Assembly (NCBI RefSeq): GCF_025602895.1
Contig: NW_026516364.1
Span: forward strand, 1 to 64,000
Length of the DNA: 64,000 nucleotides
DNA from: Polychytrium aggregatum
Lineage: Eukaryota; Chytridiomycota; Chytridiomycetes; Polychytriales
Reading direction: 5' to 3'
Of the stretch, positions 1-64,000 are shown piece after piece (position 1 is the stretch's first letter; every line of letters starts with the position of its first letter). The position numbers and the translations under genes were made by a program. The notes beneath the pieces are model-generated. The model worked only from the letters and a program-made list of their open reading frames with translations. It was not told the origin of the DNA and did not search any database.

Positions 1-211
1 TCACTCCAAGTGCACGGTCCTGTCGGTATGCATATCTCAACAACGCCATGGGACGGACACTCCCAACACTACTTCATCGGACAACGCACTGCCGGATGTG
101 TGAGGCGTTTTGCCGCACTCCTCTCGCGCCAACATTCACGCGCATGAGGCAGGATGGGATCGTCTCCACAATACTGCAGCGAGCAAAAGCAGCATAAAGA
201 AAGCCACGTAC

Positions 212-648
212 CTCTCCTTTGGGATTAACGAGTATCGGGAAATGGACCTGCTGCGGAGCGGGAATGGGATCCGAAAACGCGAGAGCACTCCACAGATGCA
301 GGCCCCAAGGAATCGATTTCTCCAGATAGGGCACTTCGTGGCGGTCGAGCGCCCAGCGAACCAACTCTGAGGCGACGATGAGGCAGTCGAGTGCGTCAGT
401 TGGTGCGTGGGCAGCGGCGATCTCTCCTGCCGGGATAGGAGCGGCAGCACCGGCCGAGCATCCAGCGAGCCATGGAAATATCACCACGAACTGTCGTCAG
501 CAATCCCACCACAATGCGAGTCCCATGGAACCGTGTAGAGCGTGCATAGTTGCGCTGGACTCTCCGCCGCGGGCGGAGGCCTCTTGGTGTCCTCGTCGGA
601 GGAGTAGTAGTCCTCGATGTGGTTCCACTTGTCGTAGCTGAGTGGCAT
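212..648 (-). CDS. GST N-terminal (thioredoxin-fold) domain protein, 3' end unresolved
   Basis: Two exons join in phase: 648-510 (46 codons plus one base) and 366-212. The intron uses GT at 509/508 and an acceptor CAG ending at 367. The first residues MPLSYDKWNHIEDYYSSDED form an acidic N-terminus. The spliced product then reads LYTVPWDSHCELVRWALDRH and continues to a stretch with HFPILVNPKGE. This is the layout of a glutathione S-transferase N-terminal domain: beta strand, cysteine-containing loop, RWAL helix, and the strand before the cis-proline. A donor GTACGTGG follows at 211, so more exons lie to the left; the next acceptor (a TGCAG near position 161) gives only a short tail before a stop. 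The alpha-helical C-terminal domain was not found. The fold call is by inspection only, and substrate and function are unknown. Confidence 0.45.
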
Positions 649-1301
649 TTGCAGATCTTGACGGCCAAGTGCGGGCGGGCGAATGCAGCTCGTAAAAGTC
701 AACCCGAGCATGTCGACGGTGCTGGCGCCTGAGGCACGTTTCCACATGGCGAGGGCGGCCAGCCTCAACCCGCCAAAACAACCACCGTGGCTGCCTCGCT
801 GGAATCGATTGGGGGACCGAGAAGATGCTGTTCTCGGTCTGTGTCTGGGCAGCAGCTGCGACGGTGCCGGGATAATGCCGGGACGATGTTGGCTGTTCAT
901 CCTCCATGGGCGTCGACCAGGTGTATTCACGGGTGGTCTCTCTCCTCCTCCCCCCACAAACCAATGATCCAGAGAGAAATCAGCATGACAGGTCGAGGCT
1001 ATGCGGCTTGCATCACAGCGACATAGCAGGTCCGATCACAATACAAAGTGCGTGCTTCTCTCGATGACTGTGTCGTCTTGCCATCTGACGAACGGCAATC
1101 GCTCAAAGACACCACCGCCAGCCGCTTCCGGCACCATTCGGAGATAGTGTGCATATTCCACTGATCCCATGCGCAGTACTTCTGCAGTCTGTCTATCGAC
1201 AGCTTGCTCTTGAGGGCGTATCCAAGGCCGGTCGACGAGCATCCGCTCGCTCGCAGGGTGTGCGACCCGATGTCGGTGGCGGTGTGTACTGCCACAGTTG
1301 C
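649..1301. other. Intergenic interval with one doubtful small ORF
   Basis: No convincing gene is seen between the GST-like start and the stop of the NSL1-like gene. A 68-codon minus-strand ORF (1242-1036) has a plausible composition but no recognisable motif and no supporting splice sites. The rest should hold the promoter of the GST-like gene and the 3' end of its neighbour. Confidence 0.4.
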
Positions 1302-2727
1302 CTAATATGGGTTATATTGGGCTGTCGCTTCGAGCCGCCTCATGAAGCCCGATCGCGACCTGCGTGGGGTCGCCGAGGGGGTGGTGCTGGCACCCATGGT
1401 CGACCGCCGGCTGGGAGTCCTCTCGACGCTGCTTTGGGGGATGTTCCAGCTCTCGAGCACTTGTCGGGCGCGCCGAAGCTTCTGGACGACTGGCTCAATG
1501 TCCTGCAGCGAGCGAGCGATTCAGCCAGCAAGGAGGATCAGTGTCGGGTCCGGCGAGGACATCACAGGCGGCGCGGCGAGAGACAGCACCATACCTTGCT
1601 GACTGCAGCGACCATGTCGAGACTTGCGACGTATTGCTCAGTGACATGGCTATCCACAAAGTCGTCCAGGGCAGCTGGTCCGACCGCCACGGGTCACGCG
1701 AAGAAGAGGCGGCCGAGTGAGTCGAGTTGGAATTCGTTGAGCGAGGTTGATTTGGCACGGCGCGGCGACGGCAGGATGCAAGGCAGGCCCGGGCGTGCAG
1801 TAGCAATCGGCCAGGATGTGCCTGAGCGAATCGAGCGTGACAGCGCAGCGAGCTGCAATGCGATACGATGCGATGCGATGCGATGCGAAGTGCATGTCCA
1901 GCAAAAAATGCGGCTTACAGTGGGCGGGCACAAGAGGCTGTGCGTTCGGCCGTGCGCTGAACGATCGAATGAGGGCCAGACGCTGCTCCAAAATACTGTC
2001 CGAAAGCGTTTCGATTTCCGGGAGGCACTTGCGCTTGAGCTCGGCAATGGCCAGTCGCTTCATTTCGACTTTGTGGGCCAGCTCCTGGCATTTCCGGCTC
2101 AGGCCCTCGTCGAATTCTTCGTAGACTGCAGCCCCAGTCAAAGGCGCATCGAGTCAATGGTCGATGTTAGCACGGATCCAGGAACTCAGTGAAACAGGGA
2201 TCCGGTGGCCAGCCCAAGGGCTTCAGCAACATCGATAGCTGATATTTGGCCTCTGCCGCGGTGCCGCTCTGCCGATTGCGGTTGCCGATTGTAGGGGGGG
2301 GGCGGCGCTGTGCCCAGGCTGATACTTGCCTACTTTCTTCTGGATGGCCTCCTCAAACTCGACGCCGTTGATCTTGATGTTTGGGCCAGCCATTTTGAAC
2401 AGGCGCTTTATGTACTGTGGGTACGAGTTGGAGAGGCATGATGGCCACCTCAGGTCAGCACAACGCCAAGCAAGCCAAATCCAGAACGAGCCCAGCGAGC
2501 TGAGGGTCGGTGGAACGGACCTTCTCGGTAAACTTTTCCATCGCTTCGTCGCCGAGGGCGAAAGGCCCGTCTTGTCTGGCCCTGATTTCGGAAAAGATGG
2601 CCTTGATGGCATTGCGGATCTGATCCTGGAGGTAGGTGAGGTCGTCGAGACAGTCCATCTCGATTTTGGCGTGGACCGAGGACGATGTTGGATTTGAGAT
2701 TGCTGAAGCGGATAGTGAGCTCGACAT
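1302..2727 (-). CDS. NSL1: NSL1/Mis14-like kinetochore subunit (MIS12 complex)
   Basis: In known systems NSL1/Mis14 is one of four coiled-coil proteins of the MIS12 complex, which links centromeric chromatin to the NDC80 complex. Evidence here is a helical N-terminal exon starting at 2727, then an exon with FKMAGPNIKINGVEFEEAI. This resembles the family signature N-I-x-I-N-G-x-x-W/F-x-E-A. A coiled-coil exon with EEFDEGLSRKCQELAHKVEM follows. The 3' splices are in phase: exon to 1919 (donor GTAAGC), exon 1674-1595 (donor GTATGG), exon 1502-1302 ending in TAG. The last exon contains DIEPVVQKLRRARQVLESWN and a basic Ser/Thr-rich tail. The two 5' introns are less certain because their donors are weak. 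The 230-base intron between 1919 and 1674 carries a GATGC-type repeat near 1863-1887. Mis12-complex membership rests on one short motif plus overall layout. Confidence 0.55.
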
Positions 2728-3262
2728 GATGAAGAATCAGGCGGCACTGTGGTAACGTGTGGGGCTGGATCTGTGGGCTGCTGAGGGGGCAGGCAGGCAA
2801 GAAGGTGCAGTCGAGGCTGGGAGGTGCAGTCGAGGCAGAGATGGCCAACAGAGCGAAAAGCGCGGCCAAGTCCGTCGTGGTGAGTTCTACACGTGACTCT
2901 GTGGGAACAGACACCAGAACGGCCAAATGCAACATTCGGCCGTGCCGATCAGGCAGTTACGGAGGAGTGCTGAATGGAGCAGCTCCAATCAATAGCGAGT
3001 GCTAGTCGACCGACGCACTGGATTGCGTTGCACCGCGCCTGGCTTGCTTCACTGCGCTCCCGACGGCTTGCCTGATTGCACATGATTCGCTGTCGTCACA
3101 CTGGACCAGCTCACGGTTTGAGTATTCATCCCTGGAGCCGCGACAGAGACAGTACCGCAGAGGCGTATCCCTTCCAATAGGCATATACCCTTTGAGTCTT
3201 CGTAGGGGAAAAGCCTTACTGGTCGTCTTCGTGTCTCGTCGTTGAGGCTTTCCTCCGACTCG
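2728..3262. promoter_or_regulatory. Divergent promoter region, NSL1-like / HCN-like channel
   Basis: These 535 bases separate two start codons that point away from each other. No open frame with protein-like composition was seen, so both promoters and 5' UTRs should lie here. No clear TATA box was found. Confidence 0.4.
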
Positions 3263-6200
3263 ATGAGCAGCAATCCCTCAAACCCATCGACGGGTAGGAG
3301 CAACGGCGTCGCACGCAATCGGTCCTTCAGCAGCCCGCTGTCTCGTCAGCTTGCCGCCGAGGGCATGCAAGAAATCTCCGGAACTAGCGAAATCGATCAG
3401 GAGCGACTCCATCCCGAAAGGAAGAGAAGCGATGCCAGTATGAGCTCGGTAGGATCGGAAAGGCGGCACAGCAGAGGAAGCATCCAAATCCCCGAAGAGC
3501 CTGAGCAGCAGCCTGAAGCCAATGACACCCGTGGAGAAGAGCAGTCAAAAGCGTCACTGGGCAGCAATGATTATGGCTACGAGAGCGCCAGTGACGCGGA
3601 CGACATCGAGGAACCCTACCAGGAAGATGAGACCGGCATTCTTGAGGACATCCGTGAGCAGCTCTACTATGTGCGGGCGATCCTTGAGGGCCTCGAAGCG
3701 AGGATTTCGGTGCCGCGACGTGCATCACATCCACGGCAGTCCTTCTTGAGGCCGAACTACGATTCTCAGGAGAGCCTTCATCACATGGCTTCGTGGCAGG
3801 CCTCGCACTCGGCCCTGTCTGAGACGGCCAAGTCCAAATCAGTCTACAGGACCGCCCTTGCCGACAAAAAGTTCCTCCGTCGCGAAACCATGCCCTCGAT
3901 GATGCTCGCCCGGCAGCCGTCCAGCGCGCTGCCGCTTTCCTCCATCAGGCCGGATCTGATGATGGAAGGTGCACACTCTCAACAGATTATGCCGACCAAG
4001 TCCGAGGCCAGGCTGAATACGCTGGAAACGATCTTCACACAGCCATCGGAACTCACGCGCTCGCAGTCAACAAACCGCCGAAAGTCGCTAGGCCTCGATT
4101 TGCTGAAGAATTCGGCCATGAATTTGATCTCGGATATCACCAAGCCGGCAGCAGCCACCGCTGGTGTATCTGGAACGATACCGCCCTCGTCGCTGCAAGC
4201 CGCTCCTGGCACAACTCCCGCGCAGCCATCAGCGCCGTCGACGACGACGTTGCCGACAGCTGCAATCGGTGGGCCCACACTGCCCAATACTTGTGTCGCC
4301 GAAAAGCCCTCTATACCAGTGATCAACCTCGAGGGATCATCTCAATCGAATTTAAAACAGGTCAAAGACGCACATATTCAGGGGACCGGCTTTGCTCCGA
4401 GTCCAGGCGGCTCTGCAGCTCCGACCCAAGGAAGCGGGGCCGTTCCGGCCAGGTGCCCTCCAGATATAATGACGAGGCCAATGACCATGGCCAGGAACTC
4501 ACATTTGAACCAGGCAGCTCAGAGCACAAGTTATACAAAGACTTCGACAACAAGCGTCGAAGTTCTCAAGAGCAACATCGATCTCGATGCCGAGCTGGGA
4601 CTGCATTCTAACCAGAAGGACGCAGGCGAGCAGCGCATGCGTTTAATATGCATTCACCCAGATTCAACATTCTACAATTGGTGGACGATTTTCATGGCTG
4701 GTATGACTATGGGCCGCGGCTACTTTGTGCATTCAGATGAACTGTTTGAATGTGCGCTATCGATGCGAGCATATTCCCTGCAGGATTTTGGAGGTTGGGT
4801 GGGCACCATGAGAGCCTTTCCTGACATCCATAACATAGTATCTGCTGTCCACGTTGCCTTTGTTTCTCATGACATCGTGCCGTTGGGTTGACGAATGTCC
4901 ATGAGTTAATTGATGGTTACGTGCACCCGGCACTCAGTGGTTCAAGCCACGGTATTGCTTTTGGTTCCCCTCTTTGCAGCAATGGAAAGGCTCTACTACT
5001 ACGTAGCTCCCGCATCCACGGCATACGGGCTGCTGTTTCTCGCGGACCTGGCTATCCGAACGATGCTGTTGCCGTCAGAGCGCAACGACAATGCCCCCGT
5101 GGTCTCGCCGGCAATGCGATTCGTGAAAAAGTCATTCAACTTCTGTCTCGATATCGTCGCCATCATTCCATTTGATCAGTTCCTGCCAAATCCACAGCCG
5201 CTCTTGCTGCTCAAGTTCTTTGCGTGTCGCAACTTTTACTACAAGCTCAAAAAGTCGCCGCTCTTTGCGGCGTTTCTCAACTACCTCGACGAGAAGTTTG
5301 AGTTCTCCCAGGGACACTTCATGTTTGCTTTTCTTACCACCTTTCTGCTCCTGGTGCTGCACTGGGAGGCTTGTGCACTCTGGTTGCTAGGGCGATACAA
5401 CAACTATGCCGACTGGGTAGATGCATCAGTTGTCCTCCAAGAGCGAGTGCTCGCGCAGTATATCTGGACTTTTCAGATGGCCATCGCAAACACGTTCCAG
5501 ATGAGCTACAAGTAAGTGATGGCCCTTGAGCAAGTCCACTCCTGTTGGCCCGCCATTCCCTTTCGATTTTCATGGACACGAGGATTCTCAAAACACTGGA
5601 TATGGAGGACAAACGCCTGTGGCGGGCTGGAGAGACTTTGGTGAAGGATGATGAGGGATAAATAGCCAGGCGGGGGAGCCGGCATGCCAGGATGCTCTCG
5701 AATCGCGGGTGCATGACCGATCTTCCCACTCGCCTTGCAATCAAACTCAACAACTACGTCAACGACTGCCCGCAGGTCGACCGACACTGTCCAGCAATGC
5801 ATCTTTATTTCTTTTGTGGTGTTTGCATCCTTGTTGGTGAGTGTAGCATATCCAAAGAATTGGGTGAATGGGGCATTGCCGCAAAGTTTATTGTTCTATA
5901 GTCAGAGGAGGCTGTCGTTGGCACAAGCAGCGGATGTATTGAGCACGAATATGCTGGATGCGTGGCTGCACTTTCCACGATGTCCGTCGTTCATTCCAAT
6001 GGCTAACTCGCATGAATGGTATGGACTCTGGACATCAGTATGCATCCATTATCGCGACACTGTTCTCGTTTGTCGGATTTGACGGCTCTGCACGGCTCTA
6101 CCGGCAAAAAAATGGACACGGTCAACGAATACCTGCGATACAAGCAGGTTCCTGAGGTCCTCCGACAGCGCGTCCGGGACTTTTACTACGTCAAGTACAA

Positions 6201-7021
6201 GGGAAAGTACTTTGACGAGGTAGGCAGCATGGAGGCCGACTGGAGGAGGCCAATGATTCAGTTTTGTCACTTGGGGCGCCGAGTAGTGGCCGCCACCGAG
6301 GCCAAAGCAGGGCGCATCTTTCTGACGGTCGTCTTCTCAAGGTCGGCCTCCTCAGCGAGTTGAACGTGCCCATCATCCGAGACATTGCCCTTTGGAACTG
6401 CAGCGACCTGATCTCCAAGGTCGACTTTTTGTCACGGCACGAGAACGACGGACGAGACAACCTGTTTTCGTGGCAGATTGCAATGGCACTGGTGCCGTGC
6501 TACTTTGTCAAGGATGAAGACATCTTCATCGCAGGCGAGGAGGGCGATTCCATGTACTTTATCGAGACCGGCGAGTGCGAAGTAATTGTCAATGGCGTCT
6601 CAGTAACTCGGCTGAAAGAAGGCAGTTTCTTTGGCGGTGAGTCTGACAGAGATGATGGTGCTTGCAGCAGAGACTGAGTGCGGCTGCCAGCCCGATCGCC
6701 ACGAGAGAACGCGAGAGAGCTGGCAGCATGTGGCGGTTCTCAGCTAACGCCGGCGGCTCCACTGGAAACGCAGAGCTATCGCTCATATCGGGAGGACGAC
6801 GGACGGCAACAGTCCGGGCGGCAAAGCATTGTGTGCTGTACCGGCTGGCGAAGGACGATTTCAACGAGATTCTCATCGAATACGAGGACGTGCGCCGACG
6901 CATCCAGCTCATCTACCAAGACAGACTCAAGCGATCCGAGAAGCAGGAGCGACGGATCCGCATCTTGGGAGTACCAAAGCAAAACAGCCTGAGCCGTTCG
7001 GTCGCGACCGGTGGCGGGTGA
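3263..7021 (+). CDS. HCN/CNG-like cyclic-nucleotide-gated channel (one-base frameshift in exon 4)
   Basis: Six exons join in phase: 3263-4700, 4947-5511, 5776-5836, 6039-6219, 6342-6636, 6774-7021. They give 928 residues if one A of the A7 run at 6106-6112 is removed. The first 480 residues are Ser-rich and probably disordered. The membrane part follows: S1 around FYNWWTIFM, S5 around FMFAFLTTFLLLVLHWEA, a pore helix ending NTFQMSYK, and S6 QCIFISFVVFASLL. The C-linker contains DTVNEYLRYKQVPEVLRQRV and KYKGKYFDE. The cyclic-nucleotide-binding domain shows GDSMYFIETGECEVI, FFGELSLI (the phosphate-binding cassette, completed across the last intron) and RTATVRA. Such channels pass cations across the plasma membrane in response to voltage or cNMP; in the zoosporic fungus Blastocladiella a CNG channel acts in phototaxis. 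The expected GYG filter reads SYK here. Start ATG 3263 was chosen because the upstream in-frame codon at 3242 is TTG. Confidence 0.85.
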
Positions 7022-7734
7022 GGGGGAACAGAAATGCGACGGGACCGGCGATGGTCCATGGAACGAGATTGCCTGAGCGCGCCAGGAACATCCGGGGCCT
7101 GGCCGGCGCAGCGCCGCCATCATGCACAATAGAGGAGCGCTTTTGGACACTGCCGTTGGTGCTGGTGCTGGTGCTGGTGCTGGTGCTGGTGCTGGGCAAA
7201 AGGGCCGGAACCTGGAATGGAACGTTCTCAGGCACAGGTGCTGCGCACGCCACAGCAAGTTACCTGTGCGACGGTGAGCGCGTGTGTGGCGCACCCTCGC
7301 CCGCGTCCGACACGAGATGCGCGCACTAAATGTCACACACGGCGCGCCCGCCTGCCTTTTGTGCGAGCGTGTCGCGTCGCGGTGCGGCGCCCGCCGCAAC
7401 CCCGTTTCGCCCCTCGCCTGTCGTCGGTTTGGCCTGCTCCAAAGGCACTTTGGTCTCCTTCTTCGGCTTCGTCCTTCGGCTTCGTCCTTCGACTTCGTTC
7501 TTCGGCTTCGTTTCCGCAACCTCCTTCCCCAATCGTCTCCTGGGTCCGCTCCCCTTGGACATCAGTCTTGGACGCCGGTCCTGCACATTTGTCCTACACA
7601 TCTGTCCTGCACATCCGTCTTGGACGACCCACTTGGATTTCAAGCCTCGGCTCGTCCCTCCCGACCTTGCCTATCCACAGTCCCCAGTCCTTCGCTCCCG
7701 TCTTCCCACAATCGCCCCCGCATCCCCCGTCGGC
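7022..7734. other. Intergenic region with CTGGTG microsatellite
   Basis: No gene is seen between the channel stop and the next ATG. A run of about six CTGGTG units lies at 7157-7195. The final 250 bases before 7735 are pyrimidine-rich on the plus strand with repeated CTTCG-type motifs near 7455-7510, a usual look for a strongly expressed fungal promoter and 5' UTR. Confidence 0.45.
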
Positions 7735-8727
7735 ATGAAACTCTCGCTGTCACTCCTCACCGGCTTCGTGGCCTCGGCTGCCCTGGCCTCGGCCCAGAGC
7801 ATCGACTTTTTGCCCTGGGATCCCACTCTCCCCCAGACCTGCAAGGACGCCTTCAACCAGACCGGCGCCCTCGGTCAGCTCGTCGGCTCCTGCGGCGGCT
7901 CTGGCCTGTTGACAATTGCCTCGGCCCCCGGCGCCTTTGCTGTCGACGGCTCCTTCGTCCTGTCGCTCTGCAGCTCGGATTGCGCCTCGGCCGTGCAGAC
8001 CTTTTCCATCTCGCTGTACCCGTACTGCGGCACCTCGTCGATCTTCCTGGCCTCCAACAACCCCAGCGACAGCTTCTTCTCGACCGTCCTTGGCGGCATC
8101 ACCGTCCCCGAGATTGCCCTGACCATCTCGGCCTTGACCACCATCGGATGTCTCCGTGACAGCTCGAACGGCCAGGGATACTGCCTGCTGCAGAACTATG
8201 CCAACTTCCAGAGCAAGATCCCGGGTCTGTCGCAGGATCCCAACAACACCGCCGCCCCATCGCTCCTCTCCATCTTCCCGCCTGTTTCGCAGGCCCAGAA
8301 CCAGAACGTCATGTGCACGTCCTGCGTCCAGCGCCAGTACCAGACCTCGACCAACGCCACCACCTTCTCATTCTTCCGGTTCCTCAAGCCTTACACCGAT
8401 GCCCTCTCGGCCAGCGTGCCCAAGTGTCCTGGTGTCGTTCCCGTCACTCCCTCGCCGCCGCCGCCGTCTGGCAACACCACCAACACCAACACCACCACCC
8501 CGGCCTCGCCTTCTGGCAACTCGACCCAGTCCGCCAATGCTACCGGCACCGCCTCGGCCTCAGCATCGGCATCCTCGGCTTCGGCATCCGCCTCGGCTTC
8601 GCCTGCCCAGCTCGTTGCCCGTGGGCTGAAGGCCTCGGCTGCCGACTCGACCGTGCGACCCGCCTCGGTGGTCCTGACGCTGGTCTCGTCGCTTGTCGTC
8701 CTGGGACTGACTGCCATGGTGCAGTAA
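7735..8727 (+). CDS. Secreted GPI-anchored Ser/Thr-rich cell-surface protein
   Basis: An uninterrupted 330-residue ORF. It starts with a classical signal peptide (MKLSLSLLTGFVASAALASA, likely cleaved before QSID). A cysteine-containing ectodomain of about 220 residues follows, with paired Cys spacing and several N-glycosylation sequons (NQT, NNT, NAT). Then comes a Pro/Asn/Thr stretch, a SASASAS low-complexity stalk, and a C-terminal hydrophobic segment (VVLTLVSSLVVLGLTAMV) with nothing after it but a glutamine. That tail is typical of a GPI-attachment signal, which predicts a plasma-membrane or cell-wall location. No catalytic domain was recognised, so the function is unknown; a structural or adhesive wall role would be a guess. 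Codon use is strongly C-ending, suggesting high expression. Confidence 0.75.
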   Translation: MKLSLSLLTGFVASAALASAQSIDFLPWDPTLPQTCKDAFNQTGALGQLVGSCGGSGLLTIASAPGAFAVDGSFVLSLCSSDCASAVQTFSISLYPYCGTSSIFLASNNPSDSFFSTVLGGITVPEIALTISALTTIGCLRDSSNGQGYCLLQNYANFQSKIPGLSQDPNNTAAPSLLSIFPPVSQAQNQNVMCTSCVQRQYQTSTNATTFSFFRFLKPYTDALSASVPKCPGVVPVTPSPPPPSGNTTNTNTTTPASPSGNSTQSANATGTASASASASSASASASASPAQLVARGLKASAADSTVRPASVVLTLVSSLVVLGLTAMVQ

Positions 8728-9485
8728 GAGCCAGACGCCTGTCCTACCCTCAAGATCCCCCCCCCGCTGCCGTCGTCGCCACCAATTATTCAATTGCCCA
8801 CCGCCGCTCCTGTATCCTGTGTTTGTCATGTTTCGCTCTACCCTTGCTTGACAGACTTCCATGAGCTTTGCAGACCGTCGACCTTTGCCCCTTCTAAGCT
8901 GCCTTGCCCAGCAATCTAGATTTGTCCTCCCCTCTCCGCCGTCCCACAGCTACCCCCGTATTCACATCATGTCGCTTTGCTCTTGTTGCTTTTTGCTTGC
9001 TCTGGATGGCTTGATGGGTATGCGTTGCCCACGTCTTGCCAAAGTACTTCTCCGTACCCGATCTGCTGTCCAAAGCACACACATTGCTTCTTTGCCCCCC
9101 CCCGACTCTGCCCCTTCAATACATTGATCTGTTTAAATCTCCAGACCGGTCGCTCCGAGCACTTTGAATGTACATCGGATGATGGCAATCGGCATCGTCC
9201 TCGAATCTGAAGTGACTCGCCGCTTTTCTCTGTTCTCCTCAACTTCCTTTTTTGATTCAGTTTGATACATGGCTTTCTGAGAGGCCGTCCGAAGGTACAT
9301 CAGCCGGTTACATCCATAACAATATACATCAAAACTGGCAAATATGGAACAAGTGCAATGGAGAGATGGAGAGCAAGGGCGGGAGGGAAAGAAGCGGGGA
9401 AGGTGAGGTAAGCGCAAACAAAGTGAAATGCAAAGGGCAGTGGGAAGATCAAGGGGATGGCCGCCGAAAGTGGGGCATAGCTGCT
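8728..9485. other. Convergent 3' region
   Basis: This is the space between the stop of the GPI protein (+) and the stop of the RRM protein (-). It holds pyrimidine runs (a C7 near 8758 and a C8 near 9098) but no credible coding frame, so it should be the two 3' UTRs. Confidence 0.4.
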
Positions 9486-11831
9486 TTATGCAAATTTGTC
9501 GAGCTTGACAACAATGTTGCGGCCAGAGACGATCGTTCCGTTGAACTCTCTCACAGCGCGGTCGCTCTCCTCGCGGCTGGCGAATCGAACGGTGCCGCAG
9601 CCCTTGGAGCGTCCCATGCCTGACTCGACCATAATGTCCGCGTGGACCGGGTTGAGGCCGCTGTTTCGGAAGAGATCCTTCAGCTCTTGCCAGCGGAACG
9701 AGTATGGCAGCTGTGGAATAGCATCCCGGAAGGAGCAGAGAGGGGAGCATGGAAATGAGCATTGGACCCTGTCGTACCACTGCCATTGCCATCGCCATTG
9801 CCATCGCCATCGCCATCGCCATCGCCATCGCCATCGCCATCGCCATCGCCATCGCCATCGCCATCGGGATGCACTCGCAGCTCATCCCGCGTAGCACTTA
9901 CGTTGCCAACAAACACCTGGGTTCCGGCGGCCGATCCGCCAGCCTCGCTTGTGTATCTGTCCTCGCGGACCTCGAGCGGTCGTCCAAAGAACTCGTACCC
10001 GTTCAGGGCCTGGATGCAGGCCTTGGCCTCCTCGGCCGAGCTCATCAGCACCTGTGCGAATCCACGGCTACGGCCCTGTCCGTCCTGGGCAATGTCGACG
10101 CGGATCACGTCTCCGTGCTGGCGGAACAGGTCCTTGAGCTCCTGCCACTGCACCGTGAAGGTGATGTTGCCGACAAACAGCTGGCGGCCGGGGGCAGAAA
10201 CGGGAGGGTTGGGTACGGCCGAGTTGTACGAAGGGGCGTTGAAGGCCGGAGCGGCGACAGCCCGGGGCTGGGTGTGGTCGGTTTGTGGATAAGGGTTGGA
10301 GTGGGTTAGGTCGGTTTCCGGGATATGCTGTTTGGCGATGATTGTGCTGCTACCCAGAGGCACATACGATCCGTTTGACAGATGTGGCAAATGCAGCAAA
10401 TGCGATAGATACCACGGACACATGCACAGTCGCATACACAGTCGCATACACAGTCGCATATAAAGCAAATACCGCCAACCTCGCATCGCACCGGCCTTGC
10501 CGCACAGCCTTTCCCCCGCGAGACTTACCACGGCGCCTTCGACATAGGTGCGATCTTCGCGGACCTCGATGCGACGGCCGTTCCACTCATAGCCGTTGTA
10601 CATCTTGACGGCAGCCCTGGCGTCCTCGATGGTGCCCATCAGCACCGTGCCAAAGCCCTTGGATCGACCCTGGTAATCGAGTGGGATATCTGATCGGACC
10701 ACGTTGCCGGCCTGTCGGAACAGGTCCTTGACATCCTGCCAGCCGACCGAGTACGGCAGGTTTCCGACAAACAGCGCGCGCACGTTGATGCTGGAAGCGT
10801 CGGTTTCATCCTCGGCTGTATCGATATGTCCGGAGTGTCAGTCGTCATGGCCGATGAATGATATAGAACCAAGATACGGATGCAGATGTGGATGCCGATG
10901 CGGATGTGGATGTGGATGTGGATGCGGATGTGGATGCCGATGCCTGTCACCAGGCTTCTTCTCTCACGCGATCTGCATGTACATGGACTCACCAACTTCC
11001 GCGGCAGGGGCTTCGGAGCCATCGGCTGCAACTGCGGCAGCAGCAGCAGCAGCGGCGGCGGCAGCAGCGGCAACGGCAGCCACAGCAGGGTTGGCAGCCG
11101 AAGCCGGAGGGGCAGCTCGAACAGCTCGATCTTCGCGAACCTCGATCTTGCGACCGCGCCACTCATAGTTGTTGAAGGCGTTGATGGCATTGTTGGCCTC
11201 TTCCTGGGTCTCAAAGAGGACGGTGCCGAAGCCACGGGAGCGGCCGCTGGGAGTCGAGATGACCTCGGAGCGCACGACCTTGCCTGTCAGCCGAGAGCGA
11301 GAGGAGCGGATGAGCCAAGAGGCCGAGGCAGCGACAAGCAGATCGACATCGTTTGTCGCTGGCGCAGCAGATCCCGGCTGACTATCGAGACACCGATAGA
11401 TGGAGGCGTGTCCAGGATTCCAGCGCGATGGTCATCTGCGACAGTCCCAAGCGATGGTCTCGGGCAAAGGTCTTTGCCAACAGCTCCAGGCGGCATTGCT
11501 TGCAACACATCGCAAGCCCCACCCCCCGGACGGACCCCTGGTTGCCGACTGGGCAACTGACTTACCGGACTCTGCAAACAGGTCATTCAGATCCTGCGAG
11601 GTCACAACGAAAGGGAGCTGCCGGAGGAAAGCCGAGCGACCGAGCCGCGAAGGTCAGATGGATGGCGATCGACAAGACTGGCCAAAGGCGATGGCGATGG
11701 CGGAAATAGCCGCCGGCCATCCAAAGCCCAACCAAGCTGGAGTGACAGCCGGGTCGAGCATCCAGGAGAGTCGCAGGACAGCTTACATTCCCAACAAAGA
11801 GTTGCTTTCCGGATGCAGCTGTAGCCATCAT
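9486..11831 (-). CDS. Four-RRM RNA-binding protein (Gbp2/Hrb1 or hnRNP M-like)
   Basis: The start is an ATG pair at 11831. Exon 1 (11831-11787) ends KQLFVGN; exon 2 (11617-11566) begins LPFVVTSQDLNDLF; exon 3 starts at 11283 with the RNP1-like strand SRGFGTVLF. Together these make RRM1. A poly-alanine linker follows. RRM2 (about 10783-10530) carries ALFVGNLPYSVGWQDVKDLF and KGFGTVLM. RRM3 (about 10190-9915) carries QLFVGNITFTVQWQELKDLF and RGFAQVLM. RRM4 is split: VFVGN, then an intron with a CCATCG repeat, then LPYSFRWQELKDLF and GCGTVRF, ending LDKFA. Each RRM ends in a similar G-R-x-I/L-x-V motif. Gbp2/Hrb1 and hnRNP M/MYEF2 proteins bind nuclear pre-mRNA and mRNA with 3-4 RRMs of this style. 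The family level is firm; the exact orthologue is not. Confidence 0.85.
9780..9866. repeat. CCATCG/CCATTG hexanucleotide microsatellite in an intron
   Basis: About fourteen hexamer units of CCATCG with a few CCATTG variants. It lies wholly inside the intron that splits RRM4 of the minus-strand RNA-binding protein gene, so on the sense strand it reads GATGGC. It is probably polymorphic in length. Confidence 0.9.
10424..10459. repeat. 12-bp tandem repeat (CAGTCGCATACA)
   Basis: Three near-perfect 12-base copies lie in the intron between RRM2 and RRM3 of the RNA-binding protein gene. Confidence 0.8.
10871..10946. repeat. GGATGTGGATGC-type tandem repeat
   Basis: Degenerate 6-base units (GGATGT, GGATGC, CGATGC) fill part of the intron between the poly-alanine linker exon and RRM2 of the RNA-binding protein gene. 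Confidence 0.75.
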
Positions 11832-12685
11832 GATGATCTGGGAACAGAGGCCACGGGGACGCAGGGCGGGGCCGAGACAGCCGACAGCGGGCGGTGGCAG
11901 AGGGAAGAAGCGACCAAGACCGGCGGCACGACGACGGGAAGGATTAGCAGCACGATCCAGGCCGATGGAGCAGGGTCGGCAGCAGGCCGAGCGGACGCAG
12001 CAGCAGCAGACACATACGTAGATGCGATCGGCAGCGAGACCGGCACGGAGGAGCGAGTGGGGCAGAGGGAGCCTGGCGAGACGATGGCCAAGGCAGCAGG
12101 CCGGGGCGGGGCGAGGCGGGCGGGCCGAAGGCGCAATGGGAGGCAGGAAACGAGCAGCCAAGCCTCCACTCCATGAGGCGAAAAAAAAAAAAAAAGTGCA
12201 CACTCTGGCCCTGCGACCGACGAGGGCCGACAGACCGCACCACCACCACCACCACCACCGCTGCATGCTCGTCGCATCCGGGGCAAGTCTCCAGGAGTGA
12301 GCACAGCAGACCGAGCCGGTGTCGCTCGAGCACTGCTGCGGCTTCCCCTGTGGCTCGCAATGCCAATGTTGCATCGGGGCAGCAATCCTACCGTCTTTCC
12401 CACCCACCTTTGCCGACCACATCGGCCACCGCAGCGCCAGCGAGCGGACGGACGGCCAGTGCCGGAGCAGACCCGGCGGTGCCGGGGCAATGCCTGGACG
12501 AGCGGGACAGCAGCGGATATGCAATGCACGCAGCGGACCCCGACACCCATGCCCGTTCCCATGCGCATTGCCAGGCGGGTCCGTGTGTCCTGGCGATCGG
12601 CATGCCCGGCACTGCCCTGTGCCCTCTTCCTCGGTCGCAGACAGCGAAATACCGCATCCAGCCAGGACAGAGGTCTGTGTGTCTA
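11832..12685. other. Intergenic region upstream of the RRM gene
   Basis: This stretch holds the promoter and 5' UTR of the RRM gene and the 3' flank of ARMC2. It includes a 15-base A run (12181-12195) and a CAC trinucleotide run (12238-12259). Long plus-strand frames through the C- and G-rich sequence have no motif and look like chance. Confidence 0.45.
12181..12259. repeat. Poly-A run and CAC triplet run
   Basis: An uninterrupted A15 is followed about 40 bases later by about seven CAC triplets. Both are simple repeats in the non-coding gap upstream of the RRM gene. Confidence 0.85.
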
Positions 12686-15600
12686 TCATTCGTCGTTGCC
12701 GACCCCAACGTCGTCGGTGTCGCCCACATACACCTCCTCGACCACATCGAAATCGCTCTCCGGCGTCAGGCACGACGGTAGCAGCAGGTCGAGCAGCCGA
12801 ATGGCAATCGTCCGGAACTCGCTGTAGTCCTGGAAGCTCTCCTCTTCGTACGAAGGCGTGGAATCTGAATCGGCGACAGGACCGCGGGAGGTGAGATCGA
12901 TGGTGCTTTGGCCGAACCCAAGAATCCGGCTCCAAAGGAATGGCAAGGCGAGACGCTATCTCAGCTGTCTTCTATGACAATCGTCGTCCCCGGACACCGC
13001 TGCGTCCGAGCGACATCTGCACATTCGCATGATTCTTACCAAGCACTTCCTCAAGCATCTCGATGAGCCTGTCGGTCACTTCGTCGCCAAAGCCGATACT
13101 CTCCATCCGCGCGGCCAGCCCCCGGTGGGATGGGCCCAGCCCAGCAAATCCCCGGCAGCTGTCCGCCAGGGGCATAATGATGTTGCTGAGCACCATACCC
13201 GAGGCCCTTGCGAGCTCCCAGTCCTGCAGATTGATCGACCCTTCCACGACTTCGAGTAACTTCTGCAAGCCACCGTTCTCGATCAAGATCCGGGAGTGGA
13301 TGGGCGAGCTTACGAGGTTGACCAAGGTGCCGCATGTCGACACTAACACGCATCGATCGGTGTGGTCCAGCAGGATGGTCAAGGTCTCGGTGCCTTTCTT
13401 CTGGTACAGGACCTGGCGCGGTGTTGGATCATGGCTCAGATTCGAAAGGATGCGGGCACTTGCCGCGACGATTTCTGTGTTGGATGCCAGCAGGAACGAG
13501 GCGATCACTGGTGGGGCACATGGGCAAGCAACATGGATGGTACTTGGTCAGTCGACAGTCGTTATGGAATCAGGACTCGGCACAAAGGCAGGACAAACAG
13601 ATAGTGTCTGTTGACTGGTGCTTTTGCACCCAGGCCTTACGCTCGGTTTGCTGTGCGGCCCGGCCAAAGATCAAGTTGTCGCTGCTCCTGTAGAAAGTGA
13701 AGTTGGCGAGCGCCCCAAGGACATTGAGAACCAGCTCCTCGTTGGATTTGAGGTCCTTTTGGACTGCGAGAGTGCAGGTGCGTGCCCGAGGCCAATCCCG
13801 GAGCCAATTACAGCATCGCACAGTTCGCAAGTATGACGATCAACAAGTTGGGTCAGTCGGAAGAGTCGGACGATCCATGGGTCCGGATGTTGCGATAGCC
13901 ATCTCCAGCACGAGTGATTGTCGCAGCCCCCTTGATACGACGCATGACCAGGGACCGGTACTCACCCAGGATGCTCAAGAGACTCTCAAGTTCGATCATT
14001 CGGACCAGTTGCTGCCCCGATTCCTCATCCACGGATAGATTGGCAATCAGCCGGATCATCTGCGGAAAGCAACACAGCCAAGAGTGAGTTCAGATCACTC
14101 GAGTGTCCAAGCAGACCGAATGGCTTGTTCATGACAGACTCTTTAGAGGGAAGGTCGCCAGCACAGAGTCGCGACTGGTGCTAACGACATTTCTGGCACT
14201 CTCTCTGGGGTGAAGGCCCTCGTCCAAGTCGTCCAATAGGCATGCCGGCTTATGTGCCTTCCCGTTTGACTTACCTTGATCAAGACCTCGTCGTTTCGGG
14301 CCATCTCGGCAGCGGTATCTTCCGTGTCTTCGCCAGAGGCTGAATCCGCCTGGCCAGGCTCCAAGCATTCGGGACGATATCCGAACGGATACAGACTTCC
14401 TTGAAGGTATATATCCATCAGTGCAACTAGCTCACCAAGCCACGGCCGAAAGTACTGGTGGCACGGGGTCAACACCGAGGTGAGATTGCCGAGGACAAAG
14501 CTGATTCGAACAAGGATCGGCTGTGGACCCGTCCTCGAGTCAGTGAATGGAGATGCGAGCGTTGAACAAGCGGGTAAACCTGCATTCACGCATACGGAGG
14601 AACCGAGATATCCTGGCAGATCTCGATACTCAGAGTATCTCGGCCCCAGAGACAACTGGAACAGCGCATGGACATAGAATCGTGCGACGAAATAACCACA
14701 GTACCGCGGAAGTTTGGCCTGGGCCGGTGCGAGTGGTCCGGGGCTGTACCTGGTAGCTCTGGCATCTAAACAACAGCGCTAACGACGATTCGATGAACTC
14801 TTTTGACATCATCCTGGACTTGCAATGTCCATTCAAAGAGAGCTTGCTGTGTGTGCACCGTGGCGTCAGTACCGAGCGACAAAATCCAGCTCATTGGACA
14901 AAGACCAGTCTGGATTCCAATCTGCAGTGTGTCTTGGCGGCTGGCTGACACGAACTCACCTCAGAATTCGTGAAACATTCAGCATCAGCTCGGACGAGTC
15001 GACGAGTCCCATCTCCTCGCTCATGAGTAGCTGCAGATGCTCAACGACATTGCAGTCCAGGAGCTTCGATCTGTCGGCGTGGATCGTGACCAGGTTTCGA
15101 AGAATGCCGGTGATCTAAACCCAGCGTGCGGTATTGTTTCGAGAACCGATTATGACGATGAGCCACTAGGACCAGATCCGACACAGGATTCGGCAGCTTC
15201 GAATCTGCAAGGCAATAATAGCTATCCATATCCACACATCAGACCCACAGGCGTGTGTGCCTGCGGCCCTGACTCACCTGAATAAGAAAGTGCGACACCT
15301 GGACGTTCTTTTGGTTGGAGTGATGAAAGAGTGTGTGCTTCTGTGGACATGTGGAGATCGATGCAGCAACAATGCAGCCACATGTGTGTGAGTCCACGGC
15401 CACGCAATAGTCGGTAGCTACTCAAGCGTTGAGGTTGGGAATCGATGGTCTCCATCGCTGGGTATGTGTTGTACCTGATAGCACAACTCGAGAATGTTCG
15501 CTGCAAGCTCAATGTATCCCAACTGGAGCAGGCGCACTTGGTTCGGCTCCGAGTTGGATGAGACGTTCTTGAGTGTCCCCGACGCGATGATGAGCATGTC

Positions 15601-17222
15601 GTAGCGAGACGGAAACAGCTGATCCGGGCTCAGGCCATCAAAGCTGTCTTTCAAAAACTGGAAATAGTATGCTTTATCGAGGAGAAACAGAGCGTTGGTG
15701 ATAGTAAGTACTGGCTGATGTGTATATTGAATAGGCTTGGATTGAATAGACTTGGATTGGGTTGGATTGGGTTGGATTGGGTTGGATTGGATTTGGTGGG
15801 TGGCTGGGTGCACGAATCGGCCATACCAATGTAGTCGTATTTGCCAAAGTACTCATCGCTTGCCTCGCTCTTGCTCATCTTGTATAGGTACTTGAACACG
15901 CTGGCGATGCTCTTCTCGTCCCTTGTGAGCTATTGAGTGTGACCCGTTCGGTGTGCACGTATGAGATGACGACTTGCCTTTGGCCAACGCTGACGGAGGA
16001 GGGTACAAAGTCTCGATTGTGCAGATTGGCTTCACGCATTCTCCGAGACTAGCTGCGATTCACGAACAGTCTATGCTTTGTACTTGCCTTGAAGATGATT
16101 GCCCCAAAGCCAAGGCTGTGGTTTGTGAGCTTACTCTCATGCATGTTGTCCAGCAGCACATGCACAATATCGGACCGCAGTCGCTCGTGTGCCTCGTCTT
16201 GACTTGAGGGGCTGCCGTGCAACTGCGTTCCTTCTGAATCTTGAAGCATCTCGTCGACTAGCCGAGAGATATCCTCGATCGATGAGGTTTCCAGTGCCTC
16301 TATGAGAGTCGAGAGCCGCTCGCAAGAGCCATCCCTGGGTGATCCACGCTGGCTAGCTGCTGGGGTATGCGACGGAGGCTTCTCTTTCAGCGTTGGCGAT
16401 GCGTCCTGATGAGGGCAGATGGCGTCAGTCGACGTGCAGGTTCTTTCGTGGCCGATGTTGGGCAGGCGACATGCCGCTTGGGGACCAAGGTGGTGGCTGG
16501 TCATGCAAATGAGTGGGCTCCCAAAGTGACAGTGGTCTGCTGGCTCGCTGTGCTGCTCGACACACCTCGTGGCTCATGCACCCGGACGGTGCCGATAGCC
16601 CTCCTTGATTCATGCTCGGGGACGAACTATCCGCTTGCTTGGGAGCCAACGCGGCCAATCGCCTGGGGAGCGCTCTTCGATGGAGCTCGCTACGATGAAG
16701 GCAAGTGTGCAGGATGTGTCATCAGTCGATACCTCCCCTGACTGATGTTGTCGGGTTGGAGCAACGAGCCCCCTGAAGCAACTCCAGCTTCGACGAATGT
16801 ACCCTGCGGATACGTGTATGAGGTGGGGACGTACAACCACACGCAGCTTTGCGCATCCTGCCAAGCATCCATGCGGTGTGGCTCCGGCGGGGGGCCGATG
16901 GCTGTATCCACGCTGGTGTGAGCGCTTACTTTGATCGCTGTGGTGCGATATCCCGCGTTCCCACGGCATCCTTGTGCGATGCGAATCCGGCTTGCAGCAG
17001 CCGACTGTCGTGGGAGGTGTCCTGGCTGGAAAACAGCGAACGGGCCCGAACAGATGGCGTGAAGGGTCTGGAAGGAAACTTGAGCGACGCTTTGGCCTCG
17101 GCGATGATCTGAGATGCCTGTGGACGCAGCGATGCGATGTGTCGGCGGTAGTGACGCGGCCCATCCGATGGCGATGCCAAGTCGTGGGTGGATTCTCGCA
17201 GAGGCTCCCTCGGCTGGAACAT
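12686..17222 (-). CDS. ARMC2: ARMC2 (armadillo-repeat flagellar assembly factor)
   Basis: A many-exon minus-strand gene. The N-terminal exon contains PQASQIIAEAKASLKFPSRP followed by FTPSVRARSLF. This matches the ARMC2 N-terminal signature (I-I-x-E-A-x-x-x-L ... R-P-F-T-P). Later exons give helical armadillo segments: ERLRSDIVHVLLDNMHES; EPNQVRLLQLGYIELAANIL; QPILVRISFVLGNLTSVL; MIRLIANLSVDEESGQQLV; LVLNVLGALANFTFYRSSDN; AASARILSNLSHDPTPRQVL; STCGTLVNLVSS. The C-terminal exon (about 12940-12686) is acidic and ends GVGNDE. In Chlamydomonas ARMC2/PF27 is a cargo adapter that lets intraflagellar transport carry radial spokes, and in mammals it is needed for sperm flagella. Its presence argues for a flagellated life stage. 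The start at 17222 (MFQPREP) is a choice; an in-frame ATG at 17375 is also possible. Individual exon edges were not all resolved. Confidence 0.8.
15727..15793. repeat. GGATTGGGTT tandem repeat in an ARMC2 intron
   Basis: Five to six roughly 10-base units (GGATTGGGTT, with TTGGATT and GAATAGACTT variants at the left edge) lie inside an ARMC2 intron. The G-rich strand is the plus strand, antisense to ARMC2. Confidence 0.85.
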
Positions 17223-17656
17223 TGCTGCGGGCGGGATCGAGCTGGCTTGACCGATGGAACGGTGGGTATGAAGCACTGGGCTCTCTCGGCTCTCGTACAG
17301 CATTTCTGCGTTGCGCATGCGGGTGGATGGAGCAAGAAGCGGGCACCACCGACCCACATCGAAGGCGAACGGCATCGACACGGCGGCGCTCAAGCCGGAT
17401 CTGAGGTCATCGCTGCTGGCGAGAAGTGTCGCCAATCATGATTCGCTTGACAACGAGCTCTTTTGAAACAGGACACTTGGCATCTCTGTTTTGGGCAGCG
17501 CAGTCTGTGATAGTCTGTGATAGTCTGTGATAGTCTGCGATAGTCTGCATCTAGTAGGTCATTTGCAATCAAAGGGAGTCTCGAGTCCTCCCAAGCGAAA
17601 GCAGTCCACAGGGTGCGTTTATTCAAGACCAAATCAGTTCCAGAGCTGACTATGAG
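17223..17656. other. Gap between ARMC2 and the glycosylase gene
   Basis: This holds the ARMC2 promoter and the 3' flank of the glycosylase gene. A tandem repeat of about 10 bases (AGTCTGTGAT / AGTCTGCGAT) occupies 17503-17548. No other gene was recognised. Confidence 0.45.
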
Positions 17657-18753
17657 CTAGGCCTGCTTGTCTTGAAAACGACGGTGGCGGAAACAGTCCC
17701 AGTCATGGTCGTCCACCACGCCAATGGACTGGAGATAGGCATACATGCACGTTGGGCCAACGAAGCGCATGCCACGAGCCCGAAGGTCGGCCGAGAGATC
17801 CTCCGAGAGCTGCGAGGTGGCGCGGATGCCGTCTTTGGCCGTGCGAGGGCCGAATTCCTTCGGATCGGCCTTCTGGATGAACCCGTCGAGATACTCACGG
17901 AAGCTGCCGTTGTGCTCTGCGACGATTTCCAGGAACAGCCGTGCATTTGCGATGGATGATTCGATTTTTGCGCGGTTTCGGATGACTCCCGAGTCGCCCG
18001 AGAGGAGTTTGGACAGCTTCTCGGGGGTGTACCCGGCGATTGCATCGACGTCCCAGTGCGAATACGCCTCGCGATATGCCTCACGGCGCTGCAGGAAAAC
18101 AGAGGATGAGTGAAGCTCCTGAAGTTGCTTGGCTGTGTCGCTGACAAAGGGTGAGCCCTGATCATGCTTCACGAATCTCGATCATGTCTCAAGCTGCACC
18201 GCCCTGCTTGCTCCGTGTGAGGGACGTACCAGCAGGATCGTGGCCCACGACAGGCCAGCTTGGGCGCCCTCGAGGACAAGCATCTCGAAGAGGTACCTGT
18301 TATCGTCCAGCCGGTTCTTGGCTCCCCATTCGGTGTCGTGGTATTCCGTGTAGATCCGAGCGATGGGGGTGTCGGTGCGCTTTCCAATGCATCGGGCTGC
18401 AAGCAACGCAGTTCGGTGTGGTGGTGGTGAGCGCATGATCTGTCATTTCGAGTCGATGCACATCCTTTGGCATTCAGCAGCCCTATGGCACAGCATCCAC
18501 GCTATTGCGATCTGGGTGGTACCCTATTGCCACGGTCCTCGTCGACCAACGTACCCAGCCACGAGCATCTTGGCCGGTCTTGGACGGGGGCAGTCAATCC
18601 CTCGATGGCGGTCTGGGTCTCAAGCGCTTCCACTTTGACCCTCGCTGGCTTTGTCTCAGTCTTGGGCATCTTGGCCTTGGGCACACTTGCTTTGGGCTTT
18701 ACGGTCTTTTCCTCATTCACCGGTGCGGCTGCCCGCTTTCTCTTGGGCGGCAT
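17657..18753 (-). CDS. tag: 3-methyladenine DNA glycosylase I (Tag type) with basic N-terminal extension
   Basis: Three exons join in phase: 18753-18555, 18396-18230, 18088-17657, giving 265 residues. The first 60 residues are Lys/Ala/Pro-rich (MPPKRKRAAAP), a likely nuclear signal. The Tag domain follows: RCSW, EYHDTEWG, LFEMLVLEGAQAGLSWATIL, SGVIRNRAKIESSIANARLF, RGMRFVGPTCMYAYLQSIGV and VDDHDWDCFRH. In E. coli Tag a Cys-His-His-Cys set binds structural zinc. Here the Cys of RCSW, His of EYHD, and His and Cys of DHDWDC are in matching places. The enzyme removes 3-methyladenine from alkylated DNA, starting base-excision repair. The family is mainly bacterial, so this copy may derive from an old transfer, but it now has introns and a eukaryotic-looking extension. 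It is divergent from the F-box-like gene with about 350 bases between starts. Confidence 0.92.
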
Positions 18754-19104
18754 CGCTGGGTCTTGGTCGAGGCCTGGCTTCTGGGGTGGCGATATTTTGG
18801 TTCTTGTGGCGAGAACAGCTTGATGCGGCTGCGTCACCGCCCTGGTCTTGAGCCGAGCAGTCAGCCGGGAAATCAAAGCAGCTGTTAGACGGGAACCAGG
18901 CGTGCTCCCGAATACCAAGATCGACGATCGGCGGCTGCTGTTGGCCGGCCGGGGCTGCGATGCATCGATCGTCCCGGCCGATGTCCGTCGACCCAGCGCC
19001 AGCGGCTTGGACGCGCTGCGAGGTTCGGTCCCGTGGGCAAGCGCAGCCCGCCGTTGTCGTGTCGGAGGCCGAAATCAACAGCAGAAAAAAAAAATGATGG
19101 ATCG

Positions 19105-20952
19105 ATGGAAGTGCTTGCGTTTCCGCAACGAACAGCGCCGATGCCTGCTCGGCCTGCGCCGGCTGCACCGTCTGCAGCGACTTTCGATGGCCGCCCGCCC
19201 AAAACCACACCCGCCTCTGCAAGCGCAGGCTCGGCATGCAGCCGCAACATGAAGAAGGCCCGCACCAGACCCACGGATGCCGTCCAGACCCGGCCCTGGC
19301 TCCCCGACGAGCTGTGGCTGCGGGTGTTCTACTTCCTGCAGCCTCACTATTGCGCGGCGCTCCCGTCGGGCCGCTGGATGGAGGGCAGCAGCTTTATCGG
19401 CCAGGACTACCACAGCTGTGAGCCCCACCATGCCAATGCGCCGTACTCCAACATCCATCACGGACTCGAATCGTCGTTTGCTCGCAAGGTCTCGGGCCAA
19501 CCAAGTCGCCCCTCTGCGACTCGCAGCCACTCGTGGGTCGATCGGTCTGACAACGAGCGCCCAACCAACCCGATAGCAGAGCTGCCTGCCGAGCCAAAGC
19601 GCAAAAAGCCACGGATTGCTGCTGCTCACCACCGATACCACCCGACCATCGAGGCACCGCTGCCGTGCGGCAAGCCGGCGATGCTGATCTTGCCGCTGGT
19701 CAATGCCCAGTTCCGGCGGGTGTGCTTCATGCACTCGTTCTGGAAGACGCTCGCTTGGCACTATCTGCTTCCGATTGCCGACGCCAAGTCGCTGGAGCTG
19801 CACGATCGCGATAACCCAATCTACGGACCCGATGCCCTCTCTCAGTTCTACCAAGTGCTATCGGGCGACCCTCGCCGACTGGCGCCTGTGGCTTCGATCC
19901 AGCTTGATCTTGCTCCGTTCGGCCGATCGATCGACCCGCCGGCCCTGTCGCTTCTGTTCTCGAGGCTCTCGTCCAAGCCCTCGATGACGATGGAGCGGAT
20001 TCGCTCGGTGGTCCTCAACTGCCGGTGGGATACCATCACCGATTCGGCAGTGATCGAGTTTGTTGCCGGGCTGCCTCGGCTCGAGTCGTTGTTTGTGGTC
20101 GGCGTTCGATCAAGCCATGTTCTGAGTGGACTGTCGTCCGAGTCTCTCAAGCGAATCCTCAAGGAGAACAAGCGACTGCGTCGCAAGGATGCCGACGGCT
20201 CAGAGCAACGGGGGCTACTGCGTCTGGGCCTCGCCGGTTACGGCTACGGCAGCTTTTCGTCGCACACCTTCCTCGGCTTTCTCGCCCTGCACCCCTTCCT
20301 GCAGCAGCTGTCGATCGGGTACATGCGTGGCGGCGTCAATTTGACCCAAATTGCTGCTCTGGCGCCGCACCTCGAGTCGCTCTGCATCCAATTCGAGCGG
20401 GAAAAGTCGATCGACTCGGCCGGAACGAGCGCCGCGGGCGTGGCCATGTCGGCCGTGACGACCTTTGGTGAGACCAAGCCCAAGCTCGTGGGCGACTTTT
20501 CGGGATTCGGCAAGCTGCGGGCCTTGGCGCTGGTCTCTGCGATGCAGCCACACGACCAGCACTGTCTAGACATTGAGCTGCTGAATGAGCTTGTGCTCAC
20601 GGCGAGCGGACTGCCCCTCGAACAGCTCCGCCTGCCGCGGTATGTGCTGGCAGCCCGGTCGCCGTCCGAGGCCGACTGGGTCAACCAGCAGAAACTGGCC
20701 TTTTGGGATACCCTGGGCACGGCATTCACGTCGCTGAAGCTGGTCCGGATCGATTTCAAGATGCTGGTGGATCTGCCGACCGACAGTGTGCTGCTGGCGA
20801 GGAAGTTTCTGGAGGGCCTGCAGCATCTGATACTCTTTGTGGATGCAGACGACCGACCGGCGGCCGGCCTGGCTCCGGGCAAGACACGGACATGGGAACT
20901 CCTGGCAAGTTTGCGACAGAGCCCAAGCAGAAGGATCACGTATCTCTACTGA
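19105..20952 (+). CDS. F-box-like, probable leucine-rich-repeat protein
   Basis: A single-exon ORF of 615 residues. ATG 19105 was chosen because the longer frame begins at a GTG. After a Pro/Ala-rich lead, residues about 70-90 read RPWLPDELWLRVFYFLQP, which fits the start of an F-box (L-P-D-E-L-x-x-x-I/V-F-x-x-L). The rest has repeated leucine patterns such as SVVLNCRWDTITDSAVIEFV, LPRLESLFVVGV, HPFLQQLSIGYM and APHLESLCIQFE. These suggest irregular leucine-rich repeats as in FBXL-type proteins. Those act as substrate receptors of SCF ubiquitin ligases through Skp1. Between the F-box start and the repeats lies about 100 residues with a KRKKPR basic patch. The F-box is short and not certain, and no substrate can be inferred. 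Confidence 0.6.
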   Translation: MEVLAFPQRTAPMPARPAPAAPSAATFDGRPPKTTPASASAGSACSRNMKKARTRPTDAVQTRPWLPDELWLRVFYFLQPHYCAALPSGRWMEGSSFIGQDYHSCEPHHANAPYSNIHHGLESSFARKVSGQPSRPSATRSHSWVDRSDNERPTNPIAELPAEPKRKKPRIAAAHHRYHPTIEAPLPCGKPAMLILPLVNAQFRRVCFMHSFWKTLAWHYLLPIADAKSLELHDRDNPIYGPDALSQFYQVLSGDPRRLAPVASIQLDLAPFGRSIDPPALSLLFSRLSSKPSMTMERIRSVVLNCRWDTITDSAVIEFVAGLPRLESLFVVGVRSSHVLSGLSSESLKRILKENKRLRRKDADGSEQRGLLRLGLAGYGYGSFSSHTFLGFLALHPFLQQLSIGYMRGGVNLTQIAALAPHLESLCIQFEREKSIDSAGTSAAGVAMSAVTTFGETKPKLVGDFSGFGKLRALALVSAMQPHDQHCLDIELLNELVLTASGLPLEQLRLPRYVLAARSPSEADWVNQQKLAFWDTLGTAFTSLKLVRIDFKMLVDLPTDSVLLARKFLEGLQHLILFVDADDRPAAGLAPGKTRTWELLASLRQSPSRRITYLY

Positions 20953-21538
20953 GCAACGGCAGCGTATTCAGTGGTGGATGTAGTGGATGTAGTGGATGTA
21001 ATGGATGTAGTGGATATAGTGGGTGGTGGTGACCGATGTTGGTCGCTGCCAGCATGGATGATATCTGTCGCCAATACACCTCGCTTCTGTTCCCACAGTC
21101 GTCGATTCCAATCGCAGCGGTGCTTGGGAAGCCTTCCGGGCTCCTGCAGCACCCCGAGAGTCTTGGTCCTCACAGCACCTCGAGGATGCACATATCTCGG
21201 CGGCACCAATATCAATCCACCCGAACATCGAACCCATGCGCCTGTGCATTCCGCCACCGCCCAAGCCACACAACGTGCGCGCTTGTTGTCTGTCCCCAAA
21301 CTGCCGTCCAGCGGCCTTCCAGGTGCCACAGCGGGCGCAATCTTTTTTTTTCTTCCCCCGTTCCTCGCGCTATAAAACCTGGTCGGGCAGCAAGCCTCTC
21401 TCGCCGTCTGTTCTGTCCTGCATCTTTGCCTGGAACGCACTCCGATCTCCCGGTCCCCGGCGTCTCCCATCTGCCCCAGGGCTTCATACCGCTTCGTCTC
21501 CCGCCGGACCTCCCCCCCCAAAGCACCTCTTTGTCGCC
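20953..21538. promoter_or_regulatory. Symporter promoter region with TATA box
   Basis: A GGATGTAGT-type repeat (about 20973-21028) follows the F-box gene stop. A clear TATAAAA lies at 21371-21377, 162 bases before the symporter ATG. A pyrimidine-rich tract (T8 near 21344, then CT-rich sequence up to 21536) is typical of fungal 5' UTRs. Confidence 0.55.
21371..21377 (+). promoter_or_regulatory. TATA box of the symporter gene
   Basis: TATAAAA in a GC-rich setting, correctly oriented and 162 bases upstream of the ATG at 21539. It is the best TATA match seen on the plus strand near a gene start in this window. Confidence 0.55.
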
Positions 21539-23471
21539 ATGGGCTATCCAAGTTTCACCGTCGAGGTCGTCCTCTACTATGTCACCCTTGCGCTCTTCTT
21601 TGCCATCGGCTGCTACGCCGGCTTCCGCGCCCGCAACCAAACCAAGGACTCTTTCCTGAGTGCCCGCGGCACCCAGGGCTGGTTCTCGCTCGGCGCCAAC
21701 TTTTTCGCCTCGGGTACGTTGTGTGCTGGCTGCTGTCCGGCCAGTCCCAGTCCCAGCCTCAGTCCCAGTCCCCAGTCTAACGATTTGGACGCCTCTCTGT
21801 AGGTCTGGGTGTCTGGACCATCTTTACTCTTCCCCAGGTCGGCTCCGACCCCCAGCTCGGTGTCGTCGGCGCTGTCGGCTATGCCATTGCCTGCATTGCG
21901 CCCATCCTTCTGCTGGCCTGGATGGGTCCCGCTGTCCGCCGCTGGGCCCCCAACGGCGTGACCGTCACCGATTTTGTGCTCATGCGCTTCGGCTGGTCGG
22001 GCCTCTTCCTGACCGTCCTGATCTCGATCGTGTACATGACTGTCTATCTGTCCTCGGAGCTGACTGCTCTCGGTGGTTTCCTGAGCTTCTGCGGCTTCAG
22101 CACCACCCAGCAGATCATTGCCCAGGTCATTGTCTGCATTTGCACGGCCACCTACACCGGTAAGCGGCGGCCGTCTGGGCAGCGGCGTGTGGGCCCTGCG
22201 ACATGCGACATTCGCCATTCGCCATTCGCCATTCTGCCAAGCACAACAGCCTCTCACCCCCTGTCCTCGTGTTGTGATCTCTTTCTTTTGCATGCCAGCC
22301 GTCGGTGGCATGCCTGCCAGTCTGATCACCGACAAGTTCCAGTCCTTCACTGTCCTGGCGCTCTTTGTGATTGCCTCGATCGGCTTTGGCCTCAACGTCA
22401 CCATCCCCGCCAGCGCCCCTCAGCAGTCGAACCTGTACCCCACCCGCGTCGGCTGGGAGTCGATCGTCACCCTCACTTGTGCCGTGACCTTTGCCAACAT
22501 CTTCCACCAGGTACGTCGCTGGCACCAGCACCGATATCAGCACCGATACCAGCACCGATACCAGCACCGGCACCCACAGACTCTTGTCCAAACCTGGTTT
22601 CCATCATGAGATTCTAACCTCCGCACCGCCGATGCGGATTTGTGGTTTCCAGGGCTACTGGCAGCGCGTCTATTCCTCAAAGGACGACCGCGAGCTCCGC
22701 AACTCGACCTACTTTGCCTCGGCTCTCACCTTCCCAATGTTCCTGCTGATCGGTCTTGCCGGCACCCTCTCGGTGTGGGCCGGCCTGACGCAGCAGATGG
22801 ATGGCGGCGACTACAATGCGCTCTTCAATGTCACGGCCACCCTCCCCGACTGGGTCAATGGATTTGTGGTCATCCTCGTTTCGGCCCTGATCTGCTCCTC
22901 GGTCGACACCCTCCAGAGCGCGCTCACTGCCTCGATCGTCAACGACCTGTCCCAGCGCAAGCTCAACCTCAAGTGGGCTCGTCTGATTGCTGCCCTCATC
23001 AACGTCCCTGCGCTCTTGATTGCCGCCATGAACGCACCTATCCTCAGCCTGTTCCTGATGGCCGACCTGTTTGCCGGCATGATTGCTGCCCCGATCCTGA
23101 TCGGCTTCATCCCGTCGCTGCGCCACGTCGTCAACGGCTTTGACTTTTTGCTCGGCTTTGTGGGCTCGATTCTGTCGGTCTTCTTCTTTGGCTGGATCTG
23201 GGAGGGCAACGCGATGGCGGGTCTCCTCTTGCTGATGCCCCCGCTGTCGGTCCCCGGCGAGTCGATCGGCGCCTTCCTGATTGCGCCCATCGCCGGCATC
23301 TTCTTCTCGGTGCTGTCGGCCTACATCCGCCGAGGCATTCGCCGCCTCCGCGGACTCGAGGTCAACGTTGAGCTGACTGGCCGCCCCACTATCTGGTACG
23401 GCTACAACGCCGAGGACAAGCCCAAGCCTGACGAAGACGCCCTCAAGGCCACGGTGACCCCCAGCGTCTGA
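21539..23471 (+). CDS. Sodium:solute symporter (SSF family) transporter
   Basis: Four exons join in phase: 21539-21713, 21803-22159, 22299-22510, 22653-23471, giving 520 residues. Hydrophobic segments fill the protein, starting at VVLYYVTLALFFAIGCYAGF. Family-like features are FFASGLGVWTIFTLPQVG after TM1, the central AVGGMPASLITDKFQSFTVL, the FANIFHQGYWQRVYSSKD loop found in SSF members of the urea/proline group, and SSVDTLQSALTASIVNDL (compare the S-S-x-D-S motif near the sodium site). The tail is hydrophilic (KPKPDEDALKATV). SSF proteins import small solutes with sodium or protons across the plasma membrane. Fungal members are often Dur3 urea transporters, but this one is shorter than Dur3 and the substrate cannot be set from sequence alone. 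Confidence 0.85.
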
Positions 23472-24424
23472 GGACGACCGGGGGGATGTGCGGATGTGTT
23501 CAAGACGTGGTGTCTTCCCGACCGGGAGGAGATCTGTCTGAAACGCCGCTAGTCTGTGTCTGCAGTCTTGTACAAACCTTTCTTTCTCTCCTCCTCCTCT
23601 TGCTTCAATCTCACCTTTTCAACTCACGGTAACAAGTCAAGCAAGCACTGGATTGATACGCACAAGGCTGGCTGTGGTGTGTGTTGGTGGGTGCTTGCAT
23701 TTATGTGTCGTCGCCACTGACGTCTCTGTCTCTGTCTCTGTCTCTCCTTCTGTCTCTATCACTCTATCCAGATGCATCCGTCACCTGTTCTCAACTTCAG
23801 CTTGTATCAAATCGGTCATGTCCAACACTCTGATGGCACTAGGGGTGCTCAAACATTCATCGTTCATGGATGCTCCAAAAATACACTCCATTGGACCTTG
23901 ATGCTTTGGGCTGAGATCATACCCTCATAACCTGACCAAGGCAATGCTTGCGAAGGGAAGCTGCCATCATCCTTGGGCCACCTGAACCACCGCCACCATC
24001 AAGCAGAGGACAAGCCAACACGCAAAGCCCGAAGCACACGGGGCAAAGCTGCCACCATCAGATGGCTGGCAGCAAGCCGCCATGGCACAAGATGTTCCTG
24101 AAGCGTGCAAAATCCCCGAGCAAAATGGACAAAAGGAACAGGCAAGAACAGGCAAGGCGGAACTTCCGGGGATATGCGATACGCTCGAGCTGCTGCTTTG
24201 GTTGTTGCGCTTTGCCTGTTTTTCGCTGCTGTTGCTGTTGCTCTTGCTGTTGCTGCTGGCGGTGAGCCGAGGATCGGTCTGCGGGGGGATCCAATCCCCC
24301 GTTATCTGTCTGGCTGTGGTCGCGGCTGCCCCGGGTCCGCGTGGTTGCGCTCCTCTGCAGGTTTGATGGTCTGCAGCGGGGGAGGAGGATGTTCGGACGG
24401 TGCCATATGCGGATGTGTGGAGCG

Positions 24425-24520
24425 CGAATATGCAATGTGTCATGTGCGATGCGTGATATGTGATGTGTCATATGTGATGTGTCATGTGCGATGTGTGATA
24501 TGTGATATGTGATGTGGTGT
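24425..24520. repeat. TGTGATATGTGATG-type degenerate tandem repeat
   Basis: Repeated 7-base units close to ATGTGTG/ATGTGAT, many copies in about 95 bases, in a region without genes. Confidence 0.75.
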
Positions 24521-25555
24521 GAGGTGTGCGATGCCATAACCAGTTCTCGTTGCAGCCCGGGTCCGGATGAAGTGTGATGAGGGTCGGAATGGAAGGGCCC
24601 CTCGATGTCACGGCACGCCGCCGCCACCAGCAGCGAATCGGCCGCTTGCAGCCGGTGTGCTTTGGCCACCCTTACAGCATTGGTCCGGGTGCGGTGATGA
24701 TGCATGAGCAATGCTGATGATGCTGATGCAGAGGGCGGGATCCAGTCTGCAACTGAATACATTCTCGCGATACATTGTGATTCTGCTTTGACTCTCTCCT
24801 CTGCCGCTGCTGGCCCTGGTGGAATTGGATTCCGCTGTCAATCCCGCCGCCAATTCCGCCGTGAGCGATCAGGCCAAACCCCCACAAGCACGCGGCGCTG
24901 CTGATTCGCGACTGATTCGCGACTGGGCCCAATGTCCCAGATCACCCGCCGCTTCCGTTGTCATGGCGGCTGACTGTCCTTTGGTCGCCTTGCGTTTTCG
25001 ACAGCCACCCAGGTAACGAATACAAAGCAGGTCAAGGCGGAAAGACCCCACTTGCGCGCTCTCTCTGCTCGACCTCGGCCTGGCGCGGCAGCGGGCGTGT
25101 TGCGCGGCGTTCGATGGGCTGCAAACGGCGGCCGCGGCCCTGGAGCGGGTCTGATGCAGCAACAGGAGAGTTTTGCTGCGAGGGCCGAGCGACATGCACG
25201 GCTCGGCGGCAAGCCAAACACAGCCGAGGGCTGAGCCGCGCAGCACAGCCGGGTTTGTCAGTCGTGGTGGCCACGGACGAGACGGATGGAAAATGGGCCT
25301 GCGACCGAAAGCGACCGGGGACAAGCTGCAAAGAAAGGAGGGCGTGGGGGCGTGGTGCGGCTCGGCGCGGCATGGTGCGGCATGGCAGCAGGGAAAGGCG
25401 AACGTGTCCAGCAGAGAGGTTTGCAGCGATGACCAGCGGCCAGCGAGAATGTCCAGTGGTGGATGGGTGGTGGTTGATGATGATGGACTGGGGCGGCAAC
25501 AGCCAAAGGACATGCGCTTCCCACAGCAAACAAGTGCAGCCATGACGACAGCAGC

Positions 25556-25650
25556 AACAGGCGAACAACAAATGCAACAACCACAACAACAAATGCAACA
25601 ACAAATGCAACAACAACAGCAAATGCAACAAACGCAATAACAAATGCAAC
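25556..25650. repeat. CAA-rich microsatellite
   Basis: Repeats of CAACAAATG and CAA over about 95 bases. The plus-strand frame reads as Gln/Met, but no gene structure supports translation. Confidence 0.75.
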
Positions 25651-25805
25651 AGCAAGCCCAGCGGACACAAACAACCCAGCAAAGGGCGGCCATCACAAGC
25701 GAGCACGCCGGGGCACAAGGACATGGGCAGTCCAGCAGCCCTCGCCGTTTGGATCTCTTGGGTTCTTCGTTTGCGCTCTTTGCCGTCGGTGGTCGACCTG
25801 GTGTT

Positions 25806-25925
25806 GAACTCGGCACGCAACTCGGTATTCGACTTGGTGCTGAACTCGGTATTCGACTTGGTGTTGAACTCGGTATTCGACCTGGTGCTGAACTCGGTAT
25901 TCGACTTGGCGTTGAACTTGCCATT
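25806..25925. repeat. 24-bp minisatellite
   Basis: About five copies of a 24-base unit beginning GAACTCGGTATTCGACTTGG. Because 24 is divisible by three, the open frames through it repeat an eight-residue unit (ELGIRLGA/V). It lies upstream of the chosen start at 26130 and is treated as non-coding. Confidence 0.8.
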
Positions 25926-26129
25926 CGGACCTGTTCGCCAACTTGCTGTCCACTCCCCCCTCCATTCAACCAACAGCCATTCAACCAACGCCCATTCAAC
26001 CAACCCCGTTTAACGCCTGGCCATTGGCCCTTATTATGTCTGCTCCTCCTCCGTCTGTCCATCGCTGCCGTCTCCAACACTTCTCTCGCCGATCCCTTCG
26101 ACAAAGCCTGGCAGATAGAGTTGACGACC

Positions 26130-29100
26130 ATGCCCGACCCATTCGCCAGCGCTGGTCCGCTCGCTGACACCAACATCGTCGCCCCATGGAGCGACAGCCC
26201 CAGCTCCAGCGTCGTTCGTTCTTTTGTTGCCTGGGTACGCTCGCTTTCATCACCGCTCCCGGCTGCTTCTCGCTCGCCATCTGCTGTCGGTGCATACGCT
26301 TCGTCGCCCCGGCGGTCTCTGCGAAAGCGCCTCCGCATGCGCAACCCCCGCTTCCCGTCAACCTCTGGCTCCGAGGTCAGTCTCGACTCGCCCATGTCCA
26401 TCGAGCAGCCTTCGCCCAGGGCCGAATCCGCTCGGCCCTGCTCGACCGACTCGTTCAGACCCGTCGTTCGCCGGCCCACCCGCACCGTCAAGTTCCGTCG
26501 GTTTTCGAGCCGGCACTCCTCCAAACCCACCTGCAGACCAAGGGGGTCGCCAACAGCCACATCCCAGCCAAGCCCGCCCGTCTCCGCTTCCATCCCCGCT
26601 GGCCCTCCTGCCCTGCCCAGGGCCGCCCAGTCGCTGCCGTTTCTGTCGCCCGAGCTGCTGGGGAGCTATCTGCCCAAGCAACCCCGCCCTGCTCGGGAAT
26701 CGTCCTTGCGCAGAGCCCAGAGCCTCACTCCCACCCACGTTGCGGCTCCTCTCACCCGAACCAGCTCGCTCGGCGCCGGCCATCTTGCCCATCGCACCGC
26801 CAGCCTCGATCGGGCCGCCCGCTCATCCTCGAAGCGGCTGTATCGACTGCCCAGTCTCCAGCCGCCCTCTGGTCTTGGCCTTTCCTCTGACTCACTGCAG
26901 TCGCCTCGTCTTGCCCATCCATCTGACTTGGCGGACCAGACCAGCCCTGGCCGTCCATCGAGCTTGGCAAGCACAACCGCTCTCGATCTCTCGCCTGGGT
27001 TCCTGCCGCCGCCTGGCCTCGATCAAGCAATGACTCCTGCTGCTGCAGATCCCGGGTTGGGCTACCTGAAGCCAGCAACAGATCCCGATGCAGGCTATCT
27101 CAGGCCAGCAGCCGGCCCCGAACTGCCTCGCACCCAGCTCGCTGGTCCCCACCCAGTCCCCGGCAACGACCTTGCTCGTTCCCACGCAGCCGCCAGCAGT
27201 AGTCTCCCCCAAGCGACCGGCTCCGGCCCTCCTTCGCAGGCCGCCAAGGACCCTCTCCCTCGCTCCCGTTCGACCCCAGTCCGCCCTGAGAAGCCCGCCC
27301 ACCAGCTGATCCGGGAGCTGGAGGACCCCGCGCTCCATCCGCTGCAGACGCAAGATCTGCCGCGGCCTCCAGAGAGGCACTGGCCGCACGGCATTCCTCT
27401 GCCGCTGACAAAAACCCGATCGCTGGAAAAGGCCCCGTCGTCGCCGGAAGCTCCTCGTTCCCACGAAAAAATCCCTCTCCAAGACCAGTCGCTCCTGCCC
27501 CAGCCTCAGCGCAACGAGCTCTTGCGCTTGCCTTCGTACGAGCACTATCCAACCCATCCGCTTTCACTCCCGCCGCAAGCACACGTCCCGCTGGATCGCC
27601 CCGACGACAGCAGTCTTGTCCAAGCCTCCCTCTCCCAGATCCATCCTCCACAGAACGAGCCTCCAGAAACCCCTTTGCCTGATTCCTTGCAGAGCCATCG
27701 ACCTCACAGCCAGTCCCGGCACCATCACCCAGCTCATTCCGACGATCCTGGTCGATCCCAGCACTCCCATTCCCACTCCCATTCCCACTCCCATTCCCAT
27801 TCCTACTCCCACCCACTCCTGAGCTCACATCAGCTCCAGCATCATCATTCGCACAAGCACCCTCGCTCCGATTCTCGGCCACACCTCCGCTCCCGGCACT
27901 CCCATCCGCACCTACGCCGGCCGTCTGTCGCCTCAGTCGATCTGCAGCACAGCCCCCCTATTCCCATGGATTCTGCCTCGAGCGGTGCATCAGGCAGTCC
28001 TTCACATGAGCGTCATCTTGTCCATTTCGACGATCGCGACTCGGAGTACGCGTCATCAGCCTCTGATGGTCTCGGTCGTCTCTCGACCCGATCCCTGCAC
28101 CGCAAAACCTCTCACATGTGGGAGAAGATTCAAGCTTGGTCAAAGCGCCACGAGCGTAAGTAGCGGTCCTCGCCCGACACATGCGTCGGCGGTCTCATTG
28201 CTCTCCGCAGCCCGCTCGCCCTTGATCATTGTGCCGGTGCTATATCTTGCATCTGTGTGGAGGGGACGCATACCGCCCTGTCCCTCAGCTCACGCTCCTG
28301 CCCAATCTCCCTGCAGCTGAGCCCGTGCCTCGGGAGCACACCGTCCTGAAGAAAAAGTCGTCGTCCGACAAGATCCGCGTGTTTCTATCCAACATCAAGT
28401 TGCATGTCAAACGCCAGCCCAGCGACAGTGCACCTGAAATCGTTGATAGCTCCGACGACTCGGACGATCCAGAGGTCATTTCATCGCTGCCTCCTCCCCT
28501 CAAGCCGCTGGCTCCCCTGTCCAAGGGCAAGGACGCGACTCTTGATCTGGAAAGGCTCTTCACCGATACCAAGGCGTCGCCAGACTCGTCGGCTCGCGGC
28601 CAGCTCTCGTTCCGACTCCGACTGCCCTGGAAGCGCGCATTTTACTCTCGCTCCGTGCCCGATCTCACCATGCCGACGCTGCTTGAGCAAGCCAGCTCGC
28701 TTCAGCCCCTCTCCGCGAGTCTGATGCCGCGCAGGCGCTCAACATCGTCCCTGTCCTCCATCTCGAGTGAAAGCAGCCAGCCTCGCTCGGACGTGACCAC
28801 GGTGGGCCGCGACCTCATCCAGCCCCGCTCCCACTCGCTTGCTCATATGGAAGACACCGACAGGCTCGTCAGTAGCGCCGACGCGGGCTCTGGCGCCAGC
28901 CCAACAAAATTGGTCGCCGAATCCCGTCCGATCGCCCGTGAGGGCGCTGCATCGGCTCCTCGTTCTGCCGACGCGAGCTTGGTTGTGATTCCTAGTCATG
29001 TTGGTCAAGCATCTACTGATCCAGTCCGCGATCATCTGGACCCAGCTGCCCCACTGGCAGACCTCCAATCCGAGCCAGCGACTCTGAACGACGACTTTGA

Positions 29101-30325
29101 GGAGACTGGCGTGGCTTCGGCTCACCACCACACGAGTGCCGATGATTCGCAGAGCCTCAGCGACACAGCAACCTTCCAGGATCAGCCCATCGCCGCATCG
29201 GCTCTCTCGATCACCATGTCGTCGGATACACTCTATCCTCCACCGGCGCGCCGCCCGTCTTCGACTTTTTCCGGGCCGCCCTCGCCAACATCCGCGGATG
29301 TGGCCCACTCCATCATGACCCGGAAGCGCAGCCATCATGGCGTTGCCTCGGCACCCCGGCGCTCGTCCTCCAAAAGCTTCATCAAAATCAACCGGCCATC
29401 GCCCCCGCAGCGGCGCTCTTCGCTCTTCAACTGGGGCAAGAGCGCTGACTCTCCGACGAGCACCGACGAGCCCTCGAGACTCAAGCCCAGCAAGAGTAAT
29501 CCCCAGATTGTGTCTGCTCCAATTGTGGTGCCCATACGCCGATCGTCGACACAAGAATCAGTCACCCACACCACCATTGTCCAGTCCCCTACAGAGTCGC
29601 AGCAGCTGTTGACATCCCCTTCCATCATCAAAGTCTCCAACTACCCGGACATTTTGCCTGGATACGGGCCCACGACGCTCGAGCGCGCCCTGGAGGTGAT
29701 TCGGATCCCCAGCTCGCCCATCCACTCGTACTCCCCGCTCATGATTCACGAGCTGCCGACCTCCTACCGGGACCCAAGCACCCACTGCGAGCGGTTGCGG
29801 ATTGACTTTGAGTTTCAGGTGTACCTGATTTCATTCTTCAAGCTCTTCCTGGACCCAACCCTGCCAACGGTGGACCGTCTTCTGACCCACCAGCTCGTCG
29901 TCAATATGGTGCGCAACGACCCGTCGATCCGCCAGGCCATGTTGTGGAGAAAGCAAGGGCTGTCTGTGTGGCCGCACATTGTTCCGAACCTGCCCGAGGC
30001 TCTCGCACAGGATGTCGTGTTTCCCAAGGCAATGGCAACCGATGCGGCTGTCGAAGCGGCCCAAGCCCCAAGTGTGGTGCCACACAGACGAAGACGGCAG
30101 CTGGCCATGGAGCGCGCCAAGATGGGCGACAAGCTCAAGGTCGTTGATGTGCGCAACCGCAAAATGAATCCGCTGAGGTCGCCGCTGTCGAGGGTGCTGG
30201 CGTCGATCCATGACTCTGAGCAGGCGATGCTGGAAGAGACCCTGCTGATGCGGTATGCCCAGCGGCGCCGCATGTCACAGATGGCGGCTGGTCTTGTGGC
30301 CAACGGCTCGTTGGCTGCTGCGTAG
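26130..30325 (+). CDS. Large disordered Ser/Pro-rich protein with a conserved-looking C-terminal region
   Basis: Two exons, 26130-28155 and 28317-30325, are joined through a 161-base GTAAGT...CTGCAG intron in phase and give 1,344 residues. Most of it is low complexity: Ser, Pro, Arg and Leu, with a His-Ser run at 27766-27810. The last 230 residues differ: NYPDILPGYGPTTLERALEV, HCERLRIDFEFQVYLISFFK, LDPTLPTVDRLLTHQLVVNM, and a basic helical segment with RRRRQLAMERAKMGDKLKVV. This has the look of a folded domain of mixed helices, but I do not recognise it. Many RRxS and SxP sites suggest phosphoregulation (inference). ATG 26130 was chosen because upstream sequence in frame runs into the minisatellite. 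Function unknown. Confidence 0.65.
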
Positions 30326-31020
30326 TGCCGAGGTGCGGTGTCTCGAGTCTTCCTGCTGTGGTTCACGTTTCCTCCTTTCCTTGGTTTTTTTGGGCTACAT
30401 TCATACTCGCTCCTGTGTTCTTGAGCGCCGCAAGGCCAGCCGCTCCCCCTGGGCGGCTGTTGCTCCGTTGGCTGTTGCTACTGTTTCCGCATGCGGCCCC
30501 TCCCAGTGCGGTGGTGGTGGGGCTGCAGATGAATGATGATGGTGCTTGGAATACACATGTTTGGAGAACTCTGGGCCTGCCTCAACCGTGGGGTGCGGGG
30601 ATGCAGCGACAAATCTCTGCCCTCGATCTCAGTGCACGCTGCATCAACCGCATCAATCGCATTCGGTCGCATTGGCTTCGGGGCCCTGCAGAATCCGCCA
30701 AGATTTTGCTGCTGGTGGCGGCCAGGTTCCAGCCAGCCGCAGAACACTTTGGCGTCGGCTTTTCTCGCGCTCCTTCTCTCATCTGTTGTCGCCACTTGGC
30801 CGTCGCCCTTTGGCTCCCCTTCCTCCCCTCCAGTCTGCGCCCAGCCGACCCGCCATCCCAATCCCGCCCTTTCCTCCGGCGAGCCCGAGCCCGTTGTCAA
30901 GCCGAACGACTCGCCGTCCATCGCTGTGCATATCTACGGCCTCGCACCCCCCCCTTGCACATCCGCCCATCCACCCGGCGGCCCATCCACCCAACCCGCA
31001 CCAGCAACCCACCGGCCACG
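30326..31020. other. Intergenic region before the CSC1-like channel
   Basis: No gene is seen. The last 200 bases before 31021 are C-rich and pyrimidine-rich, as in the other 5' UTRs of this window. Confidence 0.4.
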
Positions 31021-34000
31021 ATGCTCGAGTCCTTCGGCGACGAGCCAAAGTCGCAGCACAACATGGCAATCCTGGTGCCGATGACGCTGTTCGGCTCTAT
31101 CGGCGTCTTTTGCATCTTTGTCTTTTGTCTGGTCCGCACCAGCTTCGTGGACATTTACTCGCCAAGAAGCTCGCTCAAGAGGTGCGGCGGCAGCGAGGGG
31201 CAACGCTTGGGGCGGGGAAGAGATGCGATGGAATGTGATGGAATGCGATGGAATGTGATGAGCGGGGAGAGAAGTAGCACCAGGGCTTGGGCTTCTGTCG
31301 CTCGGCCTGTCCAGCAAACCGTCCTGGAATGGTGCGCTTCAGCCTGAAATGGAGCATCGTATCTATATGCTCTTCTTCGTCCTTGTGCGTCGCGCTGACA
31401 CTCTTCTTCCCGCCTTCCGCCCTAACTGGATCCTCAATCGCTGACCGGCTCTCTTCAATCGACATCCTTTGACGGCCTTCATTTGTGTTGCGGACGACTC
31501 GACTCCTCCAGTGGGCGACCCCCCAAGATCCCAAAGGGTCTGCTATCGTGGATTCCTATCACGGTATCGGCCTCCCAGGACTTTATGATCTCGACAGTCG
31601 GCCTCGACGGCGTCATGGTGGGTCTGGGAAAGAGAAGGGGCAAAGCAATGCTCTGTGATACACTGCTGGGAAGTAGAGATCGTCGTCTATGGCTCTTGAA
31701 ACGGGCACGCCAGCCAGCGCCATTAACCATTGAACTTTGGCTCTGCCTGTTTGCCTCTGCTCATCTTCGTTGCGGCGCTTGCAATGCCCCTGGCGCTCCA
31801 ATCCCAACTTGCAAAGCTTCTCCGCTTCTTTGGTGGCAGCGCAAAGTTCTTTGGGCTGCTGACCTTGCTGGGCCTTGCGTTTGTCGCCCCATCCAACTAC
31901 TTTGCCCAGCCGTTTCCCAAGAACTCGCATGCCCTTGACGAGCAACGGCTGCTCAAGGCCCTCAGCATCGACAACGTCCCAAACAACTCGCCGTTTCTGC
32001 GGGCCAATCTGCTCTTCACCTGGGTCTTCTCCATCGTCGCATACGGGTTCCTGGTTGCGTACTACCGCGGCTATGTCGGCATCCGGCTCCGCTACTACGA
32101 AAACGTCCTGAATCGGTCGCAGCTGAGCAAGATCGAGACCCGCACCATCATGGTTCACAGCATCCCGGCCGAGCTCCGCCACGAGGTCGACCTGGCGGCC
32201 TATTTTGAGGGCCTTGGCATCGGAACGGTCGAAAACGTGGTTATTTGCCGTACCTGGACCCGCTTGCGCCAGGCCGTGAGCATGCGTGCCTTCTGCCTGA
32301 CCAAGCTCGAGAAGATCTACGCCGACATGTTGCGCCGGGCCCACAGTAACCACAAGGTCGACCGCTTCCGGTTCCTCTGGGCATGGCTGGGCCTCGACAA
32401 CACCCCCAACGCTGACGCCCACCATGCCGCCCGTGCTCCGCACGAGACCAGAGCCATGTACAGCCACGGCGACGACGACGACAATGCCGATCTTGAAGAT
32501 CCTGCTGCCGAGTCCTCCCGCCGGCCGCTGCTGGACCGCTCCTCGCGCTCCCGCCGGTTCTCCAACGCCGATCCTGCCGACACTGCGATTTTCGAGATCA
32601 TGTCCCGGGTCAACGCCATGGACCCGGCCCTCCGGCCTGTGCACAAAACGGGTCTGTTTGGGCTCTTTGGCCAGACCATCGACTCGGCCGACTACTACGC
32701 CGAGCAGTTCCGAGACTGGGACGAGAAGGTCAACCGCCTGCGCCGACACCATGACTCATCATCGACCACGGCCGTTGGCTTTGTGACCTTCCAGTCCCCC
32801 GAGAGCGCGGTAGGTGGTTGGGCCAAGCCTGTGTGAAATGATATGCTTGAGTGCGTCGAGTGCGTCGAGTGTGCCGAGTGGTGAGGATGGAATGGATCAG
32901 GTGCACCGCCCGATCAACCACTCGACGCTCGAGCCACCGCCACCTGTGCCCGGTTACATTTGTTGGCCCCATCGAGACTTGGGCTCATATCTTCCCGTGC
33001 TGTCCTGTTCTTCCAGATCGTTGCCTCTCAGGCCGTCATCCACCGTCGCCCGTTTGCATGCATGGTCAAGATGGCCCCCGAGCCGCGCGACATCTACTGG
33101 GCCAACCTTTCGTCCCGCGCCGCCTCGACCTACATCAAGCTCCTCAGAAGCATCTTTGTCTATGGAACCCTCTTTGCGATCATCTTCTTCTCCGTCACGG
33201 TCATCTCGACCGTGATTGTTCCCCTCGTCAGCTTGGACAAGCTGCCGGAGCTGTTCCCGTGGACCAAGGAGTGGATCGAGCATCTGACCCCCATCCAGAG
33301 AGACATTGTCAACAGCGCCTTGCCCGCGATGATCCTTTCCGCCTGGCTGGGCCTGCTGCCGTCGCTGTTGATCTGTGAGTATCCCTTGTGCCGAGTGGTT
33401 ATGCCGTGCCTACGACCTGGTACCATTCTAATCTGCTGTGGATTTGCCCTACGCCTTGATCCTCCTTCCATCCTATAGTCCTGTCGCAGATCCAAGGCAT
33501 CGAAGCCGAGAGCTTGATCGAATCCTCCGTGCTGTCAAGGTACACATCGTTGTCTTGTGCGCTTGTTTGGTGGTTGCGATTGCGATTGCGACTGCGGTTG
33601 CGGTTGCTGGGTGCCGACAGAATTCCGCCTCGATATACGATCTGCTTGTACCCTAACACATTGTTGCTGGACGCTGTGAACGGTCGTTGCTATGCCCACA
33701 CGCGTCGTCCAGGCTCTTTTTCTACCAAACCTGGAACGTCCTCATTGCTATCTCCGGAAGTAGTTTGTTCATTTCCGCGATCAACAAGGGAACGATTTTG
33801 GAGACTCTCGGCAAGCTGTGGACTGAGGTATGCGACGGGTTTCTGTTGAAGTGGGCTGGCATTTCTCACCATGTACCTTGCCACATCCCGCTCGTCGCAC
33901 TCACCACACACCTGCTCCTCCTGCTCCGACGCCGCCTCGCCGCTCGCGCCGATGATGGCCACAGGCATCCCCGCTCTTGATGAACTACGTTGTGCTGCAA

Positions 34001-35608
34001 GCCCTGGCCACGTACCCGGCGCAGCTGCTTCTGGTTGCGCCCGTCGTGTTGACCTGGATCAACCGAAGGGTACCGTGGGCCCAGAACTCGCCCCGCGACT
34101 ATTCCACGGCATACTATCCCTCGATTCTGAACTCGATCAATTACGGCATCGTCTACCCAGTTCCGCTCCTGATTTTTGTTGCCGGTCTGATGTACGGGCC
34201 CATGGTTCCGTTGATTCTGCCGTTCTGCACCCTGTTCTTTGCGGTCGCCTGGCTCATCTACAAGTACGTCCTCCTGTACGTGCACCTCCCGCGGTATGAA
34301 ACCAACGGCACGCATGTCACGCTGATCGTCAACCGCTGCCTTGGAGGCGTGACGTTGATGCAGCTGGCGATGATGTCGGTGCTGGTCTTCAAGCACGTCG
34401 ACAACAAGGACAACCGCACGCTGGGACAAGCTGGATCGCTGATCGACGACCCGCAGGAGACTCTGCAGCTCACTCCGAGTTTGAAGGTCATCCTGGCGAT
34501 CCTGCCGCTGCTGTTCCTGAACATCTTTGTGTACTGGTGGCTGAAGAACGGCTACGAGGCCATCGTCAGTCATCCTCCGCTGGAGGTGATTGGCAAGATT
34601 GTCAAGGCCCACTCTCGCTCGGTGCAAGAGCAAGCGTCTCGTCTGCAGGCACAGCCCCAGTCCCAGCAGCAGCAGCAGCCTCAGTCGCACGAAGATGATG
34701 TTGTCGATGGATCAGTCCACCCCCAGATCCGGCCCGAGGCTTCCCCGATCCTCAACCGCGCCGCACGCTCAGGAAACCACGGCCAGATGCTCGGCCATGG
34801 CCGCAACAACCTGGCGCGCGCTCGTGGGGGGCCCAGCCACTCGATCAGCAAGGCTCATCTGCGCAACTCGATCGGCCAGGAGCTAGGCGCCACCAGCTCG
34901 CGCAGCCATACAGCCTTCCAGTCCGACCAGGACGACTCGGAGGCCAGTGCCAGCGTGGACGACGGCTTTGGGACTCCAAGCGAAGCCGGTAGCAGCGACG
35001 GCGCCATACCGTCGCCATCACTTTCGGGTGCAGACGGCATGGGCATCATCCATCCGCAAAACACTCTGGACATTGCCGAGCCCACGGCCACGGAGGAACA
35101 GGGCCTGGTCAGCGACGACTTTGCCGAGGGCCGGTACAACCGCAACCGCGTGCAGCATCTCGAGCCGCCGATGATCCGTGTCCCCGGCATTCTCGATGCG
35201 CCCGTGACCTTCAACTCGGCCTTGATTCCAGAGGGCGACGAGGCCGAGCTCATGCTGGACCCCAACAGCAACGAGGATATGCAGGTCCACACGTACATCC
35301 ACCCGGCCCTGATCGGCCGCCTCCCGGTGGCCTGGATCCCCGGCCCATCTCAGCCACATCGACTGGTGGAAGCCCGGCAAGACCAGGCCCGCATCCAGCG
35401 CGAAACATATCGACGCATCGTGGCCAAGCAGCGTGCCGAGATCCAGGTGATCGACCAGCGCACGGACGACGAAGTCGAGCCCGCAGGTCGCCCGCACGCC
35501 CGCGATCGCCACAGACCCGCAACCGACGAGCCCCAGGAAGGAGTCATAGGCCGAGTCAAGAGCTTCGTGGACGGCCTCACCAGCTGGGCGCATATGCAAA
35601 TGTCGTGA
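31021..35608 (+). CDS. CSC1: CSC1/OSCA/TMEM63 calcium-permeable mechanosensitive channel
   Basis: Exon 1 (31021-31191) holds TM0 (ILVPMTLFGSIGVFCIFVFC) and VDIYSPRSSLK. Exon 2 begins GRPPKIPKGLLSWIPITV and contains ISTVGLDGVM, the family's late-exocytosis domain. Later exons carry the cytosolic domain, with TIMVHSIPAELRHEVDLAAY, ENVVICRTW, a 90-residue acidic insert and TTAVGFVTFQSPESA. Next is PEPRDIYWANLSSRAASTYI, then the 7-TM core: FGTLFAIIFF-like segments, LLPSLLI, GIEAESLIESSVLS, RLFFYQTWNVLIAISGSS, NYVVLQALATYPAQLLLVAP, INYGIVYPVPLLIFVAGLMY and LPLLFLNIFVYWW. The C-terminal 330 residues are hydrophilic. CSC1/OSCA/TMEM63 proteins are osmotic- or tension-gated cation channels of plasma or internal membranes. 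The order of domains is complete, so the gene looks functional. An AATAAA lies 166 bases past the stop. Confidence 0.93.
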
Positions 35609-35773
35609 GCGCGTGGGTCGAAGGGAAGCACTTTCAAGACGTTGGCTACCACTGTTGTCATGCCACCGCACCCCCCTGGTCGGTCGGTCCCATGCTCGTT
35701 TATTATCGTTTGTCGTGCACGGCGGTCGTGTCTGTACTGTCATTGTCTATTCTACAGTAGCCCGTTCCAATGC

Positions 35774-35779
35774 AATAAA
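35774..35779 (+). terminator. Polyadenylation signal of the CSC1-like gene
   Basis: AATAAA, 166 bases downstream of the stop codon, in the sense orientation. Confidence 0.45.
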
Positions 35780-36019
35780 GACCGGGCGAGTCTTTTATTT
35801 GCTCGTTCATGGCCTGGATGGTGTGCTGGGATGGAAGGTCTGGGTCTCGGAGCACAGCAGGCGCTGTCAGCACTGCAGCGCCGTTTCCTCATCGTAGAAG
35901 CAGGCCAAGGAACATGTGGCCAGTCTCTGTCGCCTGCGACTCCTCGAGTATTTCAAGCAACCCCATAACCACCCAAGGGAAGATGCCAGCATATGCCCGC
36001 ATCCCAGCGAGCACGGCTG

Positions 36020-36062
36020 GTGAACATAGTTGGTGAACATAGTTGGTGAACATAGTTGGTGA
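36020..36062. repeat. 15-bp tandem repeat (TGGTGAACATAGT type)
   Basis: Three to four near-identical units of GGTGAACATAGTT lie in the gap between the CSC1-like gene and the methyltransferase gene, with no coding role seen. The rest of the gap (35609-36300) has a CTCTCT run near 36210-36235. Confidence 0.8.
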
Positions 36063-36300
36063 GTATTCATGGAGATTAGCCACATGTATTCAAGACGATG
36101 CATCTCTCCCAACCTGAATGTGCTGTCGACGACTGGCGGCAACAGCGGTGGTACGATGATTCAATGAGACGTCCATTGATGAACGATACTCGCTAATTAC
36201 AGCTCCTTCTCTCTCCCTCTTTCTCTCTCTCGCAGATGATTGCTGGGTCCGGTTTTTGTCCCTTGTGGTTGAGACACCAGCAGCACGCGGCAGCCGGCGA

Positions 36301-37263
36301 TCAGTCCGAGAAGACGCGGCCGAGACGGACACTGATGGAGTGGGTCAGGGTGACGAGCTCGCCCTTGCCATTCGGACCCTTGCCTTCGGAGGCACCGGGC
36401 CAGTGCTTGACCAGGTCGTCATAGATCAGGGTGAGGGGGTCGATCTGGTGCAGCTCCTCGTAGCGCCTGGCGCCACTCCAGGTGGTCAAGTGGCCGACGA
36501 ACATGGCCAGGTCGACATGGCGCTCGCAGACAAAGTGGCCGCGGAGCACGCCGTTGCTGCCGTATCCCTCGGTGTACTTTCCCTCCAGGGGAATGTGCTC
36601 AAAGGGCCACGGGATGGTGGCGTATTCCTGGTCGACGAGGGCGCGGGAAGCATCCCAGACAGGGCCCACGATGTTGTGGTAATAGTTCAGCAGGATCTCC
36701 TGCAGCGGCTCGCAGCCCTTGGGGAAGGTAGGCAGGATGTAGGTCCAGGCGGCAATGACAGTCCCGCCCTCGGATCGAGGCTTGGCGATCTGGGCGACCC
36801 GCTCGTAGAATCGAGGCAGGTCGAACCAGTGCAGCGCGACGGCAATGGTGACAATGTCGACGCTGCCGGGGGTCAAGCCAAGCACCGCAACGGGGTCGTC
36901 CTCGGCACGGGCAACCTCAAAGCGGACGTTGGGGTGGAGTCGAGGAGCATTCTCGATCTGGGCAGAGGAAGGGTCCGAGGCAACGACCTGCTTGTAGTAT
37001 GCAGAGAGCCCGTTGGCGGCCTGGCCAGAGCCACAGCCAACATCCCACACGAGATTATGCTCCTTGGTGAGGGACGAAAGGAACTCGTACAGCTCCGGAG
37101 GATAGGTGGGGCGGAACTTTGCATACGCCTTGGAGCTGGCCGAGAAGTAGTCCTTGAAGGCAGCGAGCGTTGACATGGCGTGGGCGGACTGCGAACGGAA
37201 GAAACGCGCAGATGGGGCGAGAGGAGCGAGGCGGCTGGTGAAGCGAGTGGGTCGCAGAAGCAT
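36301..37263 (-). CDS. Class I SAM-dependent methyltransferase (Crg1/type 11 family)
   Basis: An intronless 320-residue ORF. The first 30 residues (MLLRPTRFTSRLAPLAPSAR) are Arg-rich, lack acids, and resemble a mitochondrial presequence. A second ATG (MSTLAAFKDYF) would give a cytosolic form. Motif I is LVWDVGCGSGQAANGLS, followed by VVASDPSSAQIENAP (the acidic residue that binds ribose), ARAEDDPVAV, and VDIVTIAVALHWFDLPRFYE. The last is the A-x-A-x-H-W-F-D motif of fungal Crg1 and related small-molecule methyltransferases. GGTVIAAWTY and a C-terminal cap domain complete the fold. Crg1-type enzymes methylate small molecules such as cantharidin or trans-aconitate; the substrate here is unknown. 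The gene is divergent from the bZIP gene, sharing about 450 bases of upstream DNA, so co-regulation is possible. Confidence 0.88.
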   Translation of the reverse strand: MLLRPTRFTSRLAPLAPSARFFRSQSAHAMSTLAAFKDYFSASSKAYAKFRPTYPPELYEFLSSLTKEHNLVWDVGCGSGQAANGLSAYYKQVVASDPSSAQIENAPRLHPNVRFEVARAEDDPVAVLGLTPGSVDIVTIAVALHWFDLPRFYERVAQIAKPRSEGGTVIAAWTYILPTFPKGCEPLQEILLNYYHNIVGPVWDASRALVDQEYATIPWPFEHIPLEGKYTEGYGSNGVLRGHFVCERHVDLAMFVGHLTTWSGARRYEELHQIDPLTLIYDDLVKHWPGASEGKGPNGKGELVTLTHSISVRLGRVFSD

Positions 37264-37711
37264 GCTGATGGAGATGGGCGAGGAATGGCGGCGGATGCGG
37301 GCTATTTATGGGCAGATCGGACGAGAGGTGGCGTATTGTCGAGGAGGAAACAATGGGGCCGAGGACGAACCGCAAGGGCAGGGATTGGGTGGCGGGCCGG
37401 GGCTGCTGCGGTGGCTATGGCTGTGGCCGATGCTTGGCGGATGCTTGGCCGGTGCTTGGCCAATGCGACCGCCGTACTCGATATCCAACTGCCAACGGCC
37501 GTATTCTGCGTTCCGTCGCTGCCGTGGCCGCCGTCGACACCAGGTCCGCGGTGTTGTCCGTGGTCGGCTCATGGACCCAGCAACATGTATCTGTGCGCAG
37601 CGACTGCGGTCAGCCGACGCGTGTCCAAGCCACCGCGCAGCAGGCGCTCGGCTCCGCAGACCCACACCGCGCGGCCTGTGCGTTCTTGGCTTTCCATCGC
37701 ATCCGCAGCCC
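37264..37711. promoter_or_regulatory. Divergent promoter, methyltransferase / bZIP
   Basis: These 448 bases separate two opposite start codons. On the minus strand CATAAATAG (RC of the sequence near 37299-37307) could serve as a TATA element about 40 bases upstream of the methyltransferase ATG. An open frame runs through on the plus strand but has no motif. Confidence 0.4.
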
Positions 37712-38512
37712 ATGGACCATCCGCGGGCTCTCCGGCCAGCACCCGCAGCCACGTCGCCAGCCGGCTCACAGGGCCCGACTGCACCAGCCCGATCGGCCTC
37801 AGCCGTCGCCGAGCGCCGAGCACAGCAGAACCGCCAGGCGCAGAAGGTCTTCCGCGAGCGCCAGAAGAAGCATATCCAGGAACTCACCCGCCAGGCAAGC
37901 CAGCTCGACTCTATCGAATCGACTCTCCGCGAGACCGAGGATGGCGTCTTGCAGACCCATGCCCGCATTGAGCTCGGATTCAAGAGCTGCCAGCAATGGA
38001 CCCAGGTCGATCGCCCACGCCTTGCGTCTCAGTGCCGGGGGCCAGAAGCCCTTGGTCGTATCGCCGATCTTGTCCGAGCATCGGGCGAGATGGAGGCTGA
38101 GTACAGGCGCTTGGTCCGGCTGATCTCCTTTCTCGAACGATCCTGCGCCAAAGCACTCACCGAATCGCATAACCCTCCAAACGAGCCGGACCCGAGCACG
38201 CCTTTGGCCAGTGGCCTCGGCCTCAGCCCCAGCCCCAGTCCTCTCAACACCGCAATGTCTCGAATCGACAATCTGGTGGCTCGGCTCCTGGAGCAGCCTC
38301 TGCATCCGCTGATGCAGTTGCAGCTGCAGGGTGAGGGAGAGACGATGATGCAGCTCTCTGCGGCCATTCATCAAGAGGTCATCCGCATGAAGGAGCGCGA
38401 AAACGAGCGAGAAATGGAAGAGCAAAGGCTGCAAGGGACTCTGTTGTGCGCAAGTGCCGTGCCCGATATGAGCGCCGAATTGGCAAGGTTCGATGCAGAC
38501 GGGCCCTGTTGA
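37712..38512 (+). CDS. bZIP transcription factor, Yap/PAP1-like basic region
   Basis: A single exon of 266 residues. Residues about 30-65 hold the bZIP basic region and start of the zipper: AERRAQQNRQAQKVFRERQK, then HIQELTRQASQLDSIESTL. The pattern R-R-A-Q-x-N-R-x-A-Q-x-x-F-R-E-R is that of the fungal Yap/PAP1 family, although NRQAQKVF replaces the usual NRAAQRAF. The rest is helical, with LVRLISFLERSCAKAL and REMEEQRLQGTLL, without the Cys-rich domains that sense oxidants in Yap1. It should act in the nucleus as a DNA-binding dimer; its targets are unknown. ATG 37712 was chosen as the first in-frame Met shortly before the basic region with good context (CCCATGG). Confidence 0.85.
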   Translation: MDHPRALRPAPAATSPAGSQGPTAPARSASAVAERRAQQNRQAQKVFRERQKKHIQELTRQASQLDSIESTLRETEDGVLQTHARIELGFKSCQQWTQVDRPRLASQCRGPEALGRIADLVRASGEMEAEYRRLVRLISFLERSCAKALTESHNPPNEPDPSTPLASGLGLSPSPSPLNTAMSRIDNLVARLLEQPLHPLMQLQLQGEGETMMQLSAAIHQEVIRMKERENEREMEEQRLQGTLLCASAVPDMSAELARFDADGPC

Positions 38513-38691
38513 ACGCGCTGGGCTCTGCGATCCGGCCTGGCCGTGCCTTCAGAACGGCCCAGAGATACAGCCCGTCGCCTTGTGCTCGGCGTGGAATGTG
38601 CAAGCTTGATCGTCCTCAGCCCGTGTGGCTTCGCAATCTTTCGGCACTCGATTCTCAGCTGCCCTGCCCGAGTCAAGTCGGATCCGGTTGC

Positions 38692-41600
38692 TTACTCAGT
38701 AGAGATTGGGGCATCCACTGCAGCGCCAGAGTCTTCGATCAGCCCGCTCATCTCCTCCACAAAGGACAGCCGGATAGCCTTCAGAAGGCTCCGGAGCTCC
38801 GTCTCAGGCAGTTTGGCATGTCTCTTGATCTGCTGAAGGCGTCGAAAGCACTGCCGGGACGCATGCGTGAGCCACATACGACTCAAAGCATTCCATCACA
38901 GCCACACAGGGCCTATGCCCCAGAGGCGAATGCTACTACCCCACCCGGCCTGATGGGCACCCTGGCTTGCCAGGTAGTGCTGTTCCCAGTACTCTCGCCC
39001 GCGCATCCATCAGATCTACTGCCACCTGCCCGTACAAGACAGCCCAGCCACAGAACAGCATCCCGCTGGCGAACGCTTACCGCCTCTTCGAGTCGACGGA
39101 TGCGGTGCTCAAGAGCCCCTGGATGCCGTTGCTGCCGAAGCTTCAGGTCCTGCTCGAGCTGCACCGAGCTGTCAGCAGCCGCCTGAGATGCCGTATGCGC
39201 CGTTGTCCGTGCTGCCGCTGCGTCTGGAACACTCGCCTGCTCTGAGATCTCGAGGCTGGATTTGATGACGTCGTGCGGAAGCCCCGCCACGGCTGCGAGC
39301 TGGATTCCGTAGTGTGGCTGATCGGCTACGCCGCTTTCGACCGAGTAGAGATACCGAATGCTGCGGCTCTGAGACCCACAGACACCCTGGTCGCCCTGCT
39401 ATGCAGATCGTAAGCGCTCAGAGCCATGCGGCATGAATCGTGCGGCAGTGCATCCGATTCCCACCTTGTCGTCAACTGAAACTCGCATTCGGAGATTCAC
39501 AACGTTTGGATACAGCTTCAGGACATTCGCCAAGTCCCAGAAGTGCGTCGAAAAGAACACAAACGCCTGAAGAGGCAGGCCCAACAGAAGCACAGTCAGC
39601 GGCGCGTTGAGCCTGTTCCGCATCAAGTGCTGCATCAAATGCGCTTGGAGGCCATCATCGAAAGCTCTCGGCGCCCAAGCATGCCTGCCATCCCGACTTG
39701 CCTTGGTCGAGCGGATCAGCTCCTCACATATTGCAAACGACAGCGCCAGTCCGTCTGTCGTCGACGTCCCTGGATGTTGTTGTCGTCGAAACCCTTGTCA
39801 GAGCGACGATCGCAGAAACGGCGCACACAATCGATCCCATTCCGAGCAATATATCTCCGAGTGTCTCGACCGGGCTCTCGCCAGCGGTTATCGGATGTGT
39901 TCGTTGTCACAACCCCCAACTCACCTCGTCCAAGCTCATCGATAAACACCATGCTCTCGATGGTCAGATGTTCCAATATGAAGGCGCATTCGCGCATTTC
40001 CATCATGAACGACGAGGCGTTGGCCTTGGGGGGGGGCAGCATGCGAGCACAATCCAGATCCATGTTTGAGCTCGATCGACGGCTCAAGCACACGGCCACA
40101 CAATATCATTCAGCGAGGCAGGGTTCGTTTGACAACTCACTGTCACGCTTTGGTCGCTGCCGAGGCGAGAGAACATGCGGTCTGTCAAGCGCACAGACGC
40201 AAATGTGGCCGGGACATGCATCCCAACGTGCGCCATGATGGTGATGAGGGCAATTTGGCGCATGTACGTTGACTTTCCGGACTGGATCGAGGATGGAACG
40301 ATAGGCAGCACGTATCAATTATGTTGCAGGTATCGGGCAATCTCGTGAGCCCACACGTGTCCGGCACCAGCACATAGTCAGAGCTGTCCTCAGATACAAC
40401 GGCTTGCTTTCGGACTTGTGCTTTCCACAGGCTTGGCTCGACTGAGTGCAGCCTATACCATGTTGGGACCAGTAATGATCTGGACACTACAGCTCGGGCT
40501 TGCGTAAGCGTCGTTTGCCACAAACGGCCTCCGGGGCTCCATCTCTCGGACGGGATGTCGCGCGCTCTGAAGAGCAAGTGTGTCGCTGAACTCGGGGCGG
40601 CCTGTGACGAAAGTTTGATCTCTTAGAGGCCTCCTGCTGCCTCAGTCTCAGCAACCCGTCGGCACCAAGGCACATACAGCATCGGCGTGCGGTGCGATAG
40701 TGCGCAAACGAAAGCAGCATGTCCAGCATCGCCAGCGCCTCGGAGAGTTGATACAGCCATCCGACAGACTGCCGGGCGGCCTCCATTAGACTCTCGATGA
40801 TGCTGGATGGGAGTTGGTCGACACGGAGATGGTGAGCCGCCTGCGCCACACTCTCTCCAGCCAGGAACCCCTTGGCTGTCACAAAGCCGTTTGCAAGTAG
40901 TACCTCGCAAGGACACACCTGTCGGACATCAAATAGACCTCCGCCAAGGCTTCGCGGATGCGTTCGTTGAGACTCTTGAGGCTGAGCGTGGTGAATGTGA
41001 TGGTATTGCGCTTGGTGCTTGTGCCGATGAACTCGGCCGGCCACTCGGCGCCGGCAGCCAGTTTCTTCTTGGAGATTGCCAATGCAAAGCCAAGCTTCGG
41101 GGTGAAGGTCTCGGAAATGTTCATTCGATAGGTGTCTATGGAGCCAGACTCCTTAGTTGTGCAAACCCAATGGTCGATTCCTGCCGACGATAGCAGTCCC
41201 ATCAGCCATGGGTAACCCGACGGACCCACCTCGATAGCCGTTGACAAGTGCGTACACGTCGTCAATGGCCTCCTTGTACGTCTGTCTGGCTGTGAGAGTG
41301 GCAGCCGGTGAGTCACAGCGTATCTGGCCCTGAGACCCGCCGCCGGACCTGGCCGTACCAACATCAAGCAGCCCGCTGAATCCAGGCTTGACAGCATAGC
41401 AGCGCTGTTGTTGGAGCGTCAGAGGAGATCTTTGATAGGTAACATCGTCGTCGATGGTCTGACCTAGTCGGCTTTGCATGGCCTCGAGAGCCGGATCCGC
41501 AAAGATCTGGCAGGCCGATCGGCGAGTAAGTCTCGCTGTCGATCCACGCCCTGCTTGATATGCCGCACCTCAAATAATGTGTCCAGCAACATGTTTTTGC

Positions 41601-43527
41601 CCCTGAGAGGGGGTTCAGTAGATATAGGCCCTCGAAGCCCAGAAACGATATCAAGAACATGCTTGAGTTTCAGCAGAGTGTTGATGGACTGCTCGCAGCG
41701 ATGGGCTGCCGCTCGCTTGGGAATCCTGATGAGCTGAAAGCACGCTCCAACAGCGGCAGTTAGTAGAGTTTATCGACCGAATATGCTGAAGACTCCATAC
41801 GCACCGAGGACACCACCGAGTCCAAGTCGACGATTTGTTTTAGATCTGAAGCGGGTTGCATTGTTACTCAGCCGCAGAAACTCGACAACGACACACCAGG
41901 ACCGGCTGCATCACAATCCACCACGACTCTCTGCCGCATCTGAGCTCTTACGCTTCCTCAGGGCAACGCATCGACTCTAGTGAGCCAGACGCGATCGTGG
42001 TGGGTGAAATAGGGGCCTTAGTATCAAGGCGCCGAGACTGCCACTGATCAAAATCGACCGGCTAACCTCGGACTGGACGAGTGCTGTCGAATGCAACGCA
42101 ACAGTGAGACCGAGTTGCGGCATCGGTTGGACATGCAGGGTAGTATTGGTGCATGGACCGGGTGCGCTCCATGCACTACAGACCTTCAACAGCATCGAGT
42201 CGCATATTCAGAGTGCTTGGATCTGATGGATGGAGTGTGAGTGGTCGCAACGAGGCCTCGAACGCAGCTACCAAGACAGAGACCTGCATTACCTTTCAAA
42301 GGCTGCAGAAGATTCAGACGCAGAAGTCGAGCTGTCGGAGCAGGGACCCAGAGTCAGCTCAGTCCAGATCGAACGACTTGGTCATGCAATCCCCCACCTC
42401 CCATCGGCGTCTGTGTCTTGTCGAGGACGCCAAGCAGCGTCATGTTGTTGTGTCGGGGACCAAGGAGACTGCGGCACAGCTCTAGGTTTTTGGCAGTGAC
42501 GTGGTCTTTTCGAGTAACCTGGGTCAGAATCAATGCTACTGATGTCGCCGATGCTGCCAAGCCCTGGCGTGCACAGTACCGATCATCATCATGCCGTCTG
42601 CGATTGCCGGGGCAGCAAACAGGAGAATGTGTCAGCGGGGACATTGTATCCGCTTGGAGTGGGATTGATGTGAGCAGCTTCAGGCTCACCAACGAGCTGG
42701 TACTGAAACTTGAGGCATCCGTTGGCAAACGAGACGGAGTGGACTGACTCGAGATAGTGGAACAGGGCGCTAACAGCGGCCAGACAAAAGTACCTATTCG
42801 ACAGCGAGGGCCCAGTAAGTGAGTCAGCTGCGTGGAGACAGGGGACAGCAGACAGCAGACAGCAGACAGCAGACAGCAGACAGCAGACAGCAGACAGCAG
42901 ACAGCAGGAAACTCACTTGGATTCCAGCCCCAGCATGATCTTGGAGAGATCGTCTTGATAAGTGTGCCGCTTGATGCAGCTGAGTCCTGTGGTTTCAAAC
43001 AGTGAGTCGCCGAGCAAGCAGTGTGGGTCGCCAAGCAGGCAGCCAGCCGCACCGTTGGAATCGGAAAACTCTCTGCGACCGACAGTGACAACCGAGATGC
43101 TGGGCCAGGTTTCCGATATCTTGTCATGTAGCACGGTCTTGGTCGAGGTTGGCGAGTATGCTGCGACAACCACCTGCAAACCAAAGCGATACCAGCGGCA
43201 TGCAGACGTGACTCAGTGAGCAGCACTCATGCATGCTAGCTGTGCGCATGGACACAGCGAGTGAGTGTGAACATACCTCGCACGGGTCCATCAGATGCAC
43301 CTGATGAAGCATCCGCCCGTATGACTGTGTATCTGAGAGCTAGACAGCGATGGGGTCAGAGCCTGATGCGGATTGAGGGACGGTGCCGGAGCCTTACTCG
43401 TGCTGGCAACAGGGATGGCTGCTTGCCTGCGAAAGAGTGACTGTCGATGAGAGCTGGTCAAAGAATGCCCAGCCAACATCGGACTGGCAGCCACGGCCCT
43501 CAGCGATGGCCATGACGGCGCTGCCAT
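38692..43527 (-). CDS. MSH4: MSH4, meiotic MutS homologue
   Basis: A gene with many exons. The likely start is 43527: exon 1 (MAAPSWPSLR...) splices in phase to NTQSYGRMLHQVHLMDPCE. Later pieces line up with MSH4: TAKNLELCRSLLGPRHNNMT then LLGVLDKTQTPMGG; DDDVTYQRSPLTLQQQRCYA; PKLGFALAISKKKLAAGAEW then PAEFIGTSTKRNTITFTTLS; SLNERIREALAEVYLMSDR; and ALAMLDMLLSFAH. The Walker A motif is rebuilt across an intron: TGPNM joins SGKSTYMRQIAL. MEMRECAFILEHLTIESMVF leads into IDELGRG (Walker B), followed by FSTHFWDLANVLKLYPNVVN and VADQPHYGIQLAAVAGLPHD. The C-terminus ends DAPISTE. MSH4 pairs with MSH5 in the nucleus to stabilise meiotic recombination intermediates and promote crossovers; it lacks the mismatch-recognition domain. 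All ATPase motifs are intact, so a meiotic cycle is likely. Confidence 0.92.
42843..42906. repeat. GACAGCA heptanucleotide repeat in an MSH4 intron
   Basis: About nine perfect tandem copies of the 7-base unit GACAGCA, placed between two MSH4 coding exons. Confidence 0.92.
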
Positions 43528-44021
43528 CGGAGCGATGAGAGGCGAGCGTGGGCTCAGGCTCCTGCCCGCGGTCGGAATGTCCAGAGGCCCCCTGGGAATC
43601 CATGTCGGCGATGATCTTTGGTGCAGCAACGGCGAGGAATGGGGGTGCAGAGCGCCTTGTTTGGCTGCTGCATCGCCACATATTGCCGCACATCGCCACG
43701 CACCGCCACGTGCTTGCAGCCCTTGCCCTCGTGCCCTGGCTGGCTTGCTTCTCGCTCCGGACCACCATCGACCGCAGGACAATCACCGGCGCTGTCGCCA
43801 TCACCACCATCACCATCGTCGCCACTGGCCCTGCCCGCTGGCCCTGTCCACGGCACCATCTGCACGCCTCTCCGTCCTGCCGACGTCGCCTCGGATAGAG
43901 CGCATAGAATTAGACGCTTGTCCAGCTTCCGCACTCTTCCCGGCTTGCCGCATTCTCTTGCCCCTGCTCGGATTCTGCCTCCCCTCGCCCGTTGGTTTGG
44001 CCCGGCCCCGCTCAGCGCAGA
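43528..44021. promoter_or_regulatory. Divergent promoter, MSH4 / STK11IP-like
   Basis: These 494 bases lie between two opposite starts. The sequence contains ATCACCACCATCACC-like triplet repeats (43798-43822) and pyrimidine-rich DNA next to the 44022 ATG. No separate gene was recognised. Confidence 0.4.
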
Positions 44022-47000
44022 ATGGCATCGACACCCAAGAAAGCTGCCTCCAGCTTGATCAACGAGGACCAGTTTATCCATAACCTGGCCTCGTACATAC
44101 GCACGAACCACAAGGACTTCCTGGGCGACGAGTCTGCCTCGCCTCAGCCTGCTCCCGCATCTCCCACCAGCACCAGCACCAAGCCAGGCCTCAGCCGCCA
44201 CAAGTCCAATGCCTCGGCATCATCGGCGGCTTTGATGCGCCAGAACTCACTCAAGACCCTCGGCACCTCGCTTGCGGTGACGTCGGTCAACATCCTGACT
44301 TCGTACGGCGTGCCCACCATCTTTGGCTCCAAACCGAAAGATCACAGCCATCCACCCGCAACCTCAGCCGCTCTGCCAGAGGGCTATTCTCCCGATCCCT
44401 TCCCTCCCATCGGCACCGGCATTTCCTCTGCAATTACGCCACTTGCGTTCGCCCTCGATCCGTACCATCTGTCTACCATCGTCCGTCGCTTCGGTGCTTC
44501 CAAGCGGGTCCTTGACTACACCGCATCCAAAAGTGCCGCCGATTCTGGACCGACCGGCAGCGTCGACGCCGCCAGCAGTACCAACAACAGCAGCCAGCAG
44601 CCAGCCGACCGTGCCGAGGCTGGTGCTCTTCCAACAACCCTGATCGATGCATCCAAATCAGTCCAGGATCAGCCTTCCACAGCCCCCAAGAAGGATGGTC
44701 TGGCAGGTAGGTGCCATTCGCCGCTGCTGGAGATCGAGGCCTCTGAAGACAATCTGCGGTCGCTCCGCAGATTGTCTTGGGCTAACCGATATCGACTGTT
44801 GGGTCTTGCGCCTCTCGGGGCGAGGATTGCGTCCGTTGGACTGCAAACGTTTACCAGCACTCCGGCTTCATCGACTCTGCCCGTCGTCCGCGCCATCAGC
44901 TTGCCCTCGCATCCGGCTGCGCTGACCAGTCTGTCCGCTGTTGCTCATGTCCAGGTCCGACAATGTCCCGGTCGGCATCCAACGGGTCACGCGAGACGTC
45001 CAGAAAGAAGACCCCTCTGACGCCCGGGCAGGTCGAGGACGATTTGCTGTTCCTGTTCTGCTTCTTTGAGAAGCTTCGGACCCTGAAGCTCGCCAACGTT
45101 GCCCAGAAGCGCATCGCCGGGGTTGACTATGGGCAGCCTCCGGCCCTGGGCCTGGGGGCTTTCTCGAACCTCACGGGAGTCGAGCTCTACAAAGTCTCGC
45201 CGGCTCTGATTGTCGAGTGGGGCTGTCTTAGACCCAAGCTGCAGCACCTTGTGTGCGAGGGCAGCATCGAGGTGAGTCCTGCAGGCAGCCGCTGCTGGCT
45301 CTTCCAGTCGCGCTGTGGTCGCTGCTCGCTCTGGCGTTGTGATGGGGCCATTCGACCATCCTGGATCGCAGCCGGCCGACTGCCAATCGCGTGGCATCGG
45401 GCAACAATAAGCAGCACTTGGAAATTGCTTTGAAGTGATTGTGATCCTCCGGGCACCGAACTTTTGGACAGCCCCGCACTGGCTTTTTGAGCGGTTCAGC
45501 ACGGCTGGCTCGCTGTCGCATTGTCACTCACGCTGTCACTCACATTGCCACTCACATTGTCACTCACCACCGCCCCGACCAACTTTCCTTCGTCTCCCCA
45601 GAGCACCGATAGCCTCGTGGTCGCCTTGCAGGAAGCTGCGACGACGCTAACGGCCCCGATTCCCGACGAGTCACTCAAGACGGAGCATGTCGATCCCGCA
45701 CTCTTGCCCGCCTTGACGCATCTCAGCCTTGCAAAATGCTCGCTGCCATCTTTCTCGCCCGTCCTGGCCGACCACATCCCTGCTGCGAGCCACATCGACC
45801 TTAGCGAAAACTACCTTGAGGCTCTGCCACTTGCCTTGGCGCCGCTCACGCATCTCCAGGCGCTTTCCCTGAACTCCAACATCATCGCCTCGTTTCCCGA
45901 CAGCTTCGCCTCCAAGCTCACCGCACAGGGCGCATTCAGGAACTTGCAAATCCTCCTGCTCCGATCGAACTGCCTGGAAAGGCTTTCGGGGTTGGAGGCC
46001 TTCCAGGACAACCTGCGTGTCTTGGACTTGCGAGACAATCGCATCTGGGATGTGTACGAGCTGACCCGCGTTGGCAAGATGCGAAGGCTGGTTGACCTGC
46101 GGGTCGACGGCAACCCGCTGACAAAGACGGTATGTGTAGCCCAGGATTGCTCTGCACGATTCACTGCGACGGATAGACCCGGATCCGCAAAGTGTATCCT
46201 GTCCGGAGCCTGGCTGTGCACTGGATTATAGCCAGCAACAATGCTTGGCTGAGGCGGCCAGCAGCACTGCAGCTGCTTTAAAACCCACTGCCGCGGGAAA
46301 TCGGGGTGCAGCGCCCGACCGAGTGCCTTCTGCGGCGATAGACTCTGGGCTTACCTGCTCGACCCTGCGTATCCAGGACCGGTACCGCGTGAACATCTTC
46401 ACGTACTTTGACAGCCGTGCGCTCAACGTTGTGCTTGACGGAACGCTGCCCACCTCTGCCGAGCGCAAGCTGATCCAATCCAATCAAGCCGTCGTCGTTC
46501 GGGAATCTGTTGCCGTGGATGAAATCAACAGCAACCACAGCGATGCTGCGTCGGCGGCCCAGACCGCCAATACCAATGTCACAGATGGCGAGTCCCAGCC
46601 CCAGTCCCAGCCCCGGTTCACAGATGTTGCCAGCGCTACCCTGCTTGCCAAGCGCAAACTCAAGGGCCGGCTCAAGAACAAGGCGACAGCATCTGCGACC
46701 GCATCTGCGACTGGCTCGGCTGGACATCTTGAATCGGGTGCAGTTGACGGTCCCGAGACATCTGAAAAGCCTTCGAGAGGCACGTTTTCAGATGCCTCGT
46801 CGGACGCTCCCACAGAGGGCGGAAAGACCACCGACGAGACTTCCGAGCCCCGCTCTGTCGGGAACACCGAGCCTCACGACTTATTGGTCAGTCATCGGAA
46901 ACGGGCCGCCGGCCGCAAGCCCACCCGAGCCGACTCGCTGCCGCTCCCGCGCCGCCAGAGTGTCGACAGCACTGCTACCTCGCCAACCGGCCTGCTTCCG

Positions 47001-50000
47001 ACTATCTCTTTGTTTGCTCATCCTGGGCAGTTTGAGCCACTTCCGCCTGTCATCGAGCCCTCTGTCAGCCAGGGTGCGACTCACGATGCCCTCTCGATCA
47101 CCCAAGTCACGCCGGCAACTTCTCTCAGGGCAACTCCTGTTTCGAGCTTCGACGACAAGCACGTCTGGAAGCAGACCCTCGAGAAACTGGCCCTTCCAGC
47201 CAAGGATCTGCTCGATCCGGTTCCTTCTGAAGCGTCAAACCTATCGACGTCTCCACAGAGTCATTTCGACTCGCTTGTTGGAAGCCCACAGTCCCACCAT
47301 TCCTTAGTGCAAGGTGCACGTCATACCCGACAACCGAGCGCCGCCTCCCACACCAGCGACGCAGCAGCCGCCTCGGTTGACAAGTCGGCACCGGACACGG
47401 CAGTCTCGCAGTCTCCACCGCTCATTACCCCTCGAACATCGCAGGGGCTCAAGGCCGTTGGTCACTATCGTCGGCTCTACAGTTTGAATGAATCCACGGA
47501 CTCTGAGCATATCGTCATTGGCCAGAACGTTGCCAATGCCGCCGGTGCCGATAACCATTCGAGATCTCCACAGCGACAGGGGTCCGCGTTCCACCATGCA
47601 ACGGCAGCGCCTGATCCAGAGGTCGAGACTGGCAAGTCGCTGAGCGAACTCAAGATCACAATCAAGCCGCCGGCCTTCAAATCCTTCACCGTCAGCCTGC
47701 GCAACCCTGTGCTCCCCAGACGCAGCGATCTGACGGCGTTGTTGTCAGCGCAGCGACAAGAGAGTCTCCCCTCCGACACCGCTCGACCTCAGGCGGAATA
47801 TCCGGCAGCAGATGCACACGAAACCCGCAGCACCTCGACACCCACAATCGTGCTGGCTCGGCCACTGAGCAATCGACTGGTGTACACACCCTCGGGGACC
47901 GTTAAAGGCAGCAGTGCCGGCTCGCGCATGTACTCAGTCTTTGGCGACCGCGTCCGCTCGACCACGTCTGTGGCCGGCCGCCTGTCGTCGCATCTCGGGA
48001 CGGTCAAGAGCGCCGACCGCAACAGCAGCGACTCTGCAGCACTGCGCTCCTCGTCGGCATCCATTTACCAGCAGAGCTGGTCGCACGCATCCACAATTCC
48101 CTTCCTCAAGATGACCAACGCCTTGCATCTGTACCTCAAGATGCACGTTTTCAGTGCGCCCGGTGAGCGCCATCTGGCCTGGATTCCGCTCTCGTACATC
48201 CCCCAGCTGCCGCCCTTCATCAGCTCGAATCCTGCGCTGCTTGGCGGTGGTGCGGGAGGCGACAGCTCGGTTGCGGGCCAGAGCAACGCCTCAGGACAGG
48301 CATCTCCCAATCTCAGTGCCGCTGCGCCCTCGGCTTCGGCCAACACCAAGCCAAGAACCGGCGGCTGGCTTTCGTTCATGACGACCTCGGGCGCTGGCGG
48401 AGCGCCCAGCAACCGCAGCGCCACCGATATCAGCCCCAAGGTAATGAATGCCCTCATGACCATCAAGCCTTCAGAACGCCCGTGCTATCTCCTGTTGTCG
48501 GATGCGCATCTGTACATCTTTTCGCCGCTCGCCGCGTTCCCCTATCAGCCCGAGGATGCCAGCGATCCGTACGCTCAGCATCTCAAGAGGCAGAGCGAGC
48601 AGACCAATTACGACGATCCTTCCAAGTATCTCAATTTGATCTACAAGATCCCCTTTTCGTCGCTTGGCCGCCTCGATGTCGGACCTAACCGCCAGTACAT
48701 AACGGTGCACTTTCTCTACGCCGACTCCAAGGTGGGAACGGCCCTGCCTGCAAGTGGCTCGACTGCGATCAGCGCCAATCCTACAGGCGCTGTTGCCAGC
48801 ACCCCGTCGACAGCCATCGCGGCAGCTGCTGCATCGACTGCAGCCATAGGCGTTGCCGGCGTTGCAGGTGTCGCAGGCGTCGCCGGTGCCACTCTTGGGC
48901 TCTCAGCGAACCTTGTGTCGACCTCAGGCCCAAGCGTCCCGCAGCCCCAGCACCATGGACAGACTCCATTCACATCGCTTGTCCTCGTCACGCGCGACAA
49001 GGCCCTCACCAGCCAGATCCTGGACAACCTCATGCCGATCCTCTATGAAAGCGAGGGCACGGTCGCGGACCGAGTCAAGGGCCCGGACGGGCGAATCCGT
49101 ATCCTGAACCAGGATATCGAGTGGGCCGTCAAAGGCTACCTCGAGCGAGTGTTTTTCCGGCGAGGCGAGAAGGAGATGGATCTCGATCGAATCGGCGCAA
49201 TGCAGTATGCCGAGGACACCGAGTCTGGAGAGAATCCTTCGAGCGGCAGCACGGGCACGCCCAACGCAAGTCTGCCCAAGCCCACCGATGACTCGCCCAG
49301 AGCCAAGACCCCGGACGGCCTGCCACGATCCAAGACTCCGAGCGAATCGCCCGCATATCAAGCTCCGGCTACCGATATCGCCAAGAAGCCTACGAGCTGG
49401 ACACAGACCAAACTCATTCTCGACGACGAGCTCGATGCCGTTGTCAACGAAGCAGTCGAGTCCCTCAGCAAGGTCAGCTTTGATTTTGTCCGTCTCTATC
49501 AGCTTGTGGGCTATGCCGAGCTCAAGTTCCGGGATCCAGCAGTTGCATCTGCCGGAGCCAAGGCCACGACGCCTCGGCTTGAGTCGCTGTCGCTGCTGGG
49601 TACACAGGAGTACATCTACCTGGTCCGAGAGCGACTGGACGCCTGGCCTCCCCTCGTGTTCCCTCCTGAGATCACCTCGGCGCCCGGCGGAGCCGTGAAT
49701 GCCGCCATCGAGGACCTCAGCCCCGAGCTCAAGCACTCCAAGGGATGGGTTGTCGACATTGTCGGACACATCCACTCGGTCTACACGGCAGCTCGGGTCA
49801 GCAACATTGTCAAGGTCGAGCGATGGAGAAGCTGGCGCTGGACCGGTCGCGAGACCGTCCAGCAAGTCGGGGCAACGGGCAGCGACGCCGGCATGGTTCT
49901 AATGAACGGCGGCATCGGGTCGCTCGAATGGAACACGATCACCGCCAAGGCGGCCGAGACCCAAGTGAAGAGATTGCCTCTGGGGCGCAGCAAACTCCAG

Positions 50001-50420
50001 GGCACACAGAACTATCTCTTGATCGAAGGCAACGCTGCCGGCTGGGGCTGGTGGGTGCGCATTACTTTTGCGCTGCCTCTGGCGGGCTCGAACTCGGGCG
50101 GCAGCAAGCGGTTTTGGTGGGATCTGTTCTTCTCGACGCTCAATTCGGCAAACGAGTTCCTGGCGTTTGTGGCCAACCTGCGGGGATCCAAGCCGGACTG
50201 CGAGCCCGAAACCCTGCCGGTGCTTGATGCTGAGACCACAGCCCAAGCCGCGGACGACCGCGACCACGATGATACCTCTTTCCCCGCCAACACAGATGCC
50301 GAGACCGACGGCGCTGCATCAGGAAGCCCCGAGAGCCAGCCTCGATTCGATCCGCGGCCATCGTGGGAACTGGATCTGCGCCCCGACGGCGTTGCTTTTG
50401 TTATTGGCGATGACGCCTGA
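44022..50420 (+). CDS. STK11IP: STK11IP (LIP1)-like leucine-rich-repeat protein with PH-like domains
   Basis: Multi-exon at the 5' end, then one long exon from about 46375 to 50420. The N-terminus (MASTPKKAASSLINEDQFIH) is followed by a Ser-rich segment. The LRR block spans several exons: EKLRTLKLANVAQKRIAG, LKLQHLVCEGSIE-like PKLQHLVCEGSIE, LPALTHLSLAKCSLPSF, ASHIDLSENYLEALPLAL, LTHLQALSLNSNIIASF, LQILLLRSNCLERLSGLEAF, LRVLDLRDNRIWDVYEL and LVDLRVDGNPLTKT. RYRVNIFTYFDSRALNVVLD then gives the cap, very like the human STK11IP order. The long C-terminal part is Ser-rich, with two probable PH-like parts (NALHLYLKMHVF...; RPCYLLLSDAHLYIFSPLAA). STK11IP binds the LKB1 kinase and acts at lysosomes in animals; the fungal role is not established. 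A GVAGVAGVAGVAGA run lies near 48850-48890. Confidence 0.75.
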
Positions 50421-50794
50421 GTTTTGGCAGTCGATATTGCGCGCAGTGCTGTGTCCCGGGGCTACCGCCGAGTGTCAGTTTCAGTTTCCCGTTTCCGCCA
50501 CCGTTTCCGTTGCACTCTTTGTCTGTATCGCATATCCCTCTGCGCTTCCGATTCCATGTCTCTCCGCGGTCGATCGCTTTACTCAGTATCTGCTTGTTTC
50601 TTGTTTCTTTCTTCTTTCTCTCTTTGTTCTACCCGCGCGCATCACAACGTCAAGAAATGGACCGGGACACCCGGACAGAGTTTCCACAGTGGCCTTCTTT
50701 GGATCCCGAACGCGCATGTGTGCATGTATTCAGGACGCAAACAGCGTGAACACTGGCCCGAGCCGCCAGACGCCATCCTTTCGCTTGGTGGATG
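50421..50794. other. Convergent 3' region, STK11IP-like / MINDY4
   Basis: 374 bases between two facing stop codons; pyrimidine-rich DNA with TTTC-type runs near 50590-50630. No gene was recognised. Confidence 0.45.
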
Positions 50795-53700
50795 CTACAA
50801 GATCGGATCGTATCCGTTCCAGGAGATGGTGCTTCCAGGCCACTTTGTTCGGATGCAGTGCTCAAGCGGCGGCACGAGATCGCCTTCCAGGGAGCGCCGC
50901 GGAGCCGTCGCCGTCGGCGGACTGTTTAGCGAGACGGTAAGCACAATCTCCTGGTCCTGGTTGGCCAAGCCGTCGTAGTAAGTCAGATCAAAGACCTTCA
51001 GCGCCGGCGGCCCACCCGTGCTTGACGGCGATGTCTTGATGAGGAGCCCGCGATCTGTTGAGAACAGCACGGTGAAGTGCGACTCGGAGGAGACTACAAA
51101 GATAGGGTAGATGGGGTGCTTGAGATACTCGCCGACCTGTGGCCGCAACGGAAATCAGGGTCAGTCGAGCTGCGCCCACATGCATTCGCCGGGCAGTCGC
51201 TTGGATCTGGACCCATGAGGGACGCACATCATGAATGCGATGCCACCGACCTTGATGGAGCCGTAGTGTTCAAACAGAGTGAGGAAGCCGAACTGGCACG
51301 GTCGCTTGATGCCCTTGAGGATCTTGTATTCGTCGAGGTTGTAGTCGCCGTCGAATACGTTCGAGGTCGCTTGTCCAAGCAGGATCAAGTTGACCATTTC
51401 CTGGTGGCAGCAGGTCATGTCAGCCAATGCCCGCACAGCCTCGCAGCCAACCAGGCAGGGCAGGGCAGAGACTCGGACTCAGGGCAGAAGATACTCACCT
51501 GCGTGCAGTATCCGTGCTTGCCAATGAGACGGGACTCTCGCTCATCCATGTCTTCGTCTCGGATGGTCTCAACACCGCGGCTGAGAATCACAGAATAGAG
51601 GAGCTGGATGATGCCGTGCTGGCCAGGATCGTTGACTGTGAACTGGAAAGTGCCGCCATATCGGTAAGCAAGCAGATCCATTTCCAGCCTCGAGCCCTGA
51701 GTCGCTCGAATGAGTCGCCTGAGAAGCCCTCCGCCCTGCTGGCCAGTCACACTCACGCTGCCAATGCTTTCGGTGATGAATTCACGCAGAGTGTTGAGGT
51801 CGGAGAACTCGTGGAGCTCGAGGTTCTCGGTGATGCCGTCGGGCAGATATCGATCAGAGCCGATGGCGGTGTTGGTTGCAGCAAGCCCCAGCCGTGCGTT
51901 TGGTTTGTAGAGAGCGACAACCGCTCTCCGGTGGCGAAGACCTCCGGCCTGCCACAGGATCTCAGTGATGCCCTCGATCAAGGCCGTCCGGCAGTTGACA
52001 AATGTGGGGCGAAGTCGCCCGGACCTGCGAATAAATAGTCAGAGAGTTGGGATTCTGGTACCTCTGCGAATGCACGTTCAGGAGGAAGGCCGCTGAATGT
52101 GACCCTGTGGGAACAGGCGTTCCAGAGGCGACAGGATGTGTCGGCATTGTACCTACCGGGTCGCCGAGCCGTGCTCCGAGAACATGAGGTGCTTGAGCAC
52201 CAGTGCCTGGACTGCGGCGAGCAGCCCGCATGGACCGCCCTGAGAAGCGAGTATTAGCGACTGCCGGCCCGCTCCAGACAGGCAGACCGATATGCCGCCG
52301 ACGCCCGTCGATTGGTTGGCTCCTTCTCATGGGCGACTCACCTTGGACTGAACTAATCCATACGCCAGATCCGCCACCGACGTGTTGAAGACAAAGCCTT
52401 TGCCCTTCCACTCCTCTGTGAAGGTTGCGCGGCCTTTCTCTCCTGGAAAGACCAGGCACCGCAGAGCGAGGGCCCGCTGCGTCGTGATGAGCTTGCCGCG
52501 AGCGCCGACGCTGGTAGAGAAGCCGGCCAGGAAGCTGCCGGCGTTTCCGTCTTCTTCCGCCGTGAGATCCAGCTCGACGAGGTCGTCCAGAACCCGCACG
52601 TCCCCTTTGCTTTGGACACCCTTCGTGCTGCGATCCGAAAACGCCCTGGGACCTTCTGACTTTGGCGTGTCGGAGGAGTCTTCGTTTGACGACAGCCTGA
52701 CGTGCGAGCGGCCCTGCTTTGACGGCAGAGGCGGGGTGCCCAAGCTGCTGCCGATGGTCTGTGCTTTGGCGCTGGCGGCGACCTTGGCCCTTGGGCCGGC
52801 TTCTCGAGTATTGGACTCCTTTTTGGGGGCGACCATGCGTGGATTCTGGTTGTCGAAGGTGCCGAGCAAGTCGATGTTCTTGATAGTGCGAGAATCGATG
52901 CGGTCGCGTTCGTCGGTAGTGGTGGTGGCGGTGCCTTGGAGAGACTTTAGCAGAGTCTCACTCGCCGTGGGGGGCCTGCGACTGGCTACGCTCTGCTTCT
53001 CGATGGGCGAATTGGAGGGCTCCGATATCGTAAAGGCCACGGACGGCTTCCGCTGGGCGTACTTTTCGTCGGCCTCGGTCTCGGAGGCAAACTCGTGCTT
53101 GGAGAGGCGGGTGCGTAAATAATTGACGATGATGTCGATGAAGGATTTGAAGGGAGATTCTGAAGGAGATGCCGATGGCGCACCACCCGAGCGGGTTTGA
53201 CACGGAGCAGGCCGATGAGCCCAACGAAAGCATGGATATGCAGAAAGAGAGCGTGAGCATTATGCCATTTGATAGACTGCCATACTACCAGCGCGAGACA
53301 TCCTCTCTGGCTTCCAGGGGCCTGGGAATCGGTGGGTGCGGCTGCACTCGGCTTGCTCACCAGACTGAATGTTCTGCTTGACGAGCTTGACGATGCCGAG
53401 ATTCTTCACAAGCTCAGAGCGACTGGACACGAGATGTTCCTTCTGCACAGCACCGTTCGTTCCCGCGAGCACGTCCGCAGCACCCATCGGGATCGGGAGA
53501 AGTGAGAAGGAGCGAATGATGGACGGAGCACCGAAACAAATTCACGGAACTGGATTGCTCTAATCCTCACCTGTCCTTCGTCCACGACGAGTACATCCAA
53601 AGTGCGCTTGTATCCTTTTGAAGCCAGATATTCCCGAACCAGTGCCGAGCCCAAGACCTCGGTCCATTCGTATGAGCTCAAGTCCCTCTTGGGGCCGCTT

Positions 53701-53885
53701 CCAGTTTGCCGTGGCGGAGCCGTTTCAGGACGGGCTAAGGTCGACGTTCGAGATGGAGCAAAAGCCGAGCTGGCGCTCTTGGCCCGCGACGCCGGGGGTG
53801 CGGTTGCTGGTCGATGGGCGTCGTTCGACATTGCGGAGCGGGTCTTGCGAGATTGACGTCGAGTCGAGGACGGAGAGCGCATCAT
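50795..53885 (-). CDS. MINDY4: MINDY4-type (FAM188B) K48-ubiquitin-selective deubiquitinase
   Basis: Multi-exon. The N-terminal exon (from 53885) contains [20 protein letters not shown], which matches the LisH-like start of MINDY4. After a Ser/Lys-rich linker the catalytic domain begins: [20 protein letters not shown] then LVQSK, spliced to [20 protein letters not shown]. The catalytic cysteine codon is at 52230-52228. [55 protein letters not shown] then [14 protein letters not shown], and [10 protein letters not shown] follow. Next come [53 protein letters not shown] (catalytic His), [15 protein letters not shown] and the signature end [24 protein letters not shown] enzymes trim K48-linked ubiquitin chains. 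All core residues are present, so it should be active. It diverges from the dihydroxyacetone kinase gene. Confidence 0.93.
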
Positions 53886-54486
53886 TGTGCATCAAAAGAG
53901 ACGGGCTCGAAGCGCCGGATCGGGTACAGATGATAGGGCAGCGTATTGTGCGGGAGGGTGGAAAGCCCAGGGATTCGCCGGCCTCGGAGCTCCCAACAAA
54001 ATGGCGGTCAGTGCAGAGCCCCAAAGGAAGCGGGCCCACTCTTCGCCCTGCCGTCATATGGGCCCAGCCAACGGCACAAGCTCTCTACAAGCGCCCCGAG
54101 GGTCTGCTTGGGATCTCGGTGATGTCATCGCCGAGGTATGTGATAGGCATCGGCAGCGAGGAGGGCAAGACAGCAATAGATCGGGGGCATGGTGCAGCGG
54201 GATTGGCCTCGCCAGAGCATTGAAAATCCAATGGGACGCATCGTCTCTCTCAAGCAAAGCACGCCGTAGCTGGAACCATATCATGCACTTGGCCGAATGG
54301 GTTGGATCATGTTCTCAGATATCTGGCTCACATCGTCCCATCGGCCATGTCCATCGCAACAGCGCCAGGGTCACGCGTTCAGCAAGCCAAGGGTCGCAGT
54401 GCCAGCTCCTGTTCTTCAACCCAATCCAATCCGCCCAACCTGTCCAGCCCGTTCAGCCCGTCCAGCACACCGCCCACGCCCGTCCC
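53886..54486. promoter_or_regulatory. Divergent promoter, MINDY4 / dihydroxyacetone kinase
   Basis: About 600 bases between opposite starts. A plus-strand open frame crosses it but has no motif. The last 60 bases before 54487 are C-rich with CCAACC/CCCGTCC units. Confidence 0.4.
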
Positions 54487-57400
54487 ATGAGTTCTGGAAA
54501 GAAGCTGATCAATCTCCCTGCAAAGGTATGCGGCGGGCTGATCGCGGGAGAGCTGTTATTCCGGCTGGTCATGCTGCTTCCGCGCTCGCACAGGTCGTCG
54601 ATGAGTCCCTGGCTGGGCTGGTCGCAGGAAACCCTGGTCTTGTTCTGGATGCAGAGAACAGAGGTATGTTGCCGTGTATGCAGCGATGCCTCTTGCGAGC
54701 ACTCGGGCAGCGTCGGGCCCGTCAAATGGACATCTAACATGGCATGCGGCGTTGTCTGCACTCGCTCCGATGCAGTCGTTCGCCTCAAGAAGAAGCGGAA
54801 CCAAGTGGCCCTCATCTCTGGTGGCGGGAGCGGACACGAGCCTGCTCATGCTGGATTCGTCGGCGACGGAGTGCTTTCGGCAGCCGTCTGTGGCGACGTC
54901 TTTGCCTCGCCGAGCGCCAAGCAAGTCCTGGCCGCAATCGAGGGCAGCAACAACGGCAGTGGGGCCCTTTTGATCGTGAAGAATTACACAGGTGAGGGCA
55001 TGCAATCCCTGGGCACCTTAATGTGCTTTCCGCTGTCTTGCGCATGCCGCATGGGTCTATCCTAACAAGAGCTGCCTGGTCTGCACCGTCTCCATCGGCG
55101 AACGCCTTCACCCCGATATACCAGGCGACCGCCTCCAGTTTGGCAAAGCCGGCGAACGGGCCAAGCAAAGGGGTATCGATGTCGAGCTTGTCGTTGTTGC
55201 AGACGACTGCGCGATCCCAAGAAGCATGCTTGGTGCAGGCCGGCGAGGTCTCAGCGGCACTCTCTTTGGTGAGCAACCGATGTTTTGATAGCCGGATGCT
55301 GTGGCATGCGATTTGGGCAGGCGAGAGTGCTCGTCCTGCGACTGACTTGCCACCGTTGCCGGGCCAGTGCACAAGATTGCTGGGGCTGCGGCCTACACCG
55401 GGTAAGCTGATGCATGCACTCAAGCGCCCCTGACGAGAGCGACAGCGCTCCCGTGCTGCATCAGATAACGGCCGAATGAATAGCCGTTTGACTCGTTTGA
55501 CTCGTTTGACTCGATATCCTCATTGACTCGTTTGATCCACCATTGGCCCCATTTGTCATCAGTCTCTCTCTCAAAGAAGTCGGGTCCGTCGCCCGAGCTG
55601 TTTCGGCCAACGTCGGCACTGTGGGCGTGGCCCTGACGCCCTGCAGCATTCCGGGCAAAAGCCCCACCTTTTCGATCCTGCCCGACAATATGGAGCTTGG
55701 ACTTGGTCAGTACACCATACAGGACATGCTACTGCATCCAAGGCAGCTGCATATCATCAGCCCTGCTTTACTGGACCTTGAAGAGCTGGAGAGCGATTGG
55801 CTGAATGATCGTGAAGCGCTTCCCTCACACTTTCGGCCGCTCGAACATCACCAGGAATCCACGGCGAATCGGGCTTGCAGAGCGTGCCTCTGGCATCGGC
55901 CAAAGAAGTTGCCCGAGCTTGTCTTGACATGGTCCTATCCCAGGACAGCAATCGACAGTATCTCCACGTTCCCGAGCAAGGACAAGTTGCCCTGCTGGTC
56001 AACAATCTCGGAGGGACAACGAACCTGGAGGTATGCAGGAATGGAACAGGCCGAGCACAGGACCTCCGCCAGCACTGCAGACCGCTCATTCTTCCTCAAA
56101 TGGCTTCAGCTTGGCATCTTGGTCAACGAGGCTCTCCAATATCTGGGTAAGCCGGAATGACAGACGATATGGAATCGCTGTGGAGCACGGATCTATCTTG
56201 TCACTGACGATGCGCGGGGCAATTCCCACAGCCTCCAAGTCCATCCGCGTTGCCAGGGTTTACAGCGGCGCTATGATGACAAGTCTGGAGATGTGCGGTG
56301 TATCGTTTTCGATCCTCAACATCCCACCAGAGCATGTAAAAACGTGGATGGAGTACCTGGACTTGCCTGTGAGCTGTTCGGGCTGGCCACGGATCGTGTG
56401 CGATGAGCATGGTCGATTCGATCTCCAAAATCCTGTGTTGGCGAGCCATTTGGCTGTCCACGCAGCCAAGGGCGTCCCCACCAAGCCCTTCGACCCGGTT
56501 CAGAGCATCGAAGGTATGGCTTGGCATGCACTCCAGCGTCAGTTCTTGGCGCTGTGCTCCTCCGGCAAGGCATTGGCTGCCGAGTCGCCTGACTGGTTGC
56601 GAATCATTGAACAGAATCGTTCCCACACTCTTTGCCCACAGGTGTGCTCTTTGCAAAGGCTGTAGCTGCCGCATGTCATGTCCTCATCGAAGCTGAGCCC
56701 AAGCTCACGAGCTATGACCAGATCGCAGGTGACGGAGACTGCGGCCTGAGCTTCCGCAAAGGCGCCGAAGCCATACTGGCGCAACTGCACCATTCGCAGG
56801 AGCCGCCTCAGGTTAGCTCCTCCATTCCCTTTGACCGCCCTGGTGATGCTCTGGCTCAGCTGAGCTATGTGATCGAAGACCAAATGGGTGGCAGCTCTGG
56901 CGCCCTGCTCTGGTGAGTATCGGGCAGGAATGTGCTGTCCACACGAACGCCCATCCATACAGCAGTCGATATTTCCATCGCCATGCCAATTCCTACGTCA
57001 ATTCCTACGTCAATTCGCCCACGACCGACTAACGGTTGCGTATTACTCCGTCTGCAGTATTTTCCTTGATACAGCCTCAAACTGGTTCCTCAACTCAGCG
57101 AGCGACAACGACAGCAGCCGCCTTCTCTGGCCACGCGCAGTCAAGGTAACCAGTCGCCTCAGCACACTGGATGCTCAGATCTTCCCCGGCTCCTCCGTAA
57201 CTGCCCCGCTTATTCCCTCTGCCCGATTCGGCTGTACAGGAGGGTGTCGACGCAATCCGACTCTATGGAGGTGCCTCGGTTGGTGATCGCACTTTGGTCG
57301 ATGCCCTCGTTCCCCTCTCGCAGAGTTTGCTTGATACAGTCGCACACGCAAGCATTCGTGAAAGCCTCGACGAGGCCGAGGCAGCAACTGTCCGCGGTGC

Positions 57401-57551
57401 CGATAGCACTGCCGCGATGGGGGCCCGCAAAGGCCGAAGCAGCTACATCAACACCGAGCGACTCAAGGGCACGCCCGATCCTGGCGCCGAAGCCATCAAG
57501 TTGATGGTCCAAGCCATCGTCCGCTCCTTGAAGGACAACCTCGACGACTGA
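54487..57551 (+). CDS. DAK1: Dihydroxyacetone kinase (ATP-dependent, DhaK-DhaL fusion)
   Basis: Many short exons. Exon 1 (54487-54525) gives [13 protein letters not shown], spliced in phase to [20 protein letters not shown]. The DhaK domain continues with [101 protein letters not shown] and GIHGESGL. The His codon at 55860-55862 is the residue that binds the substrate carbonyl. [20 protein letters not shown] follows, then the DhaL domain: [18 protein letters not shown] (acidic residues that hold Mg-ATP), [30 protein letters not shown] and [20 protein letters not shown]. It ends SLKDNLDD. The enzyme phosphorylates dihydroxyacetone in glycerol and methanol metabolism in the cytosol. Catalytic parts are intact. 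The transposon begins 57 bases after the stop codon. Confidence 0.93.
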
Positions 57552-57607
57552 GCGGACGGCCGATCACTCAGTGGAGCTACCACAGCAGAGGACATGTACA
57601 CTTTATT

Positions 57608-57624
57608 CAGAAAAAAACGGGACA
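57608..57624 (+). repeat. Left terminal inverted repeat
   Basis: CAGAAAAAAACGGGACA pairs with the inverted copy at 61071-61087, with two mismatches near the outer edge. It overlaps a stem-loop (57615-57636). Confidence 0.8.
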
Positions 57625-57700
57625 ATATAGCCGTTTCCATGAACATGTAGTATGTGCTGTGCTTGCGTCAAGCAAAGCCACAAGAAATAAACAGATCACT
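57608..57700 (-). ncRNA. Predicted Fanzor guide (omega) RNA 3' part
   Basis: In TnpB and Fanzor systems the guide RNA is made from the 3' end of the nuclease gene through to the transposon end, and its guide comes from the flank. Here the stretch from the Fanzor stop to the left terminal repeat is 88 bases. It contains two perfect hairpins: TGCTTG/CAAGCA with a 3-base loop at 57660-57674, and AAACGG/CCGTTT with a 10-base loop at 57615-57636. The second uses terminal-repeat bases for one arm. Minus-strand transcription would then pass directly into flanking DNA at 57607, where an AATAAA (57607-57602) also begins. The 5' limit probably lies within the Fanzor coding end. No expression evidence; placement is inference. 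Confidence 0.45.
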
Positions 57701-60068
57701 TTGGCAGCCTCCGAGTGAAGACCTCACGTCGCTCTCCGGTCTCCACAATCGACCTGCATACTGTGATCATGTTGCGCGCCGCATTGACGTCGCGATTCCA
57801 CACTGTCCGGCAGCTGGGATTCTTGCAGCTCCTGACAAAGTGGGAATTCGCAACACTGGGCGCATCGAGTCCTTCCAACCGAACTGGCTCCAGGCACTTG
57901 GAGCACACTTGCGAGGTGTTGAACTCGTTCGTCGAGACTACCTTGACGCTTCCATGATGGTGATTGGGACGGCGTCGGTGGTGCTCGAACTGCTCAAAGT
58001 ACTGAGCAAACCGCTGCCTCCGAGGGCTGGATGCATAGCCCTTGCCTTGACGCCATGACGCATTGCCAAAGGCGATCACCACATCGGTCCGTATCGGGGC
58101 GTGCTTCAGGACAGCCTTGCACATCCTGTCGACGGCCACTTGGCGCCTCTTGTGGCCCGTGAAGCGATGGTGACGGGCCTTCTTGCCAAGGTGGAAGTCG
58201 AGCTGCACTCGAAGTTCCGGTCGCAGGACATGGGTGAGATGGACCTTGAAGGCCTCCGAGGACGACACCTTGGGCGAGGGAGTGGTCGACATCCAGGTCT
58301 CGATGCTGAGTCGATACTTCATGGTGTTGTGCCACTTGGTGTTGGACGTATGGCCACACATGTGCTGGTAGTGGCCATTCGAGAATGAGACCACCTCGTC
58401 TTGGTGGCCCGGTGCTTGGATGACCGCCGTGAAGATGGAGCCGACTCCAGGATCGATGCCAATCCAAGTGGTGCGGTTGGGGTCTGGGTCGCCGATGTGG
58501 GCCTGGATGCGCTGCTCGGCAGTCGGAGGAGGCTCGGAGGTCTCGGTGCGATCGGTTCGACGCACAAACTTGACGAGACCGATGGTGCATCCAATACCAT
58601 CGGTGCTGATCTCGTAGTTGAACAGCTTCTTGTCCCTGACCCGCTCTTGGAAGAGGGAACTACGCAGCTTGAAGCAACTGCGCCAGAGACGATCCTGGTT
58701 GTTGATGCCGTCATCACCTTCTTCCTTGAGCTTGTCCCGGGTGAGTCCAAGGCGCTTCTTTGGACCCAGGAGATTCCAAAGAGTGACCGTGTCAATCTTG
58801 ACATACTTGGCCTTGGCTGTGCACAGAGGAACTATCGTGCACACGGCCGGAGGAGTGTCGACGGCGAGCTGCTTGAGTGCCCAGTTGATCCTGGATGCCA
58901 GCTTGTTGATCTTGGCCTTGGTGGTGCCGAGCTCCGACTTGGCCTTGGTGAACCTCTTGTCGTCGGAGGGAATGCCTTGGGCAGTGAGCTTATCCAGCTT
59001 GGCCTGGCGCTGCAGCTCGGTGACTCGGAGGGCGGGCATGTCACAGTCGATCCACTTGTGGACATTGTCGACCATCTTGTCCCGGGCAAGGATCCCCACA
59101 TGGTGTGAGAGGCGATGGAGGGCCCGGAAGCGGTCCTGGTCGCTGCTGTACCGAAACTCGTCCAGGACGTGGCCAAACTCGGGATAGAGGAACTCGAGAT
59201 CGGCCTTGGGTGGTGTCTGCCCTGGTTTCTCGAAGAGCTCAAGACAGGCCTCGATGGCTTCGTGCTTGTGCTTGTTGGCTGGGAAGACGGCAGCGCAGAA
59301 GCGGCGAAGGAGTCGCCAGTAGGCCAGGTCGAGGTGGGTGGTGCAGTTGGTGGCATAGGCATTGACAGTCAGTGTGAGAAGCTGACTGTGAGCACCATCA
59401 GGCAGACGAGGGGCCGGAGGCAGGTCTGCGTGCCGAGTGGTCTGGTAGTCGCGAAAGGAAGCGACCAGATGCTCGTTGTATTTCTCATTGTCCCCGGTCG
59501 GCGAGAGGGCACCGTCCTGGACGATCTTGAAGCATTGACGGATGAAAGCAGGGGTGGACTTGGAGATGACGGGGACGGGAAGATCCTGCTCGATGCACCG
59601 GAGGATGTGCAGGTTGAGCAGCCTGGATGCCTCGAACTGGATCTGGGTCATGGCCTCGACGGTGGCCTGGATCTTGTCGCGGAGAGCGGGATTGAGACAA
59701 CAGCCATCCATCGTCTGCTTGAAGCAGCTGAACTGAGGGGCGGATGACCTTCCATCCACGAGTGGGACGACAGAACTCTTGAGGGGCCGGTATTTGGGAC
59801 ATTTGCTGGTGTTGCAACGTTCGTGATCGGTGCCATCGCACTGGCGACATCGCTTGCCAGTACTCGAGGAAGTAGATGGACCAGGCTCGGTGGGATCGAC
59901 ATCCATTGGATCTGCAGAAGCAGTGGTGGTGAGCGACGGAGCAACAGACGACCAAGCATGCGTGGGATCAGAATACGAACCAGAGACAGGCTCCGACTGT
60001 GACTTGGCTTTCTTGGGCCTGGGTGGCCGAGGCTGGCCATCACCGGCACCCTTACGCTTCGGAGGCAT
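57696..60068 (-). CDS. Fanzor (eukaryotic TnpB-like OMEGA RNA-guided endonuclease)
   Basis: A single intact ORF of 790 residues. The N-terminus is basic (MPPKRKGAGDGQPRPPRPKK), a probable nuclear signal. A zinc-knuckle-like Cys set follows at C74, C77, C85 and C90. The long middle part (100-520) should include the wedge/REC-like helices. RuvC-I is WIGIDPGVGSIFTAVIQA with D539. The usual RuvC-II strand VVIAFGNASW (662-672) has lost the acidic residue, and a glutamate appears instead at E715 in VVSTNEFNTSQVCSKC, the relocated catalytic glutamate known for Fanzors. The zinc ribbon uses C722, C725, C748 and C753, and RuvC-III aspartate D760 is in WNRDVNAARNM. Known Fanzors use a guide RNA to cut DNA in the nucleus. 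All predicted catalytic residues are present, so activity is plausible. A TATA box lies 130 bases upstream. Context suggests the Fanzor1 group; formal placement needs a tree. Confidence 0.93.
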   Translation of the reverse strand: MPPKRKGAGDGQPRPPRPKKAKSQSEPVSGSYSDPTHAWSSVAPSLTTTASADPMDVDPTEPGPSTSSSTGKRCRQCDGTDHERCNTSKCPKYRPLKSSVVPLVDGRSSAPQFSCFKQTMDGCCLNPALRDKIQATVEAMTQIQFEASRLLNLHILRCIEQDLPVPVISKSTPAFIRQCFKIVQDGALSPTGDNEKYNEHLVASFRDYQTTRHADLPPAPRLPDGAHSQLLTLTVNAYATNCTTHLDLAYWRLLRRFCAAVFPANKHKHEAIEACLELFEKPGQTPPKADLEFLYPEFGHVLDEFRYSSDQDRFRALHRLSHHVGILARDKMVDNVHKWIDCDMPALRVTELQRQAKLDKLTAQGIPSDDKRFTKAKSELGTTKAKINKLASRINWALKQLAVDTPPAVCTIVPLCTAKAKYVKIDTVTLWNLLGPKKRLGLTRDKLKEEGDDGINNQDRLWRSCFKLRSSLFQERVRDKKLFNYEISTDGIGCTIGLVKFVRRTDRTETSEPPPTAEQRIQAHIGDPDPNRTTWIGIDPGVGSIFTAVIQAPGHQDEVVSFSNGHYQHMCGHTSNTKWHNTMKYRLSIETWMSTTPSPKVSSSEAFKVHLTHVLRPELRVQLDFHLGKKARHHRFTGHKRRQVAVDRMCKAVLKHAPIRTDVVIAFGNASWRQGKGYASSPRRQRFAQYFEQFEHHRRRPNHHHGSVKVVSTNEFNTSQVCSKCLEPVRLEGLDAPSVANSHFVRSCKNPSCRTVWNRDVNAARNMITVCRSIVETGERREVFTRRLPK

Positions 60069-60197
60069 GGGGACAGAGGATGCTGGATGCCTGCCAGTGG
60101 TACTGGTCAGAGCAGAGACTTTTTTTATCGTACAATGGCGCGAATGATCAGATCAAGGCGAGATGAGGGACGAAAGCAGCAGGACGAAGGTGTGGCA

Positions 60198-60203
60198 TTT
60201 ATA
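60198..60203 (-). promoter_or_regulatory. TATA box upstream of Fanzor
   Basis: TATAAA on the minus strand, about 130 bases upstream of the Fanzor ATG at 60068 and inside the 290-base gap after the transposase remnant. This suggests that Fanzor has its own promoter. Confidence 0.5.
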
Positions 60204-60317
60204 CCCGAGAGCAGGAGCCCGTCTGCGCGGGCTGGTTGGGGAAGTGACCCTGTTCAAAAATCGCCGAGAGGTTCAAGCCAGGGATGTGAACGTGAAAATG
60301 GCGGCGTGATTGGGGAG

Positions 60318-60372
60318 CTCAACCCCAAATTGGAGGAACTCAACCCCAAATCGGTGGGGACTCAACCCCAAA
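60318..60372. repeat. Triple CTCAACCCCAAA direct repeat
   Basis: Three copies of CTCAACCCCAAA begin at 60318, 60339 and 60361, spaced 21 and 22 bases apart. They cover the 3' end of the transposase frame. Tandem slippage, or a junction left by an internal deletion, would explain them. Confidence 0.85.
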
Positions 60373-61012
60373 GAAGTTCTCGATGGGATTGAAGTCGGGT
60401 GAAGCAGGTGGGGTGAAGATCACTGACCATCCTCGGCGCTCGATGCAGCACACCAGAGTGGTTGATGGCAAATGCAGCCGAGACAGACTTGTGTTTCATG
60501 TGATTGCGCTGACGGAGTGGGACGCCCTTCGGTGAGTATCCGTAGAGAGGAAAAATGGATCTCCTGATCCCTGTCTCATCGACAAAAACGAATCGTCGTG
60601 GGTCGATGGAGCGGGCCTGGTCCCTGAACTGTGCCACTCGCTCATCCAGTCGCTTGGACTTGTAGAGGTGTGTTGCCCTCTTGTGTGAGAGACCTGCTCG
60701 GTGGATGGCAGTGTGGCAGAGTGAGAGTGATACTTTCCTCTGGAGGATGGACTCGAGCTTGCACCGCAACACAGGACCAGTCTGGAACGGGTCCTGTTCA
60801 ATCAGGGTGCGAATGACTGGACATGCCTGCTCGAAGAAAGTGGATCTGCGAGCTGGGACCCGGGATGGGTCATCCAGCTTGCATCCTCGGTGCCATCGAT
60901 GGATGGTGCTCTTGGATACACTGAATATGGAGGCGACCTTACGCAGGCTATGGATGAGATCGTAGCATCGCAATGCGGCGGTGCGAAAGTCGGATGTGTG
61001 GCGAATGGTCAT
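60362..61012 (-). pseudogene. Tc1/mariner (DDE_3) transposase, internally deleted
   Basis: The frame gives 216 residues. The N-terminus carries helix-turn-helix segments (HSLRKVASIFSVSKSTIHRW; GPVLRCKLESILQRKVSLSL). The first catalytic aspartate is D145 in FVFVDETGIRRSIFPLYGYS. After HMKHKSVSAAFAINHSGVLH the reading frame slips. In another minus-strand frame the sequence at about 60425-60370 reads FTPPASPDFNPIENFFG, the family motif that holds the third catalytic residue (P-x-S-P-D-x-N-P-I-E). The stretch between, which should hold the second aspartate, is missing: only about 60 residues separate the two motifs, where roughly twice that is normal. The enzyme is therefore dead, and the element cannot move on its own. 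It lies upstream of Fanzor on the same strand. Confidence 0.85.
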
Positions 61013-61070
61013 GGGCAGCGCGCGATAACATTGGGTAACAAAATATTCGATGAATGGTCAAAAACCCGGG

Positions 61071-61087
61071 TGTCCCGTTTTTTATTG
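61071..61087 (-). repeat. Right terminal inverted repeat
   Basis: On the minus strand this reads CAATAAAAAACGGGACA, matching the left end at 15 of 17 positions. It lies 59 bases outside the transposase start codon. Confidence 0.8.
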
Positions 61088-61323
61088 GATCGCCTGTAAA
61101 CAGTCGGTTACCAGTGCGCTGTCGGCAGTGGCTTGAGTCCCAATGCCAGGTACTAGATCAGCCCCAGTACCCACCTAGTTCCTTGCCCATGTCAACTGCG
61201 ACTGAACAACTGCGACGCAGAATCGCATCTACAGTTCCAAAAAGCTTCATTTCATAGAAGTGCGAGGGTCGACAGGCGTGAGAGTCGCGGCACCGGCCGC
61301 GAGACGCCTCTTTGGTCGGCCGC
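61088..61323. other. Gap between transposon and dioxygenase gene
   Basis: 236 bases right of the terminal repeat. No coding frame is seen; it should be the 3' flank of the dioxygenase gene. Confidence 0.4.
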
Positions 61324-62635
61324 CTAGAATGGCGAGGGATCGCCAGCGGGGAACCAGCGAGTATCGCAGCTGATCCGCCAGCGGTCTGTGGTGTTGGTGG
61401 AGGTCATATGCAGCACATCCAGACCGATGATGCAGACATCGCCTGGCTGGTAGTCCGCACCCAGCCACTGGACCGTGTCCTGCGGCAGTCCAGTCTTGCC
61501 CTCGATTTCGTTTGGATCGGATGCTATCCATCCCGATGCCGTTCCATCCTTTCCGACCGAGGATGCGCCGTAGTTGGTCCTGAGCGGGTGGAACTGTGGC
61601 GACGAGTTGGAGCCGGGAACGACCATGAGTGAGCCCATCTCGATCGCGATGGCACCCAATGGGATCCAGGCGGTCAGAAGCCGCGGGGAGCGGGAGGATA
61701 GATACACTCGATCCAGATGTGGGCCGGTGAAGAGATCGGGTCCGACAGCCCGGAGCCACTTGAACGGAAGCGTTTTGATGCCCCAGCGAGGCTCGGTGGA
61801 GATATCTGCACTCGGTCCGCAAGGTGCTCGGCAACTACCGTTGTCTTCGCCATCACCGTCGGCATCGTCATCGTCGTCACGCTCTCCACCACCGTTATCA
61901 TCATCATCGTCGTCACACTCCTCATCGGCATCGTCATCGCTATCGCTATCGTTGACATTGTCACTGCCTGGACTTGCGTCCCGTTGTGCTGCTCGATTGT
62001 CTTCAAAGGGCTCTTGCTCCGACACCAGGTCCAGTCGCCTCCTGAAGCGCATCCCAGTTCGTAAAAGTTAGCTCCACGATAGATCGGGCAGCCCAGAGAC
62101 CAGAGACCAGCGCCAAAGCAGTGCGACTGACTCACCTCTTTGGATCGGGGTAGATCTGCTCCGGCCCTTCCCTTTCCGACCGAGCGACACTATCCCATGC
62201 CAAATACAGCCCCTGGAAGAGCCAGTAGAGCCTAGGGTCCTCAAATAAATCGAGCAGGGGCTCTTGGTGAGCAAGCTCCTGTCGCTCCAAGAGCCCCGGC
62301 CGCAGCATGTCAGAGCGATAGCGATCCATGTCGATGGCGGCCTCGTCCTTTGGCGCTCCAGGCTTCAAGAATCCGCTCTGGTCGAGGTGGTCAGTGATCC
62401 GGGCTCTGGCTGCTGCGACCTTGGTGGGTGAGAGGAGCCCCCGTAGGAGCAGATATCCCTGGTCGCTCAGGATGTCGAAGAGCCGATGGAAGCCCGCTGA
62501 CTGCTGGGCGGTGTCGCTGTGCCGATCAGGGAGCCACATGCTCGAGTCTTGCATCGGCCCGACGACGACATGGCCGGTCCCGGCTTTGATGCTGCGGGGA
62601 AACAGCCCCGGGGTGAGAGCCGGCCCAGTTGGCAT
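61324..62635 (-). CDS. Phytanoyl-CoA dioxygenase (PhyH)-family Fe(II)/2-oxoglutarate oxygenase
   Basis: Two exons, 62635-62136 and 62041-61324, join in phase and give 405 residues. The 5' exon contains LFDILSDQGYLLLRGLLSPT then KVAAARARITDHLDQSGFL, the usual PhyH opening. The second exon has the metal site: the H-x-D pair in FTGPHLDRVYLSS and the distal His in CIIGLDVLHMTSTNTTDRWR, with R-I-S-C-D-T-R-W binding 2-oxoglutarate. LLTAWIPLGAIAIEMGSLMV then VPGSN sits between. Between the exons' conserved parts is a 45-residue Asp/Glu-rich insert. PhyH enzymes hydroxylate diverse substrates (phytanoyl-CoA, small metabolites), so the substrate is unknown. Start candidates are 62635 and 62554 (MQDSSMWLPDRHSD); the second gives 378 residues. 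All three iron ligands are present. Confidence 0.8.
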
Positions 62636-62688
62636 GGGTCGCAGAGGGGTACTGGGATCGCAGATGGGGCCAAGTGCCGGGCAGATGC

Positions 62689-62727
62689 CAGATGGGTTCC
62701 AGATGGGTTCCAGATGGATGCCAGACG
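62689..62727. repeat. 13-bp tandem repeat (CCAGATGGGTTCC)
   Basis: Two perfect and one partial copy of a 13-base unit (CAGATGGGTTC, then CAGATGGATGC), just upstream of the dioxygenase start. Confidence 0.7.
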
Positions 62728-62876
62728 GCCGATCGCCCAAGATTGCGGGCGCAAAAAACCGCAAATGCGGCCGCGCCCTTCTGGTTCTTTTGCGCCTCAT
62801 CAACCCGCCATCGATCGGCTCCTCCCCTCGAACGGCCGCAGAGCAACTCCAAGCACAAGCACACATTGTCCGAACA

Positions 62877-63617
62877 TGGCCGACCAGAACCCACGCCCGA
62901 ACAGGCTGATCCCGGAGCGAGAGGAGATCCGCCAGGAGCTGGCCCTGGCCACCCATGTGTCCACGTTCTATGCGACCATGGCCGGTGCTGCAAGTAAGTC
63001 CATATCTGCCTCGCCCTGTGTCTGCACCACCCTGCAAAGACATCAGTCCCTGCTGCAACGATGCCACCGTTGCCAATATCGATATCGCTGTCGCTGCCGT
63101 TGTCGCTGCATCGGGTCGTCAGAAGAGGAGGCGAGGCACATCCGGACGGCCGGCTGCAGAGTTGTGTCTGCTGCGAGACCCTGACTTGGTTGCTTGCTCC
63201 CACCCTCCCAGCACTGGCGCTCTGCTTCTCGGTCTACAAGGCGTATCCGCAGCTTCATCGCTTCCCGTCATGGCTCTTCGTTTCCGGTAAGCGGCCGGCA
63301 TGGCTCTGTCGAGGCTCTCGCACTGCGACCGCCAGCATGTCCGTGGCCGCCCCTTGTTGTTGGGGGGGAGCCAGTCGCAAATTCTTCTCACCCGCTCCTC
63401 CCGGCATCTCGCTCCTCAAACCATGTTCCCACAACCACCACCACCCTCCTCCTTCGCATCTGCGACTGGAACATTCTACACTCCTGGATTCGGCGGGCAC
63501 TTTCCAGCACCCGCTGTTTTTGTTGCCGGACAGGTCTACGTCATCAACAACACAAAGTTGCGAGAGGAGATCATGGAACCTATTCGCTACAAAGCCCAGT
63601 TCGGATCGCGATCGTGA
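62877..63617 (+). CDS. Small (100-residue) two-helix membrane protein
   Basis: Three exons join in phase: 62877-62993, 63211-63286, 63508-63617, with GTAAGT/GTAAGC donors and CAG acceptors. The protein begins MADQNPRPNRLIPEREEIRQ, a hydrophilic, charged N-terminus. Two hydrophobic segments follow, FYATMAGAATLALCFSVYKA and WLFVSGAPAVFVAGQVYVI, separated by a short basic/aromatic loop (YPQLHRFPS). The tail INNTKLREEIMEPIRYKAQF is charged. The layout is a helical hairpin such as is common in small inner-mitochondrial or ER membrane proteins, but I do not recognise the family. An alternative acceptor at 63532 would break the phase. It diverges from the dioxygenase gene, with about 240 bases between starts. 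Confidence 0.6.
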
Positions 63618-64000
63618 AGCGAGCCTGCCTGGCTCCCAAGCCGTGGGATCGGCGGGTGCCTCTCGGCATCAGCATCGGCGGCGGAGCTATCGACTCGGGC
63701 TGCGCTATCTCTGGCCAGAGCTGTCTTGCGTGCACACGAGCGCCTCGCGCAGGTGTTTGGCAATATACAGCCTTCCTGAATACACACCCGCCCATCACCC
63801 GTAATGACAGAGCGGCGTGCTCAGAGTGCCTGGAAGCCAAGCGACTCGAGAAGGCCGAGTATCTTGATGTCGAGAAACCATGGGGCTGTTCAAAGGGTCG
63901 AATGCATGGACCACGCTCCCACATCGAGACACCAACACCAGTCGATCGTCGCCACAGGAGATCAACCGAGAGTTCACGACGATTGCCAATAAAGACTGGG
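63618..64000. other. 3' flank; possible partial minus-strand gene at window edge
   Basis: A minus-strand frame from 63989 (MAIVVNSRLISCGDDRLVLV...) reads into the window and ends near 63795; it may be the last exon of a gene beyond the right edge. The middle (DDRLVLVSRCGSVVHAFDP) vaguely resembles a WD-repeat strand pattern, but this is weak. A plus-strand AATAAA lies at 63988-63993. Confidence 0.25.

Follow-up and report, generated by a model that had tools for sequence, protein, structure and literature searches.

A high-copy Tc1/mariner-type transposon family with a predicted Fanzor1-type nuclease in the chytrid Polychytrium aggregatum

Fanzor1 proteins sit in eukaryotic transposons other than IS607 and are divergent from TnpB, which Fanzor2 proteins are not. 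The nearest described carrier to the family reported here is Spu-1 of Spizellomyces punctatus, which (PMC3627910, PMC10432273) combines the Fanzor1 protein SpuFz1 with terminal repeats and TA duplications, is represented by 19 Fanzor genes of full length and by 134 gene-less "ghosts" that keep a 3' RNA region, and has a guide taken from the 3' flank and a target motif, CATA, made of conserved bases outside the 5' repeat together with the TA; according to PMC10432273, the interval between its repeats yielded no transposase. PMC3627910 further describes PGv-1, PUl-1 and PUl-4, in which a Mariner-type transposase accompanies Fanzor1 or Fanzor1 stands alone between Mariner ends, with TA duplications; PGv-1 and three relatives are single-copy. 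Work on other systems reports (i) a Fanzor1 of the Spodoptera frugiperda ascovirus, with a three-stem guide RNA, established by RNA sequencing, whose scaffold includes the terminal repeat and target duplication, in a non-autonomous carrier of another, unknown transposon family (PMC10711439); (ii) GtFz1 of Guillardia theta, with the target motif TTAA (PMC11423790); and (iii) a plasmid gene drive based on TnpB of IS200/IS605, in which the guide records the insertion site and element-free sites are cut (PMC11870625).

Here we describe an element in a window of 64,000 nucleotides (positions 1 to 64,000 of contig NW_026516364.1) and its relatives in the 64.7 Mb genome of P. aggregatum. We file the family under a known kind, Fanzor1 inside Tc1/mariner. 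It resembles Spu-1 in its terminal repeats, its TA duplications and its gene-less forms that keep the 3' RNA region, with a predicted motif of TTA outside the 5' repeat and a predicted guide from the 3' flank, the likeness being one of element features; it differs in its linked DD34E transposase and its approximately 250 Fanzor copies. It is like PGv-1, PUl-1 and PUl-4 in composition and duplications and unlike the single-copy elements in its abundance, as far as descriptions compare. We consider it probable that the window copy is a non-autonomous member of an abundant Tc1/mariner family that carries a Fanzor1-type nuclease and propagates by the cycle proposed below. Its features are collected in Table 1.

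Table 1. Features of the window element and its flanks (positions in the window).
Feature	Position	Strand	Basis
Predicted guide, the 15 nt of host sequence adjoining the TA	57582..57596	-	Inferred; length from SpuFz1 (PMC10432273)
TA target-site duplication, Fanzor 3' side	57597..57598	.	Aligned copies
Predicted guide-RNA scaffold, 85 nt	57597..57681	-	Prediction
Element, non-autonomous derivative, 3,498 bp	57599..61096	-	Copy alignment
3' terminal repeat, Fanzor side	57599..57624	-	Repeat comparison and copy alignment
Fanzor, 790 aa; D539, E715, D760, zinc-finger C722/C725/C748/C753	57696..60068	-	Frame and motif
Tandem repeat of three 21-bp units, within the rearranged region that separates transposase and Fanzor	60314..60377	-	
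Transposase remnant, 216 aa	60362..61012	-	Frame and domain search
8-bp junction of the ~134-bp internal deletion	60441..60448	.	Comparison with the 3.74-kb form
5' terminal repeat, transposase side	61071..61096	-	Repeat comparison and copy alignment
TA target-site duplication, Fanzor 5' side	61097..61098	.	Aligned copies
Predicted target-adjacent motif, TTA on the Fanzor 5' side	61097..61099	-	35/37 independent full-length sites

The initial annotation had delimited a complete Fanzor-bearing transposon by 17-base inverted repeats with 15 identical bases, and repeat comparison recovered these at 57608-57624 and 61071-61087. They belong, however, to a longer terminal inverted repeat of 26 bases, of which they make up the inner portion; this repeat is imperfect, and its likeness lies mainly in the inner half. 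Aligned copies place the true ends 9 bases farther out on each side and flanked by TA: the Tc1/mariner-type unit with definable ends is real, and its first-proposed limits, 57608-61087, were misplaced. Among the 39 copies with both ends, a sample of best matches to the window and thus biased toward intact copies, TA adjoins the Fanzor 5' side in all 39 and the 3' side in 37. The repeat core AAAAAACGGGACA occurs 376 + 367 times in the genome (743), against 2 + 0 for the pattern read backwards, and is therefore present above chance; a Fanzor core occurs 250 times against none for its reversed pattern. Further copies sharing ends, which the annotation had proposed to seek, are abundant, with their termini also 9 bases outside those first proposed; the annotation had named copies ending elsewhere as evidence against its reading, which is to that extent partly refuted.

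Several forms coexist in this one genome: transposase with Fanzor, Fanzor alone, and gene-less ends with the putative RNA region. The 3.74-kb form encodes a 310-residue DD34E transposase and the 790-residue Fanzor. Its consensus transposase matches PF13358 (E=1.3e-23) and, with a score below cut-off, HTH_23 (E=0.0016); D145, D221 and E256 are present with 34 residues separating the last two, and the 310-residue frame is found in five of eight copies of the class. With TA duplications, terminal inverted repeats and a DD(34)E/D transposase, the family is, by these sequence traits, of Tc1/mariner type. Alignment to this form shows some 134 bp to be missing from the transposase gene of the window copy, and a rearranged stretch with the 21-bp tandem copies stands where the transposase C-terminus would be. 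The transposase remnant first annotated is thus borne out, retaining the first catalytic D and lacking D221 and E256 (numbering of the 310-residue form); the element is not complete. By this alignment the window holds a non-autonomous derivative, shortened by internal deletion and without the intact transposase of an autonomous element, and transposase-proficient copies, to judge from their frames, are located elsewhere in the genome. Small derivatives of 310 bp join 97 bp of the 5' end to 214 bp of the 3' end, contain no gene and retain the putative guide-RNA region; at least 51 such junctions were counted. A sister family with a second Fanzor and a similar backbone resides in the same genome.

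The intact 790-residue Fanzor of the annotation was confirmed as a 790-codon frame whose sole domain match is PF07282, the TnpB/Fanzor C-terminal domain (E=1.7e-9); locus L047, by contrast, additionally scores above the OrfB_IS605 cut-off, with L048 under it. The motif given for Fanzor and TnpB in PMC3627910, D-X(125-275)-[TS][TS]-X-X-C4 zinc finger-X(5-50)-RD, is present as D539, T718 and S719 after 178 residues, the four zinc-finger cysteines, and R759 D760 five residues past the last of these, the motif residues being conserved in 44 to 46 of 46 copies. The same source names two extremely conserved Fanzor1 residues, G500 and E536 of SPu-1; G668 and E715, invariant in the window family and the sister family, are candidate counterparts by their order. 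The non-IS607 carrier, with its linked DD34E transposase and TA duplication, and the divergence from TnpB implied by the sole PF07282 match agree with Fanzor1, and we predict a Fanzor1-type RNA-guided nuclease. Searches of solved structures in the PDB gave no Fanzor among the matches, which were weak (E 0.34 and 0.037) and aligned the zinc-finger end with the TnpB-like protein LaTranC; searches of viral contigs, with a single protein or a three-sequence profile, gave no Fanzor relatives; and an AlphaFold2 model of the single protein was unusable (mean pLDDT 40.7).

We propose that transposase supplied in trans would mobilize all forms by cut-and-paste; that the 3' end of each copy would be transcribed into a guide RNA, with terminal repeat and duplicated TA forming part of the scaffold and the host DNA immediately past the element serving as guide; that Fanzor with this RNA would recognize TTA plus the guide sequence, adjacent only in the emptied site; and that cutting there would lead to repair reinstating the element. 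The 310-bp derivatives, keeping exactly the ends and the RNA region, would use Fanzor in trans. The idea is that of the IS200/IS605 drive (PMC11870625), which is bacterial and relies on single-stranded transposition. This cycle is our best explanation of the sequence data, which show TA-flanked insertion, an intact DD34E transposase in the 3.74-kb form, a selected Fanzor intact in most sampled copies, derivatives without the transposase or without both genes, and a strong one-sided TTA bias. As the annotation expected, such copies allow a guide RNA, a target motif and a life cycle to be predicted.

Fanzor might instead be a hitchhiker in a plain Tc1/mariner element whose transposase favours TTA in one orientation. 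The existence of at least 51 derivatives without either gene fits this, since neither gene is then needed in cis, as does the TTA bias of these derivatives themselves (17/21 independent sites). We regard it as unlikely: Fanzor is free of stops and gaps in 31/39 copies against approximately 6 expected without selection (the frame is intact in 30/39, 29 at 790 residues and one extended N-terminally), pN/pS is 0.32 over 300 random pairs from 46 copies, the frame stays open even where the transposase is broken, and small derivatives retain the 3' guide-RNA stretch. Purifying selection, by these measures, acts on Fanzor.

Under the proposed cycle the motif and the guide RNA become specific predictions. 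TTA adjoins the Fanzor 5' side at nearly all independent full-length sites (Table 1; P=2e-21 for the T), and no comparable bias was seen on the 3' side. TTA is likely the target motif of Fanzor, near the TTAA of GtFz1, a likeness of motif alone; the one-sided bias could also be the transposase's own preference. The putative guide-RNA source is the element 3' end, where a 98-nt non-coding stretch is, at 0.019, less diverse than any other region compared. The predicted scaffold has one hairpin and a terminal stem in whose closure the terminal repeat and the duplicated TA take part, as in the ascovirus RNA, and the sister family's 3' end likewise has a TA-closed terminal stem of different letters. 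For these folds, in the two families, 17, 15 and 1 per 1000 shuffles were as stable; the whole 122-nt 3' stretch folds no better than shuffles (z=-1.1) and some of its 5' trims give z of -2.5 to -3.4. Among 33 distinct sequences, changes were too few to judge the fold from covariation.

Empty sites, which the annotation had suggested seeking, were looked for in the genome and none was found, nor was any half-empty site. Seventeen insertion sites were each seen on two near-identical contigs, and at 11 of them the elements differ in length by at least 100 bp, up to 3.3 kb. We read such differing elements as the probable result of ectopic exchange between copies. They are not expected from copying off the homologous chromosome and, with the lack of empty sites, weigh against the repair step of the proposed cycle. 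As the sole control, one sister-family copy was identical over 1,101 bases on two contigs, one of just 15.6 kb; a reverse-transcriptase family considered as a Fanzor-free linkage control looked too uniform by its scores.

Separate insertions into the same TTA could also place two elements at one site, and the L011/L054 partners have no rare end variants in common. This is highly improbable, as it would be required at most of the 17 sites, half-empty sites were not seen, and the L031/L043, L004/L055, L014/L053, L018/L056 and L002/L051 partners share end variants that are otherwise rare.

Assembly or consensus mixing of near-identical repeats, a doubtful but more credible alternative, would produce both apparent exchange and lost linkage. 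Linkage between element variants falls to background within approximately 30-60 bp, below the usual length of conversion tracts; the 134-bp deletion is unassociated with neighbouring variants; variants exclusive to an allelic pair lie mostly near the ends, where flanks anchor reads; and the single differences of the near-identical pair L019/L023 fall mostly at family-variable sites. Against mixing, the large length differences at 11/17 sites are hard to obtain from consensus error; in the outermost 90-100 bp of the elements, a range in which the flank anchors any read, 11 pairs still differ at 36/2,090 positions against 7/2,174 in the flanks; two pairs are near-identical throughout (L019/L023, 16/3,631; L076/L078, 2 differences); mosaics also occur among short elements, which reads span easily; and the window and every locus checked contain zero N. 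We keep to ectopic exchange as the more probable reading, and propose that element interiors are frequently exchanged between copies, with transposase nicks, Fanzor cuts and ordinary repeat recombination as candidate drivers; no report of such exchange was found in the open-licence literature on Fanzor.

A stronger version, which we think quite unlikely, is that the family forms a recombining population with fixed addresses, both genome versions having their insertion sites in common, its elements replaced or rewritten by non-allelic copies much faster than their flanks change and Fanzor cuts driving the process, for example cuts guided by copies inside related elements, as at L002. Over 44 nt, the 3' flank of L002/L051 resembles the Fanzor end of the sister family at 93%, and that of L024 has a short terminal-repeat-like match; such flanks were confined to these loci among 71 elements checked, too few to support cutting of the whole family by self-insertion guides. 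Were the fixed-address reading true, Fanzor would be an engine of in-place replacement, beyond guarding against loss.

The family bears on why transposons keep Fanzors, a question for which Spu-1, in which no transposase was found (PMC10432273), is the nearest comparison. One genome offers the full series of carrier forms, a second Fanzor and a sharp predicted motif, and a predicted target motif and guide can be assigned to every copy. If exchange at fixed sites is real, these sites would hold a natural record of the events there, and the differing element versions at shared sites may provide a means to test what Fanzor does for its carriers.

The focal family is probably a Fanzor1 carried in a Tc1/mariner-type element, a kind already known. 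The 17-base inverted repeats that the initial annotation took for the element ends are present in the sequence but lie inside the ends: in an alignment of the 39 of 40 copies with both ends placeable (L033, whose right end was not found, was left out), similarity continues for 9 bases beyond each repeat, up to the TA. With the Fanzor read 5' to 3', TA lies before the element in 39/39 copies and after it in 37/39.

The same annotation regarded the window element as complete, whereas in its 216-residue transposase D221 and E256 are missing. The consensus transposase, built from the five 3.74-kb copies read first, is 310 residues long and matches DDE_3 at 1.3e-23; it carries D145, D221 and E256, with 34 residues separating D221 from E256. 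The 310-residue frame is open in four of those five copies, and in five of eight with partner copies added; pN/pS of the transposase is 0.18-0.21. The window Fanzor has the TnpB/Fanzor C-terminal motif. Among 39 copies, taken from a larger set of candidates for their closest match to the window, which biases them toward intact ones, the Fanzor frame is intact in 30, and 31 are without stops or gaps in Fanzor, against about 6 expected if changes were placed at random; pN/pS is 0.32. Dense short replacement blocks, for example at positions 2569-2588 and 2697-2710 of the 3.74-kb form, recur in several focal copies and alter several residues together (LLGPKKR or LLDTEHR; RDVNKK, RVRDKK or RDINHK).

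Further copies in the same genome, which had been proposed as a check, proved numerous: across 64.68 Mb in 418 contigs there are 743 terminal-repeat cores (2 in the control) and 250 Fanzor cores at no more than two mismatches (0 in the control). A transposase stretch absent from the shorter forms has 127 matches genome-wide, some of which are sister-family elements (e.g. C63:31689 and C2:39303, adjoining sister-type Fanzor matches). The 310-bp derivative, with 51 junctions genome-wide, retains both ends and the putative guide-RNA region; the 214-bp part of it comprises the final 116 bp of the Fanzor frame plus a 98-nt 3' stretch. In keeping both ends and the putative guide-RNA region it resembles the Spu-1 ghost elements described in PMC10432273.

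Element forms, two-contig sites and related families (L, individual loci; C, contigs)
Feature	Loci or positions	Remark
Window element	57599-61096	from copy alignment
3.74-kb form	L036-L040, L053, L055, L058	read copies
3.63-kb form		among forms read
3.50-kb form	window copy, L002-L005	read copies
Shorter focal forms		among forms read
1,110-bp form	L043, L044	read copies
310-bp form	L041-L042, L063-L082	97 bp of 5' end + 214 bp of 3' end; read copies
Two-contig sites, lengths differing by at least 100 bp	L001/L009, L002/L051, L027/L052, L014/L053, L011/L054, L004/L055, L018/L056, L031/L043	read pairs
Two-contig sites, lengths differing by at least 100 bp	L079, L074, L021	judged by position
Two-contig sites, lengths within 20 bp	L007/L057, L039/L058, L019/L023, L076/L078; L008, L034	last two by position
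Second Fanzor family	L046 C402:39900-43300; L050 C375:2400-5000; L083/L084 on C63, C326	
Fused TnpB/Fanzor2-like frame	L047 C124:405300-407300	equal-scoring copies on C379, C49, C157, C346
Reverse-transcriptase family (G000), examples	C115, C201, C366, C1:1275421-1320684	

On the Fanzor 5' side, T precedes the TA at 35 of the 37 full-length sites that are independent; the base following TA on the 3' side lacks a bias of this kind (C 15, G 12, A 5, T 5). Small elements have TTA in 19/23 cases, or 17/21 without two same-site duplicates; the sequence is ATA at L069 and L072, and at L073 and L077 the ends are not clear. For the last 85 nt of the focal element the predicted fold has a single hairpin plus a terminal stem, formed by pairing of the outer terminal repeat and the T of TA with upstream bases; the sister family's predicted end pairing joins TACAGTC with GACTGTA, TA included. 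The stability of the end pairing is equalled by 17 of 1,000 shuffles for the focal family and by 15 and 1 for two sister copies. Predicted cross-pairings between focal and sister ends are weaker than the own pairings of each, and the two sister copies are predicted to cross-pair about as well as they self-pair. Fanzor1 scaffolds include terminal repeats and target duplications according to Yoon and co-workers (PMC10711439). Both the target motif and the guide-RNA fold of the focal family are predictions from sequence.

The second Fanzor family encodes proteins of about 880 residues, those of L046 and L050 being 42 and 50% identical to the focal Fanzor over the aligned parts; its 3' end is similar to that of the focal family, and a 43-bp stretch adjoining the L046 gene matches the end of the focal transposase gene at 95%. 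L047 and L048 encode TnpB/Fanzor2-like proteins with OrfB_IS605 matches, of which L047 alone passes the cut-off. In the 477-residue open frame of L047 the N-terminal region, which matches weakly to the MerR type and by its motif would be IS607 TnpA-like, is fused directly to the TnpB/Fanzor2-like protein. Focal elements at L002, L020 and L032 sit in or next to sister-family or Fanzor2-like sequences. A reverse-transcriptase family has many equal-scoring 1,284-residue open frames, often several clustered per contig.

Four 600-base pieces of C190 match the window in order over 63 kb at 99.2-100% identity, a collinearity that identifies C71 and C190 as two versions of one region; on C190 the window's insertion site is filled by a 3,634-bp copy. 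Seventeen such two-contig sites were found, 12 read and 5 judged by flank positions alone. The sample is non-random, L031/L043 having been included for the shortness of L043, and L079, L074 and L076/L078 for having a 310-bp form as one of the elements. Lengths differ by at least 100 bp at 8 read sites and at 3 of those judged by flank position. The empty sites that the initial annotation had suggested looking for did not appear with the joined flanks of 29 sites: no match crossed the junction for 18 full-length sites (40 of 484 candidates scored), for 10 of these re-run with all 26 candidates scored, for 10 small-element sites (all 17 candidates scored) or for the window site. L071, whose left flank matched two further places and whose right flank did not, was left out. 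A second contig carries 14 of the 29 sites; only these bear on emptiness, and all 14 are filled on both contigs.

In 11 of the 12 read pairs the flanks show 18 differences over 7,256 aligned columns; in the nine pairs with elements over 3 kb the elements differ at 1,036 of 31,682 (3.3%), about the divergence of unrelated copies (mean 3.6-4.6%); L019/L023, differing at 16 of 3,631, is the exception. Across 205 two-state sites in 38 copies, r2 is 0.58 within 5 bp and 0.07 at 16-30 bp, and lies at the permuted level (0.03) past about 120 bp. Variants occur partly in dense short blocks of 6-20 bp common to one to eleven copies, and incompatible site pairs are also present in short elements. These patterns may reflect exchange between copies. 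Counting against it are a 134-bp deletion without linked neighbours, the position of most rare variants common to allelic pairs near element ends, and a linkage scale shorter than usual conversion tracts; reads mixed into one consensus would also give the same picture at the base level. Speaking for it are the length differences between element versions at the same site and an excess of differences up to 90-100 bp from the flank (36 of 2,090 positions in the elements versus 7 of 2,174 in the flanks, P=4e-6).

Spu-1 is nearest in design to the focal family, which differs in its linked transposase and greater copy number. The surprising part, on our reading of these comparisons, would be the exchange of element versions in place at fixed sites, and we propose that the Fanzor may have a role in that exchange.
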